NCBI GenBank assembly: GCA_947090765.1
Contig: OX352322.1
Span: 2,339,501-2,403,500, forward strand
Source of the DNA: Pseudomonas sp. MM223
GTDB lineage: Bacteria > Pseudomonadota > Gammaproteobacteria > Pseudomonadales > Pseudomonadaceae
Direction of reading: 5' to 3'
Length of the DNA stretch: 64,000 bases
The position numbers and the translations under genes are program-made. Shown here piece by piece: positions 1 to 64,000 of this stretch. The notes below the pieces were generated by a model. The model made no database searches. It worked only from the letters and a program-made list of their open reading frames with translations, and was not told the DNA's origin. How positions within the stretch are numbered: position 1 is the stretch's first letter; every line of letters starts with the position of its first letter.

Positions 1-1204
1 GGGCTTGGGTAGGCAGGGGCATGTCGCCAATTTCATCCAGAAACAAGATGCCGTGGTCAGCCTTGCGGATCAGCCCCGGGTTGCCCTTGTGGTGCGCGCC
101 AGTGAACGCGCCTTTGTCATAGCCAAACAGCTCCGACTCCACCAGTTCGGCCGGGATCGCCGCGCAATTGACGGCGATCAGTGGCTGGTCGGCGCGGCTG
201 CTGGTGCGGTGCAAGGCTTCTACAAACACTTCCTTGCCCACACCTGTTTCACCCTGCACCAGCACCGGAATGTCCTTTTCCAGCAGCAGGCTGGCTTGTA
301 CGCGCGCTTTTTCCAGGCGCGGATCGCCATGGCCGGCTGCGGGGTGGTGGGTAGATTCGCGCGGGGGCTGCCACTGGCAATGAAAGCGGTTGCGCCCGGT
401 GGCCTGCAGGGCGAAGGCCTGTTGCCGGGGGTGGTTGAGCAGCTGTTGCAGGGGCAACTGGAACAGCTGCTCGATGTTCTGTTGTAGCGGGTTGCCGCCG
501 AGCAGGCTGTCGGCCCGGTGATTGGCGGCCAGCACCTGCCCGCGCTCATCGAACACCAGAAGACCGGCCCAAGGGCTGTCGAGGTTGTCGGAGGCGCTAT
601 TGAAGATCAGTTGCGCATGCTGGCCGGCATGTTCGGCGAGGATCAGGCGGTTTTCCAGGCTTTGGCCCATCATGCGCACCAGGCCAAGCGTCTGGCTGGC
701 AGGCAGGTAACCGTCGCTGGCTACGTCGAGTACCCCGACCAGCTGCCGTGCGGCGTCGAACAGCGGGGCGGCGGCGCTGGACATGTAGCGGTTCTGGCGC
801 AGGAAGTGTTCGTCCTGGCCGACGTGAATGGCCTGTGCGCAGATCAGTGTGGTGCCCAGGGCATTGGTGCCGACGCCACGCTCGTGCCAATGGGCACCGG
901 CGCTGAAACCATGCTGCTGGCCCGGCGCGATGAAGCGCCGCGAGCCCCAGCTGTGGAGCAGGCAGCCGCTGGCATCGGCCAGCATCACCAGGTAGCTGGC
1001 GTTGCCCAGCAGGTGCGCGTATTGCGGCAGCACTTCCTCGCGGGTCAGGCGCAGCAGGGCCTGGCGCCGTTCCAGCAAGGCGTTGAGTTCGGTGCGGGTC
1101 AGGCAGTCGAAATCCGGTGCGTGCTGCGGCTGCAAGCCGTGATCGCGGCAGCGGGCCCAGGAAGCCTGGATCAGCTGGGCATGGGGCGAAGCGGATGCGG
1201 CCAT
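1..1204 (-). CDS. Sigma-54-dependent activator, AcoR-like (3' part cut by window edge)
   Basis: Enhancer-binding activator for sigma-54 RNA polymerase. 401 residues are visible, starting at the ATG at 1204-1202 and open at the left edge. An N-terminal GAF-like sensor region (about 65-190, with GVGTNALG at 110-117) is followed by a PAS-like linker and the AAA+ domain: Walker A GETGVGKE at 318-325, the sigma-54 contact motif GAFTGA at 365-370 and Walker B LFLDE near 387-391. The C-terminal helix-turn-helix lies outside the window. It is transcribed away from the ABC operon that starts at 1428. The gap holds TGTTCA repeats and a -24/-12 promoter, so it probably activates that operon in response to the transported compound or a derivative. 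The effector is not identifiable from sequence. Confidence 0.9.
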   Translation of the reverse strand, partial: MAASASPHAQLIQASWARCRDHGLQPQHAPDFDCLTRTELNALLERRQALLRLTREEVLPQYAHLLGNASYLVMLADASGCLLHSWGSRRFIAPGQQHGFSAGAHWHERGVGTNALGTTLICAQAIHVGQDEHFLRQNRYMSSAAAPLFDAARQLVGVLDVASDGYLPASQTLGLVRMMGQSLENRLILAEHAGQHAQLIFNSASDNLDSPWAGLLVFDERGQVLAANHRADSLLGGNPLQQNIEQLFQLPLQQLLNHPRQQAFALQATGRNRFHCQWQPPRESTHHPAAGHGDPRLEKARVQASLLLEKDIPVLVQGETGVGKEVFVEALHRTSSRADQPLIAVNCAAIPAELVESELFGYDKGAFTGAHHKGNPGLIRKADHGILFLDEIGDMPLPTQA

Positions 1205-1242
1205 GGGCCTGTCCTGTGTGGTTGTTGTTATGGGCCGACCGC

Positions 1243-1311
1243 TGTTCAGTGTTGTTCACACGTGTTCATTGTCAAACCGCCAAGTGTTCAGTTGTTCAGC
1301 GATTGTGTTCA
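1243..1311. promoter_or_regulatory. Cluster of six TGTTCA repeats, candidate upstream activating sites
   Basis: TGTTCA occurs at 1243, 1253, 1263, 1285, 1293 and 1306 (first base). The first three are exactly 10 bp apart, one helical turn. The last copy sits in a near-palindrome ending TTCACGTGTGAA (1309-1320). The cluster lies 65-133 bp upstream of the -24/-12 element at 1376, the usual distance for sigma-54 enhancer sites. Binding by the adjacent regulator is inferred. Confidence 0.55.
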
Positions 1312-1375
1312 CGTGTGAAGCCGTAATTTGTTGGCGCTGCCACCCAGGCCCCGGGCCAGAGCACCGGAGAACGAC

Positions 1376-1391
1376 TGGCACGAAACTGGCT
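1376..1391 (+). promoter_or_regulatory. Sigma-54 (-24/-12) promoter of the ABC importer operon
   Basis: TGGCACGAAACTGGCT matches the sigma-54 consensus TGGCACG-N4-TTGCW except for one base, with the GG and GC doublets correctly spaced. It lies 37 bp before the first gene and beside a sigma-54 activator gene. Confidence 0.75.
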
Positions 1392-1427
1392 GTGCACGGC
1401 AGACAACAATCACAAGAAGGCCACGCC

Positions 1428-2522
1428 ATGTCCCTGGTGCTGGAGCAGGTCAGCCGCAGCGTCGATAACCAGCCCTGGATTGTCGACGCCTCACTGCGTT
1501 TCGAGCCCGGTTCATTCAATGTGCTGCTGGGCCGCACACTGGCCGGCAAGACCAGCCTGATGCGCCTGATGGCCGGGCTCGACCGCCCGGATCGGGGCCG
1601 GGTGCTGATGGATGGCCAGGACGTCACCGGTGTGCCGGTACGCCAGCGCAATGTGTCGATGGTGTATCAGCAATTCATCAATTACCCGACCTTGAGCGTG
1701 TACGAAAACATCGCCTCGCCGCTGCGCCAGGCGCGCATGGCCGAGGACCAGATCCGCCGGCGGGTACAGGAAACCGCCGAGATGCTGCGCATCGAAACCT
1801 ACCTGCAACGCCTGCCGCTGGAACTGTCCGGTGGCCAGCAGCAACGCACTGCCATGGCCAGGGCATTGGTCAAGGATGCCTCGCTGATCCTGTTCGATGA
1901 GCCCTTGGTCAACCTCGACTACAAGTTGCGCGAAGGCCTGCGCCAAGAGCTGCGCGAGCTGTTCGCGGCCCGCCATTGCATTGCCGTATACGCCACCACC
2001 GAGCCCAACGAGGCACTGGCGCTGGGCGGCACCACCACCCTCGTGCACGAAGGCCGAATCGTGCAGAGCGGGCCCACCGCCGAGGTGTACCAGCGCCCGG
2101 GCAGTGTGCTGGCGGCCGAGCTGTTTTCCGAGCCGCCGATAAACCTGGTGGCCGGCCGTATCAGTGGCAACGAGGTGAGCCTGGCCCAGGCGGTGCACTT
2201 TGCCCGCAATGCCGACTTGCAGCCGCTGGCCGAGGGCGACTATCGCTTTGGCGTGCGCCCCAGCCATATCACCCTGGTGCCTGCCCATGATGATGACCTG
2301 GAGTTGGCAGTGCTGGTGGAGTTGGCAGAAATCAGCGGCTCAGAAACCTTTCTGCATGTGCGCAACGAATACTGGCGCATGGTCCTGCACCTGCCCGGTG
2401 TACATGAATACCAGGTGGATACGCCGATCCGCGTGTTCATCCCCACGCACAAGCTGTTCGTCTTCGACAGCGCCGGGGTGTTGGTGCAAGCCCCGGGGCT
2501 GCGCCAGGCAAGGAGAGGGTGA
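1428..2522 (+). CDS. ABC importer ATPase subunit 1 (GlpS-like), divergent H-loop
   Basis: Cytoplasmic ATPase of a carbohydrate/polyol-type ABC importer, 364 aa, in the MalK/UgpC class with a C-terminal regulatory (TOBE-like) region after about residue 240. Visible motifs are Walker A GRTLAGKT (35-42), Q-loop VYQQF, signature LSGGQQQR (133-140) and Walker B LILFDEP (153-159). The H-loop position reads ATTEPNE instead of VTHDQ-E, so the switch histidine is missing. The ATG at 1428 is chosen for its upstream AGAAGG; longer in-frame starts run through the promoter. It is the first gene of a six-gene operon and its stop overlaps the next start. The order of two ATPases, two permeases, a DUF2160 membrane protein and a long binding protein is that of rhizobial GlpSTPQV glycerol transporters. 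The substrate here is inferred. Confidence 0.88.
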   Translation: MSLVLEQVSRSVDNQPWIVDASLRFEPGSFNVLLGRTLAGKTSLMRLMAGLDRPDRGRVLMDGQDVTGVPVRQRNVSMVYQQFINYPTLSVYENIASPLRQARMAEDQIRRRVQETAEMLRIETYLQRLPLELSGGQQQRTAMARALVKDASLILFDEPLVNLDYKLREGLRQELRELFAARHCIAVYATTEPNEALALGGTTTLVHEGRIVQSGPTAEVYQRPGSVLAAELFSEPPINLVAGRISGNEVSLAQAVHFARNADLQPLAEGDYRFGVRPSHITLVPAHDDDLELAVLVELAEISGSETFLHVRNEYWRMVLHLPGVHEYQVDTPIRVFIPTHKLFVFDSAGVLVQAPGLRQARRG

Positions 2523-3615
2523 TGGCCGAAATCCGCCTGCGCCAACTGGCGCACAGCTACAGCCGCCAGCCCACCAGCGAGGCGGACTATGCCCTGCACG
2601 CACTGGAACATGTGTGGGAGCAGGGCGGTGCCTATGCCTTGCTCGGGCCATCGGGCTGCGGCAAGTCGACCTTGCTCAATATCATTTCCGGGCTGCTGAC
2701 GCCGTCCCATGGCGAGGTGCTGTTCGACGGCAAGCCGGTCAACCAGTTGTCGCCGCAGGCGCGCAACATCGCCCAGGTGTTCCAGTTTCCGGTGGTGTAC
2801 GACACCATGACGGTGTTCGACAACCTGGCTTTCCCTTTGCGCAACCAGGGGCTGGACGAAGCCCGGGTGCGAGCCCGGGTGGAAGAAATAGCCGAGGTGC
2901 TCGACCTGGCTGGCGTGTTGCGCAAGAAGGCGCGCAACCTCAGTGCCGACGAAAAGCAGAAGGTTTCCATGGGGCGCGGCCTGGTGCGCGATGACGTGTC
3001 GGCGATCCTGTTCGACGAGCCGCTGACGGTGATCGACCCGCACCTGAAGTGGAAGCTGCGGCGCAAGCTGAAACAGATCCATGAGCAGTTCAACATCACC
3101 ATGATCTACGTCACCCACGATCAGCTGGAGGCCTCCACCTTCGCTGACAAGATCGCGGTGATGCACGCTGGGCGCATCGTTCAGTTCGGCACCCCGCGCG
3201 AGCTGTTCGAACGGCCCCGGCATACGTTCGTCGGCTACTTCATCGGCAGCCCGGGGATGAACCTGATCGACGTGCGCGCCGAGGCCGATGGGGTGGCCTT
3301 CGGCAATGTCCACCTGGCGCTGCCCGATGGCCTGCGCGAGCGGCTGGCGACGACTACGGGTGGGCGGCTGCAGGTGGGTATTCGCCCGGAGTTCGTGCAG
3401 CTATGGGACAGCCCGTTCGAGGATGCCCACCCGGCGCGGGTGCTGGATGTCGAAGACCTGGGTACCTACCGTATCGTCACCCTCGACCTGGGCGGTGTCG
3501 CGCTCAAGGCGCGGCTGGGCGAGGACCGCCCGTTGCCCGTGGACCAGGCCTGGGTCAGCCTGCCGGCGCAGTGGCTGATGCTATACGTCGACGACGTGCT
3601 GCTGGAGGCCGGGCC

Positions 3616-3619
<4 letters not shown>
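2522..3619 (+). CDS. ABC importer ATPase subunit 2 (GlpT-like), degenerate signature motif
   Basis: Second ATPase of the importer, 365 aa. Walker A is GPSGCGKST (42-50), Q-loop VFQFP, Walker B AILFDEP (161-167) and the H-loop VTHDQ contains His199. The ABC signature is degenerate: LSADEKQ (140-146) in place of LSGGQ. The two subunits have complementary losses, so a heterodimer would hold one normal and one impaired ATP site. ATG 2522 overlaps the previous stop (TGATG) and has AGGAG six bases upstream; an in-frame GTG at 2519 is less likely. The stop overlaps the next start as ATGA, so translation is probably coupled through to the permease. Confidence 0.88.
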
Positions 3620-4482
<863 letters not shown>

Positions 4483-4485
4483 GCC

Positions 4486-5286
<801 letters not shown>

Positions 5287-5298
5287 GGAGGGCGACGC

Positions 5299-5571
5299 AT
5301 GGAATGGATGGCCTGGACTTTGCCAACGGCGTTGTTCTTCGCCGCGGTGGGCGTGCTGCTGCTGGGCATGACCTTGCTTGAACTGCGACGCCCCTGCGTG
5401 GAACGACGGGGTTTCTTGCCGCTGGTCACCAGCCGTGGTGACCGCTTGTTCATCGGCCTGCTGGCCAGCGCCTACCTGCACCTGCTGGTGGTCGGCGTCA
5501 GCGACTGGCCCTTGTGGGTGGCCTCGCTGCTGTCGCTGGCGTGGCTGATGGTGGTGCTGCGCTGGGGCTGA
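5299..5571 (+). CDS. Small DUF2160-type membrane protein of the ABC operon
   Basis: Predicted 90-aa integral membrane protein with three hydrophobic stretches: about 6-26 (LPTALFFAAVGVLLLGMTLL), 50-67 and 71-87. Between the first two lies a basic loop (RRPCVERRGF). Its size, topology and place between the second permease and the binding protein match the DUF2160 family seen in GlpSTPQV-like operons. Its role is unknown; an accessory subunit of the importer is the natural inference. The start ATG 5299 follows GAGGAGGG at good distance. Confidence 0.75.
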   Translation: MEWMAWTLPTALFFAAVGVLLLGMTLLELRRPCVERRGFLPLVTSRGDRLFIGLLASAYLHLLVVGVSDWPLWVASLLSLAWLMVVLRWG

Positions 5572-5610
5572 GCAAGCGGCCCTGTGGGATAACTGAAACA
5601 GGAGATCACA

Positions 5611-7350
5611 ATGTTCGATAACAAGCACAACAGGCGACATTTGACCCTTGCCGCGTTGCTGGTACTGGCCGGTGTGCAAGGCACAGCCTGGGCCGACCAG
5701 TATGAAGAGGCGGCAAAAAAATGGATCGGTAGCGAGTTCAAGCCTTCGACCCTTACCCCTGAACAGCAACTGGCCGAATTGCAGTGGTTTATCAAGGCCG
5801 CCGAACCGTTCCGTGGCATGAAGATCAATGTGGTGTCCGAAACCATCACCACCCATGAATATGAATCAAAGGTGCTGGCCAAAGCCTTCAGTGAGATCAC
5901 CGGCATCCAGCTGACCCACGACCTGCTGCAGGAAGGTGACGTGGTAGAAAAACTGCAGACGCAGATGCAGTCGGACAAGAACATCTACGACGGTTGGGTA
6001 AACGACTCCGACCTGATCGGTACGCACTTTCGCTATGGCAAGGTGGAATCAATTACCGACCTGATGGCCAACGAGGGCAAGGACTACACCTCGCCAACCC
6101 TCGACCTGAAGGACTTCATCGGTATCTCCTTCACCACTGCCCCTGATGGCAAGGTCTACCAGCTGCCCGACCAGCAGTTCGCCAACCTGTACTGGTTCCG
6201 TGCCGACTGGTTCGAGCGGCCAGAGCTGAAGGCCAAATTCAAGGAAAAGTACGGTTATGAACTGGGCGTGCCGGTGAACTGGTCGGCCTACGAGGACATT
6301 GCCAAGTTCTTCACCGAAGACGTCAAGGAGATCGATGGCAAGCGTGTCTACGGGCATATGGATTACGGCAAGAAAGACCCATCGCTAGGCTGGCGCTTCA
6401 CCGATGCCTGGTTTTCCATGGCTGGCGGCGGTGACAAGGGCCTGCCCAACGGCTTGCCGGTGGATGAATGGGGCATTCGCGTCGAGGACTGCCACCCGGT
6501 GGGTTCCAGTGTGACCCGCGGCGGCGACACCAATGGGCCGGCCGCTGTCTATGCCACGCAAAAGTACGTGGACTGGATGCGTGCCTACGCGCCCAAGGAA
6601 GCCCAAGGCATGACCTTCTCCGAAGCCGGCCCGGTACCAGCACAGGGCAACATTGCCCAGCAGATATTCTGGTACACCGCGTTTACCGCCGACATGACCA
6701 AGCCAGGTTTGCCGGTGGTGAATGCCGACGGCACGCCGAAGTGGCGCATGGCACCCTCGCCGAAGGGGCCGTACTGGGAAGAGGGGATGAAACTGGGCTA
6801 TCAGGACACCGGCTCGTGGACGTTCTTCAAGTCCACCCCCGAGAAGCAACGCCTGGCGGCGTGGCTGTATGCGCAGTTCGTCACCTCCAAGACCGTGTCG
6901 CTGAAAAAGACCATTGTCGGCCTGACGCCGATTCGTGAGTCGGACATCAATTCCCAGGCCATGACCGATCTGGCACCCAAACTGGGCGGGCTGGTGGAGT
7001 TCTACCGCAGCCCGGCACGGGTACAGTGGACGCCGACCGGCACCAACGTGCCGGATTACCCGCGGTTGGCGCAGTTGTGGTGGAGCCACATTGCCGAAGT
7101 GGCCAGTGGCGAGAAGACCCCGCAGGAAGCCCTGGATGGCCTGGCCCGCGATCAGGACCGCATGATGGAACGCTTGCAGCGCTCCAATGCCCAGGCAACC
7201 TGTGCGCCCAAGATGAACCCGGAGAAAGACGCCCAGTACTGGTTCGACCAGCCGGGCGCGCCGAAACCCAAGCTGGCCAACGAAAAGCCCAAGGGCGAAA
7301 CAGTCAGCTACAACGAACTGCTTAAATCGTGGGAGGCGGCGCGCAAATGA
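5611..7350 (+). CDS. Periplasmic substrate-binding protein of the ABC importer (GlpV-like)
   Basis: Exported solute receptor, 579 aa, longer than most family-1 sugar-binding proteins (about 400-450). The signal peptide has a basic start (NKHNRRH), hydrophobic LTLAALLVLAGV and likely cleavage after GTAWA near residue 29. There is no lipobox cysteine, so the mature protein should be periplasmic. The region around 60-480 has the layout of an extracellular solute-binding domain. It is the last gene of the operon, 40 bp after DUF2160 with its own AGGAGA site, and is followed by a REP pair. The substrate (glycerol or a related polyol) is inferred from operon type. Confidence 0.85.
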   Translation: MFDNKHNRRHLTLAALLVLAGVQGTAWADQYEEAAKKWIGSEFKPSTLTPEQQLAELQWFIKAAEPFRGMKINVVSETITTHEYESKVLAKAFSEITGIQLTHDLLQEGDVVEKLQTQMQSDKNIYDGWVNDSDLIGTHFRYGKVESITDLMANEGKDYTSPTLDLKDFIGISFTTAPDGKVYQLPDQQFANLYWFRADWFERPELKAKFKEKYGYELGVPVNWSAYEDIAKFFTEDVKEIDGKRVYGHMDYGKKDPSLGWRFTDAWFSMAGGGDKGLPNGLPVDEWGIRVEDCHPVGSSVTRGGDTNGPAAVYATQKYVDWMRAYAPKEAQGMTFSEAGPVPAQGNIAQQIFWYTAFTADMTKPGLPVVNADGTPKWRMAPSPKGPYWEEGMKLGYQDTGSWTFFKSTPEKQRLAAWLYAQFVTSKTVSLKKTIVGLTPIRESDINSQAMTDLAPKLGGLVEFYRSPARVQWTPTGTNVPDYPRLAQLWWSHIAEVASGEKTPQEALDGLARDQDRMMERLQRSNAQATCAPKMNPEKDAQYWFDQPGAPKPKLANEKPKGETVSYNELLKSWEAARK

Positions 7351-7381
7351 TCAGCTAAAGCCTGGGTAGCGGCACGATCTT

Positions 7382-7500
7382 TGTGGGAGCGGCCTTGTGT
7401 CGCGAAAGGGCCGCACAGCGGCCCCGGCAATATCGGCTGCGAAGCTGAAGCTCTGGGGCCGCTTCGCAGCCCTTTCGCGACACAAGGCCGCTCCCACAGG
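7382..7500. repeat. Inverted pair of REP elements
   Basis: Two oppositely oriented copies of the type-1 REP, core GGGAGCGGCCTTGTGTCGCG, lie head-on with about 35 bp between. The pair fills the gap between the convergent binding-protein and folD genes and may act as an RNA hairpin. Confidence 0.9.
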
Positions 7501-7533
7501 GTCGGTGTGAGGCGGTAAAGTCAGCACAAACAA

Positions 7534-7559
7534 AAACGGCACCTCTAAAGGTGCCGTTT
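7534..7559 (-). terminator. Rho-independent terminator of folD
   Basis: Perfect 11-bp stem (AAACGGCACCT / AGGTGCCGTTT) with a four-base loop, 9 bases beyond the folD stop. On the minus strand it is followed by GTTTTTGTTTG. Confidence 0.85.
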
Positions 7560-7567
7560 GTGCTTAC

Positions 7568-8416
7568 TTATGGCTCTTCTGCTGCATACAGCGTGTTTTC
7601 CAGCAGGCAGGCCCGGGTCATCGGCCCGACGCCACCTGGCACCGGGGTGATCCAGCCAGCACGCGGCAGGGCGGTCTCGTAGACCACGTCGCCGACCAGC
7701 TTGCCGTCTTCCTGGCGGTTGATGCCCACGTCGATGACGATGGCGCCTTCCTTGACCCATTCACCCTTGACCAGGCCCGGCTTGCCGGCAGCCACGACCA
7801 CCAGGTCGGCACGCCCGACATGGCCGGCCAGGTCTTTGGTGAAGCGGTGGCAGACAGTGACGGTGCAGCCGGCCAGCAGCAACTCCATGGCCATCGGGCG
7901 ACCCACGATGTTGGAGGCGCCGACAATCACCGCATCCATGCCGTACAGGTCCTGACCGGTGCTTTCCAGCAGGGTCATGATGCCTTTTGGTGTGCACGGG
8001 CGCAGCAGCGGGATGCGCTGGGCCAGGCGGCCGATGTTGTACGGGTGGAAACCGTCCACGTCCTTGTCCGGGCGAATGCGCTCAAGCAGCAGCGAGGCGT
8101 CCAGGTGCTCCGGCAGCGGCAGTTGCAGCAGGATGCCGTCTACGGCCGGGTCGTCATTGAGGCGGTCGATCAGCTCGGTCAGGGCCTGCTGCGAGGTTTC
8201 GCTGGGCAGGTCGAATGCCTGCGAAATGAAACCGACCTCTTCGCAGTCCTTGCGCTTGTGCGAGACATAGACTTGCGAGGCGGGGTCGGTGCCGACCAGG
8301 ATCACTGCCAGGCCCGGCGTGCGCAGGCCTTGCTGGCGACGCTCCACGACACGTTGAGCGATCTGCTTGCGCAGGCTGGCGGCGATCGCCTTGCCATCGA
8401 TTAGGTGTGCAGTCAT
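7568..8416 (-). CDS. folD: Bifunctional methylenetetrahydrofolate dehydrogenase/cyclohydrolase
   Basis: Cytosolic enzyme of one-carbon metabolism interconverting 5,10-methylene-THF and 10-formyl-THF with NADP. 282 aa, the usual length. Family signatures are visible: [14 protein letters not shown] (with the catalytic lysine in the K-R-K stretch), [31 protein letters not shown], the nucleotide-binding [11 protein letters not shown] and the C-terminal [10 protein letters not shown]. The start ATG 8416 gives the family N-terminus MTAHLIDG; an in-frame ATG 18 bases earlier is possible. It diverges from the tRNA cluster and ends in a strong terminator. Confidence 0.96.
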
Positions 8417-8520
8417 AGACGCGTGATTAACCATCGAGAAGGAAACAATAAAGAGCGCGTATTCTCGCACGACACGCGCCAAGGGCAAAGGCGGGTGGTC
8501 GGGCAAATTCCCTAACCCCT

Positions 8521-8579
8521 TAAATAATTTAAATTTTTTTGAAAAAGGTGTTGACGACTTTCGGGGTCGCCTATAAGAT
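8521..8579 (+). promoter_or_regulatory. Stable-RNA-type sigma-70 promoter of the tRNA cluster
   Basis: TTGACG (8551-8556), 17-bp spacer, TAAGAT (8574-8579), then a GC-rich discriminator TCGCCGC. An AT-rich stretch upstream (8521-8546) looks like an UP element. This architecture is typical of stringently controlled tRNA/rRNA promoters. Confidence 0.65.
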
Positions 8580-8686
8580 TCGCCGCACTTGTCGGGCACA
8601 GCCTAGCACTGGTTGGCTAAGTCGGGCAGAATGAGTGGTTTAGCAGTTACCTGTTAATGACTTGTTCGGTTAGGCTTCAAGCTTAA

Positions 8687-8763
8687 GCGCCCGTAGCTCA
8701 GCTGGATAGAGCATCCGCCTTCTAAGCGGATGGTCGCAGGTTCGAGTCCTGCCGGGTGCGCCA
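8687..8763 (+). tRNA. tRNA-Arg (anticodon TCT)
   Basis: 77-nt cloverleaf with encoded CCA. The acceptor arm GCGCCCG pairs with the 3' strand before A-CCA. The anticodon loop CTTCTAA gives anticodon TCT, reading AGA. First gene of the cluster. Confidence 0.97.
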
Positions 8764-8805
8764 TTAGGCAGCTTGGGCAAGCAAGTAAGGCTGTAATGCA
8801 ATATG

Positions 8806-8881
8806 GTGGGCGTAGCTCAGTTGGTAGAGCGCTGGATTGTGATTCCAGTTGTCGTGGGTTCGATTCCCATCGTCCACCCCA
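8806..8881 (+). tRNA. tRNA-His (anticodon GTG), copy 1
   Basis: 76-nt cloverleaf with encoded CCA. Acceptor GTGGGCG, anticodon GTG, discriminator C73 and a genomic G at 8805 that can serve as the histidine-specific G-1. Identical to the copy at 9063. Confidence 0.97.
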
Positions 8882-8889
8882 TATTCTTC

Positions 8890-8924
8890 AAAGGCGCCTC
8901 GATAGCATCTGGCGCCTTTGTTTT
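8890..8924 (+). terminator. Hairpin with T-tract between tRNA-His copy 1 and tRNA-Leu
   Basis: Stem AAAGGCGCC / GGCGCCTTT followed by GTTTT. It sits inside the cluster, so it may be a processing or partial-termination site. Confidence 0.6.
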
Positions 8925-8933
8925 AAGCGTTAC

Positions 8934-9018
8934 GCGGACGTGGTGAAATTGGTAGACACACTGGATTTAGGTTCCAGCGGCGCAAGCTGTAAGAGTTCGA
9001 GTCTCTTCGTCCGCACCA
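8934..9018 (+). tRNA. tRNA-Leu (anticodon TAG)
   Basis: 85-nt class II tRNA with long variable arm and encoded CCA. Acceptor GCGGACG pairs with CGTCCGC; anticodon loop TTTAGGT gives TAG. Confidence 0.97.
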
Positions 9019-9062
9019 TGTTTTTGTAAAGTTGTACCGCAGTACTGCAACACCGCAATATG

Positions 9063-9138
9063 GTGGGCGTAGCTCAGTTGGTAGAGCGCTGGATTGTGAT
9101 TCCAGTTGTCGTGGGTTCGATTCCCATCGTCCACCCCA
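9063..9138 (+). tRNA. tRNA-His (anticodon GTG), copy 2
   Basis: Identical in sequence to copy 1. The identity extends a few bases outside the gene on each side and resumes in a similar GGCGCC hairpin, indicating duplication of the tRNA plus terminator unit. Confidence 0.97.
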
Positions 9139-9146
9139 TATTCTTG

Positions 9147-9187
9147 AAAAGGCGCCTTGATCGTGAGATCGGGCGCCTTTTTGTTTT
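9147..9187 (+). terminator. Rho-independent terminator of the tRNA cluster
   Basis: Stem AAAAGGCGCC / GGCGCCTTTT, followed by TGTTTT, nine bases after tRNA-His copy 2. Confidence 0.8.
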
Positions 9188-9212
9188 GGCGTTGTGTGCT
9201 TGCCTTGAGTGC

Positions 9213-9463
9213 TTCAGCGCCTGGCAGACCGAGCGCCGCCCGCGCGGCGCTTCGCAGCACAAGGCTGCTCCTACATCTATTTCGGGCCAATTATTTCTGT
9301 GAGATTTGCGCGCGAACGCCTTGTCGCATGACGCGATATCGCGCCGTACAAACAAGGCGGTCGCGTGCGTCTGCCACAGGATTGACTGGCCCGAAACAAA
9401 TGTAGGAGCAGCCTTGTGCTGCGAAGCGCCGCGCGGGCGGCGCTCGGTCTGCCAGGCGCTGAA
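9213..9463. repeat. 251-nt nested palindrome with REP-like arms
   Basis: Two 77-nt arms (9213-9289 and 9387-9463) are near-perfect inverted copies carrying the REP-like core CTTCGCAGCACAAGGCTGCT. The spacer has a second inverted repeat, CGCGAACGCCTTGT (9311-9324) against ACAAGGCGGTCGCG (9352-9365), and inside it the 12-bp palindrome CGCGATATCGCG (9332-9343). No gene is seen in it. The remaining stretch to 9596 holds only a weak promoter candidate (TTGCAA, 17 bp, AATAAA, 9508-9536). Confidence 0.85.
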
Positions 9464-9596
9464 AATGCCGTGGCGAACGCCCTCACGGCCAATTCACATC
9501 CAGCCCCTTGCAATCCTCTGGTGGCATCCCAATAAAAGCTGTTAGATTTCAGCCGGTTGAAACACCGGCCTGGTTGGCCGGCAGAGGAACAGCCCG

Positions 9597-9896
9597 ATGA
9601 TCGCAAAAGAATCCCGTCAGGCCCTGGCGCTACAGCGTTTCGCCGAGGCCAACCCGCAGTTGCTCGAAGAGATCCGCGAGCTGGATGCGCGCGAGCAGGC
9701 CCAGCAGATCGAGTGGGCATTCGAGGATGCAGCCGAGGAGCAGGGCATTCAGCCCTGGGAGCTGGCGCTGCAATTGATTGCCGAAACCCCGGAGCAGCTG
9801 CAGGCCATGCGCCTGGAGACGCACCGCGAGGTGGCCGAGGCGCTGGGGATGGAGTGGGAAGAATACTGCCAGTTCAACGAAATCGACCCTGAATAA
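9597..9896 (+). CDS. Small conserved acidic protein (DUF6388-like)
   Basis: 99-aa protein of unknown function, rich in Glu, Gln and Ala and predicted all-helical. It has no signal peptide or membrane segment. I associate it with the DUF6388 family of Pseudomonas from memory. The ATG at 9597 follows GAGGAAC, and a weak promoter lies at 9508-9536. No operon partner: the palindrome lies upstream and the tig promoter downstream. Confidence 0.7.
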   Translation: MIAKESRQALALQRFAEANPQLLEEIRELDAREQAQQIEWAFEDAAEEQGIQPWELALQLIAETPEQLQAMRLETHREVAEALGMEWEEYCQFNEIDPE

Positions 9897-10052
9897 AGGA
9901 AGCGAATTCGCCACTGGCAGTTGTTTGACAAGTTATTTCGGCGGCAGGGCGCCCGGGGCGTCGTGCGGCCCTTATTGAAGCGGGCTCGGCGGTATGCCGT
10001 GCGGGCCTTGAAAGCTAATCGACCGGCGTGGTTTCCCGTCGTCCCGAGTGGG

Positions 10053-10081
10053 GTGACTTCTGCTGCGCGACTCACTAGAAT
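10053..10081 (+). promoter_or_regulatory. Candidate sigma-70 promoter of tig
   Basis: GTGACT (10053-10058), 17-bp spacer, TAGAAT (10076-10081). Predicted start near 10088 leaves a leader of about 55 nt before tig. Confidence 0.45.
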
Positions 10082-10143
10082 GCTTGCCCTTGATTCTGGA
10101 GTCGGGCTAACGCCGGCTAACGTCTGTGCAACGAGGAATATCC

Positions 10144-11457
10144 ATGCAAGTTTCTGTTGAAAACACTTCCGCTCTTGAGCGCCGCATGACCATCGCCGTC
10201 CCGGCCGAGCGCGTCGAGAACGAAGTCAACAAGCGTCTGCAGCAGACTGCCAAGCGCGCCAAGATTGCGGGCTTCCGTCCTGGTAAAGTGCCGATGAACG
10301 TGATTCGTCAGCGTTTCGAAGCTGACGCCCGTCAAGAGGCTTTCGGTGACCTGGTCCAGGCTTCCTTCTACGAAGCCATCGTCGAGCAGAAGCTGAACCC
10401 GGCTGGCGCCCCTGCTGTAGAGCCGAAGTCCTTCGAAAAGGGCAAGGACCTGGAATTCGTCGCCATCTTCGAAGTGTTCCCGGAGTTCACCGTTGCCGGC
10501 CTCGAGTCGATCAACGTCGAGCGCCTGAGCGCCGAAGTGGCTGACGCCGATCTGGACAACATGCTGGAAGTGCTGCGCAAGCAGAACACCCGTTTCGAGG
10601 CTGTCGAGCGCGCCGCGCAGAACGACGACCAGGTCAACATCGACTTCGTCGGCAAGGTTGACGGTGAAGTGTTCGCCGGTGGTTCGGCCAAGGGCACCGC
10701 GCTGGTGCTGGGCTCCGGCCGCATGATCCCGGGCTTCGAAGAAGGCCTGGTTGGCGCCAAGGCTGGCGAAGAGCGCGTTGTCAACGTGACCTTCCCAGAG
10801 GACTACCAGAACCTGGACCTGGCTGGCAAAGCTGCCGAGTTCACCATCACCGTCAACAGCGTTGCGGCCCCTGCGCTGCCAGAGCTGAGCGAAGAGTTCT
10901 TCGCCCAGTTCGGTATCAAAGAGTCGACCCTGGAAGGCTTCCGCACCGAAGTTCGCAAGAACATGGAGCGTGAACTGCGCCAGGCGATCAAGACCAAGGT
11001 GAAAAACCAGGTCATGGACGGTCTGCTGGCCGCCAACCCGATCGAAGTGCCAAAAGCCCTGCTGGAAAACGAAGTCAACCGTCTGCGCGTGCAGGCTGTT
11101 CAGCAGTTCGGTGGCAACATCAAGCCTGAGCAACTGCCTGCCGAGTTGTTCGCCGAGCAAGCCAAGCGCCGCGTAGTGCTGGGCCTGATCGTGGCCGAAG
11201 TGGTCAAGCAGTTCGAGCTGAAGCCTGATGACGCCAAGGTTCGCGAGATGATCGAAGAAATGGCTTCGGCTTACCAAGAGCCTGAGCAGGTCATCGCCTG
11301 GTACTACAAGAACGACCAGCAAATGAACGAAGTTCGTTCGGTTGTGCTGGAAGAGCAAGTTGTAGATACTGTCCTGCAGAAAGCGACTGTGACCGACAAG
11401 TCGGTCTCGTACGAAGAAGCCGTTAAACCAGCTGAGGCTCCTGCCGCTGCTGAGTAA
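10144..11457 (+). CDS. tig: Trigger factor, ribosome-associated chaperone
   Basis: 437-aa ribosome-bound chaperone and prolyl isomerase that meets nascent chains at the exit tunnel. The N-terminal ribosome-binding domain carries the signature GFRPGKVP (near residue 44-51, family GFRxGKxP), followed by the FKBP-like domain (about 160-240, [19 protein letters not shown]) and the helical C-terminal chaperone domain. The ATG at 10144 is preceded by GAGGAATATCC and gives the family N-terminus [14 protein letters not shown]; an in-frame start 18 bases upstream is disfavoured. It leads the tig-clpP-clpX-lon block. Confidence 0.97.
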
Positions 11458-11481
11458 CGGGATTTTCTCGTAGGAAACCCC

Positions 11482-11510
11482 CACAAGCCAGCTTTCGAGG
11501 CTGGCTTGTG
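11482..11510 (+). terminator. Hairpin between tig and clpP (possible attenuator)
   Basis: Perfect 11-bp stem CACAAGCCAGC / GCTGGCTTGTG with a 7-base loop. It lacks a clear T-tract, so it may only reduce read-through into clpP or protect the tig mRNA 3' end. Confidence 0.5.
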
Positions 11511-11549
11511 CGTATTCAAGCCATGACTATTTGGGAGTGAGCGCAGGAC

Positions 11550-12191
11550 ATGTCCCGCAATTCTTATATTCAGCAGAGCTCTGACATCCAGGCCGCAGGC
11601 GGCCTGGTCCCGATGGTTATCGAGCAGTCCGCCCGTGGCGAACGCGCCTACGACATCTACTCGCGCCTGTTGAAGGAGCGAGTGATCTTCCTGGTGGGCC
11701 CTGTAGAAGACTACATGGCCAACCTGGTAGTGGCGCAGATGCTGTTCCTTGAGGCGGAAAACCCGGACAAGGATATCCATCTTTACATCAACTCCCCAGG
11801 TGGCTCGGTGACTGCCGGCATGTCGATCTACGACACCATGCAGTTCATCAAACCGGACGTATCGACCATCTGCATCGGCCAGGCCTGCAGCATGGGCGCC
11901 TTCCTGTTGACCGCCGGTGCCAAGGGCAAGCGTCACTGCCTGCCTAACTCGCGGGTGATGATTCACCAGCCACTGGGCGGCTTCCAGGGCCAGGCTACCG
12001 ACATCCAGATCCACGCCCAGGAAATCCTCAGCATCAAGGCACGTCTCAACGAGCTGCTGGCCTACCACACCGGCCAGGACCTCGAGACCATCCAGCGTGA
12101 TACTGAGCGTGACAACTTCATGAGCGCCTCGCGCGCGGCCGAGTACGGCCTGATCGACTCGGTCTACGACAAGCGGCAACTGGCCTCCTGA
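11550..12191 (+). CDS. clpP: ATP-dependent Clp protease proteolytic subunit
   Basis: 213-aa serine peptidase that forms the double-heptamer chamber used by ClpX (and ClpA). Catalytic Ser114 lies in QACSMGAF, where Cys replaces the more common Ala before the Ser; His139 lies in [10 protein letters not shown]. The substrate-groove motif [11 protein letters not shown] (80-90) is intact. The sequence begins with a short propeptide region. The start ATG 11550 follows GCAGGAC. clpX follows after about 108 bp containing a hairpin and its own promoter candidate. Confidence 0.97.
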
Positions 12192-12205
12192 ACCGGGGTG
12201 TCAGA

Positions 12206-12234
12206 GCAGGTAGGCGGCGAAACCGCCTACCTGC
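12206..12234 (+). terminator. Strong hairpin between clpP and clpX
   Basis: Perfect 12-bp stem GCAGGTAGGCGG / CCGCCTACCTGC with loop CGAAA, 14 bases after the clpP stop. No T-tract follows, so full termination is uncertain; mRNA stabilisation is an alternative. Confidence 0.5.
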
Positions 12235-12237
12235 GGA

Positions 12238-12266
12238 CTTGAAAAAGCCCGCAATTGCCTTCATCT
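12238..12266 (+). promoter_or_regulatory. Sigma-32-like (heat-shock) promoter of clpX
   Basis: Perfect -35 CTTGAAA (12238-12244), 14-bp spacer, and CTTCATCT (12259-12266), which matches CCCCATNT at all but two positions. It would give a leader of roughly 27 nt. Confidence 0.5.
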
Positions 12267-12299
12267 TGTGTTGCAAGCCTACCGGATTGGATCGATCGA

Positions 12300-13583
12300 A
12301 TGACTGACACCCGTAACGGCGAGGACAGCGGCAAATTGCTCTATTGCTCCTTCTGCGGCAAAAGCCAGCACGAAGTGCGCAAATTGATTGCCGGGCCCTC
12401 GGTATTTATCTGCGACGAGTGCGTCGACCTGTGCAACGACATCATCCGTGAGGAGGTGCAGGAAGCCCAGGCCGAGAGCAGCGCGCACAAATTGCCTTCG
12501 CCGAAAGAAATCAGCGGCATCCTGGACCAGTATGTCATTGGTCAGGAGCGCGCGAAAAAGGTGCTGGCCGTAGCGGTATACAACCACTACAAGCGCCTGA
12601 ACCAGCGTGACAAGAAGGGCGACGAAGTCGAACTGGGCAAGAGCAACATTCTGCTCATCGGGCCGACCGGCTCGGGCAAGACCCTGCTCGCCGAAACCCT
12701 TGCACGCCTGTTGAACGTACCGTTTACCATTGCTGACGCCACCACCCTGACCGAGGCCGGTTACGTGGGTGAGGACGTCGAGAACATCATTCAGAAACTG
12801 TTGCAGAAGTGCGACTACGACGTGGAAAAGGCCCAGATGGGCATTGTCTACATCGACGAGATCGACAAGATTTCGCGCAAGTCGGACAACCCGTCCATCA
12901 CCCGTGACGTTTCGGGTGAGGGCGTGCAGCAGGCACTGCTGAAACTGATCGAGGGCACTGTGGCCTCGGTACCGCCGCAAGGTGGGCGTAAGCACCCGCA
13001 ACAGGAATTCCTGCAGGTCGATACCCGCAACATCCTGTTCATTTGCGGTGGCGCGTTCTCGGGCCTGGAAAAGGTCATCCAGGGCCGTTCCACCAAGGGT
13101 GGCATCGGTTTTGGCGCAGAAGTGCGCAGCAAGGAAGAGGGCAAGAAGGTTGGTGAGTCCCTGCGTGAGGTCGAGCCGGACGATCTGGTCAAGTTTGGCC
13201 TGATTCCGGAATTCGTCGGCCGTCTGCCGGTGCTGGCTACCCTCGACGAGCTGGACGAGGCTGCTTTGATGCAGATCCTCACCGAGCCGAAGAACGCCTT
13301 GACCAAGCAGTATGCCAAGCTGTTCGAGATGGAAAGCGTCGACCTCGAGTTCCGCAGCGATGCGCTCAAGGCCGTTGCACGCAAGGCCCTGGAGCGCAAG
13401 ACCGGCGCCCGTGGCCTGCGTTCGATCCTCGAAGGCGTGCTGCTCGACACCATGTACGAGATCCCTTCCAAGAAGGATGTCAGCAAGGTGGTGATCGACG
13501 AGAGCGTCATCGAAGGCACCTCGCAGCCGCTGATGATCTACGAGAACAGCGAGCCGCAAGCCAAGGCCGCGCCAGACGCCTGA
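12300..13583 (+). CDS. clpX: ClpX unfoldase, ATPase subunit of ClpXP
   Basis: 427-aa AAA+ unfoldase that recognises tagged substrates and feeds ClpP. The N-terminal zinc-binding domain has the C4 pattern CSFC (16-19) and CDEC (near 38-41). The AAA+ module has Walker A GPTGSGKT, Walker [10 protein letters not shown] and the pore loop GYVGED. The ClpP-contacting loop IGFGAEV replaces the usual IGF tripeptide context and is intact. The start ATG 12300 gives the standard N-terminus [20 protein letters not shown]; earlier in-frame codons overlap the putative promoter. A terminator follows. Confidence 0.97.
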
Positions 13584-13615
13584 TTCAGGCAATGGCCGGT
13601 GACGGTTGCAAGCAA

Positions 13616-13645
13616 GAAGGGGGCCTACGGGCCCCTTTCTGCTTT
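13616..13645 (+). terminator. Rho-independent terminator after clpX
   Basis: GC stem GGGGCC / GGCCCC with loop TACG, flanked by AAG and CTTTCTGCTTTT. Confidence 0.75.
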
Positions 13646-13658
13646 TCCTGCGCTAGCG

Positions 13659-13687
13659 CTTGTAATTTCCCAAGCATGCCCCCACAT
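13659..13687 (+). promoter_or_regulatory. Sigma-32-like (heat-shock) promoter of lon
   Basis: CTTGTAA (13659-13665, one mismatch to CTTGAAA), 14-bp spacer, CCCCACAT (13680-13687). It lies just after the clpX terminator and about 60 bp before lon, a gene classically induced by heat. Confidence 0.6.
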
Positions 13688-13746
13688 TAGGTCCAAGCAT
13701 CATTTCCACCGGTTTCCGGCCATAAGGCCGCTGTAGAGGCGAAATC

Positions 13747-16143
13747 ATGAAGACAACCCTCGACTTGCCTCTTTTGCCATTGCGCGATGTCGTTGTTTAC
13801 CCGCACATGGTTATCCCGCTGTTCGTGGGGCGCGAAAAGTCCATCGAAGCCCTCGAGGCAGCGATGACGGGCGAAAAGCAGATCCTCCTGCTGGCCCAGA
13901 AAAATCCGGCCGACGACGACCCGGGCGAGGACGCCCTGTACCGTGTCGGCACCGTTGCCACCGTGCTGCAGCTGCTGAAACTGCCTGATGGCACCGTCAA
14001 GGTGCTGGTCGAGGGCGAGCAGCGTGGCGCGGTCGAGCGTTTCACCGAAGTAGAAGGGCACATCCGTGCCGAAGTCTCCCTGATCGACGAAACCGACGCC
14101 GCCGAGCGCGAGTCGGAAGTGTTCGTGCGCACGTTGCTGTCGCAATTCGAGCAGTACGTGCAGCTGGGCAAGAAAGTCCCTGCCGAAGTGCTGTCATCGC
14201 TGAACAGCATCGAAGAGCCAGGGCGCCTGGTCGACACCATGGCCGCCCACATGGCCCTGAAGATCGAGCAGAAGCAGGAAATTCTCGAAATTGTCGACCT
14301 GACCACCCGTGTCGAGCACGTGTTGGCGCTGCTGGATGCTGAAATCGACCTGCTGCAGGTCGAAAAGCGCATTCGTGGTCGGGTCAAAAAGCAGATGGAG
14401 CGCAGCCAGCGCGAGTACTACCTGAATGAGCAGATGAAGGCCATTCAGAAAGAACTCGGTGATGGCGATGAAGGCCACAACGAAGTCGAAGAGCTGAAAA
14501 AGCGCATCGAAGCCGCTGGCCTGCCCAAGGATGCCCTGGCCAAGGCCCAGGCCGAGCTGAACAAGCTCAAGCAGATGTCACCGATGTCGGCCGAGGCCAC
14601 CGTGGTGCGTTCGTACCTGGACTGGCTCGTGCAGGTGCCGTGGAAGGCCCAGAGCAAAGTGCGCCTGGACCTGACCAAGGCCGAGGAGATTCTCGATGCC
14701 GACCACTATGGCCTGGAAGAGGTCAAGGAACGCATCCTCGAGTACCTTGCCGTGCAGAAGCGCGTCAAGAAAATCCGCGGCCCGGTGCTTTGCCTGGTGG
14801 GCCCGCCTGGTGTGGGCAAGACCTCGCTGGCCGAGTCGATCGCTGCTGCCACCAACCGCAAGTTCGTGCGCATGGCCCTGGGGGGCGTGCGTGATGAGGC
14901 CGAGATCCGTGGCCACCGCCGTACCTATATCGGTTCCATGCCTGGCCGTCTGATCCAGAAGATGACCAAAGTCGGTGTGCGCAACCCGTTGTTCCTGCTC
15001 GACGAAATCGACAAGATGGGCAGCGACATGCGCGGCGACCCGGCTTCGGCACTGCTGGAAGTGCTCGACCCGGAGCAGAACCACAACTTCAACGACCACT
15101 ACCTGGAAGTCGACTACGACCTCTCGGACGTGATGTTCCTGTGCACCTCGAACTCGATGAATATCCCGCCGGCGCTGCTCGACCGGATGGAAGTCATCCG
15201 CCTGCCGGGCTACACCGAGGACGAGAAGATCAACATCGCGGTCAAGTACCTGGTGCCCAAGCAGGTCAAGGCCAACGGCCTCAAGAAGGAAGAGCTGGAG
15301 GTTGACGTTTCGGCGATCCGCGACATCATCCGCTACTATACCCGCGAAGCCGGTGTGCGTGGCCTGGAGCGGCAAATTGCCAAGGTCTGCCGCAAGGTGG
15401 TCAAGGAACATACCGGGCAGAAGCAGGTCAAGGTCAAGGTGGCCAGCGAGCAGCTGGAGCACCTGCTGGGCGTGCGCAAGTTCCGTTACGGCCTGGCCGA
15501 GCAGCAAGACCAGATCGGCCAGGTTACCGGCCTGGCCTGGACCCAGGTGGGCGGCGAACTGCTGACCATCGAAGCCGTGGTCATCCCCGGCAAGGGCCAG
15601 TTGATCAAGACCGGCTCGCTGGGCGATGTGATGGTCGAGTCGATCACCGCCGCACAGACCGTGGTACGCAGCCGCGCCCGCAGCCTGGGGATTGCCGCCG
15701 ACTTCCACGAGAAGCGCGACGTGCATATCCACATGCCTGAAGGCGCTACGCCGAAGGACGGCCCAAGCGCGGGTGTGGGCATGTGCACGGCGCTGGTGTC
15801 GGCGCTGACGCAGATTCCGGTACGTGCCGACGTGGCCATGACCGGCGAAATCACCCTGCGTGGCCAGGTGCTGGCCATTGGCGGGTTGAAGGAAAAACTG
15901 CTGGCGGCACACCGTGGCGGCATCAAGACCGTGATCATTCCAGAGGAGAATGTTCGCGATCTGAAGGAGATTCCAGAAAATATCAAACAGGATCTTCAGA
16001 TCAAACCGGTCAAATGGATTGACGAAGTCCTGCAAATTGCGCTGCAATACGCCCCGGAGCCCTTGCCAGATGTGGCTCCTGAGATTGTCGCGAAAGATGA
16101 AAAGCGCGACGGCGATGCTAAGGAAAGAATCAGCACGCATTAG
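13747..16143 (+). CDS. lon: ATP-dependent Lon protease
   Basis: 798-aa cytoplasmic AAA+ protease that degrades misfolded and regulatory proteins. The N-terminal substrate-binding domain starts with [20 protein letters not shown] coiled-coil linker precedes the ATPase with Walker A GPPGVGKT (352-359) and Walker [10 protein letters not shown]. The C-terminal protease domain has catalytic Ser674 in [10 protein letters not shown] and Lys717 in [16 protein letters not shown]. The start ATG 13747 follows TAGAGG. It is separated from clpX by a terminator and a heat-shock-like promoter, and from hupB by a sigma-70 promoter. Confidence 0.97.
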
Positions 16144-16167
16144 TAGTTTTTAGCTGGGGGGCTTTCC

Positions 16168-16197
16168 TTGACAGTTTTTTCGGGCCCTTGCTATAAA
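16168..16197 (+). promoter_or_regulatory. Sigma-70 promoter of hupB
   Basis: Consensus TTGACA (16168-16173), 18-bp spacer, TATAAA (16192-16197). The leader of about 90 nt is AT-rich. Confidence 0.7.
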
Positions 16198-16295
16198 GCG
16201 GCACGCTATTGTCAACAGGCCACCCAGCGCACGTTTCATAAGCTTTTCATTACATACTTAGAAACAAACTCAATAGAGAAATAAGGGGACTTAGA

Positions 16296-16568
16296 GTGAA
16301 CAAGTCGGAACTGATTGACGCTATCGCTGCATCGGCTGACATTTCCAAAGCTACCGCAGGTAAGGCTCTGGACGCTGTGATCGACTCCGTAACCGGTGCC
16401 CTGAAAGCAGGCGACGACGTCGTTCTGGTTGGCTTCGGTACCTTCTCGGTCAAGGACCGCGCCGAGCGTACTGGCCGTAACCCGCAAACCGGTAAGGCGA
16501 TCAAGATCGAAGCCGCCAAGGTTCCAGGTTTCAAGGCTGGCAAAGGCCTGAAAGACGCCGTCAACTAA
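16296..16568 (+). CDS. hupB: Nucleoid protein HU-beta
   Basis: 90-aa histone-like DNA-binding protein that bends DNA and compacts the nucleoid. It has the whole HU fold: helical N-terminus [18 protein letters not shown], the beta-arm region [22 protein letters not shown] and the C-terminal [16 protein letters not shown]. The arm keeps the proline in RNPQTG that intercalates DNA. Translation starts at a GTG (16296) preceded by AAGGGGA, a non-ATG start with a strong ribosome-binding site. Its position directly after lon is usual in proteobacteria. Confidence 0.97.
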
Positions 16569-16654
16569 GTCGTCTTTCAGCCGGACCCGGCCTTGCCAGG
16601 TCCGAGCACGCTGACGGCGGGGCGCAAACGTTCCCGCCTGACACGTTTGCTAAG

Positions 16655-16686
16655 AAAAGGCGCATCCTCGGATGCGCCTTTCTTTT
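16655..16686 (+). terminator. Rho-independent terminator of hupB
   Basis: Stem AAAGGCGCATC / GATGCGCCTTT with a short CTCG loop, then CTTTTAT. Confidence 0.85.
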
Positions 16687-16749
16687 ATCAGGATTCTACC
16701 CACGCTCCGCGGTTGTCGACGCAGTGGTACAGCCGTTTCTGGGGGACGC

Positions 16750-18621
16750 ATGCTGCAAAATATCAGGGACAATTCACAAGGTTGGATTGCCAAGACCATC
16801 ATCGGCCTTATCGTCGTCTTGATGGCGTTGACCGGTTTCGAAGCTATTTTCCAGGCCGCCACCCATAGCCAGGACGCCGCCAAGGTGAACGGCCAGACCA
16901 TCAGCCAGAACGAGCTGGCCCAGGCGGCCGACATGCAGCGCCGTCAGTTGATGCAACAGTTGGGCAAGGATTTCGATCCGGCGCTGCTGGAAGACAAATT
17001 GCTGCGTGAAGAGGCGCTCAAGGGCCTGATCAGCCGCAAGCTGCTGCTGCAAGGCGCCGAGGATGCCAAGTTTGCCTTCTCCGAGGCTGCGCTGGATCAG
17101 GTGATCCTGCAAACGCCAGAGTTCCAGGTGGACGGCAAGTTCAGTGCTGACCGTTTCGACCAGGTCATCCGCCAGATGGGCTATGGCCGCATGCAGTTCC
17201 GCGAGATGCTCGCCGAGGAAATGCTCATCGGCCAGCTGCGTACCGGCCTGGCCGGCAGCAGCTTTGTCACCGACCAGCAGGTTGATGCCTTCGCTCGCCT
17301 GGAGAAGCAGACCCGCGATTTCGCCTCCCTGACCTTCAAGGCCGACCCGGCTGCGGTCAAGGTCAGCGACGAGGAAGTCAAGGCGCATTACGACCAGCAC
17401 GCCAAGGAGTTCATGTCGCCTGACCAGGTAGTGATCGACTACATCGAGCTGAAGAAGTCGGCGTTCTTCGACCAGGTCAAAGTGACCGACGAAGAGCTCA
17501 AGGCCCAGTACGAGAAGGAAATCGCCAACCTTGCCGAGCAGCGCCATGCCGCGCACATCCTCATCGAGGTCAACGACAAGGTCACCGACGCCCAGGCCAA
17601 GGCCCGTGCAGAAGAGATCGAGCAGCGTTTGGCCAAGGGTGAAGACTTTGCCGCGCTGGCCAAGGAGTTCTCCCAGGACCCAGGCTCGTCCAACAGCGGT
17701 GGTGACCTCGGCTTTGCCGGCCCAGGTGTATACGACCCGGCGTTCGAGGATGCACTGTACAAGCTGCAGGATGGCCAGGTTTCGGCGCCAGTGCGCACCG
17801 AGTTTGGCTACCACCTGATCAAGCTGCTGGGTGTGCAGGCACCTGAAGTGCCGAGCTTCGCCAGCTTGAAGGACAAGCTGACCCGCGACCTGAAAATCCC
17901 GCTGGTCGAGCAGCGTTACGTGGATGCCAGCAAGCAGCTGCAGGATGCTGCCTACGAGGCTTCCGACCTGGCCCAGCCGGCCCAGGACCTGAACCTCAAG
18001 GTACAAACCTCCGCAGCCTTCGGCCGCGAGGGTGGTGAGGGCATTACTGCCAACCGTTCGGTGGTGCAGGCTGCGTTCTCCGAAGAAGTGCTGGAGGAGG
18101 CTGCCAACAGCACCGCCATCGAGCTCGACCCGGAGACCACCGTGGTATTGCGCGTCAAGGAGCACCGCAAGCCGGAGCAACTGCCGCTGGAAGCCGTGGC
18201 CAAGAACATCCGCGAACACCTGGCCAAAGAGAAGGCGACTGCCGAGCTCAAGGCCAAGGCGGACAAGCTGATTGCCGGCCTGCGTGACGGTTCCATCGCA
18301 GCAGACAGCGTGCACGAAGGGCAAGGCTGGAAGGCCTATGAAGCAGTCACCCGTGGCGAGGACGGTATTGATCCGGCCGAATTGCAGGCGCTGTTCCGAC
18401 TGGGCAAGCCGCAAGCCAAGGACAAGCCGGTGTATGGCAGCGTAGTGCTGCGTGACGGTAGCCTGGTGGTGCTGCAGCTCAAGGGCGTCAATGAAGGCGC
18501 TACCGCCACCGACGAAGAGAAGCAGCAGATCCGCCGCTACCTCGCGTCGCGTGCTGGCCAGCAGGACTTTGCGGCGTACCGCAAGCAGCTGGAAGCCAAT
18601 GCGGATATCACCCGCTACTAA
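16750..18621 (+). CDS. ppiD: Periplasmic folding factor PpiD (parvulin-type)
   Basis: 623-aa membrane-anchored chaperone that helps proteins leaving the Sec translocon. A cytoplasmic N-terminus (MLQNIRDNSQGWIAK) leads into one membrane helix (TIIGLIVVLMALTGFEAIF, about 16-34). SurA-like helical chaperone regions follow, and a parvulin domain covers about 260-365 (HAAHILIEV, GEDFAALAKEFSQDPGS, GGDLGFAGPG, FGYHLIKLL). The start ATG 16750 gives the normal N-terminus; longer in-frame starts run into the hupB terminator. Its position after hupB is conserved in many gamma-proteobacteria. Confidence 0.95.
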   Translation: MLQNIRDNSQGWIAKTIIGLIVVLMALTGFEAIFQAATHSQDAAKVNGQTISQNELAQAADMQRRQLMQQLGKDFDPALLEDKLLREEALKGLISRKLLLQGAEDAKFAFSEAALDQVILQTPEFQVDGKFSADRFDQVIRQMGYGRMQFREMLAEEMLIGQLRTGLAGSSFVTDQQVDAFARLEKQTRDFASLTFKADPAAVKVSDEEVKAHYDQHAKEFMSPDQVVIDYIELKKSAFFDQVKVTDEELKAQYEKEIANLAEQRHAAHILIEVNDKVTDAQAKARAEEIEQRLAKGEDFAALAKEFSQDPGSSNSGGDLGFAGPGVYDPAFEDALYKLQDGQVSAPVRTEFGYHLIKLLGVQAPEVPSFASLKDKLTRDLKIPLVEQRYVDASKQLQDAAYEASDLAQPAQDLNLKVQTSAAFGREGGEGITANRSVVQAAFSEEVLEEAANSTAIELDPETTVVLRVKEHRKPEQLPLEAVAKNIREHLAKEKATAELKAKADKLIAGLRDGSIAADSVHEGQGWKAYEAVTRGEDGIDPAELQALFRLGKPQAKDKPVYGSVVLRDGSLVVLQLKGVNEGATATDEEKQQIRRYLASRAGQQDFAAYRKQLEANADITRY

Positions 18622-18639
18622 GGTGATCGCTGCATGAAG

Positions 18640-18670
18640 AAACAGGCCGCCTTGTGCGGCCTGTTTCGTT
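18640..18670 (+). terminator. Rho-independent terminator of ppiD
   Basis: Perfect 11-bp stem AAACAGGCCGC / GCGGCCTGTTT, loop CTTGT, followed by CGTTTCTG. Confidence 0.8.
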
Positions 18671-18676
18671 TCTGTT

Positions 18677-18697
18677 CACACAAGGCCGCTCCCACAA
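18677..18697. repeat. Solitary REP half-element
   Basis: The core CACAAGGCCGCTCCCACA is present once, without an inverted partner nearby, right after the ppiD terminator. Confidence 0.65.
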
Positions 18698-18715
18698 TGA
18701 ACACCTGCTCCTGTA

Positions 18716-19090
18716 CTAGCGTTTAATCCCTTCATAGTTATCCAGCGTATCCCGCGCAATCTCCCGTCCCAGCGCAATCAGCTCGGGCGCCTTGTAGAAC
18801 TCGAAGAACCGGCACACCCGCTTGGGCACGTTGATCAGTACATCCGGTGGATAGCCGGCGATCTTGTATTGCGCCAACGACGTCTGCATCACCTCGAAGC
18901 TCTGGTTGATCAAATCCAGCAGCGAAGCAGGCCCCACGTTGTCGATGATGAACGAGCCGGTCGCCGACTTTGGTGCGCCCTCGCGTTCCGGTGCCGCCGC
19001 CGGTTGCTGGCCTTCCGGGTCGGCGGCATCTGCCAGCCAAGGGTTGGGCGGCGCCAGGCCTTCGGCAGCTATTTCCTGCTCAATGCGCAT
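18716..19090 (-). CDS. C-terminal portion of the patatin-like protein, in a shifted frame
   Basis: 124-aa reading frame with a Pro/Ala/Glu-rich start and a well-ordered end (VGPASLLDLINQSFEVMQTS, LINVPKRVCRFFEFYKAPEL). As I recall, in related pseudomonads this sequence is the C-terminus of the patatin-like protein encoded just upstream (19757-19080), making one product of about 345 aa. Here the frames differ by +1 and overlap by 11 bases. A one-base indel near 19080-19100 (real or a sequencing error) explains this best. Coupled translation from ATG 19090, which has GGAAGAG upstream, is the alternative. Confidence 0.6.
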   Translation of the reverse strand: MRIEQEIAAEGLAPPNPWLADAADPEGQQPAAAPEREGAPKSATGSFIIDNVGPASLLDLINQSFEVMQTSLAQYKIAGYPPDVLINVPKRVCRFFEFYKAPELIALGREIARDTLDNYEGIKR

Positions 19091-19757
19091 CAGGCTCTTC
19101 CGCCGGCTTGCGCCGAAACGGCAAGCGGGAGCCCAACGAGCTCAGTAATGAGTCAAAACGCATCTTGAACGCCGCAGGGCGCTCGATTACCGGCAATTGG
19201 TACTGCTTCTGGTTGGTGGCGTTGAGGTTGACCGCGATGATCAGGTCGCAGTGGCTGGACACCACAGGCACAATCGGCAGCGGGTTGAGGATGCCCCCGT
19301 CTACCAGCATGCGGTTACCCTGCATAACCGGGGTGAACAGGCTGGGGATGGCCGCCGAAGCACGCATGGCCTGGTGCAGGCAGCCTTCCTGAAACCAGAT
19401 TTCCTGTTGGTTGGTGAGGTCGGTCGCAACCGCTGTATAGGGGATGCGCAATTGCTCGATGTTGATTTCGCCGACGATCTTGCGGATTTGCCCGAACACC
19501 TTGTCGCCACGAATGGCGCCGAGGCGAAAGCTGACGTCGACCAGGCGCAGTACATCCAGGTAGTCGAGGCTTTCGATCCAGTTGCGATAGTCACTCAGCT
19601 TGCTGGCAGCATAGATGCCGCCAACCACTGCACCCATGGAGCAGCCGGCAACACAGGCAATGTCGTAGCCGCGCCGCTCGATTTCTTCGATCACACCGAT
19701 GTGTGCATACCCCCGGGCTCCGCCCGAGCCCAGTACCAATGCCACGCGTTTGCTCAT
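19080..19757 (-). CDS. Patatin-like phospholipase family protein (RssA-like), probably truncated by frameshift
   Basis: 225-aa patatin-fold serine hydrolase. The oxyanion motif GSGGARG (residues 11-17), the nucleophile elbow GCSMG (GxSxG, near 38-42) and the catalytic aspartate in DGG (VDGGILNPLP) are all present. So the catalytic core is intact. It resembles the short bacterial NTE/RssA group. The start ATG 19757 has GGGGA upstream. The frame ends at TGA 19082-19080, inside what looks like a longer protein continuing in the next frame. Substrate unknown; hydrolysis of lipid esters is inferred from the family. Confidence 0.82.
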   Translation of the reverse strand: MSKRVALVLGSGGARGYAHIGVIEEIERRGYDIACVAGCSMGAVVGGIYAASKLSDYRNWIESLDYLDVLRLVDVSFRLGAIRGDKVFGQIRKIVGEINIEQLRIPYTAVATDLTNQQEIWFQEGCLHQAMRASAAIPSLFTPVMQGNRMLVDGGILNPLPIVPVVSSHCDLIIAVNLNATNQKQYQLPVIERPAAFKMRFDSLLSSLGSRLPFRRKPAEEPDAH

Positions 19758-19935
19758 GAATATTCCCCGTCCAGTGCAACCATGGTCCTACAATGCACCC
19801 ATCACAGGCTGTGCTTCAATGTAGATCGCGCTGAGCTACTGTAATAAAACCGGCCAGGTAACGCCGGCCGGGCAGGGCACTTTTCAGGTGTCGGGGCGTC
19901 GAACAGCCACTGTTTTTTCCATTGAGGTATTACTG

Positions 19936-20214
19936 ATGAAAGCCTGGATCTGCCTTCCACTGATTGCCTTGGCCCTTGCTGGCTGTGCAGGCAAAACGGC
20001 CTACCGCGACAGTTGCGCGACCCAGCTGGATGCCGCCTGGAAGGAACTGGACCTGGCCAAGGCCGAAGGCTTTGCCGGTGCGGTGAGTTATTCCAAGGCC
20101 TTGTCGCTGCTGACCGGGGCCAAGACCCAGCAGCAGTTCGAAGGTTACGAAAGCTGTACGCGCAAAGCCGAAAAAGCGCGTTTCTACATTCGTGAGTCTC
20201 GCGCCGGGCGCTGA
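19936..20214 (+). CDS. Small lipoprotein of unknown function
   Basis: 92-aa predicted lipoprotein. The N-terminus MKAWICLPLIALALAGC carries a lipobox (ALAGC) with lipidation at Cys17. The mature part is helical and rich in Lys, Ala and Glu, with two further cysteines. The residue after the lipidated Cys is Ala, compatible with outer-membrane sorting. The start ATG 19936 is preferred over an upstream in-frame ATG because it opens the signal peptide directly; the upstream site is weak (TTGAGG). The CHAD gene follows after 14 bp, so the two may be co-transcribed. Confidence 0.75.
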   Translation: MKAWICLPLIALALAGCAGKTAYRDSCATQLDAAWKELDLAKAEGFAGAVSYSKALSLLTGAKTQQQFEGYESCTRKAEKARFYIRESRAGR

Positions 20215-20228
20215 CCAAGGAGCGTCGT

Positions 20229-20996
20229 ATGTCTGCCATGCTTGACCATGTCGTTGCCCAGATACTGGCCTTGCAGGTGCGCCTGCTGGCCTGCCGTGAA
20301 CGCCTGGCTGCCGATACCGACAGCGAGGCCTTGCACGACCTGCGCATCAGCCTGCGGCGCTTGCGCAGCCTGCTGAGGCCCTTGCGCGGGCTGCCCGGCG
20401 TGGAGCAGCTGGAGGGGGCCGCCGGCGCGTTGGGTACCCTGACCACGCCGCTGCGTGACCGGGAGGTGCTGGCCGCCGAGCTGATCGGGCGCGGCTATGC
20501 CGCCGCCGGGCAGCGGCGCCTGGAAGGGCGTGGCAGGACCTTTGCCAGTGTGGCAGCCAGCCCGCAGTTGGCCCGGGTGCTGGCGATTGTCGATGCGTTT
20601 CCGTTGTTCCTGCGGGCAGCAGGCCGCGAGGGGCTGGTGAAGTCGCTGGATAAACGCATCGACAAGCGCCTGGTCAAGCAGTGGCGCAAGCTGCACGATG
20701 CCCTGCAGGACCCCGCTCACGACCGCCATCGCCTGCGCTTGCTGATCAAGCGTGCGCGCTATGGCGACGAGGCCTACCCGCAACTCGATCACGCCGGGAA
20801 GAAACTGCAGCGCCTGCTGAAAAAGGCACAGGGCGACCTGGGCAACTGGCATGACCGCCTGCAATGGTTGCTGCAGGTACGCGACCATGCTGACCTGGCC
20901 CCCTGTAAGGTCGCGTGGGAGCAGGAACTGCACGAGGCCGAGCGCAAGTCGGATGCGACGCTGGATGCCCTGCTGCAGGCGCTGGCGCGTCGCTAG
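20229..20996 (+). CDS. CHAD domain protein
   Basis: 255-aa, almost wholly a CHAD domain: helical, very basic, with conserved histidines and arginines (LHDLRISLRRLRSLLRPLR near 36-54; HRLRLLIKRARYGDEAYPQL; GDLGNWHDRLQWL). CHAD domains bind inorganic polyphosphate in known cases. Many are fused to or near CYTH triphosphatases, but none is seen in this window. The start ATG 20229 follows AAGGAG. It is 14 bp after a lipoprotein gene. A role in polyphosphate granules is inferred only. Confidence 0.85.
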   Translation: MSAMLDHVVAQILALQVRLLACRERLAADTDSEALHDLRISLRRLRSLLRPLRGLPGVEQLEGAAGALGTLTTPLRDREVLAAELIGRGYAAAGQRRLEGRGRTFASVAASPQLARVLAIVDAFPLFLRAAGREGLVKSLDKRIDKRLVKQWRKLHDALQDPAHDRHRLRLLIKRARYGDEAYPQLDHAGKKLQRLLKKAQGDLGNWHDRLQWLLQVRDHADLAPCKVAWEQELHEAERKSDATLDALLQALARR

Positions 20997-21084
20997 CCCG
21001 AAAATTGACCGATATGCGGGCTGATCACCCGGGGTTTGGTGGCTACGATGGGCAGACCTTTTTGCTGCGGGCAGGAGCCAGCCA

Positions 21085-21882
21085 ATGAACTTCAACCAAC
21101 TGCTCGACGCCGTGCGGGCCAACCCGGATGCGGTCAGCATCCCGCCCAGTTGGGCCCAGGGGCGCGCTGCCTTTGGCGGGCTGATGGCAGCCATGGTCTA
21201 TGAAGCCATGCGCCTGAAACTCTCCGACAACCGCCCTGTGCGCTCTTTGGCCATCAGCTTTGTCGCGCCTGCGGCTGCGGATGTGCCAATCCGTTTCGAA
21301 GTGGAGGTGCTGCGTGAAGGCAAGGCGGTCAGCACCTTGCTCGGCCGTGCCGTTCAGGAGGGCCAGGTGGTGACCCTGGTGCAGGGCAATTTCGGTGCAG
21401 GCCGGCCTTCGGTGGTCGATGTGCCGGCGTTGCCGGCAATGGAAATGCCAGCACTCGACGACGCAGCCCCCGAGTTGCCGTATATCAAAGGTGTTACCCC
21501 GGAGTTCATGCGGCACGTGGCCTTGCGCTGGGCGGTGGGTGGGTTGCCGTTCAGTGGCAATCAGTCGCGCAAGATGGGCGGCTGGGTGCGCTTGCGGGAT
21601 GTGGCTGAAGAACAGGTCAATGAGGCGCACTTGCTGGCGTTGGTCGATGCCTGGCCACCGAGCCTGATGCCGTTTCTCAAACAGCCCGCAGCGGGCAGTA
21701 CATTGACCTGGACCATCGAGTTCATCCAGCCCACGGCGACGCTGTCGACCCTGGACTGGTGCCGGTATTGCGTGGAGACCGAGCATGCGCGCGAGGGGTA
21801 TGGGCATGCTGCGGCCGCGTTGTGGACGGCAGAAGGCGAGTTGCTGGCCCTGAGCCGACAGACTGTGACTGTGTTTGCCTGA
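21085..21882 (+). CDS. Acyl-CoA thioesterase family protein (double hotdog, TesB-like)
   Basis: 265-aa protein with two hotdog-fold halves. The N-terminal half has the family opening WAQGRAAFGGLMAAMVYEA. The C-terminal half has VDAWPPSLMPFL and a conserved end LSRQTVTVFA. Such enzymes hydrolyse acyl-CoA thioesters in the cytosol. The start ATG 21085 has CAGGAGCC upstream. It stands alone and is followed by a REP pair and a convergent gene. Chain-length preference cannot be told. Confidence 0.82.
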   Translation: MNFNQLLDAVRANPDAVSIPPSWAQGRAAFGGLMAAMVYEAMRLKLSDNRPVRSLAISFVAPAAADVPIRFEVEVLREGKAVSTLLGRAVQEGQVVTLVQGNFGAGRPSVVDVPALPAMEMPALDDAAPELPYIKGVTPEFMRHVALRWAVGGLPFSGNQSRKMGGWVRLRDVAEEQVNEAHLLALVDAWPPSLMPFLKQPAAGSTLTWTIEFIQPTATLSTLDWCRYCVETEHAREGYGHAAAALWTAEGELLALSRQTVTVFA

Positions 21883-21905
21883 TCGATCCTGGGAGCGCTG
21901 CGCGC

Positions 21906-21997
21906 TCCTTTCGCGACACAAGGCCGCTCCCACAGGAATCGCGCACGCCTTAAAGCATGCGCGATTCCTGTGGGAGCGGCCTTGCGTCGCGATTGGG
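21906..21997. repeat. Inverted pair of REP elements
   Basis: Two opposed type-1 REP copies (core CAAGGCCGCTCCCACAGGAA and its complement) around a short spacer, between two convergent genes. Confidence 0.9.
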
Positions 21998-22018
21998 CTG
22001 CAAAGCAGCCCCCTGGCA

Positions 22019-22387
22019 TCAATGCCGGTGCTTATGCCGCTCCCGCCAGGCCTTCCACCAGGCCCCGCTCAGCACAAAGCGCGGAAAGGTGATGAACTGC
22101 TCTGTCAGTAAGCGCTGCACGGCATCCTGGCGATTAGCGAACGGCTCGGGTTGTTCGGCCTCCAGGCGGTGGCCATGGCGCTGCAAGCCCAGGCCCGCAA
22201 CAAGGGCGATCACGCCAACGGCGATCTGGCCCAGGTCCAGGCCGAACAGCCCGGACAGAATCAGCAGTGCACCGAGGATGAACAGCGGCACGGCAATCAG
22301 GTGCAGCACCAGATTGGCCGGGTGGCGGTGGTTGTGGTGGTAGCCGCGCCATTGCCAGGCGGGCAGGTTGGGCAGGCGTTTGCTCAT
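22019..22387 (-). CDS. Mpo1-like (DUF962) membrane protein
   Basis: 122-aa protein with two hydrophobic segments (about 26-46, LVLHLIAVPLFILGALLIL, and 49-66). A His-rich start (GYHHNHRHPANLVLH) and the motif GHRLEAEQPEPF fit the DUF962/Mpo1-like family; its yeast member is a dioxygenase acting on hydroxy fatty acids. The C-terminus is basic (WRERHKHRH). The start ATG 22387 follows GAGGAAA. It is convergent with the thioesterase gene. The enzymatic role is by family only. Confidence 0.65.
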   Translation of the reverse strand: MSKRLPNLPAWQWRGYHHNHRHPANLVLHLIAVPLFILGALLILSGLFGLDLGQIAVGVIALVAGLGLQRHGHRLEAEQPEPFANRQDAVQRLLTEQFITFPRFVLSGAWWKAWRERHKHRH

Positions 22388-22462
22388 GGGCATTTCCTCT
22401 CGGTCATGCACCAAGCTTAGTGCGGCCCCCGGGTGGGGGCCAATCGAGGCTGGCTATGGCGA

Positions 22463-23941
22463 CTATAGCTTCAGCTGGCCAATGGCCCTGTTCAGTTCGC
22501 CGGCCAGGGTCGCCAGTTCGCTGCTGGTGGTTGCCGAGCCCACCGTTTGTTGCACGGTCTGTTCGGTGACATCGCGGATGCTCACCACGGCGCGGTTCAT
22601 TTCCTCGGCCACCTGGCTTTGCTGCTCGGCCGCCACGGCAATCTGGGTATTGCTTTCGCGCATCTGTGCCACAGCACCCGTAATCTCGGCCAGCGCTTCG
22701 CCGGCCTCCTGGGCCTGGCGGACGCAATCGTCGGCCTTGTACGAGCTTTCCTGCATGAATTCCACTGCATCGCGGGTACCTGATTGCAGGGCCGAGACCA
22801 TGGTGGTGATTTCGTCGGTGGAGGTTTGCACGCGTTTGGCCAGGTTGCGCACCTCATCGGCGACCACGGCAAAGCCACGGCCCAGGTCACCGGCGCGTGC
22901 CGCTTCGATGGCGGCGTTGAGCGCCAGCAGGTTGGTCTGTTCTGCGATGCTGTGAATCACGCCGACCACGCTGTTGATCTTCTGGCTGTCTTCGGCCAGC
23001 TGGCGAATCATTTCGGCGGTTTGCTGTACACCGCTGGAAAGCCCGGAAATCGAATCCTGCACCCGGCTGACCACCTCTTTGCCGCTGCCGGCCAGGGTGT
23101 CGGCGGTTTGTGACAGGTCACGGGTGGCGCCGGCATGCTGGGCAATGTGGTGCACTGTCGCCGACATTTCGTTGATGGCAGTAGCGGCCTGGTCAGTCTC
23201 GCTCTGCTGGCCGAGCATGCCGTGGCGTACGTTGCTCATGCTGGCAGCCAGGCGTGCGGCGCCAGAGTCCAGCTGTGCAGCCGTGTGGGCGACGGTGCTG
23301 ACCACGCGGTGATAGGTGGCCTGCATGGCGTTGAAGGCCCCAGCCATCTGGCCGACCTCATCGCCGCAGGCCAGTGGCACACGGGCAGCCAGGTCGCCGG
23401 TCTTTTCGACGTGCAGCATCACGTCCTTCAACGTATTGAGCTGGCTGAGCAAGAAGCGGATCAGCAATTGCGAGGCGCCGAGCATGGCCAGCATCAGGAT
23501 CAGCACGCATACCGCGTAGTTGCTGAAGCGGTCGAAGAATACCTGGCGCAGGCTTGGCGACTGGGCCAGCACGGCCAACTGTTGGTCGCCCTTGCGCACT
23601 ACCTGTGCGCCGCGCAGCGGGTTTTCGCCGAGCACCCAGGCGCTTGGCAGCTCAACCCAGCCCTGAGCGTTGCGCAGGCTATCGAGCGCTTCGCCAGCGA
23701 AAGCCGGCGTTTGCCCGGCCGACCAGCTGATGACGTTGGCCGGGCGTGGCAGCGGTTGCCCGGCAGGCCAGGCCGCCAGTAACTGGGCCTGCGCTGCCGC
23801 TTGCGATTGCGCAGCTTCCGCGCGGGCGCGTTGCTCCAGGTGCACGGCGTAGAGCACCAGCAACAGGGTTGTGACAAAGGCCACCGCATTGACGGCCCAG
23901 AATTTGTACTTCAGGGAAACATTGCTAAGCCAGGCACCCAT
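22463..23941 (-). CDS. Methyl-accepting chemotaxis protein
   Basis: 492-aa chemoreceptor. TM1 lies at about 13-35 ([22 protein letters not shown]) and TM2 at about 141-163 ([21 protein letters not shown]). They enclose a small periplasmic sensor of roughly 105 residues. A HAMP region and a long cytoplasmic coiled coil follow, with the conserved tip around [32 protein letters not shown]. No C-terminal NWETF-type pentapeptide is present (ends GQLKL), so adaptation enzymes must be recruited otherwise. The ligand is unknown. It is transcribed in the same direction as tatD, about 109 bp downstream of it. Confidence 0.93.
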
Positions 23942-24050
23942 GGGCAGGTCTTCTCTGAGTTGAGCGGAAACAACATTGGCAAGGTGCCATCATTGTGCCT
24001 GCACTTGCTCAGCAAGGTGTTGACCCATATCAACAGCCCGCACGCAGGGT

Positions 24051-24950
<900 letters not shown>

Positions 24951-24969
24951 TCACTTGGCGGTGTGGCCC

Positions 24970-26412
24970 ATGGATGCCGCCCAACCACCACGGACACGTT
25001 TCTGCATGCTGCGATGCTGGCTTGTTTTCCTGCTGATGCTAGGGCTGACCCTTACCGGCCCGGCCCAGGCGCGCGCGCCGGGCCCGCAGCAGAACATACC
25101 GCCCGCCAAAGTGCGTGACCTGCAGCAGATTCGTACCAGCAAAGTGCTGCGGGTGCTGGTCAACCAAAGCCGCAACAGCTCCGGTGAGGTCAAGGGCGAG
25201 CCGGTCGGCATCGAGTATTATCGCCTGCGTGCCCTGGAGCACTACCTCAATGCCCGCACCGCCGACGACCAGCAGGTCCAGCTAAAGCTCATCCCGCGGG
25301 CCAAGGAGCAGTTGTTGGGCGCTCTGGCCCGCGGTGAGGGTGACCTGGCTGCGCCGGGCGAGTTGCTCGATCCCAGTACGGTGCGTAGCGTTAGCAGCAG
25401 TGCGCCGATACTCGACCAGGTGCCGTTGATGCTGGTGGGGCGCAAAGGTGAGCGAAGCTTCAGCAAGGTCGAGCAGCTGTCCGGGCGGACCGTGGCCTTG
25501 ACCAGCGCCAGTGCCGCCGGCCCGCTGATCCAGCAGGTCAACCAGCAACTGGCACTGCGCAAGCGGCCGCCGATCAAGGTGGAGTGGGTAGACTCGACGT
25601 TGGCGGTGGAGGATGTGCTGGAGATGGTTCAGGCAGGCATCTATCACCTGACCGTGGTCGAGCAACCCATTGCCCGGCGCTGGGCGCGGGTCATGCCGCG
25701 GCTGCGCCTGGACAGCCGGGTGCACCTGGGGGCGCCGCAAGCCATGCGCTGGTATGTGGGGCGTGATGCCCCACAATTGTTGGCCACGGTCGACCACTTC
25801 CTGCAAGGTTACCGCGCACCAGACAACCAGGATGCAGCCTTCGAGCGCATCTACAGGCGCCAGTACCGGGTGCACAACCCGTTGGCCAGCAAGGACCGCC
25901 AGCGCTTGGCCTCGGTGCGGGCGGTGCTGCAGAAGCATGGCCAGGCACAGCAGATCGATTGGCTCAACCTGGCCGCGCTGGCCTTCAAGGAGTCGACGCT
26001 CAACCCGGCTGCACGCGGCACGGGTGGTGCCCATGGCCTGATGCAGATTACCCCTTCGGCCGCCCAGCGGGTGGGGGTGAGCAACACGGCCACGGTAGAT
26101 GGCAATGTGCAAGCCAGCGCACGTTACCTGGCGCTGATCCGCCGCAAGTTCTTTGCCAGCGCCAAGATCAACGAGCGTGAGCGCATGGCTTTTGTACTGG
26201 CGGCCTACAACCTCGGCCCCGAGCGAGTGCAGGCCATGCGTGCCGAAGCCCGGCGGCGTGGCCTCAACGGCAACCAGTGGTTCTTCCAGACCGAGCGCAT
26301 CGCCATGGAGCAGGTGGGCATGGGGCCAGTCAACTTCGTCAACAGTGTCAACAAGTACTTCTTGGCGTTCAACCGCGAGCGAGCGGTGTTGGAGCGTGTG
26401 GCAAAGCGCTGA
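24970..26412 (+). CDS. MltF-like lytic transglycosylase with periplasmic binding-protein domain
   Basis: 480-aa exported murein enzyme. A signal-peptide-like segment (LVFLLMLGLTLTGPAQA) is followed by a family-3 solute-binding domain (about 55-290, from IRTSKVLRVLVNQSRN) and a C-terminal SLT domain (about 330-460). The SLT domain has the catalytic Glu in FKESTLNP, plus GAHGLMQITP and VLAAYNLGPERV. Such enzymes cleave peptidoglycan to 1,6-anhydro-muropeptides. It lacks the LysM seen in some relatives. The start is uncertain: ATG 24970 has only a weak GGCGGTG, and ATG 25006 opens the signal peptide directly but has no visible site. There is no lipobox. Confidence 0.85.
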   Translation: MDAAQPPRTRFCMLRCWLVFLLMLGLTLTGPAQARAPGPQQNIPPAKVRDLQQIRTSKVLRVLVNQSRNSSGEVKGEPVGIEYYRLRALEHYLNARTADDQQVQLKLIPRAKEQLLGALARGEGDLAAPGELLDPSTVRSVSSSAPILDQVPLMLVGRKGERSFSKVEQLSGRTVALTSASAAGPLIQQVNQQLALRKRPPIKVEWVDSTLAVEDVLEMVQAGIYHLTVVEQPIARRWARVMPRLRLDSRVHLGAPQAMRWYVGRDAPQLLATVDHFLQGYRAPDNQDAAFERIYRRQYRVHNPLASKDRQRLASVRAVLQKHGQAQQIDWLNLAALAFKESTLNPAARGTGGAHGLMQITPSAAQRVGVSNTATVDGNVQASARYLALIRRKFFASAKINERERMAFVLAAYNLGPERVQAMRAEARRRGLNGNQWFFQTERIAMEQVGMGPVNFVNSVNKYFLAFNRERAVLERVAKR

Positions 26413-26525
26413 TAAATCGATTTTATCGATTGTTATGTTGGGTTTTTTGCGATTTTAATATCTATTGAATTGATTATGATGGCGTCCATTCCAACACAAC
26501 TTCTTCGCTTCAAGGACGCTTCGAC

Positions 26526-26963
26526 ATGAACAACACTACCCTCAACGCCCTGTTCTCCACCCGCGCCGGCGCTGGCCTAAGCGTTATCCGCATCCTGGTC
26601 GGCATCATCTTCATGGCCCATGGCGCGCAAAAACTGTTTGGCCTGTTCGGTGGTTATGGCCTGGAAGGTACCGGCCAGTGGATGGAGAGCATCGGCCTGG
26701 CCCCGGGCTACCTGATGGCCCTGCTTTCCGGTAGCGCCGAGTTCTTCGGCGGCCTTGCCCTGGTGGTCGGCCTGCTGGCTCGCCCGGCGGCCTTGGCCCT
26801 GAGCGTAACGCTGGTGGTGGCGATCTTCTCGGTGCACATCGGCAACGGCCTGTTCATGTCCAACAACGGCTATGAGTTCGCCCTGGCGCTGCTGGCCGGC
26901 ACTGTCGCCGTCATGATCGAAGGCGCAGGTCGCTTCTCGCTGGACCGCGTGATCGCCCGCTGA
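26526..26963 (+). CDS. DoxX family membrane protein
   Basis: 145-aa inner-membrane protein with four hydrophobic helices (about 18-34, 60-80, 84-101 and 115-132). Family features are the N-terminal RILVGIIFMAHGAQKLFGLF and GSAEFFGGLALVVGLLARPAA. DoxX proteins are poorly characterised; some bacterial ones relate to redox stress. The start ATG 26526 follows CAAGGACG. The 113-bp gap upstream is AT-rich and must hold its promoter, but I cannot place it confidently. Confidence 0.88.
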   Translation: MNNTTLNALFSTRAGAGLSVIRILVGIIFMAHGAQKLFGLFGGYGLEGTGQWMESIGLAPGYLMALLSGSAEFFGGLALVVGLLARPAALALSVTLVVAIFSVHIGNGLFMSNNGYEFALALLAGTVAVMIEGAGRFSLDRVIAR

Positions 26964-26964
26964 T

Positions 26965-27058
26965 CAGCTGCAAGCTGTGAGCGACAAGCCGCAAGCAAGA
27001 GCGGGCCAATACTCGGCCCGCTTCTGCTTGCGGCTTGCCGCTTGCAACTTGTAGCTCA
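26965..27058. repeat. Dyad repeat with central terminator-like hairpin
   Basis: Outer arms of the AGCTGCAAGCTG / CAACTTGTAGCT kind surround GCAAGCAAGAGCGGGCC and GGCCCGCTTCTGCTTGC. The same class of AGCTTGCAGCTTG dyad recurs at 38690-38770. Likely the transcription end of the DoxX gene. The stretch from here to 27211 holds no gene I can support. Confidence 0.7.
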
Positions 27059-27211
27059 TCGCTCTAGCATACCGCCTGCGCCGATTTAAACAGCTACTTG
27101 CGGGGCGCAGGAAAGCCCCACCTCCGGGCCATCCGAAATACCGCTAAAGCGCTGGTTCGGTGACGCCTCCCACCGCTGCCCAGCGGGATTCGCGAGGCGG
27201 AGAGAAGCTCA

Positions 27212-27520
27212 ATGAGTTGTCCACGTACCAGTGTCTGTTTGAGCCCTTTGCCTGCCAGCCAGGCGTCCCGCACACCGCGTATTCTGCTCGGTGGCCAGCA
27301 TCAGCCCACCCTTTTGCGTCACCTCGAAGGCCTGTCCCGGCGCAAGGGGCAAGCGCGTGCCTTTCTCATTCAGTTCGTCGATATCGGCTGCCACCTGGCG
27401 CAGTATGGCAATGACCGTTTCGACCTGGCCGTTATCCAGGCACCGGCATCGGACGAGGCCGCCGAAGTCATTGGCCACCTTACCCGCATCGCGCGCCAAG
27501 GCCTGATTACCCGCCGCTGA
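27212..27520 (+). CDS. Small protein of unknown function upstream of greB
   Basis: 102-aa protein, not recognised. It is basic at first (MSCPRTSVCLSPLPASQ), then has GGQHQPTLLRHLEGL and a mixed alpha/beta end (NDRFDLAVIQAPASDEAAEVIGHL). No signal peptide or membrane segment is seen. The start ATG 27212 has GGAGAGAAG upstream. Its stop lies 11 bases before the greB start, and the greB ribosome-binding site overlaps its end, so the two are probably co-translated. Confidence 0.65.
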   Translation: MSCPRTSVCLSPLPASQASRTPRILLGGQHQPTLLRHLEGLSRRKGQARAFLIQFVDIGCHLAQYGNDRFDLAVIQAPASDEAAEVIGHLTRIARQGLITRR

Positions 27521-27531
27521 GGAGTGCGCTG

Positions 27532-28005
27532 TTGAGTACCAACATCATCACCACCGAAGGCCATGAGGCGCTTAAGAAAGAGCTGGACCACCTGTGGCGC
27601 GTCTATCGCCCGGAGATCACCCAAAAGGTTGCCTGGGCGGCCTCGCTGGGCGACCGCAGTGAGAATGCCGACTACCAATACAACAAGAAGCTGTTGCGCG
27701 AAATTGACCGGCGGGTGCGTTACCTGCGCAAGCGTCTTGAAGATGTGAAGGTGGTGGCCTACTCGCCGCAGCAGGAAGGCAAGGTGTTTTTCGGTGCCTG
27801 GGTCGAGATCGAGAATGACGATGGCGAGACCCTGAAGTTTCGCATTGTCGGCTATGACGAGATCTACGGGCGCAACGATTACATCTCGATCGATTCACCC
27901 ATGGCCCGTGCCTTGCTGAAGAAGGAGGAGGGCGATGAGGTGGTGGTGCACACGCCTACCGGTGAAGCGACCTGGTATGTGAAGAGCATCACCTACGGCC
28001 AGTAA
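27532..28005 (+). CDS. greB: Transcript cleavage factor GreB
   Basis: 157-aa elongation factor that rescues backtracked RNA polymerase by stimulating RNA cleavage. The N-terminal coiled coil has the conserved acidic-tip motif GDRSENADYQYNKKLLREID (39-58); the C-terminal FKBP-like domain contains RIVGYDEIYGRNDYISIDSP. The start is a TTG codon at 27532 preceded by GAGGAG, giving the family N-terminus MSTNIITTEG. Confidence 0.95.
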   Translation: MSTNIITTEGHEALKKELDHLWRVYRPEITQKVAWAASLGDRSENADYQYNKKLLREIDRRVRYLRKRLEDVKVVAYSPQQEGKVFFGAWVEIENDDGETLKFRIVGYDEIYGRNDYISIDSPMARALLKKEEGDEVVVHTPTGEATWYVKSITYGQ

Positions 28006-28014
28006 TTGATGTCA

Positions 28015-28124
28015 CCTGTTCCGGCCCTATCGCCGGCAAGCCAGCTCCCACAGAATTTATACAATGCCTGAGGTCTGAGGCATTCCTGTGGGAGCTGGCT
28101 TGCCGGCGATAGGGCCGGAACAGG
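28015..28124. repeat. Inverted pair of type-2 REP elements, 39-bp perfect arms
   Basis: Arms 28015-28053 and 28086-28124 are perfect inverted copies with core GCCGGCAAGCCAGCTCCCA, a REP family distinct from the CAAGGCCGCTCC type. The pair sits between convergent greB and the YbbP-like gene. Confidence 0.92.
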
Positions 28125-28130
28125 CAAAAC

Positions 28131-30638
28131 TCAGCTGTCGCGCAACACCGTCAACGGGCTGGCATTCAAAGCCCGTCGCGTCCCCACCACCCCCGCGCCG
28201 CCCACCAGCAGTGCCCCTACCAACGGCAACACCAGCAGCCACGGGTGCGGGCTCCACTGCAAGTCGAAAGCGTAGCGGTACAGCACCACGGTAATCAGCT
28301 CACAGCCCACTGCTGCCAGCAACCCGCTGGCCGCCCCCAGCAGCCCGAACTCGATACGCCTTGCCTTGACCAGCAATGGCCGCGCCGCCCCCAGCGCACG
28401 TAGCAAAGCACCCTGGCGAATGCGTTCGTCCAGCGTTGCCTGCAGGCCGGCAAACAGCACCGCCAGCCCGGCGGCCAGCACGAAGAGCAGCACATACTCC
28501 ACCGCCAGGGTCACCTGGGCGAGGATGCTGCGCAGTTGGTCGAGCAAGGCGTCCACCTGCAGGATGGTCACCGCCGGGAATGCCCGTGACAGCGCCACCA
28601 CATCCAGGTCGTGGCCCGGCGCTAGGTAGAAACTGGTCAGGTAGGTGGTCGGCAGCCCCTGCAGTGTGCCGGGCTGGAAGATCATGTAGAAGTTTGGCTG
28701 GAAGCTGTCCCAATGCACGCTGCGCAGGCTGCTGACCCGGGCCTGGCGCTGCTGGCCGCCAATGTCGAAGGTCAACAGGTCGCCCATTTTCAGTTTCAGG
28801 CTGCTGGCAAGTTCTGCCTCCACTGAAACACCGGGGGTTTCCTCGTCGGCGGGCAACGCTTGCCACCAGTTGCCTGCTGTCAGTGCATTGCCTTCGGGCA
28901 GCTCGGCGGCCCAGGTCAGGCTAAGGTCGCGCTGCACGGCACGCTCGCCTGCCGAGTCCTTGCTGACAATTTGCTGGACCGGTTGCTCGTTGATTTGCAC
29001 CAGGCGCCCGGGTGTTACCGGGTACAGCGGCGCCGAAGTGGCGTTGACCTGGTGCAGGCGCTGAGCGAACGGTTCACGGTCATCCGGCAGGATGTTCAGG
29101 GCGAAATGGTTGGGCGCATCCTTGGGCAGTTGCGCTTGCCAGGTGTCGAGCAGCTCTGCGCGCAACAAGGCGACCAATGCCATGGCAAGCAGGATCAGGC
29201 CGAAGGCCAGGGCCTGGCCGGCGGCGGCCGTGGGGTGGCGCAGCAGCTGGCCCAGCCCCAGGCGCCAGGCCAGTGGTGCCCCGGCCAGCAGTTGGCGCAG
29301 GCTGCGCAAGCCGAGTAACAGCAGGCCGCCGAGCAGTAATGCGGCGACCAGGCCGCCACCGAGCAGGGCGAAGGTAAGCAACAGATCGAGGCTCAGGCGC
29401 CACATGATCAGGCCCAGGGCAAACAGCGCGGCGCCGTACACCAACCAGCTGCTCGGTGGTATCGGCAACAGATCGCGGCGCAGTACCCGCAGGGGCGGTA
29501 CTTGGCCCAGGGCGGCAATTGGCGGTAGGGCGAAGCCGGCCAGTGCAACCAACCCGGTGCCGATGCCGGCCAGGGCCGGAATGATGCCGCCGGCAGGCAC
29601 CACGCTTGGCAACAGCCCTTGCAGCAGGCGGAACAGGCCCAGCTGAGCCAGCCAGCCGAGCAGGGCGCCGGCAACGGCGGCGACCAGGCCGAGCATGGCC
29701 AGCTGCAGGCAATACAGGCCCAATGCCTGGCGCCGCGAGAGGCCCAGGCAGCGCAACAGTGCGCTGGCATCCAGGCGGCGTGCGGCATATCGGCTGGCCG
29801 ACAACGCCACGGCCACCCCGGCCAGCAGCACCGCCACCAGGCTGGCCATGTTCAGGTAGCGCTCGGCCTTGCCCAGGGCGCCGCCGATCTGCTGGTTGCC
29901 ATCGCGAGTGTCACGCAGGCGCTGGTTGGCAGCCAGGTCTTTTTCCACGCTCTGGCGGTAGTGGGCCAATGCCTCGGCATCGCCACGCCACAGGTCGCGG
30001 TAGGTGACCCGGCTACCTGGCTGGATCACACCAGTGGCTTCCAGGTCGGCCAGGTTCATCATCACCCGCGGGGTAAGGCTGTAGAAGTTGTTGGCGCGGT
30101 CCGGTTCGTACGTAAGCACTCGGCTCATGCGCAGGGTTTTCATGCCTACATCGATGCTGTCGCCAATCGCCAGCCCAAGCGCTGCCAACAGACGGGGCTC
30201 GACCCACGCCTCGCCGGGGGCGGGGCCGCCGCCAGGTGTTTCGTCCGCATAGGGCGCCGGGGCGCTGCGTACTTGCCCGCGCAACGGATAGGCGCCGTCG
30301 GCGGCCTTGACGCTGGACAGCTGGATGCCGTTGTCGCCGCCCACCACACTGGTGAATTCGACCACCTGCGCGTGGCGCAAGCCAAGTGCTGTGCCTGCCT
30401 CTATCTGCTGCTCGCGGGCGGGGGCGCTGCCCTGCAGCACCAGGTCGGCGCCCAGGAATTCGCTGGCGCGCAGTTGCATGGCGCCGTTCAGCCGGGCACC
30501 GAAGTAGCCGATGGCGGTGCTGGCCGCCACCGCCACCAGCAGGGCAAAGAACAGCACGCGCACTTCGCTGGCGCGAATGTCGCGCAGCAACTGGCGTAGG
30601 GCCAGGCCGCACAGGCGGGACAACGGCATGTGGTTCAT
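28131..30638 (-). CDS. YbbP-like ABC transporter permease (FtsX/MacB superfamily)
   Basis: 835-aa inner-membrane protein with ten predicted helices. There is one N-terminal helix (about 27-46, VLFFALLVAVAASTAIGYFG), a periplasmic domain, helix clusters around 270-520, a second periplasmic region (about 530-700) and a C-terminal FtsX-type block. It partners the adjacent ATPase, as in the E. coli YbbA-YbbP pair. Complexes of this superfamily usually do mechanotransmission or lipid/lipoprotein extraction rather than transport. The start overlaps the ATPase stop (TGATG, 30640-30636). The neighbouring divergent tesA gene repeats the E. coli arrangement. Substrate unknown. Confidence 0.88.
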   Translation of the reverse strand: MNHMPLSRLCGLALRQLLRDIRASEVRVLFFALLVAVAASTAIGYFGARLNGAMQLRASEFLGADLVLQGSAPAREQQIEAGTALGLRHAQVVEFTSVVGGDNGIQLSSVKAADGAYPLRGQVRSAPAPYADETPGGGPAPGEAWVEPRLLAALGLAIGDSIDVGMKTLRMSRVLTYEPDRANNFYSLTPRVMMNLADLEATGVIQPGSRVTYRDLWRGDAEALAHYRQSVEKDLAANQRLRDTRDGNQQIGGALGKAERYLNMASLVAVLLAGVAVALSASRYAARRLDASALLRCLGLSRRQALGLYCLQLAMLGLVAAVAGALLGWLAQLGLFRLLQGLLPSVVPAGGIIPALAGIGTGLVALAGFALPPIAALGQVPPLRVLRRDLLPIPPSSWLVYGAALFALGLIMWRLSLDLLLTFALLGGGLVAALLLGGLLLLGLRSLRQLLAGAPLAWRLGLGQLLRHPTAAAGQALAFGLILLAMALVALLRAELLDTWQAQLPKDAPNHFALNILPDDREPFAQRLHQVNATSAPLYPVTPGRLVQINEQPVQQIVSKDSAGERAVQRDLSLTWAAELPEGNALTAGNWWQALPADEETPGVSVEAELASSLKLKMGDLLTFDIGGQQRQARVSSLRSVHWDSFQPNFYMIFQPGTLQGLPTTYLTSFYLAPGHDLDVVALSRAFPAVTILQVDALLDQLRSILAQVTLAVEYVLLFVLAAGLAVLFAGLQATLDERIRQGALLRALGAARPLLVKARRIEFGLLGAASGLLAAVGCELITVVLYRYAFDLQWSPHPWLLVLPLVGALLVGGAGVVGTRRALNASPLTVLRDS

Positions 30639-31321
30639 CAGGCCTCCATCGGGGCCACCAGGCGCCCCGCGTCCAGGCGGATGTGACGGCGGCAGCGCCG
30701 CGCCAGGCGTTCGTCATGGGTGACCAGCACCAGGGTGGTGCCGCGCTCCTTGTTCAGTTCAAACAACAAGTCGCTGATGCGCTCGCCGGTGTGGCTGTCG
30801 AGGTTGCCGGTGGGCTCGTCGGCAAACAGTACCGCAGGCTGTGCGGCGAAGGCGCGGGCGATGGCCACCCGCTGCTGTTCGCCGCCCGACAATTGGCGTG
30901 GGGTATGGCTCAGGCGCTTGCCGAGGCCGACCCGTTCCAGCAGGGTGCGCGCCTGTTCGCGGGCATCGCGGCGGCCGTCCAGCTCCAGTGGCAGCATGAC
31001 GTTTTCCAGCGCATTGAGGCTGTCGAGCAGCTGGAATGACTGGAACACGAACCCCACATGTTCGGCGCGTACCCGGGCGCGCTGGTCTTCGTCCAGTGGC
31101 CCCAGGTCGTGGCCGGCGAGGATGACCTTGCCGGCGCTGGGCTGGTCGAGGCCGGCAAGCAGGCCAAGCAGGGTGGACTTGCCCGAGCCCGAGGCGCCGA
31201 CGATGGCCAGGCTGTCGCCTTGGGCCAGTTCGAGGGAGAGTGCGTGGAGGATGGTGAGGTCACCTTCCGCGCTGGGGACCACTTTGCTAAGGTTCTGCGC
31301 AACGAGTATGTTGGGGCCCAT
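30638..31321 (-). CDS. YbbA-like ABC transporter ATPase (LolD/MacB class)
   Basis: 227-aa ATPase for the YbbP-like permease. Walker A is GASGSGKST, signature LSGGEQQRVAIARAFA and Walker B VLFADEPTGNLD, followed by the typical TGNLDSHTGERI, and the H-loop is VTHDERLA: a complete canonical ATPase of the LolD family. The start ATG at 31321 has no clear ribosome-binding site and lies only 10 bp from the tesA start on the other strand. So its promoter must lie within tesA coding sequence. Confidence 0.92.
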   Translation of the reverse strand: MGPNILVAQNLSKVVPSAEGDLTILHALSLELAQGDSLAIVGASGSGKSTLLGLLAGLDQPSAGKVILAGHDLGPLDEDQRARVRAEHVGFVFQSFQLLDSLNALENVMLPLELDGRRDAREQARTLLERVGLGKRLSHTPRQLSGGEQQRVAIARAFAAQPAVLFADEPTGNLDSHTGERISDLLFELNKERGTTLVLVTHDERLARRCRRHIRLDAGRLVAPMEA

Positions 31322-31331
31322 GGAGAATCCG

Positions 31332-31937
31332 ATGCGAGTGTGGTGGTTGAGTGCCGGCCTGGCCCTGTATTGCCTGGCCCAGAGCGCGGTGGCGGGAACA
31401 TTGCTGGTTGTTGGCGATAGTATCAGCGCCGGTTTTGGCCTGGATACCCGTCAGGGTTGGGTCACACTGTTGCAGACCCGCCTCAAGGACGAAGGTTTCG
31501 ACGACAAAGTGGTCAACGCGTCGATCAGCGGCGACACCAGTGCAGGTGGCCAGGCGCGGCTGCCGGCGCTGCTTGCAGCGCATAAACCGAACCTGGTGGT
31601 GCTGGAGCTGGGCGGCAACGATGGCCTGCGTGGGCAGCCGCCCGCGCAATTGCAACAAAATCTTGCCTCCATGATCGAGAGCGCCCGCCAGGCCGGCGCC
31701 AAGGTGGTGCTGCTGGGTATGCGCCTGCCGCCGAACTACGGCGTGCGCTATACCACCGCTTTTGCCAAGGTGTATGAACAGTTGGCTGCGGACAAGCAGG
31801 TGCCTTTGGTGCCGTTTTTCCTCGAAGGGGTAGGGGGCGTGCCTGAATTGATGCAGGCCGATGGCATCCACCCGGCCCAGGGTGCCCAGCAGCGCTTGCT
31901 GGAAAATGCCTGGCCGGCGATAAAACCCTTGCTGTGA
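31332..31937 (+). CDS. tesA: Periplasmic GDSL esterase: acyl-CoA thioesterase I / lysophospholipase L1
   Basis: 201-aa SGNH hydrolase exported to the periplasm. The signal peptide MRVWWLSAGLALYCLAQSAVA is cleaved before GTLLVVGDS. The blocks are block I GDSISAGFG (Ser30), block III GGNDGLRG and block V DGIHP (Asp and His of the triad). It hydrolyses acyl thioesters, esters and lysophospholipids in the known E. coli enzyme. The start ATG 31332 has GGAGA five bases upstream; ATG 31320 in frame is less likely. It is divergent from ybbA with almost no gap. Confidence 0.93.
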   Translation: MRVWWLSAGLALYCLAQSAVAGTLLVVGDSISAGFGLDTRQGWVTLLQTRLKDEGFDDKVVNASISGDTSAGGQARLPALLAAHKPNLVVLELGGNDGLRGQPPAQLQQNLASMIESARQAGAKVVLLGMRLPPNYGVRYTTAFAKVYEQLAADKQVPLVPFFLEGVGGVPELMQADGIHPAQGAQQRLLENAWPAIKPLL

Positions 31938-31995
31938 TGCTTTAAACGGGGCTGGCTTTCGGCTAATGTTGCGCCCCCCGTTTCGAGTGCCCCCG

Positions 31996-32286
31996 ATGCC
32001 GCGCCCTGCCTGGTCCCTGTATGCCTATCAACTGATCGAGCCCGATGAGCAGCTCGACCTGTTCGCCTGCCAGGAAATTCGCGTCCACCTGGTGGCCCGC
32101 CAGCTTGAGCTGGGCGTGCCGGTCGACCGTACCTTGTGCGGCGGCCTGCTGCCGGCGCAGCCGCGTTGGTCGGGGGTGCCGCGCGCGATCTACCGTGACA
32201 ACCGCCTGTGTGACCTGTGCCGTGCCATCCTCGATGCCCAGCGGCGGGGTATGCGCCCGGTCTGGCCAGAGCTGCAAGCGAGCTGA
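31996..32286 (+). CDS. Small cysteine-containing protein of unknown function
   Basis: 96-aa protein, not recognised. Soluble, with a CDLC pair near residues 75-78 and single cysteines near 30 and 54 (FACQE, TLCGG). This pattern could bind metal, but no known finger matches. The start ATG 31996 (MPRPAWSLYAY) is chosen over an upstream in-frame codon because it opens the compact sequence. It lies 58 bp after tesA on the same strand. Confidence 0.6.
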   Translation: MPRPAWSLYAYQLIEPDEQLDLFACQEIRVHLVARQLELGVPVDRTLCGGLLPAQPRWSGVPRAIYRDNRLCDLCRAILDAQRRGMRPVWPELQAS

Positions 32287-32399
32287 ACGGCAAGCACCTT
32301 TCATCATCTGAAACGCTTGCATCGCGCCAATGCCTCCCGCTTGCATCGGCACGGGTGTACAATCGATCCTCTTGACCCACCTTTCGAAGGATTTACCGG

Positions 32400-33377
32400 A
32401 TGTTGCCGCGCTTTCCTGCCGTCACCCGTAGCCTGTCCCTGGCCGCCCTGCTGGTAGCGGGCCCCGCTGCTGCGCTGGAGCTGCCACTGCCACCGCCCGG
32501 TGAAGACATCGTCGGCCAGGTGCATGTGATCAAGGCAAAGTACGAGGACACGTTCGCCGATATCGGCACCGCCAACGACCTCGGCTACCTGGAAATGATT
32601 GCCGCCAACCCGGGTGTCGACCCCTGGTTGCCGGGCGCTGGCACCGAGATCATCCTGCCGACCCGCTATGTCCTGCCGCCGGGCCCGCGCGAAGGTATCG
32701 TCATCAACCTGGCCGAGTACCGTCTGTACTACTTCCCGAAAGGGCAGAACGTGGTGCATACCTTCCCGCTGGGCATTGGTCGTGAGGGGTGGGGGTCGCC
32801 GATCGCCAACACCAAGATCACCGCCAAGACGCCAAACCCGACCTGGACGCCACCCGCTTCGATCCGCAAAGAGCACGCGGCGGATGGTGACATCCTGCCG
32901 GCCGTGGTGCCGGCTGGCCCCGACAACCCGCTGGGGCCGTTCAAGTTCACCTTGGGCGTGCCGGGCTACCTGATCCACGGTTCGAACAAGAAGTTCGGTA
33001 TTGGCATGCGTACCAGCCACGGCTGCTTCCGCATGCTCAACAACAACGTACTGGAACTGTCGAAGATGGTGCCGGTGGGTACTCCGGTGCGCATCATCAA
33101 CGAGCCTTACAAGTTCGGTATCAGTGGTGGCAAGGTCTATCTGGAGGCGCACACGCCGCTGGACGATCAGGGTAACCCGTCGGTGGTCGACAAACACACC
33201 GCCGTTATCAACGCCTTGCTCAAGCGTGAAGACCTGGCCAATAACCTGCGTATGAACTGGGACATGGTGCGTGACGTGGTGGCCGCGGAAGATGGCATGC
33301 CGGTAGAAATTGCCGTGCCCGTCGAGAACCCGGGTAGCGCGCCAATGGTGTCGAGCATTCCGCCCGAACTGCAGTAA
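32400..33377 (+). CDS. Periplasmic L,D-transpeptidase (YkuD domain, ErfK/YbiS type)
   Basis: 325-aa exported enzyme that makes L,D-crosslinks or attaches lipoproteins to peptidoglycan. The signal peptide (about 1-25) ends in AGPAAA. A LysM-like region lies at about 38-88, then the YkuD domain (about 98-235) with HGSNKKFGIGMRTSHGCFRM, where His207 and Cys209 of SHGC are catalytic. The start ATG 32400 has GAAGGAT upstream. Its proximity to oprI, the murein lipoprotein gene (convergent), makes anchoring of that lipoprotein an attractive but unproven role. Confidence 0.92.
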   Translation: MLPRFPAVTRSLSLAALLVAGPAAALELPLPPPGEDIVGQVHVIKAKYEDTFADIGTANDLGYLEMIAANPGVDPWLPGAGTEIILPTRYVLPPGPREGIVINLAEYRLYYFPKGQNVVHTFPLGIGREGWGSPIANTKITAKTPNPTWTPPASIRKEHAADGDILPAVVPAGPDNPLGPFKFTLGVPGYLIHGSNKKFGIGMRTSHGCFRMLNNNVLELSKMVPVGTPVRIINEPYKFGISGGKVYLEAHTPLDDQGNPSVVDKHTAVINALLKREDLANNLRMNWDMVRDVVAAEDGMPVEIAVPVENPGSAPMVSSIPPELQ

Positions 33378-33396
33378 GGTAATTGCGACACATCAC

Positions 33397-33420
33397 GGCC
33401 CGCCTTAGTGCGGGCCTTTT
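33397..33420 (+). terminator. Rho-independent terminator of the L,D-transpeptidase gene
   Basis: Stem GGCCCGC / GCGGGCC with a CTTAGT loop, then TTTT. Confidence 0.85.
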
Positions 33421-33458
33421 CGTTGCTGACCGCCACGTTTACCTTGCTGGCAGGCAAT

Positions 33459-33488
33459 AAAAAAGCCGACCCACAAGTGGGTCGGCTT
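33459..33488 (-). terminator. Rho-independent terminator of oprI
   Basis: 12-bp stem AAGCCGACCCAC / GTGGGTCGGCTT. On the minus strand a run of six T follows. It is typical of a very highly expressed gene. Confidence 0.88.
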
Positions 33489-33509
33489 CTTAACAATCCG
33501 TGAGGATTA

Positions 33510-33761
33510 TTACTTGCGGCTGGCTTTGTCCAGCATACGCAGAGCGCGCTCGTTGGCTTCGTCAGCGGTCTGCTGAGCCTTCTGAGCGGCTGCCAGTGCG
33601 TCGTCAGCCTTACGGTAGGCTTCGTCAGCACGAGCTTGAGCGCGAGCTGCTGCGTCTTCAGTCGCAGTCAGACGAGCTTCGGTTTCTTTGGATACGCTGC
33701 TGCAACCGGTAGCCAGAACTGCGGCCAGAGCCAGAGCAGAGAATTTCAGAACGTTGTTCAT
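33510..33761 (-). CDS. oprI: Major outer-membrane lipoprotein OprI (Lpp-like)
   Basis: 83-aa murein lipoprotein linking the outer membrane to peptidoglycan. Signal peptide [20 protein letters not shown] with lipidation at Cys20. The mature part is a heptad-repeat coiled coil rich in Ala and charged residues ([18 protein letters not shown]). The C-terminal Lys (DKASRK) is the attachment residue to murein. The length equals that of known OprI. The start ATG 33761 has AAGGGGA upstream; the longer in-frame start is not lipoprotein-like. The terminator is strong. The L,D-transpeptidase gene converges on it. Confidence 0.96.
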
Positions 33762-33828
33762 CGTGTTCCCCTTCAAGGACTTTCTATTAAATAGCCATCT
33801 CTCAGGAAAGAGAAACTGGCCGGCGTAC

Positions 33829-33856
33829 ATAGTACCCATTACTTGTAGTAAGTAAA
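33829..33856 (-). promoter_or_regulatory. Candidate promoter of oprI
   Basis: On the minus strand TTTACT (33856-33851), 16-bp spacer, TACTAT (33834-33829), giving a leader near 60 nt. A competing match (TTGCGC, 17 bp, TACAAG) lies just upstream, so placement is uncertain. Confidence 0.35.
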
Positions 33857-34099
33857 CTGACTGAGCGCAAGAACTGCAAAAAAAATGTTGCTTGACGCCG
33901 CGCCGACAAGATTTGCGACGCGCGTGTGAAAAAAACGTGCAGGGTTCGCAAGCGGTTGTAGTACAGGAACTTTTTTGTTGAACTAACGGTGACTTTAAGT
34001 GTCCTTGGACGTCTTAAGCCCTACAACATCCCGCGGCTGTTGGGTGTGCAGGGAAGAGTCGTTTTCTCCGCTTTTTCGCCATTTTTAGCCGCTGCCACC

Positions 34100-34129
34100 T
34101 TGAGCAATCCCATTTGTGGTGCCTACTAT
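34100..34129 (+). promoter_or_regulatory. Candidate sigma-70 promoter of the acetyltransferase gene
   Basis: TTGAGC (34100-34105), 18-bp spacer, TACTAT (34124-34129). The predicted start is near 34136. Confidence 0.4.
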
Positions 34130-34268
34130 CTTGTGAGTGCCAAAGGATCCGAACGATTACAATCGTCCAGAGGTCGAAGGGGCATCAGGTGGCGTAGGGG
34201 ATTCTGCGCCGGATAAACCACCATTGGTTAAGGTATGGGTCTGCCGAGAAGACCTGCGAGGAGTAGTG

Positions 34269-34550
34269 ATGAGCGAAGCGCTGACCATCCACCATGACCA
34301 GGCCGGTCATCAGTTCGAGACCAACGTGGACGGTCATCGTGCCTATCTGACGTACATGGATCTGGGCAAGCAGACGCTGGACATCTATCGCACCTTCGTG
34401 CCGAACGCCTTGCGAGGCCGCGGGATTGCTGCCGCATTGACCGAGCGGGCCCTGGAGTACGCTGAACAGATGGGCTACACGGTGATTCCGTCCTGCTCAT
34501 ATGTGGAACGCTACATGGAGCGCCAGCAGCGGCACTCCAGCAAGGCCTGA
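34269..34550 (+). CDS. Small GNAT-type N-acetyltransferase
   Basis: 93-aa protein of the short GNAT group (COG2388-like). The acetyl-CoA pyrophosphate loop is LRGRGIAAALTERALEYA, followed by GYTVIPSCSYVERYMERQ. Acceptor unknown. ATG 34269 has GAGGAG seven bases upstream and gives the usual length. The frame is open 44 codons further up to GTG 34137 (Pro/Gly-rich), so a longer product cannot be excluded. Confidence 0.82.
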   Translation: MSEALTIHHDQAGHQFETNVDGHRAYLTYMDLGKQTLDIYRTFVPNALRGRGIAAALTERALEYAEQMGYTVIPSCSYVERYMERQQRHSSKA

Positions 34551-34558
34551 CACCCTAT

Positions 34559-34676
34559 AAAAAAGCGGGGCCGCTTCGCGCCCCATCGCGGCACAAGGCC
34601 GCTCCTACAGGGATACGCGATCTCATGCAGGAGCGGCCTTGTGCCGCGATGGGGCGCGAAGCGGCCCCGCTTTTTT
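34559..34676. repeat. REP pair forming a 48-bp perfect inverted repeat and bidirectional terminator
   Basis: Arms 34559-34606 and 34629-34676 are exact complements, with a 22-nt spacer. The outer ends are AAAAAA and TTTTTT around GCGGGGCC, so each strand yields a GC hairpin followed by six U. It sits between the convergent acetyltransferase and aroF genes. Confidence 0.92.
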
Positions 34677-34683
34677 ACATCAA

Positions 34684-35760
34684 TCAGCCGCGCTTACGTT
34701 GCGGCAGCACATCCTTCAACTTGGCATGCATGCTGCGCAGGGTTTTTTCGGTAGCCGACCAGTCGATGCACGCGTCGGTGATCGAAACACCATACTGCAA
34801 CTCGTCCAGGTTTTTCGGGATCGACTGGCAGCCCCAGTTCAGGTGGCTTTCGACCATCAGGCCGATGATCGACTGGTTGCCTTCGAGGATCTGGTTGGCA
34901 ACGTTCTCCATTACCAGCGGTTGCAGGGCCGGGTCCTTGTTGGAGTTGGCGTGGCTGCAATCGACCATGATGTTGGCCTTGATCTTGGCCTTGGCCAGGT
35001 CTTGCTCGCACAGGGCGACGCTGACCGAGTCATAGTTCGGCTTGCCGTTGCCACCGCGCAGTACTACGTGGCCGTAAGGGTTGCCTTTGGTGGTGACGAT
35101 CGATACGCCGCCTTCCTGGTTGATACCCAGGAAACGGTGCGGCTTGGACACTGACTGCAGGGCATTGATGGCAACGGTCAGGCCGCCGTCGGTGCCGTTC
35201 TTGAAGCCGACCGCCGAGGACAGGCCCGAGGCCATTTCGCGGTGGGTCTGGGATTCGGTGGTGCGGGCGCCAATGGCCGACCAGCTGATCAGGTCCTGCA
35301 GGTATTGCGGGGAAATCGGGTCAAGCGCTTCGGTAGCGGTCGGCAGGCCCATTTCAGCCAGGTCCAGCAGCAGCTGGCGACCGATGTGCAAGCCATCCTG
35401 GATCTTGAACGAGTCATCCAGGTAAGGGTCGTTGATGAGGCCTTTCCAGCCGACGGTGGTGCGCGGTTTTTCGAAGTACACACGCATGACCAGGTACAGC
35501 GTATCGGACACTTCTTCGGCCAGTACCTTCAGGCGCTCGGCGTATTCGTGGGCGGCCTTGATGTCGTGGATTGAGCAAGGGCCGACCACGACAAACAGGC
35601 GATGGTCCTTGCCGTCGAGAATATTGCGCACCACTTCACGGCCGGCAGTCACGGTCTGCAGGGCCTTGGCGCTGAGAGGGATTTCCTTCTTGAGCTGATC
35701 AGGGGTGATCAGGGTCTCGTTGGAGGCAACGTTCAAGTCATCGATCGGTAAATCAGCCAT
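34684..35760 (-). CDS. aroF: DAHP synthase, class I (shikimate pathway entry)
   Basis: 358-aa 3-deoxy-D-arabino-heptulosonate 7-phosphate synthase, condensing PEP and erythrose-4-phosphate in the cytosol. Class I signatures are the PEP-binding VVVGPCSIHD, RVYFEKPRTTVGWKG, SWSAIGARTTESQ, GFKNGTDG, MVDCSHANSNKD and the C-terminal YGVSITDACIDW. The N-terminal extension needed for feedback control is present (class I alpha). I cannot tell which aromatic amino acid inhibits it, so the isozyme letter is provisional. The start ATG 35760 gives MADLPIDDLNVASNE; a longer in-frame start is disfavoured. Confidence 0.93.
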   Translation of the reverse strand: MADLPIDDLNVASNETLITPDQLKKEIPLSAKALQTVTAGREVVRNILDGKDHRLFVVVGPCSIHDIKAAHEYAERLKVLAEEVSDTLYLVMRVYFEKPRTTVGWKGLINDPYLDDSFKIQDGLHIGRQLLLDLAEMGLPTATEALDPISPQYLQDLISWSAIGARTTESQTHREMASGLSSAVGFKNGTDGGLTVAINALQSVSKPHRFLGINQEGGVSIVTTKGNPYGHVVLRGGNGKPNYDSVSVALCEQDLAKAKIKANIMVDCSHANSNKDPALQPLVMENVANQILEGNQSIIGLMVESHLNWGCQSIPKNLDELQYGVSITDACIDWSATEKTLRSMHAKLKDVLPQRKRG

Positions 35761-35993
35761 CGTGTTACTCGTCAGGTCACGGGTGCCGGCCGCCAACTGT
35801 CCCCGTGCGGCCCAGCAGCAAGAATAATCGCAGCGGGGAGCCGAACCTTAGCGCGTTACGGGTGGCGCGACAATGGGCGCAAGTTCCGTCTGTGTGCTGT
35901 TTGCCCTGCTGTTGTGGTGCGTTGGCGTCCATGGGCTACCTGAGCGTGCGCAAGCTGTGTAAAAAGAAGGCTGACATTTACCTGGAGAACGGC

Positions 35994-36941
35994 ATGCATC
36001 CGCACGCACCACGCATCGGCATTATTGGCAGCGGGGCTATTGGTGGCTTCTATGGGTTGATGCTGGCCCGGGCCGGTTTCGACGTGCATTTTCTGCTGCG
36101 CAGCGATTACCAGGTTGTACGCGAGCAGGGGTTGGCGCTGGACAGTGCGGTGCACGGTCCGCTACAGATGAAGGTGCAGGCCTATGCTTGTGCCGCCGAC
36201 ATGCCGCCTTGCGACTGGTTGCTGGTCGGCGCCAAGGCCACCAGCAATGACCAGCTGGCGCCGCAGATCGTGCAGGCCGCTGCACCCGGCGCCAAGGTTG
36301 TACTGCTGCAAAACGGCCTGGGTGTGGAGCAGCAGCTGCGCCCGGCCTTGCGCCACGACATGCACCTGCTGGGCGGCTTGTGCTTCATCTGTGTCAACCG
36401 CCAGGCGCCGGGCGTGATTCGTCACCAGGCCTTGGGGGCGGTCAACCTGGGCTACCACAGTGGGCCGGCCAGTGATGGTGGTGGCGCAGTGGTCAATGAA
36501 GGTGCAGGGCTGTTCCAGGCGGCGGGCATCGATTCGCAGGCCATGCCGAACCTGGACTTGGCACGCTGGCAGAAACTGGTGTGGAACGTGCCTTATAACG
36601 GCCTGTCGGTGCTGCTGGGCGAGGGTACCGCCGGGTTGATGGCAAATAGTCACAGCCGTGAACTGATCCGGGCCCTGATGGCCGAGGTGGTGCAAGGCGC
36701 TGCGGCGTGTGGGCACGTGTTGCCCGAGGGCTATGCCGAGCACCTGTTCCAGATGACCGAGCGCATGCCTGACTATTTGCCAAGCATGTATCACGACTAT
36801 GCCCTTATGCGCCCGCTGGAGCTGCAGGCTATCTATGCCGAGCCGCTGGCACGTGCGCGTGCGGCAGGTTGCAGCTTGCCGCGCATGGAAACGCTGTACC
36901 AGGCGCTGAGTTTTCTCAACACCAGCGATCGGCCCTGCTGA
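35994..36941 (+). CDS. 2-dehydropantoate 2-reductase family protein (PanE-like)
   Basis: 315-aa NADP-dependent reductase. The N-terminal Rossmann motif is IGIIGSGAIGGFYGLMLARAG, then LLVGAKATSND and LQNGLGVE. The C-terminal helical domain has the family's KLVWNVPYNGLSVLLG (with the Lys-Asn pair) and PSMYHDYALMRPLELQAI. PanE makes pantoate for coenzyme A. Pseudomonads often carry several paralogs, so the true substrate is uncertain. The start ATG 35994 has TGGAGAA upstream. Confidence 0.82.
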   Translation: MHPHAPRIGIIGSGAIGGFYGLMLARAGFDVHFLLRSDYQVVREQGLALDSAVHGPLQMKVQAYACAADMPPCDWLLVGAKATSNDQLAPQIVQAAAPGAKVVLLQNGLGVEQQLRPALRHDMHLLGGLCFICVNRQAPGVIRHQALGAVNLGYHSGPASDGGGAVVNEGAGLFQAAGIDSQAMPNLDLARWQKLVWNVPYNGLSVLLGEGTAGLMANSHSRELIRALMAEVVQGAAACGHVLPEGYAEHLFQMTERMPDYLPSMYHDYALMRPLELQAIYAEPLARARAAGCSLPRMETLYQALSFLNTSDRPC

Positions 36942-37078
36942 AGCCGCTTTGACCTCGACGTTGTTCCTTTGCGGCGGGGCTACAGCCCACGCCGGCAGCG
37001 CGCCGGACGGCAAAGCGCGCGCCCGGCGCGCTGCTAAGCTGAAGCTTGCTCTGCCGCTGCGGCAGTCGAGGAGGTCGA

Positions 37079-37576
37079 ATGATCCGCTCCATGCTGTACG
37101 CCACCGACCTCGGTGTCTACGCCCCTTTTGTGATGCAGCACGCGCTAGCCTTGGCGCGTACGTTCAATGCCGAGTTGTATGTGATTCACGCGGTGGAGCC
37201 AATGGGGCAGTTCGCCGAGTCGCTCCTGCAAAGCTACCTCGATGAACAGACGCTCGACCAGTTGCACAGCCAGGGGGTGAACGCGGTGATGGCCAACATC
37301 GAGCACCGTGTGCTGGAGAGCTTTCGCGATGAGCTTGGCGAGGAGGCCGACTTGGCGGTGATCAAGGCGGTGCGGGTACGCCAGGGCGACCCGGCGCAGG
37401 TGATCCTTGACCAGGCGCAGCGGCTGAGTGTGGACCTGTTGATTTTCGGCAGCCATAGCGCCGGTGCCGGGGTTGATGTGCCCTTGGGCCGCACGGCGGT
37501 GCGGCTGCTGCAACTGTCGCCGGTGCCGGTGTACATGGTGCCGTTGGCGCAGCATCTGGGGCGTAGGAAAGCATGA
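37079..37576 (+). CDS. Universal stress protein (UspA family)
   Basis: 165-aa single-domain Usp. N-terminal MIRSMLYATDLGVYAPFVMQ and the central VIHAVEP are typical. The C-terminal nucleotide-binding motif reads IFGSHSAGAGVDVPLGRTAVRLL, close to the ATP-binding G-x2-G-x9-G-S/T pattern. The start ATG 37079 follows a perfect GAGGAGGTC. It is 137 bp after the PanE-like gene. Role in stress survival by family only. Confidence 0.88.
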   Translation: MIRSMLYATDLGVYAPFVMQHALALARTFNAELYVIHAVEPMGQFAESLLQSYLDEQTLDQLHSQGVNAVMANIEHRVLESFRDELGEEADLAVIKAVRVRQGDPAQVILDQAQRLSVDLLIFGSHSAGAGVDVPLGRTAVRLLQLSPVPVYMVPLAQHLGRRKA

Positions 37577-37643
37577 AGATGGCCGTAGGCCATTTCTGGG
37601 GCGTGTAACAAAATAGTTCTAGATTTATTTCCAGAACCACTAA

Positions 37644-38678
<1,035 letters not shown>

Positions 38679-38689
38679 AAGAAGCTACG

Positions 38690-38770
38690 AGCCTTAAGCT
38701 GCAAGCTTAAAGAAAAAGTAGTCCATCTACGGGCTGCTTTTTCTTGTGGCTTGCAGCTTGTAACTTAAAG
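38690..38770. repeat. Dyad repeat with bidirectional terminator between cysB and cysH
   Basis: Outer arms AAGCTGCAAGCTTAA / CTTGCAGCTTGTAACTT flank AAAGAAAAAGTAG and GCTGCTTTTTCTT. Same class as the dyad at 26965. The convergent layout suggests it ends transcription from both sides. Confidence 0.7.
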
Positions 38771-38777
38771 CTTCCTA

Positions 38778-39512
38778 TCAAGCCTTGCTGATCAGGTTGC
38801 CTGCGTGCAACCCGCATTCCTTCTGCGTCGACTCTTCCCACCACCAGCGGCCTTCGCGCTCATGCTGGTTTGGCAGCACCGGGCGGGTGCATGGCTCGCA
38901 GCCGATGCTGATGAAGCCGCGCTCATGCAGGCTGTTGTATGGCAGCTCAAGCATGCGGATATACCCCCACACTTCCTCACTGCTCATCTGCGCCAGCGGG
39001 TTGAACTTGTACAGCGTGCGCTCGGGCGTTGAGAAGGCGCTGTCGATTTCCAGTGCCGCCACCTGGCTGCGGGTGCCCGGGCTCTGGTCGCGGCGCTGGC
39101 CAGTGGCCCAGGCGCTTACGGTAGCCAGCTTACGGCGCAGCGGTTCGATCTTGCGGATGCCGCAGCACTCGCCGTGGCCGTCCTTGTAGAAGCTGAACAG
39201 GCCCTTTTCCTTGATGAACGGGTCGAGCTTGGCACGGTCGGGGCTGAGGAGTTCAATCGGCAGGTTGTACTGCTCGCGCACCTGGTCGATGAACCGGTAG
39301 GTCTCCGGGTGCAGGCGGCCGGTGTCGAGGCTGAATACCTTGACTTGCTTGTTCAGCTTCCAGGCCATGTCGACCAGCACCACGTCCTCGGCGCCGCTGA
39401 AGGAGATCCACAAGTCATCACCAAAATGCTCGAAGGCGAGCTTGAGAATGTCCTGCGGGGACTTGTTGGCGTAGGTCGCGGCCAGGGCGGCGACGTCGAA
39501 GGGTTGGCTCAT
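38778..39512 (-). CDS. cysH: Adenylylsulfate (APS) reductase, CysH family
   Basis: 244-aa reductase of assimilatory sulfate reduction, forming sulfite with thioredoxin as donor. PP-loop-type [15 protein letters not shown] (37-51) and [11 protein letters not shown] are present. The Fe-S type is shown by two cysteine pairs, ECCGIRK and GCEPC, plus the catalytic C-terminal KECGLH. These mark the [4Fe-4S] APS-using subtype found in pseudomonads, not the cluster-free PAPS reductase of E. coli. It is convergent with its likely regulator gene cysB. Confidence 0.94.
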
Positions 39513-39591
39513 CAGGCGGTTTCCATCTTGGCTGTGGCGCTGTGCGCTCGTAGTAGGGTGATGGTAACAAAAAAACGCGGGCTAGACGGAC

Positions 39592-40934
39592 TCACAAGCC
39601 CTGCAGGGTCTGCATCAGCACCCGCACTTTGGCAATTGACTCTTCATATTCGGCCTGCCACTCGGAGTCGGCCACTACCGCACCGCCGCCCCAGCAACTG
39701 ACCTGGCCGTCCTTGACCAGCAGGCTGCGAATGGCAATCGAGCTGTCCATCTCGCCGCGTACGTCCACATACAGCAGCGAGCCGCAGTACAGCGCCCGGC
39801 GGGCAGGCTCCAGCTCGTCGATGATCTGCATGGCGCGGATCTTCGGCGCCCCGGTGATCGAGCCGCCGGGGAAGCTGTCGCCGATCAGGTCCAGGGCATC
39901 CTTGTCGCTGGCCAGCTGGCCGGTGATGCTGCTGACCAGGTGGTGCACGTTGGGGTAGCTCTCCAGGCTGAACAGCCCGGTACCTTCACCGAACCGATCT
40001 TGCAGGTGCGCCCCAGGTCGTTGCGCAGCAGGTCGACGATCATCAGGTTTTCCGAGCGGTCCTTGGGGCTGTGCAGCAGCTCGTCGGCATTGCGCTTGTC
40101 TTCAGTCGGGTCGCTGGCACGTGGGCGGGTGCCCTTGATCGGCCGGGTTTCTACCTGGCCCTGGCTGACGCGGATGAAGCGCTCGGGCGAAAAGCTCAGC
40201 AAGGCACTGCCATCGGCCATTTGCTGATAGCCGGAGAACGGCGTCGGGCAGGCTTGGCGCAGGGCCTGGTAGGCGTGCCACGGGTCACCCTGGCAAGGGG
40301 CGCGGAAGCGTTGGGTGAGGTTGATCTGGTAGCAGTCGCCGGCCTGGATATAGCGTTGTACCTGGTCGAAAGCTGCTTTGTACTGCTCGGGTTGCAGGTC
40401 ACCGACCATCGGCGCGAGCAGCCGGAACTCACCGGTTTCGGTGCTGCTGTCACCTTGGAACAAGCTGATCAGGCGCTCGCGTTCATCGCTTGCCAGGCTG
40501 GGGTGAAACACCAGTTGGCTGGTGCCGCATAGGTGGTCGCTGACCAGTGCCCAGGCATACAGACCCAGTTGTGCGTCGGGCAGGCCGAGGTCGTCCACGG
40601 CCAGGCTTGGCAGGTGTTCCAGGCGGCGGCCGAAGTCGTAGCTCAGGTAGCCGATCAGGCCCCCTGCGAAGGGCAGCTCGCAGCCTTCTGGCAGTTGCGC
40701 GTCGCCCAGTTGCACCAGGCCGGCGCGCAGGCGCTTGAGGAAGGTGCGGCCTTCTTCGTCGGGGTGCGCTTGCAGCTGTTGCAGTGGCCAGGCGCTGAGC
40801 AGGTCGAAGCGGCCGCGTTCGGCGCCTGGGCGGGCGCTGTCGAGCAGGATCGCGCCGGGGGCCTGGCGCAGGCGGGCGAAATAGGCGGCAGGGTCGGGCT
40901 GGTAGGGCAGGGGGTAAAGCGTACAGGTCGGCAT
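39592..40934 (-). pseudogene. pabB: Aminodeoxychorismate synthase component I, broken by a one-base frameshift
   Basis: PabB makes 4-amino-4-deoxychorismate for folate. The N-terminal frame runs from ATG 40934 through GYLSYDFGRRLE, RPIKGTRPRASDPTEDKRNADEL and ENLMIVDLLRNDLGRTCKIGS. It then changes frame just after SVKVPG. The rest (HHLVSSITGQLASDKDALD, DSFPGGSITGAPKIRAMQII, ending MQTLQGL at 39592) continues in another frame. Reading the C-run at 39976-39978 as four bases restores one protein of about 447 aa with the family junction VPGLFSLESYPNVHH. Either a recent mutation or a sequencing error. All catalytic motifs are present on the two pieces. Confidence 0.85.
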
Positions 40935-41029
40935 CAGTGTGGACGGCGATGTAAAAGCGAGGAGGGCGATTGTAGACCTGTGTAGGAAAAGCGCCTAGCA
41001 CTGGGCGCGACATTCAACGTTGTGTTTTA

Positions 41030-41156
41030 TACAGGGGCCGCTTTGCGGCCCTTTCGCGGCACAAGGCCGCTCCTACAGGTGCGCCCCCGTTGCATGAGCT
41101 GCGATCTCCTGTAGGAGCGGCCTTGTGCCGCGAAAGGGCTGCAAAGCAGCCCCAGC
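41030..41156. repeat. Inverted pair of REP elements
   Basis: Two opposed type-1 copies (core TTTCGCGGCACAAGGCCGCT) between pabB and the ATP-grasp operon. The inner copy abuts the ATP-grasp stop codon and could form its transcript end. Confidence 0.9.
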
Positions 41157-41159
41157 ATT

Positions 41160-42140
41160 TCAGCGGTTGGGCACGTGCCCGAACAACCCCTGCGCTACCC
41201 GAACACGCTGCTCGGCATCTTCGGTAATGCCGTCCTTGGCCAGCGCTTCGATGTGCGCCTCGATGGCATGGGTACGCTGGGTGAGGCCGCAGTCGTTGGC
41301 AATCTGGATGTTCAGGCCCGGGCGGGCGTTGAGCTCCAGAATCAGTGGGCCTTTTTCCTGGTCCAGTACCATGTCCACGCCGATGTAACCCAGCCCGCAC
41401 AGTTCGTAGCAACCGGCAGCCAGCTTCATGAAACCGTCCCAGTTCGGCAGTTGCACACCGTCTACCGCGTTGGTGGTGTCCGGGTGCTTGCTGATGATGT
41501 TGTTCAGCCAGGTGCCGCGCAAGGTCACGCCGGTAGCCAGGTCGACGCCCACGCCAATGGCGCCCTGGTGCAGGTTGGCCTTGCCGCCGGACTGGCGGGT
41601 TGGCAGGCGCAGCATGGCCATTACCGGGTAACCCATCAGCACGATGATGCGGATGTCCGGCACGCCTTCGTAGCTGATGCTCTTGAAGATCTGGTCGGGC
41701 GTAACCCGGTACTCGATCAGCGCCCGGTCGCGGTGGCCGCCCAGCGAGTACAGGCCGGTGAGGATGCTCGAAATCTGGTGCTCGATTTCCTCGTGGCTGA
41801 TGATCTTGCCCGACACCGTGCGGTAGCGGTCCTCGAAGCGGTCGGCGATTACCAGGATGCCATCACCGCCGGCGCCTTGCGCCGGCTTGATGACGAAATC
41901 GCTGCGCCCGCCAATGATCTGGTCGAGCTTCTCGATTTCTTTCTCGGTTTCGATGATGCCGTACATTTCCGGCACATGGATGCCGGCCGCCAGGGCGCGC
42001 TCCTTGGTGATGATCTTGTCGTCGACGATCGGGTACAGGCTGCGCTTGTTGTACTTCAACACGTAGTCCGCGTTGCGCCGGTTGATACCCATGATGCCCC
42101 GGGCCTCCAGGGCTTTCCACGTCTTGATCAGGCCAAACAT
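41160..42140 (-). CDS. ATP-grasp ligase, alpha-L-glutamate ligase-like
   Basis: 326-aa cytosolic ATP-grasp enzyme predicted to form an amide or peptide bond by an acyl-phosphate. The ATP-binding loop is DFVIKPAQGAGGDGILVI (about 81-98), and the metal-binding end GPLILELNARPGLNIQIAND lies at about 266-285. It belongs with the RimK-related proteins annotated alpha-L-glutamate ligase-like. There is no signal peptide. The start ATG 42140 overlaps the last base of the preceding membrane-protein gene, so the two are translationally coupled. It is the last gene of the retropepsin/transglutaminase/ATP-grasp operon. Acceptor and amino acid donor are unknown. Confidence 0.88.
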   Translation of the reverse strand: MFGLIKTWKALEARGIMGINRRNADYVLKYNKRSLYPIVDDKIITKERALAAGIHVPEMYGIIETEKEIEKLDQIIGGRSDFVIKPAQGAGGDGILVIADRFEDRYRTVSGKIISHEEIEHQISSILTGLYSLGGHRDRALIEYRVTPDQIFKSISYEGVPDIRIIVLMGYPVMAMLRLPTRQSGGKANLHQGAIGVGVDLATGVTLRGTWLNNIISKHPDTTNAVDGVQLPNWDGFMKLAAGCYELCGLGYIGVDMVLDQEKGPLILELNARPGLNIQIANDCGLTQRTHAIEAHIEALAKDGITEDAEQRVRVAQGLFGHVPNR

Positions 42141-43675
42141 CAGGCGTCAGCCTTCTTCAGGAATGCCTTGAAGCGCACGAGTTCGGTCAGGCGGTAGCCA
42201 CGGTAGCGGCCCATCGCCAGCATGAAGCCCACCAGGATCAGCAGTACGGCCGGGAACGTGAACACGAAGTACACCAGCCTCGGCACCATCATCAGCAGGT
42301 GCGCCACGGAGGCCGCAAACAGGGTGCCGATGGCCACTTTCATGGCATGGCCGCCGCCACGCTCTTCCCAGGTGATGGACAGGCGCTCGATGGTCATGGT
42401 CAGGATCACCATCGGGAACAGTGCCACCGACAGCCCGCGCTCAAGGCCCAGCTTGTGGCTGAACAGGCTGATGGCGGCGATCAGCACCACGACGAAGGTG
42501 AGCACCACCGACAGGCGTGGCAGCATTTGCAGCTTGAGGTGTTCCAGGTACGAGCGCAGCGACAGGCCAAGCGCGGTAATCACCGTGAACAGCACAATGC
42601 CGAAGCCCAGCTGGGTCTCGCGGAAGGCCAGGGCGATCAGCACCGGGGTGAAGGTACCGAGGGTTTGCAGGCCGATCAGGTTGCGCAGTACCAGGATCAC
42701 CAGCACGCCGATCGGGATCATTACCATGATCATGAAGGTTTGCTGGGTCTGCAGCGGCAGGCCGTACAGCGAATATTCGAGGAAGTCGGCGTCGGTGTTT
42801 TCGTCGGTCAGCTTGGCCAGGCGGATGGCGTTCATCTCGCTGTTGTTCATGCTGAAGGTAACGTTGGCCTTCTTGCCGCCATCGACGGTGATCAGGTTGT
42901 CGTCACCGGTCCACCACAGCAGGCGGTCGCTGGGCAGGCCTTGTTCGCCGGTGTCCGGGTTGAAGTACAGCCAGTCGTTACCGTTGAAGCTGCGCAGCCA
43001 CAGTTCTGGTGTTTGCGGGGTGTCGGCCACCAGGCGGATGGTGTGCACCTTTTCCATCGGCACGTGGGCGATCGACAGCAGCAGGTCGATGACCTGGGCC
43101 TTCTTCATCGGCGAGGTGTCGCCGGCCAGCAGCAGCTTGACGTTGTCGTCGTTGAGGTTGTTGACCCGCTTGATGGTTTCGCTGACAAAGGTCTCGACGT
43201 CGGCAGAGTGCTGGCGAATCGGTGCCATCAAGGCTTCGGCGGCGATCTTCTCGGGGCCTTCGATAGCCAGGCTGTCACGGAAGGTCGGGCCTTTGACCGT
43301 GGTTTTTTCGTTGCTGTAGCGCTTGGTCAGCACCAGGCGGTAATAGAGGGTCTGGTTGCCGCTGGCGCGACGGGCCGACCAGGTAACCTTGCGGTTGCCG
43401 TCGGCACGGTTGACGCTCACCCCGTAGTTATTGGAGATGAAGCTCTCGTTGAGGCTGACGTAGTCGCGGTTCAGTGGTGGCACGAACATCTGCACCTTGA
43501 CCGGGTCTTTGGTGCTGGCCACAAACTCGACCTTGGCGTCGATGTTCCACAGGTCGTCGGTTTCGTCCTCGGTCACCGGGATGCCGAGGAAGAAGATCTG
43601 ATAAGCCGTGACCGCCACGCCCAGTAGCACCAGTACGGTGATCAGGACTTTCAGATGGAGGGTAAGAGAGCGCAT
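42140..43675 (-). CDS. Inactive transglutaminase-like domain fused to seven membrane helices
   Basis: 511-aa inner-membrane protein. One N-terminal helix (about 9-30, KVLITVLVLLGVAVTAYQIFF) is followed by a periplasmic part (about 31-315) and seven C-terminal helices (about 320-500). This is the architecture of the inactive transglutaminase plus 7TM family. I find no cysteine anywhere in the protein, so the transglutaminase-like domain cannot use a catalytic Cys and probably binds rather than cleaves peptides. It starts six bases after the retropepsin-like gene's stop and overlaps the ATP-grasp gene. It likely links periplasmic recognition to the cytosolic ligase, which is inference. Confidence 0.88.
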   Translation of the reverse strand: MRSLTLHLKVLITVLVLLGVAVTAYQIFFLGIPVTEDETDDLWNIDAKVEFVASTKDPVKVQMFVPPLNRDYVSLNESFISNNYGVSVNRADGNRKVTWSARRASGNQTLYYRLVLTKRYSNEKTTVKGPTFRDSLAIEGPEKIAAEALMAPIRQHSADVETFVSETIKRVNNLNDDNVKLLLAGDTSPMKKAQVIDLLLSIAHVPMEKVHTIRLVADTPQTPELWLRSFNGNDWLYFNPDTGEQGLPSDRLLWWTGDDNLITVDGGKKANVTFSMNNSEMNAIRLAKLTDENTDADFLEYSLYGLPLQTQQTFMIMVMIPIGVLVILVLRNLIGLQTLGTFTPVLIALAFRETQLGFGIVLFTVITALGLSLRSYLEHLKLQMLPRLSVVLTFVVVLIAAISLFSHKLGLERGLSVALFPMVILTMTIERLSITWEERGGGHAMKVAIGTLFAASVAHLLMMVPRLVYFVFTFPAVLLILVGFMLAMGRYRGYRLTELVRFKAFLKKADA

Positions 43676-43680
43676 CGGGA

Positions 43681-44217
43681 TTACTCTGCTTTGGGAGCGT
43701 CGGTGGCACAGGCAGGTTTGCCGGCCGCGTATTTAAGGCTTGGGTCGACCAGCGCGTCGAAGTGCTTGAGCGCCTCGGAGCCGATCAGCAGCGGGAACTG
43801 GAAGGCGCTGCGGTCGGTGAGGTTGACTTCGATGGTGCGCATGGCCTGGCCCATGCAGATTTCAAGTTCGATGACCGGGCGTGCCGTGTAGGCCTTGCCC
43901 GATTCGGCATCATAGTCGCCGGCCCGGCGCTTGATCTTGCTCACGCGTGCCAGTGGGCGCTCGATCGGGTGCGAATGCGCAGCATCGATGGCCAGGTAGA
44001 AGCGCACCCAGCTTTCGCCGTTGCGCTTGAACCGCTTGATATCGCGGGCGCTGAGCGAGGCGGTCTTGGCACCGGTGTCGAGCTTGGCGGCCACTTCCAG
44101 GTCCAGGTCGCCCAGCCGTGCATATTCGTTGAGACCATAGACGGTCTTGCCCGCAGCTTGGCCAAGGGCTGGCAGCAGGGTGAGGCATAGCAGCAATAAA
44201 ACGGGTGTAAGTCTCAT
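43681..44217 (-). CDS. Retropepsin-like aspartic protease domain protein (Zn_protease/DUF785 family), exported
   Basis: 178-aa protein with a signal peptide (MRLTPVLLLLCLTLLPALGQAAG, cleavage near residue 23) and a retropepsin-type active-site motif AKLDTGAKTASLSA (Asp47-Thr-Gly-Ala). The family is often annotated ATP-dependent zinc protease, but the DTGA motif points to a dimeric aspartic-protease fold, as in RimB. The signal peptide places it in the periplasm, unlike RimB. First gene of a three-gene operon with the transglutaminase-7TM and ATP-grasp genes. It would face the periplasmic domain of the membrane partner. Target unknown. Confidence 0.85.
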   Translation of the reverse strand: MRLTPVLLLLCLTLLPALGQAAGKTVYGLNEYARLGDLDLEVAAKLDTGAKTASLSARDIKRFKRNGESWVRFYLAIDAAHSHPIERPLARVSKIKRRAGDYDAESGKAYTARPVIELEICMGQAMRTIEVNLTDRSAFQFPLLIGSEALKHFDALVDPSLKYAAGKPACATDAPKAE

Positions 44218-44438
44218 AATCCTGGCGCGGTGCAGTGCAAGGTTCTAGGCAAGGTTCTGGTCAAGGCGACTGGCAACTACTGCGCAAGCTTCCTCTTTTA
44301 TCTGTCAACAAGCATGAATGTATGACAGACAGGCTATCCATACCCCATCGGAGGCGCGGCATTCTATCACGCCGACGCCTTGACGCCAGCGGTGCGCGAT
44401 CTGACAGCACCGGGCCGGGGTTAGTTCGTTATTAGACA

Positions 44439-44525
44439 ATTGTCGACAATATTCATTTTGTCTTTGACTGGCAGGCTTGAATTCGCTAATTTCTGGTGAA
44501 GAGATTTTCAAGGTGTCGACAATAT
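44439..44525 (+). promoter_or_regulatory. prp control region: promoter flanked by two TGTCGACAATAT operators
   Basis: A 12-bp perfect palindrome ATTGTCGACAAT (44439-44450) lies before the promoter TTGACT (44464-44469), 17 bp, TAATTT (44487-44492). The word TGTCGACAATAT occurs at 44441-44452 and again at 44514-44525, directly on the GntR start codon. These look like FadR-class GntR operators for autoregulated repression. The rest of the gap from 44218 holds one weaker dyad, TCTGTCA/TGACAGA near 44300-44327. Confidence 0.6.
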
Positions 44526-45240
44526 GCAGGACCTTTCCACCCCCAGCCCGGTGCTGACAGACGAAACGGAAACCTTGTCTGAAAACGTCTTCCGGCGCAT
44601 TCAGGCGGCCATCGTCAAGGGCGAAATCGCCCCCGGCAGCAAAATTTCCGAGCCGGAGCTGGCGCGTACTTACGGCATCAGCCGCGGGCCGCTGCGCGAG
44701 GCCATCCACCGCCTGGAAGGCCAGCGCCTGCTGGTGCGCGTACCGCATGTGGGGGCACGCGTGGTGTCGCTGAACCACGCCGAGTTGATCGAGCTGTACG
44801 AAATTCGCGAGTCGCTGGAAGGCATGGCCTGCCGCCTGGCAGCCGAACGCATGAGCCAGGGCGACATCGACGAACTGCGCCGGGTGCTCGATACCCATGA
44901 GCGCGATGCCGCGTTCCAGGCCGGCTTGGGTTACTACCAGCAGGAAGGCGACTACGACTTCCATTACCGGATCATCCAGGGCAGCGGCAACCAGACCCTG
45001 GTCAAGATGCTGTGCGGCGAACTGTACCAACTGGTGCGCATGTACCGCATCCAGTTCTCTGCCACGCCCAATCGGCCGCGCCAGGCCTTTGCCGAACACC
45101 ACCGCATTCTCGACGCCATCGCCGACCGTGACGGCGAACTGGCCGAACTCCTGATGCGTCGCCACATCGGCGCGTCCAAGCGCAATATCGAGCGTCACTA
45201 TCTGGACGCCCACAACAACAGCCCACGAGGTGAGAAATGA
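44524..45240 (+). CDS. GntR-family regulator of the methylcitrate operon (FadR subclass)
   Basis: 238-aa repressor-type regulator. The N-terminal winged helix-turn-helix ([44 protein letters not shown]) and an all-helical FCD effector domain (about 95-230) are present, with metal-binding-type histidines ([24 protein letters not shown]). The last codons overlap prpB (ATGA), so it is the first gene of the prp operon. An operator-like word covers its own start codon, which suggests autoregulation. A methylcitrate-cycle intermediate is the likely inducer, by analogy. Confidence 0.9.
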
Positions 45241-46127
45241 CTCTGAAGAGCACCCCCGGTCAGCGTTTCCGCGATGCCGTTGCCGCCGAACATCCACTGC
45301 AGGTGGTTGGCGCCATCAACGCCAACCACGCGCTGCTGGCCAAGCGCGCCGGCTTCAAGGCCATTTACCTGTCCGGTGGCGGCGTGGCCGCAGGCTCGCT
45401 GGGCCTGCCGGACCTGGGCATCACCGGCCTGGACGACGTGCTCACCGATGTGCGCCGTATCACCGACGTGTGTGACGTGCCATTGCTGGTGGATGTTGAC
45501 ACCGGCTTCGGTGCGTCGGCCTTCAACGTCGCCCGCACCGTGCGCTCGATGAGCAAGTTCGGCGCTGCCGCCATCCACATCGAGGACCAGGTTGGCGCCA
45601 AACGCTGTGGCCACCGCCCGAACAAGGAAATCGTCAGCCAGCAGGAAATGGTCGACCGCATCAAGGCCGCCGTCGATGCCCGTAGCGATGACAGCTTCGT
45701 GATCATGGCGCGTACCGATGCCTTGGCTGTCGAAGGCCTTAACGCTGCCCTTGATCGCGCCGAGGCGTGCATCGAGGCCGGCGCCGACATGATCTTCCCG
45801 GAAGCCATTACCGAGCTGCAGATGTACAAGACGTTCGCTGATCGGGTGAAGGCACCGATTCTGGCCAACATCACCGAATTTGGCGCCACGCCGTTGTACA
45901 CCACCGAAGAGCTGGCCTCGGTCGACGTGTCGCTGGTGCTGTACCCGCTGTCGGCGTTCCGTGCCATGAACAAGGCGGCTGAGAACGTGTACACGGCGCT
46001 GCGCCGCGACGGCACGCAGAAAAACGTGATCGACACCATGCAGACCCGCATGGAGCTCTACGATGCCATTGGTTACCACGCGTTCGAGCAAAGCCTCGAT
46101 GCGCTGTTTGCCCAGAAGAAAGGGTAA
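45237..46127 (+). CDS. prpB: 2-methylisocitrate lyase
   Basis: 296-aa cytosolic enzyme splitting 2-methylisocitrate into pyruvate and succinate, the last step of the methylcitrate cycle. It is an isocitrate lyase superfamily barrel with the catalytic loop [12 protein letters not shown] (near 121-132), VDVDTGFG for Mg binding and [13 protein letters not shown]. The length is typical. ATG 45237 overlaps the regulator stop by four bases. A REP pair follows before prpC. Confidence 0.96.
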
Positions 46128-46132
46128 GTGAA

Positions 46133-46252
46133 TGCCTGTGCTGGCCTCTTCGCGGGGCAAGCCCGCTCCCACAGGTCCAGCACAGTTTGTGAAACATGCG
46201 CCGTACCTGTAGGAGCGGGCTTGCCCCGCGAAGAGGCCGGTACAGGCAAACT
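46133..46252. repeat. Inverted REP pair between prpB and prpC
   Basis: Two opposed copies with core CGGGGCAAGCCCGCTCC, a REP variant unlike the other two families in this window. Confidence 0.9.
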
Positions 46253-46297
46253 CGATTAGCCAGATTTCCATAACAAGTTCAAGAAAGGAGAAACACC

Positions 46298-47422
46298 ATG
46301 GCCGAAGCAAAAGTACTCAGTGGCGCAGGCCTGCGTGGTCAGGTGGCCGGCCAGACCGCTCTGTCGACCGTGGGCCAGGCTGGTGCCGGGCTGACCTACC
46401 GGGGGTACGACGTGCGTGACCTGGCAGCAGGTGCCGAATTTGAAGAAGTCGCTTACCTGCTGCTGTACGGCGAGCCAACCCAGGCCGAACTGGCTGACTA
46501 CAAGCGCAAGCTCAAGGGCCTGCGTGATCTGCCGCAAGCGTTGAAGGAAGTGCTGGAACGTATCCCGCGTGACGCCCACCCGATGGACGTGATGCGCACC
46601 GGCTGCTCGGTACTGGGCACCCTGGAGCCAGAACTCACCTTCGAGGCCCAGCGCGACAAGACCGACCGCCTGCTGGCGCTGTTCCCGGCAGTGATGTGCT
46701 ACTGGTACCGCTTCACCCACCATGGCGTGCGCATCGATTGCACCAGCGACGAGGACACACTCGGTGGCCACTTCCTGCACCTGCTGCACGGCAAGAAGCC
46801 TAGCGAGCTGCACGTCAAGGTCATGAACGTGTCGCTGATCCTGTACGCCGAGCACGAGTTCAACGCCTCGACCTTCACTGCCCGTGTCTGTGCCTCGACC
46901 CTGTCCGACCTGTACTCCTGCGTCACCGCTGCCATCGGCTCGCTGCGCGGTCCGCTGCACGGCGGTGCCAACGAAGCAGCGATGGAACTGATCGAGCGCT
47001 TCCAGAGCCCGCAGGACGCCACCGCCGAGCTGCTGCGCATGCTTGAGCGCAAGGACAAGATCATGGGCTTTGGCCATGCCATCTACAAAGAGTCCGACCC
47101 GCGCAACGAGGTGATCAAGGGCTGGTCGAAGCAGCTGGCCGACGAAGTGGGCGACAAGGTGCTGTACCCGGTGTCCGAAGCCATCGACAAGACCATGTGG
47201 GAGCAGAAGCGGCTGTTCCCCAACGCCGACTTCTACCATGCCTCGGCGTACCACTTCATGGGCATACCGACCAAGCTGTTCACCCCGATCTTCGTCTGCT
47301 CGCGCCTGACCGGCTGGGCGGCGCACGTCTTCGAGCAGCGCGCCAACAACCGCATCATCCGCCCGAGCGCCGAGTATGTCGGTGTCGAGCAGCGCCAGTT
47401 CGTGCCGATCGAACAGCGCTGA
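46298..47422 (+). CDS. prpC: 2-methylcitrate synthase
   Basis: 374-aa citrate-synthase-family enzyme condensing propionyl-CoA with oxaloacetate. Visible signatures are GLTYRGYDVRDLA, the histidine-containing LYAEHEFNASTFTARV, LRGPLHGGANEAAMEL and the catalytic KIMGFGHAIYK. An Asp in the C-terminal part completes the site. The length matches prokaryotic 2-methylcitrate synthases, not the longer type II citrate synthases. The ATG at 46298 follows AAAGGAGAAA, the best ribosome-binding site in the cluster. Confidence 0.96.
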   Translation: MAEAKVLSGAGLRGQVAGQTALSTVGQAGAGLTYRGYDVRDLAAGAEFEEVAYLLLYGEPTQAELADYKRKLKGLRDLPQALKEVLERIPRDAHPMDVMRTGCSVLGTLEPELTFEAQRDKTDRLLALFPAVMCYWYRFTHHGVRIDCTSDEDTLGGHFLHLLHGKKPSELHVKVMNVSLILYAEHEFNASTFTARVCASTLSDLYSCVTAAIGSLRGPLHGGANEAAMELIERFQSPQDATAELLRMLERKDKIMGFGHAIYKESDPRNEVIKGWSKQLADEVGDKVLYPVSEAIDKTMWEQKRLFPNADFYHASAYHFMGIPTKLFTPIFVCSRLTGWAAHVFEQRANNRIIRPSAEYVGVEQRQFVPIEQR

Positions 47423-47427
47423 ACTGA

Positions 47428-47543
47428 AGCCGCAGGGGCTGCTTTGCAGCCCTTCGCGGCACAAGGCCGCTCCTACAGGACGGCGCAACACCTGTAGGAG
47501 CGGCCTTGTGCCGCGAAAGGGGTGCAAAGCACCCCCTTGGGCA
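47428..47543. repeat. Inverted REP pair between prpC and acnD
   Basis: Two opposed type-1 copies (core GCGGCACAAGGCCGCTCCTA) with outer arms GGGGCTGCTTTGCAG / GGTGCAAAGCACCCC. Confidence 0.9.
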
Positions 47544-47583
47544 GACCTGCAAACCGAATACCGTGACCGAGCCTGATAACGAT

Positions 47584-50172
47584 ATGAACACTGCATTCCG
47601 CAAGCACCTGCCAGGTACCAACCTGGACTACTTCGATGCCCGTGCGGCGGTCGAGGCGATCAAGCCCGGCGCCTACGACGGCCTGCCTTACACGTCCCGC
47701 GTGCTCGCCGAAAACCTGGTGCGCCGCTGCGACCCGGCCACCCTCGACGCCTCGCTGGGCCAACTGATCGAGCGCCAGCGCGACCTTGACTTCCCGTGGT
47801 TCCCGGCCCGCGTGGTGTGCCACGACATCCTTGGCCAGACCGCGCTGGTCGACCTCGCCGGCCTGCGTGATGCCATCGCCGACAAAGGCGGCGACCCGGC
47901 AGCCGTCAACCCGGTGGTGCCGGTGCAACTGATCGTGGACCACTCGCTGGCAGTGGAGTGCGGTGGCTTCGACCCGCAGGCCTTTGAAAAGAACCGCGCC
48001 ATCGAAGACCGTCGCAACGAAGACCGCTTCCACTTCATCAACTGGACCAAGAAGGCGTTCAAGAACGTCGACGTGATCCAGCCGGGCAACGGCATCATGC
48101 ACCAGATCAACCTGGAGAAGATGTCGCCTGTCATCCATAGCGACCACGGCGTGGCTTACCCGGACACCTGCGTCGGCACCGACAGCCACACCCCGCATGT
48201 TGACGCCCTGGGTGTGATCGCCATTGGCGTGGGTGGCCTGGAAGCCGAGAACGTGATGCTCGGCCGCGCCTCGTGGATGCGCCTGCCGGAGATCGTCGGC
48301 GTCGAGCTGACCGGTAAACTGGCACCGAACATCACTGCCACCGACCTGGTGCTGGCCCTGACCGAATTCCTGCGCAAGCAGAAGGTAGTGGGCGCCTATC
48401 TGGAGTTTCATGGTGAAGGTGCCCGCGCCCTGACGCTGGGTGACCGCGCCACCATTTCCAACATGGCGCCGGAGTACGGCGCCACCGCAGCGATGTTCGC
48501 CATCGACCAGCAGACCATCGACTACCTGCGCCTGACCGGCCGTGAAGAGCAGCAGGTCAAGCTGGTGGAAACCTACGCCAAGGCTACCGGCTTGTGGGCC
48601 GACAGCCTGGGCGCCGCCGTCTACGAGCGTACCTTGAGCTTCGACCTGTCGAGCGTGGTGCGCAACATGGCCGGCCCGTCCAACCCCCACGCCCGTGTCG
48701 CCACCAGCGACCTGGCGGCCAAAGGCATCGCCGGCAGTTGGGAAGAAGTGCCGGGGCAAATGCCTGACGGCGCGGTGATCATCGCCGCCATCACCAGCTG
48801 CACCAACACCAGCAACCCGCGCAACGTGATTGCCGCAGGCCTCATTGCGCGCAATGCCAACAGGCTGGGCCTGGCCCGCAAGCCGTGGGTCAAGTCGTCG
48901 CTGGCGCCAGGCTCCAAAGCCGTGCAGTTGTATCTGGAAGAAGCCGGCCTGGAAAAAGAGCTGGAGCAACTCGGCTTCGGTATCGTCGCCTTCGCCTGCA
49001 CGACCTGCAACGGGATGTCCGGCGCCCTGGATCCGGTGATCCAGCAAGAAATCATCGACCGTGACCTGTACGCCACCGCTGTACTGTCGGGCAACCGCAA
49101 CTTCGACGGGCGTATCCACCCGTATGCCAAGCAGGCCTTCCTGGCTTCGCCGCCGCTGGTGGTGGCCTATGCCATTGCCGGTACCATCCGCTTCGATATC
49201 GAGAAGGATGTGCTGGGCGTGGTCGATGGCAAGGAAATCCGCCTGAAGGACATCTGGCCGAGCGATGAAGAGATCGACGCCGTGGTGCGTGCTGCGGTCA
49301 AGCCCGAGCAGTTCCGCAAGGTGTACATCCCGATGTTCGCCATCGAGGAAGACCGCGGGCCGAAGGTGGCGCCGCTGTACGACTGGCGCCCGATGAGCAC
49401 CTACATCCGCCGCCCGCCGTATTGGGAAGGTGCGCTGGCCGGTGAGCGTACCCTGCGCGGCATGCGCCCGCTGGCGGTGCTGCCGGACAACATCACCACC
49501 GACCACCTGTCGCCGTCCAACGCCATCATGCTCGACAGCGCAGCCGGTGAGTACCTGGCGAAAATGGGCTTGCCGGAAGAGGACTTCAACTCTTACGCCA
49601 CCCACCGTGGCGACCACCTGACCGCCCAGCGTGCCACATTCGCCAACCCTAAGCTGTTCAACGAAATGGTGCGCAAGGAAGACGGCAGCGTGAAGCAGGG
49701 GTCGCTGGCGCGTATCGAGCCGGAAGGCAAGGTCACCCGCATGTGGGAGGCGATCGAGACCTACATGCAGCGCAAGCAGCCGCTGATCATCGTTGCCGGC
49801 GCCGACTACGGCCAGGGTTCGTCCCGTGACTGGGCGGCCAAGGGCGTGCGCCTGGCAGGTGTCGAGGCGATCGTCGCCGAAGGCTTCGAGCGCATTCACC
49901 GCACCAACCTGGTGGGCATGGGCGTGCTGCCGCTGGAGTTCAAGCCCGGCACCGACCGCAAGACCTTGGGCCTGGATGGCAGCGAGACCTACGACGTGCT
50001 GGGCGCGCGTACGCCAAGGGCGACGTTGACCCTGGTGGTTACCCGCAGCAATGGCGAGTGCCTGGAAGTGCCGGTGACCTGCCGCCTGGATACCGCCGAG
50101 GAAGTGTCCATCTACGAGGCGGGCGGGGTGTTGCAGCGCTTTGCCCAGGACTTCCTCGAAGCGACCGCTTGA
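47584..50172 (+). CDS. acnD: Fe-S-dependent 2-methylcitrate dehydratase AcnD
   Basis: 862-aa aconitase-family enzyme of the methylcitrate cycle. In studied species AcnD dehydrates 2-methylcitrate and needs PrpF to yield the usable 2-methyl-cis-aconitate isomer. Cluster ligands lie in SCTNTSNPRN and FACTTCNGMSGAL; other motifs are VGTDSHTPHVDALGV and the C-terminal swivel domain DYGQGSSRDWAAKGVRLAGV. The start ATG 47584 (MNTAFRKHLPGTNLDYFDAR) is chosen because the longer frame runs back into the REP pair. The site before it (GATAACG) is weak. Confidence 0.94.
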   Translation: MNTAFRKHLPGTNLDYFDARAAVEAIKPGAYDGLPYTSRVLAENLVRRCDPATLDASLGQLIERQRDLDFPWFPARVVCHDILGQTALVDLAGLRDAIADKGGDPAAVNPVVPVQLIVDHSLAVECGGFDPQAFEKNRAIEDRRNEDRFHFINWTKKAFKNVDVIQPGNGIMHQINLEKMSPVIHSDHGVAYPDTCVGTDSHTPHVDALGVIAIGVGGLEAENVMLGRASWMRLPEIVGVELTGKLAPNITATDLVLALTEFLRKQKVVGAYLEFHGEGARALTLGDRATISNMAPEYGATAAMFAIDQQTIDYLRLTGREEQQVKLVETYAKATGLWADSLGAAVYERTLSFDLSSVVRNMAGPSNPHARVATSDLAAKGIAGSWEEVPGQMPDGAVIIAAITSCTNTSNPRNVIAAGLIARNANRLGLARKPWVKSSLAPGSKAVQLYLEEAGLEKELEQLGFGIVAFACTTCNGMSGALDPVIQQEIIDRDLYATAVLSGNRNFDGRIHPYAKQAFLASPPLVVAYAIAGTIRFDIEKDVLGVVDGKEIRLKDIWPSDEEIDAVVRAAVKPEQFRKVYIPMFAIEEDRGPKVAPLYDWRPMSTYIRRPPYWEGALAGERTLRGMRPLAVLPDNITTDHLSPSNAIMLDSAAGEYLAKMGLPEEDFNSYATHRGDHLTAQRATFANPKLFNEMVRKEDGSVKQGSLARIEPEGKVTRMWEAIETYMQRKQPLIIVAGADYGQGSSRDWAAKGVRLAGVEAIVAEGFERIHRTNLVGMGVLPLEFKPGTDRKTLGLDGSETYDVLGARTPRATLTLVVTRSNGECLEVPVTCRLDTAEEVSIYEAGGVLQRFAQDFLEATA

Positions 50173-50292
50173 GCATGAAACGGGGGCCGCTTTGCGGCCC
50201 TTTCGCGACACAAGGCCGCTCCCACAACGGGCGGCGCAGTACCTGTGGGAGCGGCCTTGTGTCGCGAAAGGGCTGCAAAGCAGCCCCAGGGT
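50172..50292. repeat. Inverted REP pair between acnD and prpF
   Basis: Two opposed type-1 copies (core TTTCGCGACACAAGGCCGCT) filling almost the whole gap. Confidence 0.9.
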
Positions 50293-50323
50293 ATTTCACC
50301 GGACTATCAGGATGCCCAAGACA

Positions 50324-51514
50324 ATGGCACATGTACCCCAGATCAAAATCCCCGCCACCTACATCCGTGGCGGAACCAGCAAAGGCGTGTTCTTCCGCCT
50401 GCAAGACCTCCCCGAGCAGGCGCAGATCCCCGGCCCTGCCCGTGATGCGTTGCTGCTGCGGGTAATCGGCAGCCCCGACCCCTACGGCAAGCAGATCGAC
50501 GGCATGGGCGGTGCAACATCCAGCACCAGCAAGACCGTGATCCTGTCGCCAAGTATCAAGCCTGAGCACGATGTCGATTATCTGTTCGGCCAGGTCAGCA
50601 TCGACAAGGCCTTCGTCGACTGGAGCGGCAACTGCGGCAACCTGTCTGCTGCGGTGGGTTCGTTCGCCATCAGCAGCGGCCTGGTCGACCCGACGCGCAT
50701 TCCGCGCAACGGCGTCGCCACGGTGCGCATCTGGCAGGCCAACATCGGCAAGACCATCATCGCCCACGTACCGATCACCGAAGGCGAAGTGCAGGAAACC
50801 GGCGATTTCGAACTGGACGGGGTAACCTTCCCGGCCGCCGAAGTGCAGCTGGAGTTCCTTGACCCGGCAGCCGATGAAGACGGCGGCGGCGGTGCCATGT
50901 TCCCTACCGGCAAGCTGGTCGATGACCTGGAAGTGCCGGGTGTCGGCACCTTCAAGGCGACCCTGATCAACGCTGGCATCCCTACCATCTTCGTAAACGC
51001 GGCGGATATCGGTTACACCGGTGCCGAACTGCAGGAGGCCATCAACGGCGACCCGCAGGCGCTGCTGCGTTTCGAGACCATTCGCGCGTATGGCGCCGTG
51101 CGCATGGGCCTGATTGAACACGTCGACCAGGCTGCCGGGCGTCAGCACACACCAAAAGTGGCGTTCGTCGCGCCACCGAGCACCTACACTGCGTCCAGTG
51201 GCAAGGTGGTGCAGGCAGGTGATATCGACCTGCTGGTACGGGCCTTGTCCATGGGTAAGCTGCACCATGCGATGATGGGGACGGCTGCGGTGGCGATTGG
51301 CACTGCGGCGGCCATTCCGGGCACGTTGGTCAACCTTGCTGCTGGCGGGGGCGAGCGCAGTGCCGTGCGCTTCGGGCACCCGTCGGGCACCCTGCGGGTC
51401 GGGGCTGAGGCGCGCCAGGTGAATGGTGAGTGGACAGTGACCAAGGCAATCATGAGCCGTAGCGCTCGCGTGCTGATGGAGGGCTGGGTTCGCGTGCCTG
51501 GCGATAGCTTCTAA
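50324..51514 (+). CDS. prpF: PrpF, methylaconitate isomerase partner of AcnD
   Basis: 396-aa protein of the diaminopimelate-epimerase fold that isomerises the AcnD product to cis-2-methylaconitate. Typical features are IPATYIRGGTSKGVFFRLQD, DGMGGATSSTSKTVIL, DWSGNCGNLSAAVG (with the Cys of this fold) and GERSAVRFGHPSGTL. ATG 50324 (MAHVPQIKIP) is preferred: ATG 50312, four codons earlier in frame, has no spacing from the AGGA site. A REP pair separates it from each neighbour. Confidence 0.94.
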   Translation: MAHVPQIKIPATYIRGGTSKGVFFRLQDLPEQAQIPGPARDALLLRVIGSPDPYGKQIDGMGGATSSTSKTVILSPSIKPEHDVDYLFGQVSIDKAFVDWSGNCGNLSAAVGSFAISSGLVDPTRIPRNGVATVRIWQANIGKTIIAHVPITEGEVQETGDFELDGVTFPAAEVQLEFLDPAADEDGGGGAMFPTGKLVDDLEVPGVGTFKATLINAGIPTIFVNAADIGYTGAELQEAINGDPQALLRFETIRAYGAVRMGLIEHVDQAAGRQHTPKVAFVAPPSTYTASSGKVVQAGDIDLLVRALSMGKLHHAMMGTAAVAIGTAAAIPGTLVNLAAGGGERSAVRFGHPSGTLRVGAEARQVNGEWTVTKAIMSRSARVLMEGWVRVPGDSF

Positions 51515-51539
51515 CGCACCACTGGCGCTCGGCTTTAGT

Positions 51540-51652
51540 CCGTTGGGGCCGCCTTGCGGCCCTTTCGCGGCACAAGGCCGCTCCTACAAGGATTGCGTCT
51601 TCCCTGTAGGAGCGGCCTTGTGCCGCGAAAGGGCTGCAAGGCCGCCCCGGCC
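51540..51652. repeat. Inverted REP pair between prpF and prpD
   Basis: Two opposed type-1 copies with nearly perfect arms, outer ends GGGGCCGCCTTGCGGCCC / GGGCTGCAAGGCCGCCCC. Confidence 0.9.
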
Positions 51653-51671
51653 ATTCTGAAGGGAGCTGGAT

Positions 51672-53156
51672 ATGAGCGCCAACGTAGACCTCAATGACCG
51701 CCCGGACTACGACCGGGTGCTGCAAACCCTGGCCGACTACGCTCTCGGCTACCGGGTCGAGTCCCACGAGGCCCTGGATACCGCACGCAACTGCCTGATG
51801 GACACCCTCGGCTGCGGCCTGCTGGCCTTGCGCTTCCCCGAATGCACCAAACTGCTTGGCCCTCAGGTGGAAGGCACGCTGGTCCCCAATGGTGCCCGCG
51901 TCCCCGGCACCGCCTACCGGCTCGACCCGGTCAAAGCTGCCTGGGACATCGGCTGTACGGTGCGCTGGCTGGACTACAACGACACCTGGCTGGCCGCTGA
52001 GTGGGCTCACCCCTCGGACAACCTTGGCGGCATCCTGGCCGTTGCCGATCACTTGTCACAGAAGCATGTCGCCGCGGGTGAGGCGCCGCTGCTGATGCGT
52101 GATGTGCTTGAAGCCATGGTCATGGCTCATGAGATCCAGGGTGTGCTGGCACTGGAAAACTCATTCAACCGCGTCGGCCTCGATCACGTGATTCTGGTGA
52201 AGGTAGCCTCGACCGCGGTGTGTGCCAGGCTGATGGGGGCCAATCGCGAGCAGATGCTCTCGGCCTTGTCCCATGCGTTTGTCGACGGCCAGGCCCTGCG
52301 CACTTACCGCCACGCCCCCAACGCCGGTTCTCGCAAGTCCTGGGCTGCTGGCGATGCTTCCAGCCGTGGCGTGCGCCTGGCTGATATTGCCCTGCGTGGC
52401 GAGATGGGGGTGCCGGGTGTGCTTACGGCGCCGCAGTGGGGCTTCTACGACGTGTTGTTCAGCCATACCAACAAGGACCTGGCACTCAAGCCTGCCGGGC
52501 AACAGGAGCTGCGCGTGGCGCAGGCCTTGGGCAGCTACGTGATGGAAAACGTGCTGTTCAAGGTCAGTTTCCCCGCCGAATTCCATGCCCAGACCGCCTG
52601 CGAGGCGGCAGTGACGCTGCATCCGCTGGTGCGTAACCGTCTGCATGAAATCGACCGCATCGTCATTACCACCCAGGAATCGGCAATCCGCATCATTTCC
52701 AAAAGCGGCCCACTGGCCAACGCTGCTGACCGTGACCACTGCCTGCAATACATGGTGGCGGTACCGCTGATCTTCGGCCATTTGGTGGCCGAGCATTATG
52801 AGGACGCCTTCCACGCCAACCACCCGAGCATCGACCGCCTGCGCGAGAAGATGGAGGTGGTGGAAGACCCGCGCTTCAGCCGTGAGTACCTGGAGCCGGA
52901 CAAGCGTTCAATCGCCAATGCACTGCAAGTGTTCTTCAAGGATGGCAGCAGTACGGCGCAGGTCGTGGTGGAGTACCCGATCGGGCACCGTCGGCGGCGT
53001 GGGGAGGGTATACCGTTGCTGGAGGCCAAGTTCAGCGCCAACCTGGCAACGCGTTTTGCCCGGCAGCGGTGTGGCGAGATTGTAGAAGTGTGCAAGGATC
53101 AGCAGAAGCTGGAAGGTATGGCGGTGCACCGGTTTGTGGATTTGTTCGTGATCTGA
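51672..53156 (+). CDS. prpD: 2-methylcitrate dehydratase PrpD
   Basis: 494-aa cofactor-free dehydratase of the MmgE/PrpD family, converting 2-methylcitrate to 2-methyl-cis-aconitate. Conserved stretches are [40 protein letters not shown] (with the family's WxDxNDTW-type motif), [15 protein letters not shown] and [18 protein letters not shown]. The length is normal. The start ATG 51672 follows GAAGGGAGC. It duplicates the AcnD+PrpF step in the same operon. A type-2 REP pair and a terminator follow. Confidence 0.95.
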
Positions 53157-53276
53157 GGTTGCCTGTACTGGCCCTATCACCGGCAAGCCAGGCTCCCACA
53201 AGTACTCCACAGGTCTTGAGAACGGTGGGGTACTTGTGGGAGCTGGCTTGCCGGCGATAGGGCCGGTACAGGCTGA
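53157..53276. repeat. Inverted pair of type-2 REP elements after prpD
   Basis: Opposed copies with core GCCGGCAAGCCAGGCTCCCA (one copy has an extra G relative to 28015). The outer arms are GCCTGTACTGGCCCTATC and its near complement. Confidence 0.9.
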
Positions 53277-53282
53277 AACAGA

Positions 53283-53316
53283 AAAGCCCCGGCATCGCTG
53301 CCGGGGCTTTCTTTTA
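53283..53316. terminator. Bidirectional terminator between prpD and acnB
   Basis: 12-bp stem AAAGCCCCGGCA / TGCCGGGGCTTT with loop TCGC, then CTTTT on the plus strand and a shorter A/T flank on the other. It ends the prp operon and probably acnB. Confidence 0.85.
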
Positions 53317-53332
53317 CAGCGTGTAACTCAGC

Positions 53333-55942
53333 TTACGCCTGAACCACCGGGATCTTGGCGTTGGCTGCCGCTTCGCGGAACTCGGCGATCTGGTCGAAGC
53401 TCAGGTAGCGGTAAACGTCGGCAGCCATGCTGTCGATGTCTTTCGCGTACTGCATGTACTCTTCGACGGTCGGCAGCTTGCCGATGATCGAAGCGACAGC
53501 AGCCAGTTCGGCCGATGCCAGGTACACGTTGGTAGCGTCGCCCAGACGGTTCGGGAAGTTACGGGTCGAGGTGGAAACCACGGTCGAACCGGTCTGCACA
53601 CGTGCCTGGTTACCCATGCACAGCGAGCAGCCTGGCATTTCCATGCGCGCACCGGCCTTGCCGTAGATGCCGTAGTAGCCTTCTTCGGTCAGCTGGTGAG
53701 CATCCATCTTGGTTGGCGGAGCCAGCCACAGACGGGTCGGGATACCGCCCTTGACCTTGTCCAGCAGCTTGCCGGCAGCGCGGAAGTGACCGATGTTGGT
53801 CATGCACGAACCGATGAACACTTCGTCGATCTTCTCGCCCTGTACCGAGGACAGCAGGCGGGCATCGTCCGGGTCGTTCGGCGCGCAGAGCACAGGCTCT
53901 TTGACGTCGGCCAGGTCGATCTCGATGATTTCGGCGTATTCGGCATCGGCGTCAGCCGACAGCAGCTCCGGCTTGGCCAGCCAGGCTTCCATGGCTTGGG
54001 CGCGACGTTCCAGGGTACGTGGGTCACCGTAGCCTTCGCCGATCATCCAGCGCAGCAGGGTGATGTTGGACGTCAGGTACTCGGCAATGGCCTTCTCTGG
54101 CAGCTTGATGGTGCAACCGGCAGCGGAACGCTCGGCCGAGGCGTCGGACAGCTCGAAGGCTTGTTCGACGGTCAGTTCGTCCAGGCCTTCGATTTCCAGG
54201 ATGCGGCCGGAGAAGGCGTTTTTCTTGCCTTTCTTCTCGACGGTCAGCAGGCCCTGCTGGATGGCGTAGTAAGGGATGGCATGAACCAGGTCACGCAGGG
54301 TGATGCCGGGTTGCAGTTTGCCCTTGAAGCGCACCAGGATCGATTCTGGCATGTCCAGCGGCATGACGCCGGTGGCGGCAGCGAAGGCCACCAGGCCGGA
54401 GCCGGCCGGGAACGAGATGCCGATCGGGAAGCGGGTGTGCGAGTCACCACCGGTACCGACGGTGTCAGGCATCAGCATGCGGTTAAGCCAGCTGTGGATG
54501 ATGCCGTCGCCTGGGCGCAGCGACACGCCGCCACGGGTGCGGATGAAGTCTGGCAGGGTGTGGTGGGTGGTAACGTCGATCGGCTTAGGATAGGCCGCGG
54601 TGTGGCAGAACGACTGCATGACCAGGTCGGCGGAGAAGCCCAGGCACGCCAGGTCTTTCAGCTCGTCACGGGTCATCGGGCCAGTGGTGTCCTGGGAGCC
54701 GACGGTGGTCATCTTCGGCTCGCAGTAGGCACCTGGGCGTACGCCCTGGCCTTCTGGCAGGCCACAGGCGCGGCCGACCATTTTTTGCGCCAGGGTGAAG
54801 CCCTTGCCGGAATCGGCAGGCTGCTCTGGTTTCTTGAACAGGTCGGAAGCACCCAGGCCCAGCTCGGCGCGGGCTTTTTCGGTCAGGCCACGGCCGACGA
54901 TCAGCGGGATACGGCCGCCAGCGCGGACTTCATCCAGCAGTACTTCGGTTTTCAGCTCGAAGTTGGTGACCAGTTCGTCGCTGCCGTGACGGCGTACTTC
55001 ACCTTTGTAAGGGTAAACGTCGATGACGTCGCCCATGCCCAGGTTGGTGCAGTCGAACTCGATCGGCAGGGCGCCGGCGTCTTCCATGGTGTTGTAGAAG
55101 ATCGGGGCGATCTTGGTGCCGAAGCAGAAGCCACCGGCGCGCTTGTTCGGCACGTACGGAATGTCGTCGCCGAAGAACCACAGTACCGAGTTGGTAGCGG
55201 ATTTACGCGAGGAGCCGGTACCGACCACGTCACCTACATAGGCAACCGGGAAGCCCTTGGCCTTGACGGCTTCGATCTGCGCCAGCGGGCCAACCGAACC
55301 TGGCTGCGAAGGCTCGATGCCGTCACGGGCCATTTTCAGCATCGCCAGGGCGTGCAGCGGGATGTCAGGGCGCGACCAGGCGTCCGGGGCAGGCGACAGG
55401 TCGTCGGTGTTGGTTTCGCCTGGCACCTTGAACACGGTCAGGGTGTACTTCTCGGCGATGGCCGGGCGGGTGGTGAACCACTCGCCGGCAGCCCAGGAGT
55501 CCAGCACGGCCTTGGCGTGAGCGTTGCCGGCCTTGGCTTTTTCGGCCACGTCGTGGAAGGCATCGAACATCAGCAGGGTGTGCTTGAGCTGTTCGGCCGC
55601 GACGGCGCCCAGTTCGGCGTCATCCAGCAGTGCGACCAGCGTTTCGATGTTGTAGCCGCCCTGCATGGTGCCCAGCAGTTCGGTGGCGTGCTTGCGGTCG
55701 ATCAGTGGCGACTTGGCTTCGCCCTTGGCGACAGCGGAGAGGAAAGCGGCCTTGACGTAGGCAGCTTCGTCGACCCCTGGCGGTACGCGGTTGGTGATCA
55801 GGTCTACGAGGAAGGCTTCTTCGCCGGCCGGCGGGTTTTTCAGCAGCTCGACCAGGCCTGCAGTTTGTTCGGCGTTCAGCGGCTGGGGCACGATACCCAG
55901 GGCGGCACGCTCTTCGATGTGTTTGCGGTAGGCTTCAAGCAC
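53333..55942 (-). CDS. acnB: Aconitate hydratase B (bifunctional with 2-methylisocitrate dehydration)
   Basis: 869-aa TCA-cycle aconitase. The N-terminal HEAT-like domain ([20 protein letters not shown]), the swivel domain ([20 protein letters not shown]) and the catalytic domain are in the AcnB order. Cluster cysteines lie in [19 protein letters not shown] and GCSLCMGNQ. AcnB enzymes can also hydrate 2-methyl-cis-aconitate to 2-methylisocitrate, which fits its place beside prp. GTG 55942 is chosen as start: it follows GAGGGAAATAACT and matches the E. coli AcnB N-terminus; ATG 55957 is an alternative adding five residues. Confidence 0.95.
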
Positions 55943-56348
55943 AGTTATTTCCCTCATCAGTGGTCCCTAAAGGGGGTCCGGGACGCTTATCCAGCATTCA
56001 ATGCACCCATGCGCTGCCACGGCTTTGTGGGCCGCCCAGCCAGAGTCGCAAAGAATCCTTACAGAAGCTGCTTTCAAAGTTTTACGCCTGCAGAACGGGG
56101 AGCTGATGAGGGCTGGCGCGGGCATGCGAGGGATGCATGGCCCGGGCCAACGCCGTTCTACCGGATTAACTGTGCTCGTGACGCTTTGAAAACAGCTTCC
56201 AACGGACATTGTTGCCTTTGAAAAGGCCGGATGATTCTACGGCAAAAAAAGCCTGAAAGTAAGGCGCAGAAGATGACTTTAACGAGTGACCCTGGTTAGA
56301 CAAAGGGCTAACATGGGCGCGTGTCCCTCCGCCAAACTGTTGTTTTTC
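55943..56348. other. 406-bp divergent intergenic region between acnB and the DUF1289 gene
   Basis: Holds the acnB promoter and leader, which I cannot place exactly. A long-range inverted repeat is visible: GAAGCTGCTTTCAAAG (56064-56079) against CTTTGAAAACAGCTTC (56184-56199), one mismatch in 16. No open frame looks coding. Confidence 0.55.
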
Positions 56349-56828
56349 ATGTCCAACAAGTCCATCAAGACCCCTTGCGTCGGCCTGTGCTCCACGGTGT
56401 ACGGAGACACGGTGTGCCGTGGCTGCAAGCGTTTTCACCACGAAGTGATCAACTGGAACGGCTACGACGACGCGCAAAAACGCGCGGTGTGGCTGCGCCT
56501 TGAGCAGTTGCTGGTGCAGGTGATGATGGCCAAGCTGGAAGTGTTCGACAAAAGCCTGCTGCGCCAGCAACTGGAGCAGCGCTCCATCCGCTTTGTCGAG
56601 CAACAGTCGGAATATTGCTGGGCTTACCAGCTGATTGCCCGTGGGGCGCGGATGATCCGTGACCTGGAGGCCTACGGCATGGTGCTGCTGCCGGAGTTCC
56701 GCGACTGGGAACTGCCGCAATTGCGCGATGCCATCGATCGCGAATTCTTTCTGCTTTCAGAGGCGCATTACCAGCGCTACATCGCCCCCAGCTTCCTGCG
56801 CGATGCCTTGGCGTCGGGGCAAGGCTGA
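56349..56828 (+). CDS. DUF1289 protein with N-terminal cysteine cluster
   Basis: 159-aa protein. The N-terminal PCVGLCSTVYGDTVCRGCKR is the DUF1289 signature, four cysteines likely binding a metal or Fe-S cluster. The remaining 110 residues are a helical extension (RLEQLLVQVMMAKLEV, YCWAYQLIARGARMIRDLEA) found in the longer pseudomonad members. The start ATG 56349 gives MSNKSIKTPCVGLC; the upstream site is poor, and ATG 56313 in frame is possible. Function unknown. Confidence 0.8.
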   Translation: MSNKSIKTPCVGLCSTVYGDTVCRGCKRFHHEVINWNGYDDAQKRAVWLRLEQLLVQVMMAKLEVFDKSLLRQQLEQRSIRFVEQQSEYCWAYQLIARGARMIRDLEAYGMVLLPEFRDWELPQLRDAIDREFFLLSEAHYQRYIAPSFLRDALASGQG

Positions 56829-56849
56829 AGCTTGGTGGGTGACGCTATC

Positions 56850-56881
56850 GGCCTCTTCGCGGGTTTACCCGCGAAGAGGCC
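56850..56881. terminator. Perfect hairpin between convergent DUF1289 and queD genes
   Basis: 14-bp stem GGCCTCTTCGCGGG / CCCGCGAAGAGGCC with a TTTA loop. No T-run follows on either strand, so termination strength is uncertain. Confidence 0.6.
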
Positions 56882-56896
56882 AGCAAACAACTTGAA

Positions 56897-57253
56897 TCAG
56901 TCGCCGGTGTATTCACAACCGCTGGTGCAGGTTTCGTGGATGCGCACCTTCGACAGTTCCGGCATCAGCGGCTTGACCTGGTCCCAGATCCACTTGGCGA
57001 TCACTTCGCTGGTGGGGTTTTCCAGGCCCGGGATGTCGTTCAGGTAGTTGTGGTCCAGTTGCTCGTAGATCGGCTTGAAGATCGCCTTGACCTCGGCGAA
57101 GTCGCGGATCCAGCCGGTGTGCGGGTCGAGCGGGCCGGTCAGGTGCAGGCCGACCTTGAACGAATGGCCATGCAGGCGGCCGCATTTGTGCCCTTCAGGG
57201 ACGTGGGGCAGGCGGTGGGCCGATTCGAATGTGAACTCTTTAAAAATTTCCAC
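56897..57253 (-). CDS. queD: 6-carboxy-5,6,7,8-tetrahydropterin synthase
   Basis: 118-aa T-fold enzyme of queuosine (7-deazaguanine) biosynthesis, related to 6-pyruvoyl-tetrahydropterin synthase. Zinc ligands are His in ESAHRLPHV and the pair in RLHGHSF; the catalytic Cys is in [10 protein letters not shown]. The closing Glu motif is [12 protein letters not shown]. The length is typical of QueD. The start ATG 57253 gives [15 protein letters not shown]. Confidence 0.93.
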
Positions 57254-57306
57254 GCTGTCGTAACTCTGTGTGAATCAATAATGCCCGCATTCTACCAGCA
57301 TGGCCG

Positions 57307-58386
57307 TTACAAGGCTTGCAGGCGTTCGTGCAGCCGCCCGGTGGCGATCAGTTCCAGCAATTCGTCGCCCAGGCGCTGGCTTTCGGCGATGGCCTTGTAC
57401 CAATAGCGCTTGCGGCCTGGTGCATCGCCCATGAACCGCTTGAAGTCGTTGCGGTCGGGCAACTTGCCGTAGGGCAGGGCGGCCAGGTACTGCGGCGAAG
57501 GGGTCATCAGCAGCACGTTCTGCAGGCGGGTGGCGTCGCCCTTGCGCCAAGGCAAGGCTTTGTCGAACCAGCCGGGTACCACCTTGTCGGTGAAGTGCGG
57601 GTACAGCACCAGATCATCGCCGCGGTAGGGCAGGTCGAGGTGGTAGTCGAGCAGGCCGCCGTCACGGTAGGTGCCGGCGCCAGCACCAGGGATGTCTTTC
57701 ACACCCTGCATGACCATGGGGATCGAACCCGAGGCGAGCAGGGCATGGCGCAGGTTGGCCAAGTCCAGTGGCAGGTAGCGTGAGGGGAAGTCGGTCAGCG
57801 CGTCGAGCGGTGGCACGGCGCGCCCGTCGTGCAGGATGATGCGCTCGAAGTGGCGCGCCAGGCGCGCACGGCCAAGCAGGTTGCTGGCGACCACCGAGCC
57901 CAGGCCCAGGCCCAGGCGGCCGCGGTGGTCGTGGGCAAGCTGGCCATGGCTTTTCACTACCAGGATATTCAGGCGATAGTGCGGGTTGGCCAGCAGCTGG
58001 CCGTCGCGGCCCTGCAGCAGGTCATCGAGCATGCGTTGGCAGCTTTGGCTGATTTCGGCCGGGGTGACGCCCTTGGCGAAATCCAGTTCGGTGTACAACT
58101 CGCCCAGGCGACGGATACCGGCGACCGGGTCGTCGAGGCAGGCGCTGGCGAAGCGCCAGGCACCAATTGAAGCGCCAATCAGGGCGCGCTGGCGCGGTGC
58201 CGAAGGCAGCCACTCGCCGAACAGTGCCAGGTCCAGGCCCTGGATACCCAGCGGCTTTGGCCCACCGGCCGCACCCGGGAGCACCCCGACATCGGCCGCT
58301 TGCAGGCCGCACGCGCGGATGTGCCGCAGGGCGCGTTGGCCGGCCTTGAAGGTGAGGGCGGGGTACTTGATGTGGATGGCGCTCAT
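57307..58386 (-). CDS. Patatin-like phospholipase family protein
   Basis: 359-aa predicted serine hydrolase, unrelated in detail to the patatin gene at 19 kb. Gly-rich GAAGGPKPLG (oxyanion region), nucleophile GASIGAW (GxSxG) and catalytic Asp in YRDGGLLDYHLDL are present. There is no signal peptide. The start ATG 58386 (MSAIHIKYPALTF) follows AAGAGATC; longer in-frame starts run into the REP pair. queD lies downstream on the same strand after 53 bp. Substrate unknown. Confidence 0.82.
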   Translation of the reverse strand: MSAIHIKYPALTFKAGQRALRHIRACGLQAADVGVLPGAAGGPKPLGIQGLDLALFGEWLPSAPRQRALIGASIGAWRFASACLDDPVAGIRRLGELYTELDFAKGVTPAEISQSCQRMLDDLLQGRDGQLLANPHYRLNILVVKSHGQLAHDHRGRLGLGLGSVVASNLLGRARLARHFERIILHDGRAVPPLDALTDFPSRYLPLDLANLRHALLASGSIPMVMQGVKDIPGAGAGTYRDGGLLDYHLDLPYRGDDLVLYPHFTDKVVPGWFDKALPWRKGDATRLQNVLLMTPSPQYLAALPYGKLPDRNDFKRFMGDAPGRKRYWYKAIAESQRLGDELLELIATGRLHERLQAL

Positions 58387-58403
58387 GGCGGATCTCTTGG
58401 GCT

Positions 58404-58503
58404 GGTAGGAGCAGCCTTGTGCTGCGAAAGGGCCGGTACAGACTACACAACTGTTGTGCCTGTTCGGGCCCTTTTGCAGCACAAGGCTGCTCCTACAGGA
58501 GGC
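58404..58503. repeat. Inverted REP pair upstream of the patatin-like gene
   Basis: Opposed copies with core CAGCACAAGGCTGCTCCTA, the same variant as in the large palindrome at 9213-9463. Confidence 0.88.
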
Positions 58504-58624
58504 CGAGTCTGGCTGGAGGTGTAACTGCGCTATCATGGCGCCAGCTGTTTTCAGGTTCAATTAAGGACCGGTGGTTAGTCTTGATCCCGTAGACAACTTG
58601 CACAGTTCTCAGGAGAGAAGAACG

Positions 58625-58933
58625 ATGAAAACTTTGACTGCCCTGTTCACCGCCGCCGCCCTCGCCCTGGGCGCCAATGCTGCTTTCGCCAAGGATGTAC
58701 AGCCTGACGAAGTGGTCAAGCTGGTCAACGCCAAGACCATCAAATCGCTGGATGAGCTCAAAGCCACCGCCGTGGCCAAGCACCCTGGTTCCACCGTCAC
58801 CGACTCGGAACTTGAAGACGAATATGGTCGCTACATCTACAAGGTCGAACTGCGCGACACCCAGAACGTCGAGTGGGACGTGGCGCTGGACGCCAAGACC
58901 GGTGAAGTGCTGAAGGACGAGCGGGACAACTGA
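58625..58933 (+). CDS. Periplasmic PepSY-domain protein 1
   Basis: 102-aa exported protein. Signal peptide MKTLTALFTAAALALGANAAFA, then one PepSY-like domain (about 23-100) ending in DVALDAKTGEVLKDERDN, the family's conserved strand-turn. Such small PepSY proteins often accompany two-component systems and may sense or inhibit in the periplasm. The start ATG 58625 follows CAGGAGAGAAG. It overlaps the next PepSY gene by one base (TGATG), and the operon continues into a response regulator and kinase. Confidence 0.85.
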   Translation: MKTLTALFTAAALALGANAAFAKDVQPDEVVKLVNAKTIKSLDELKATAVAKHPGSTVTDSELEDEYGRYIYKVELRDTQNVEWDVALDAKTGEVLKDERDN

Positions 58934-59247
58934 TGATTCATTTACCGCGGCCGGCGCGCTACCTCGCGCTGGCGCTGCTGGCCGTATGCTCGCTGGCCGC
59001 TGCCCGCGACCTTGACCAGGACGAAGCCCTGAAGCTGCGGCAGAAGGGCGTCATCCTGCCGCTCGAACAGTTGCTGGAAACCGCCCTGGGGCGTTACCCC
59101 GGGGCGCGTCTTTTGGAAGCCGAGCTGGAAGAAGACGACGATCGCTACGAATATGAAGTCGAACTGCTGACGGCTGAAGGTGTGGTGCGCGAGATCAAGC
59201 TCGATGCCAGCACCGGTGCCCTGCTCAAAGACGAGGAAGACGACTGA
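58933..59247 (+). CDS. Periplasmic PepSY-domain protein 2
   Basis: 104-aa exported protein with signal peptide (about 1-24, ending SLAAA) and one PepSY domain with the ending IKLDASTGALLKDEEDD. It is more acidic than its neighbour (ELEEDDDRYEYEVE). The two are probably an old tandem duplication. Its stop codon abuts the response-regulator start (TGAATG), so the genes are transcribed and probably translated together. Confidence 0.85.
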   Translation: MIHLPRPARYLALALLAVCSLAAARDLDQDEALKLRQKGVILPLEQLLETALGRYPGARLLEAELEEDDDRYEYEVELLTAEGVVREIKLDASTGALLKDEEDD

Positions 59248-59916
59248 ATGCGCCTGTTGCTTGTCGAGGACAATGTACCGCTGGCCGACGAGCTGACCGC
59301 TGGCCTGCAGCGCCAGGGCTATGCCGTGGACTGGCTGGCTGATGGCCGTGACGCGGTTTACCAGGGCCAGAGCGAACCCTACGACCTGATCATTCTTGAC
59401 CTCGGGCTGCCGGGCTTGCCGGGCCTGGAGGTGCTGGCCCAGTGGCGCGCTGGCGGCCTGGCCACGCCGGTGCTGATCCTTACCGCCCGCGGTTCGTGGG
59501 CCGAGCGTATCGAAGGGCTCAAGGCTGGGGCTGATGATTACCTGAGCAAACCGTTCCACCCGGAAGAGTTGCAACTGCGTATCCAGTCGCTGCTGCGCCG
59601 TGCGCGCGGCCTGGCCAACCAGCCGACACTGGAAGCCGCCGGTTTGCACCTGGATGAAAGCCGCCAGTGCGTGAGCCGTGATGGCGTGAATATCCAGCTG
59701 ACCGCCGCCGAGTTCCGCCTGCTGCGCTACTTCATGCTGCATCCGCAGCAGATCCTCTCCAAGAGCCACCTGGCCGAGCATCTTTACGACGGTGAAACCG
59801 AGCGCGATTCCAACGTGCTGGAAGTACACGTCAACCACCTGCGGCGCAAGCTGGGCCGCAGTGTCATCGAGACCCGGCGCGGGCAAGGCTACATTTACGC
59901 GGGGAGCGCCGCGTGA
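59248..59916 (+). CDS. OmpR-family response regulator
   Basis: 222-aa transcription regulator. Receiver domain with acidic pocket ED (7-8), phosphorylation Asp51 in [10 protein letters not shown], Thr in LILTARG and Lys in [11 protein letters not shown]. The C-terminal winged helix ([37 protein letters not shown]) is complete. It resembles the PhoP/QseB subgroup. Its last four bases overlap the kinase start (GTGA). Target genes are not evident; the upstream PepSY genes are likely self-regulated. Confidence 0.94.
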
Positions 59917-61232
59917 AGTCGATTCAGGCACGCCTGAGTCTGGGGCTGGTGGCGGTGCTGGTGGTGGTCGGCGTAGTGCTGGCGCAACTGACGTTATGGC
60001 TGTTCGAGGCTGGCCTGCAACGCTACCTGGAAAACGGCCTGCGCAAGGAAAGCGAGAACCTGCTGGTGGCCCTGGTGCGCGGGCCATCCGGCTTGCAGCT
60101 GGATGAGCGGCGCATCTCGGCGGCCTATCAGCGGCCGTTTTCCGGTTACTACTTTCGCATCGATTTCGACCAGGGCACATGGCGCTCACGTTCGCTGTGG
60201 GACCTGGATATGCCCAAGCCCGCCACGCCCGGACTGTCCGACAGCCACGAGCTAGGCCCGGAAGGGCAGCAGCTGCTGGCCTTGCGTGCCGACTATCGGC
60301 GCCTGGGCCAGGACATCTCCATCAGCGTGGCGCAGGACTATTCGCCAGTGCGCGAGGGCTTCAGGCGCATGCAGCAGATTGGCCTGGGCATGGGGTTGGT
60401 GGCGCTGATCCTGGTGCTGGTGCTACAGCGCATTACCGTGAAGCGCTCGTTACGGCCACTGGAGCGGGCACGCCAGCAGATCGCCCAGTTGCAGCAGGGC
60501 CAGCGTTCGCAGCTGGATGCCGAGGTGCCCAGCGAGCTGGCGCCATTGGTGGGGCAGATCAACCACTTGCTGAGCCACACCGAAGACAGCCTGCGCCGTT
60601 CGCGCAATGCCTTGGGCAACTTGGGGCACGCGCTGAAGACGCCATTGGCGGTACTGCTGAGCCTGGCCTCCAGCGAACGTCTGAAGGATTTGCCTGAAGT
60701 CCGTGCGCAGATGCGCGAGCAGTTGGAGCAGATTCAGCAACGGTTGGCGCGCGAGCTGAACCGTGCGCGGCTGGCAGGGGATGCGCTGCCGGGCGCGCAG
60801 TTTGACTGTGACGCCGAGTTGCCGGGGTTGCTCGGAACATTGGGCATGATCCATGGCGAGGGCCTGCTGTTGGCAAGTGATGTGCCGCCCGGGCTGTTAT
60901 TGCCATGGGACCGTGAGGACTTCCTGGAGCTGCTGGGCAACCTGCTGGACAACGCCTGCAAGTGGGCTGACAGCGAGGTGCGGCTGGGTATTGCGCCGAG
61001 TGCCGAGGGCTATCAGGTGTGGGTCGATGACGATGGCCCTGGTATCCCCGAGAGCCAACGGCAGCAGGTGCTGGAGCGCGGCTCGCGGCTGGACGAGCAG
61101 GTGGACGGGCATGGCCTGGGGTTGGGCATCGTGCGCGATATCGTCGACGCATGGGATGGGCAACTGACCTTGCTGGAGAGCCCGCAGGGCGGGCTACGGG
61201 TAAGCATCGACCTGCCGCGCAAGGCTCTGTGA
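59913..61232 (+). CDS. Sensor histidine kinase, PhoQ/QseC-like
   Basis: 439-aa membrane kinase starting at GTG 59913. TM1 lies at about 8-30 ([22 protein letters not shown]), then a periplasmic sensor of roughly 120 residues, TM2 at about 152-170, a HAMP region, the dimerisation box [14 protein letters not shown] with phospho-acceptor His239, and the ATP lid with N box [19 protein letters not shown] and [11 protein letters not shown]. It partners the adjacent regulator. The PepSY proteins may modulate its sensor. A REP pair follows. Confidence 0.93.
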
Positions 61233-61236
61233 TGTC

Positions 61237-61345
61237 GGGGCCGCTCTGCGGCCCATCGCGACACAAGGCCGCTCCCACAGGTGTACGCAATCCCCTGTGG
61301 GAGCGGCCTTGTGTCGCGAAAGGGCGCGCAGCGCCCCCGAGGCCC
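61237..61345. repeat. Inverted pair of REP elements
   Basis: Two opposed type-1 copies (core CGCGACACAAGGCCGCTCCC) after the kinase gene. Confidence 0.9.
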
Positions 61346-61350
61346 TATCA

Positions 61351-61373
61351 GTACTGCAAAAATATTGCAGTAC
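61351..61373. promoter_or_regulatory. 9-bp perfect dyad, candidate operator upstream of the HPP gene
   Basis: GTACTGCAA (61351-61359), spacer AAATA, TTGCAGTAC (61365-61373). No regulator is assigned; a LysR gene lies on the far side of the HPP gene. Confidence 0.4.
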
Positions 61374-61473
61374 AGGCGCAGTTTTTTGAATTAGCCCAAA
61401 TTCCCCCCGCCCGGCAAAATCCTCCCCACGAAACCCTGCGGTTTCCATCTCTCCACGGACGGAGCCCCTTGTG

Positions 61474-61525
61474 GTATTGCACGCGCAATACGAGGCCCAG
61501 GCCAGCTCGGCTGGGCTTTCTTTTT
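61474..61525 (+). terminator. Two hairpins and T-tract in the leader of the HPP gene
   Basis: Hairpin GTATTGC / GCAATAC (loop ACGC, 61474-61491) is followed by GCCCAG / CTGGGC (61495-61516) and CTTTCTTTTT. This is terminator-like and lies 31 bp before the coding start, so it is either an attenuator or the end of a small RNA. Confidence 0.5.
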
Positions 61526-61555
61526 AATCAGAAAACCAAAGACCCCGATTACCCA

Positions 61556-62710
61556 ATGTCTGCCTCGCGTTCCGAAAGCCGCCTGCAGCGCTTGTTGCCG
61601 GCGCCCCTGAATATCCCTCCAAAAGAATGGTTGCGTGCCGGTATCGGTGCGTTGCTCGGTCTGTTCCTCGCCGGCTGGCTGACCAGCATGGCCTATGGGC
61701 CCGGCATCGCCTTGCACCTGCTGGGCCCGCTGGCGGCTTCGGCAGTGCTGGTATTTGCCGTGCATTCCGGCCCGTTGGCCCAACCTTGGCCGGTGCTGGG
61801 TAGCTACGCGCTGGCTGGCGCGGTCGGCCTGGCCATGCGCCAAGGCTTTGGCCCGGAACTGTGGGTGGCCGCTGCGGCCCTGGGCGTCTCGATCCTGGTG
61901 ATGTGCCTGCTGCGCTGCCTGCACCCGCCGGGTGGCGGGGTGGCAGTCAGTGCAGTACTGGCCGACTCAGGCCTCACCGCCATGGGTGATCACCTGCTGG
62001 AACCCATCCTGCTCAACGCACTGATCCTGGTGAGCGTGGCGGTGCTCTACAACCGCCTGACCGGGGTGCGCTACCCGAAAGGTGTAGCGCCGCGCAAAGA
62101 CTTGCACCACACCCATGACCCACTGCCCAGTGAGCGGGTCGGCATCCGTGGCGAGGACCTGGACCAGGCCCTGGAAGAGTTGGGTGAGTTCGTCGACGTC
62201 ACCCGTGACGAGCTGGAGCGCATCATCCTGGCCACCGAGCAGCACGCCCTCCAGCGCAGCCTTGGCGGTATTACTGCGGCTTCGGTGATGTCGCGGGACG
62301 TGCAGTTCGCCACGCCCGAAACCACCCTCGAGCAGGCCTGGAAAATGCTGGCCAGCCACCACCTGAAAACCCTGCCGGTGTTGCAGCAGGGCAAGCTGGT
62401 GGGCATCGTCAGCCTTAGCGACCTGGTCGGCCCGGCCATGCAGCGTGGCCGCTTCAGCTGGCGCGGGCTGTTCGGCCGCAAGGCGGTGCGCATGGAGCAG
62501 GTGATGAGCCGGCGTGTGGTCAGTGTCGGCAGCCAGCATCCGCTGGAGCGCCTGTTGCCGCTTTTGTGCGAGCAGGGCCTGCATTGCCTGCCGGTGCTCG
62601 ATGGCGACCAGCTGGTGGGGGTGATTACCCAGACCGACCTGATCGCCGGCCTCAAGCGCCAGTTGCTCAGCAAAGCCGAGGTTTCAGATAACCGGGTCCC
62701 AGCGTTGTGA
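61556..62710 (+). CDS. HPP-family membrane protein with two CBS domains
   Basis: 384-aa inner-membrane protein. The HPP domain (about 25-170) has five hydrophobic stretches and the family motif RCLHPPGGGVAVSAVLA. A linker precedes a CBS pair (about 240-370: VMSRDVQFATPETTLEQAW, GIVSLSDLVG, VMSRRVVSVGSQHPLE, GVITQTDLIAG). HPP proteins in cyanobacteria and plants transport nitrite; the CBS pair suggests adenylate control. The start ATG 61556 (MSASRSESRLQRLLP) avoids reading through the leader hairpin. Its 3' end overlaps the convergent LysR gene by 27 bases. Confidence 0.88.
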   Translation: MSASRSESRLQRLLPAPLNIPPKEWLRAGIGALLGLFLAGWLTSMAYGPGIALHLLGPLAASAVLVFAVHSGPLAQPWPVLGSYALAGAVGLAMRQGFGPELWVAAAALGVSILVMCLLRCLHPPGGGVAVSAVLADSGLTAMGDHLLEPILLNALILVSVAVLYNRLTGVRYPKGVAPRKDLHHTHDPLPSERVGIRGEDLDQALEELGEFVDVTRDELERIILATEQHALQRSLGGITAASVMSRDVQFATPETTLEQAWKMLASHHLKTLPVLQQGKLVGIVSLSDLVGPAMQRGRFSWRGLFGRKAVRMEQVMSRRVVSVGSQHPLERLLPLLCEQGLHCLPVLDGDQLVGVITQTDLIAGLKRQLLSKAEVSDNRVPAL

Positions 62711-63550
62711 CCAGTCGCTGGCACCGGCGGCTACCAGCCGGCGCAGGATGGCGAAGGCCTGTTGCAGGGCTTCGCTGTCGCGTTTGCGTGGGTACACCAG
62801 GAAGGTGGGGTAGGTAAACTCCGGCGCCTGCGGCACCCGCTCGAACACGCCGCTGTCCAGGTAAGCCTGCACCACCCGCGTGCGGAAGTAGCCGCTACCG
62901 CCCTGGTCGAGGATGAACTGCAAGGCCAGTGGGCCCAGGTTGAAACTGAGCGCCGGGCGGGCGCAGTCGGGCAGGGCGGCATCGTGCTGGCGGCGGAAGG
63001 CTTCGCCCCAATCGATGTAGATGTAGGGTTCTGGCTGGTCGACCCGGCGCACGCGAATCAGCTTTTCTTCCATCAACTGTTCCACCTGCAGGCCCGGCCC
63101 GTAGGTCGGCTGGTACACCAGCGCAGCGTCCAGCAAACCCATCTCGACCTTGCGCAGCAATGACTCGCCGTCGCTCACTTCGCTGCGGATGGCATGGCTG
63201 GGCAGCTCGCGGTGCAGGGCACTGACCCAATCGAGCATCATCGGGTTGCCCAGGCTCACTTCTCCCCCCACATGCAGCACTTGCTGGCAGCCCTGGGGTA
63301 GCGGCAGGTCGCGCCGCGCCGCTTCCCAGGTTTGTACCAGCTGGTTGGCATAACTGACGAATGCCTCGCCATCGCTGGTCAGGCTGGCGCCGTTGCGGCT
63401 GCGCACAAACAGCTGGCAGCCCAGTTGCTGCTCCAGGCGCTGCACCCGGGCGGTAATTGCCGTCTGTGACACGAACAGGCGTTCGGCGGCGGCGACCAGG
63501 CTGCCGCAACGCACGATTTCCAGAAAGGTTCGGGCCTGTTCGATATCCAT
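62684..63550 (-). CDS. LysR-type transcriptional regulator
   Basis: 288-aa regulator. N-terminal winged helix-turn-helix (MDIEQARTFLEIVRCGSLVAAAERLFVSQTAITARVQRLE) and a LysR substrate-binding domain (about 90-285) are present, with an unusual aromatic-rich stretch (EPYIYIDWGEAFRRQHDAAL). It is divergent from the acyl-CoA synthetase gene across a 179-bp region with a 14-bp palindrome, so that gene is its probable target. Inducer unknown. Its 3' end overlaps the HPP gene. Confidence 0.9.
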   Translation of the reverse strand: MDIEQARTFLEIVRCGSLVAAAERLFVSQTAITARVQRLEQQLGCQLFVRSRNGASLTSDGEAFVSYANQLVQTWEAARRDLPLPQGCQQVLHVGGEVSLGNPMMLDWVSALHRELPSHAIRSEVSDGESLLRKVEMGLLDAALVYQPTYGPGLQVEQLMEEKLIRVRRVDQPEPYIYIDWGEAFRRQHDAALPDCARPALSFNLGPLALQFILDQGGSGYFRTRVVQAYLDSGVFERVPQAPEFTYPTFLVYPRKRDSEALQQAFAILRRLVAAGASDWSQRWDPVI

Positions 63551-63729
63551 GGGCTGCTCGGTGGCTGAAGGGTGGCCTATTCTAGAGGCTTTGCACCGTT
63601 ATGGGGCGTTTTTGCGCTGTCTGCAAATTTGCAGGTCGGTTGTGACTTTAGTCCCATGGCGGCGCGGGTGTAGCGGTCCATACTCAGGTTTCGCCCTTCA
63701 ATAACAACAAGTACCGGGTTCCTTTCGAT
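63551..63729. promoter_or_regulatory. Divergent control region of the LysR and CoA-ligase genes
   Basis: Contains the perfect 14-bp palindrome CTGCAAATTTGCAG (63621-63634), a plausible LysR site. Further right, TTTAGTCCCATGG (near 63647-63659) and GGTCCATACT (near 63676-63685) resemble, from memory, motifs repeated upstream of pseudomonad acetyl-CoA synthetase genes. Confidence 0.4.
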
Positions 63730-64000
63730 ATGAGCTACCAGCACAGCTACGCCCATTCCATTTCCGACCCTGCCGCTTTCTGGGCGGAACAGGCTGCGCA
63801 CCTGGCCTGGCACCGCAAGCCTGCCCTTACCCTGCAAGACAACGCCGACGGTACCCACCGCTGGTTCGCCGACGGTCGCCTTAACAGTTGCTACCTGGCC
63901 CTCGATCACCAGATCGAGCAAGGCCGTGGCGAGCAGGTGGCGTTGATCTACGACTCGCCAGTCACCGGTGTGCAGCAGGCCTACACCTACAACCAGTTGC
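63730..64000 (+). CDS. Propionyl/acetyl-CoA synthetase (5' part, cut by window edge)
   Basis: 90 residues visible from ATG 63730: an N-terminus (MSYQHSYAHSISDPAAFWAE, then HRWFADGRLNSCYLALDH) typical of acetyl-CoA synthetase family enzymes, closest in pattern to PrpE/AcsB-type propionyl-CoA synthetases. These activate short-chain acids to CoA esters through acyl-adenylates. The catalytic motifs lie beyond the edge. Its nearness to the prp cluster suggests it supplies propionyl-CoA. Divergent from the LysR gene. Confidence 0.8.
   Translation, partial: MSYQHSYAHSISDPAAFWAEQAAHLAWHRKPALTLQDNADGTHRWFADGRLNSCYLALDHQIEQGRGEQVALIYDSPVTGVQQAYTYNQL

Follow-up and report, generated by a model that had tools for sequence, protein, structure and literature searches.

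The rlo locus of Pseudomonas sp. MM223

The window analysed here, a 64,000-nt stretch of the Pseudomonas sp. MM223 genome (contig OX352322.1, positions 2,339,501 to 2,403,500), carries three consecutive genes in an operon-like run, the operon itself being predicted from gene spacing (Table 1). By their sequence matches, these are almost certainly the Pseudomonas copy of the rlo operon, which has already been described and named in P. aeruginosa (mBio 2025; PMC12239564) and whose genes there appear as PA1768-PA1767-PA1766 in a portion of PMC7314104. A first-pass annotation of this DNA had correctly recognised a three-gene module in which the second and third genes overlap: all three are on the minus strand, and rloB and rloC have one base (42140) in common. 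The gap between rloA and rloB is 5 nt (43676–43680), however, and not the 6 nt first given, and the description of the module as an "unworked biological system" is wrong, the system having been published and named in 2025.

Table 1. Genes of the rlo run and the separately modelled part of rloB, in window coordinates
Feature	Product	Position	Strand	Length	Matches or method
rloA (RloA1)	secreted retropepsin-like aspartic protease	43681..44217	minus	178 aa	NF052262; PF05618; chain 9g58
rloB	7TM inner-membrane protein with an inactive transglutaminase-fold domain in the periplasm	42140..43675	minus	511 aa	NF052267; PF14400 + PF14402
rloC	cytosolic ATP-grasp ligase, RimK-related	41160..42140	minus	326 aa	TIGR02291; PF14397
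7TM part of rloB, modelled alone		42152..42781	minus		AlphaFold2

Directly after rloC (41029–41158) is an inverted repeat of 51 nt, 92% complementary and with a 28-nt spacer, of the kind found in Pseudomonas REP elements. Beyond it, a pabB-like gene (named by eye; 39592–40934, minus strand) is spread over two frames, in ORFs 39885–40934 and 39592–39948, and looks to have been frameshifted near 39950, through mutation or assembly error.

RloA of the window scores 344 bits against the NCBIfam RloA1 model (NF052262; cut-off 280) and matches PF05618 in Pfam (E 3e-46); the nearest solved chain is 9g58 (296 bits). The signal peptide and DTGA active site noticed in the first pass are both present, with a signal peptide-like N-terminus and Asp47 within the DTGA motif. 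This N-terminus, together with a score of 82 bits against the RimB model (cut-off 200), places the protein outside the RimB-RimK group. In P. aeruginosa RloA, a dimer with a retropepsin fold, polyglutamate contacts are made by K46, R92, K95, K97, R99, K109, R114, and R137, and the catalytic residue is D48 (PMC12239564). The window protein keeps all eight contact positions and the catalytic Asp, each one position earlier (K45, D47, R91, K94, K96, R98, K108, R113, and R136). The two operons thus agree in their genes and gene order, in their domains, and, for RloA, in the signal peptide, the catalytic Asp, and the residues that contact glutamate; the genomes differ in that a PF05618 search of the host finds three proteins, RloA1, RloA2 (296 bits; cut-off 250), and RimB (289 bits; cut-off 200), and no fourth, whereas P. 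aeruginosa carries three RloAs and RimB (PMC12239564). The host RimB has RimK beside it (L003). This separate RimB-RimK pair resembles the rlo genes in combining a retropepsin-like protease with an ATP-grasp ligase (RimK being a glutamate ligase), but RimB-RimK is cytosolic and has no membrane partner.

RloB scores 1071 bits against its NCBIfam model (NF052267; cut-off 900), with Pfam matches to PF14400 (inactive transglutaminase; E 4e-48) and PF14402 (7TM; E 1e-97), and is the only PF14402 protein in the host genome. That a membrane protein with a transglutaminase-like domain should have no cysteine at all, as the first reading had it, holds for all 511 residues; the Cys-His-Asp triad is missing, the aligned positions being P, E, and N, so the protein falls outside the transglutaminase-superfamily enzymes. 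Among the 120 best-matching RloBs listed, those named by organism are nearly all from Pseudomonas, several of them P. putida. AlphaFold2 modelling of the 7TM part alone gave a pLDDT of 80.0 and a pTM of 0.75, and a Foldseek search with this model returned no match at E 0.001 or better.

RloC, likewise correctly called an ATP-grasp ligase, scores 565 bits against the RimK-related model TIGR02291 (cut-off 314); in Pfam it matches PF14397 (E 4e-98), whose name is "sugar-transfer associated" ATP-grasp, with a weaker match to RimK. In an alignment of 46 RloC rows, two of them the window protein, the putative metal-binding residues E269 and N271 are conserved in at least 97%.

What has been published on rlo

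The P. aeruginosa work supplies most of what can be said experimentally. RloA cuts reporters with 8 or 10 consecutive glutamates in vitro, and leaves those with 6 or fewer uncut. Cells lacking all three RloAs do not grow without salt and die under hypoosmotic conditions; they are short and wide, form biofilm poorly, and are sensitive to beta-lactams. The catalytic aspartate is not dispensable, as the aspartic protease reading would have it, since growth is not restored by the D48A variant, nor by R114A or R137A. Deletion of rloB or rloC in the triple mutant rescues growth fully and the other defects partly, and either gene deleted singly leaves the cells mildly sick. RloC is 24% identical to RimK, and in Vibrio rlo is controlled by VxrB, part of a system linked to cell-wall integrity (all PMC12239564). 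Three other papers touch on such genes: a flagellar exopolysaccharide screen recovered PA1766-PA1768 as suppressor hits (PMC7314104), PA1767 is one of the genes found altered in two or more mutants in work on ceftazidime resistance (PMC10187892), and an inactive-transglutaminase gene is listed for hypervesiculating mutants of Shewanella vesiculosa (PMC12096838).

Distribution among Pseudomonadota

Of 299 Pseudomonadota genomes sampled, 48 have a PF14402 protein, and 45 of these loci were read. RloC adjoins RloB in all 45, and RloA adjoins it in 37, in the order RloA-RloB-RloC, an arrangement far beyond chance (40 of 48 for RloA if G190, G298, and G023, judged by coordinates only, are included; RloC and the triad were scored in the 45). 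The first-pass annotation had asked for a phylogenetic profile in which the genes might prove to occur apart as often as together; these counts show otherwise. The eight loci with no adjacent RloA are that of G193, which has an RloA with a signal peptide elsewhere in the genome (L067); those of five f32 genomes, where RloB bears the triad; and those of two f38 genomes, which keep the 7TM domain and RloC with no transglutaminase-like domain, and whose sole PF05618 protein is RimB-type, beside RimK. Put the other way, every one of the 38 genomes read in which the RloB domain lacks the triad has an RloA, 37 adjacent and one (G193) elsewhere.

The RloA profile also matches RimB, so the two were told apart by position and N-terminus. 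A strict signal-peptide rule recognised 18 of 40 RloA-type proteins, many of the misses occurring because the locus ended inside the gene, and a looser rule was used instead. This passes 32 of 34 RloA proteins (that of G062 counted twice), the two misses showing signals by eye; it also passes seven (L003, L126, L127, L132, L142, L143, and L146) of 57 retropepsins outside rlo loci, the 57 being 49 from RloB-less genomes and 8 others. By eye we take all seven for false positives, either weak runs or open frames that begin before the real start codon. One profile match (L057) was not counted as RloA: its best model is RimB, at 115 bits (cut-off 200), and it is RimB-type.

So scored, a signal is present in every one of the 30 adjacent RloAs (of 37) with a readable N-terminus, in two cases as judged by eye. 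PF05618 itself is found in 98 of the 299 genomes, 54 of which have no PF14402. Reading of 49 retropepsin loci from 48 of these 54 revealed no signal peptide; 41 of the 49 have a RimK/RloC-type ATP-grasp ligase in the stretch, and eight have none. Within this sample, secreted RloA is found only in genomes with RloB.

Among the RloA proteins of the widely flanked loci (L088-L102), a lipobox was recognised by pattern in 10 of 14, with 61–113 residues between its Cys and the protease domain, and by eye in two more (L089, L102), making 12 of 14 predicted lipoproteins with a long linker. None was found by pattern in the 20 other RloAs scanned, that of the window included. Outside the Pseudomonas of the window, then, RloA is predicted often to be lipid-anchored; the word "lipoprotein" is absent from the main text of the 2025 rlo paper (PMC12239564).

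In 20 loci (the 15 with wide flanks and five others) no neighbour beyond the three rlo genes is common to more than five, cmoA/cmoB-like genes being found by eye in five. Some single arrangements may be recorded: four f53 genomes (L063-L066) have an ATP-grasp gene before rloA, glutathione-synthetase-like in the one copy scanned (L063); RimB and RimK are apparently fused in a single open frame of 472–572 aa at L069, L070, L113, and L142; and one f38 genome (L057) has a RimB-RimK type pair about 1 kb from its 7TM-only RloB and RloC (2174–3567, 4580–6422).

A sister clade with an intact triad

The relatives of RloB that bear the triad form a sister clade from Mariprofundaceae/Ghiorsea and a few other proteobacterial MAGs. 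Cys-His-Asp is present in the transglutaminase domain at all ten loci (L052-L056, L077, L078, L079, L081, and L084); the one clade member scanned against models (L076) matches PF01841 and scores 151.7 bits with the RloB model, against its cut-off of 900. Like the window, these loci have an RloB-like membrane protein beside an RloC-like ligase; they differ from it in the triad, in having no adjacent RloA at any locus read, and in what follows. Where the contig continues, the order is triad-bearing RloB, RloC, a TPR protein (nine of nine loci in which the DNA extends this far), and then a predicted barrel (eight of eight). We recognised no description of a triad-bearing RloB among the matches listed from the open PMC literature. 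One MAG (UBA6915, G299) has both types: at L077 a triad-bearing RloB with no RloA, and elsewhere, at L087, a triad-lacking RloB frame together with an RloA.

The joining of RloB-RloC to a TPR protein and a predicted barrel leads us to read the sister-clade system as a probable exporter. A search around ten further RloB loci (L057-L066) found neither gene, so the case for export is borrowed from a distant sister clade. In f38, a small outer-membrane protein is predicted next to the 7TM-RloC pair; it does not resemble the sister-clade barrel. A live-looking transglutaminase with no RloA in one case, and a dead one with RloA in the other, suggests that two unrelated enzymes may serve one step, a pattern drawn from one clade.

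Possible functions

The reading to which we give a little better than an even chance is one of polymer delivery and trimming, in which RloC and RloB would make a polyglutamate-like chain and deliver it to the periplasm, to be trimmed by RloA. Cytosolic RloC would use ATP to build an acidic chain of amino acids (most probably alpha-linked glutamate), either free or attached to an acceptor. RloB would pass this product into the periplasm, or retain it on the periplasmic face of the inner membrane, with its catalytically dead transglutaminase domain guiding or binding the chain. RloA, cutting runs of at least eight glutamates (lengths of 8 and 10 in the published assays), would keep the product short; uncut product would be the cause of the envelope disturbance that the genetics document when RloA is lost. 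Counted in favour are the family-model matches, the conserved glutamate contacts and catalytic Asp, the way RloA follows RloB across genomes while retropepsins of RloB-less genomes show no signal peptide, the exporter-like arrangement of the sister clade, and the dependence of that harm on RloB and RloC (PMC12239564). The two-sided scheme of the first-pass annotation, with ligase inside, membrane protein between, and protease outside, agrees with these genetics, and the annotation as a whole is supported in part. Counted against delivery and trimming are that no product is reported in PMC12239564, the low identity of RloC to RimK, the lack of a Foldseek match for the 7TM domain, and the absence of TPR and barrel genes around L057-L066; in addition, the mild sickness of the single rloB and rloC deletions (PMC12239564) implies a use for the product that this model does not name.

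A rival reading is one of decoration. RloC and RloB could put an acidic peptide on a precursor that belongs to the cell wall or is lipid-linked, such as the peptidoglycan stem peptide or another glycan; RloA would be the editor, and the transglutaminase-like domain would dock on wall peptides. Sensitivity to beta-lactams, the short and wide cell shape, death in hypoosmotic medium, and VxrB control in Vibrio (PMC12239564) would all fit, as would the Pfam name of the RloC family, but RloA requires glutamate runs in vitro (PMC12239564), and no wall-synthesis gene was recognised by eye among neighbours common to at least three of the 20 loci; we consider this reading unlikely, though of some weight. 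That RloB is a sensor, its dead domain binding RloA-cut peptide and RloC acting as the cytosolic output enzyme, seems improbable: such a role would suit a 7TM protein that carries a pseudo-enzyme domain and is coupled to an enzyme in the cytosol, but the sister-clade domain keeps its full triad with no RloA beside it, and the two f38 loci have 7TM and RloC with no transglutaminase-like domain.

Least credible, and hardly to be entertained, is that the RloB 7TM domain is a distant PgsC/CapC and RloBC a variant poly-gamma-glutamate synthase, as similar Gly/Pro spacing (by eye) and the tandem-CapC proteins of other f32 genomes might hint: comparing profiles built from narrow and from deeper alignments yielded probabilities of about 0.1–6.5% (E 0.0056–0.47), which lend it no support. 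The sensitivity of these comparisons is poorly known: as a positive control, the first half of CapC set against the second gave 69.5% over 48 columns on one occasion, and shared residues spoilt the repeats. RloB has no match to PF14102 (CapC) up to E 10, and sequence searches gave no solved structure related to CapC. Making polyglutamate and passing it out would be a likeness to PgsBC/CapBC, but CapC is without significant similarity to RloB. PgsB, for its part, is a Mur-ligase type enzyme. The f32 proteins with two CapC domains, of about 1080 aa, come from genomes in which PF14402 was not found (L047, L048, L050, and L051); a weak CapC match at L041 (G214) was dropped, its ORF looking by eye like a haem A synthase.

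A possible wider family

Rlo could belong, as a single branch, to a family of envelope machines, so far undescribed, whose members make and secrete an acidic poly-amino acid, with the 7TM protein and ATP-grasp ligase as core. In one branch, a catalytic transglutaminase-fold Cys enzyme fused to the 7TM domain would handle the product, and the TPR protein and barrel would take it across the outer membrane. In the second branch, the domain would have died, secreted RloA would have taken over the cutting, and the product would stay periplasmic. We offer this tentatively, as possible with the chances against it.

To the published account, the present survey adds the adjacency of RloC and RloB at every locus read, the restriction of secreted RloA to genomes with RloB, the triad-bearing sister clade, and the frequency of predicted lipoproteins among RloAs. 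In P. aeruginosa, rlo has effects on cell shape and biofilm as well as on tolerance of osmotic conditions and sensitivity to beta-lactams (PMC12239564). The co-occurrence of RloA with RloB, and the apparent outer-membrane exit in the sister clade, turn its function into a testable question: whether the periplasm contains an acidic chain that depends on RloC and can be cleaved by RloA.
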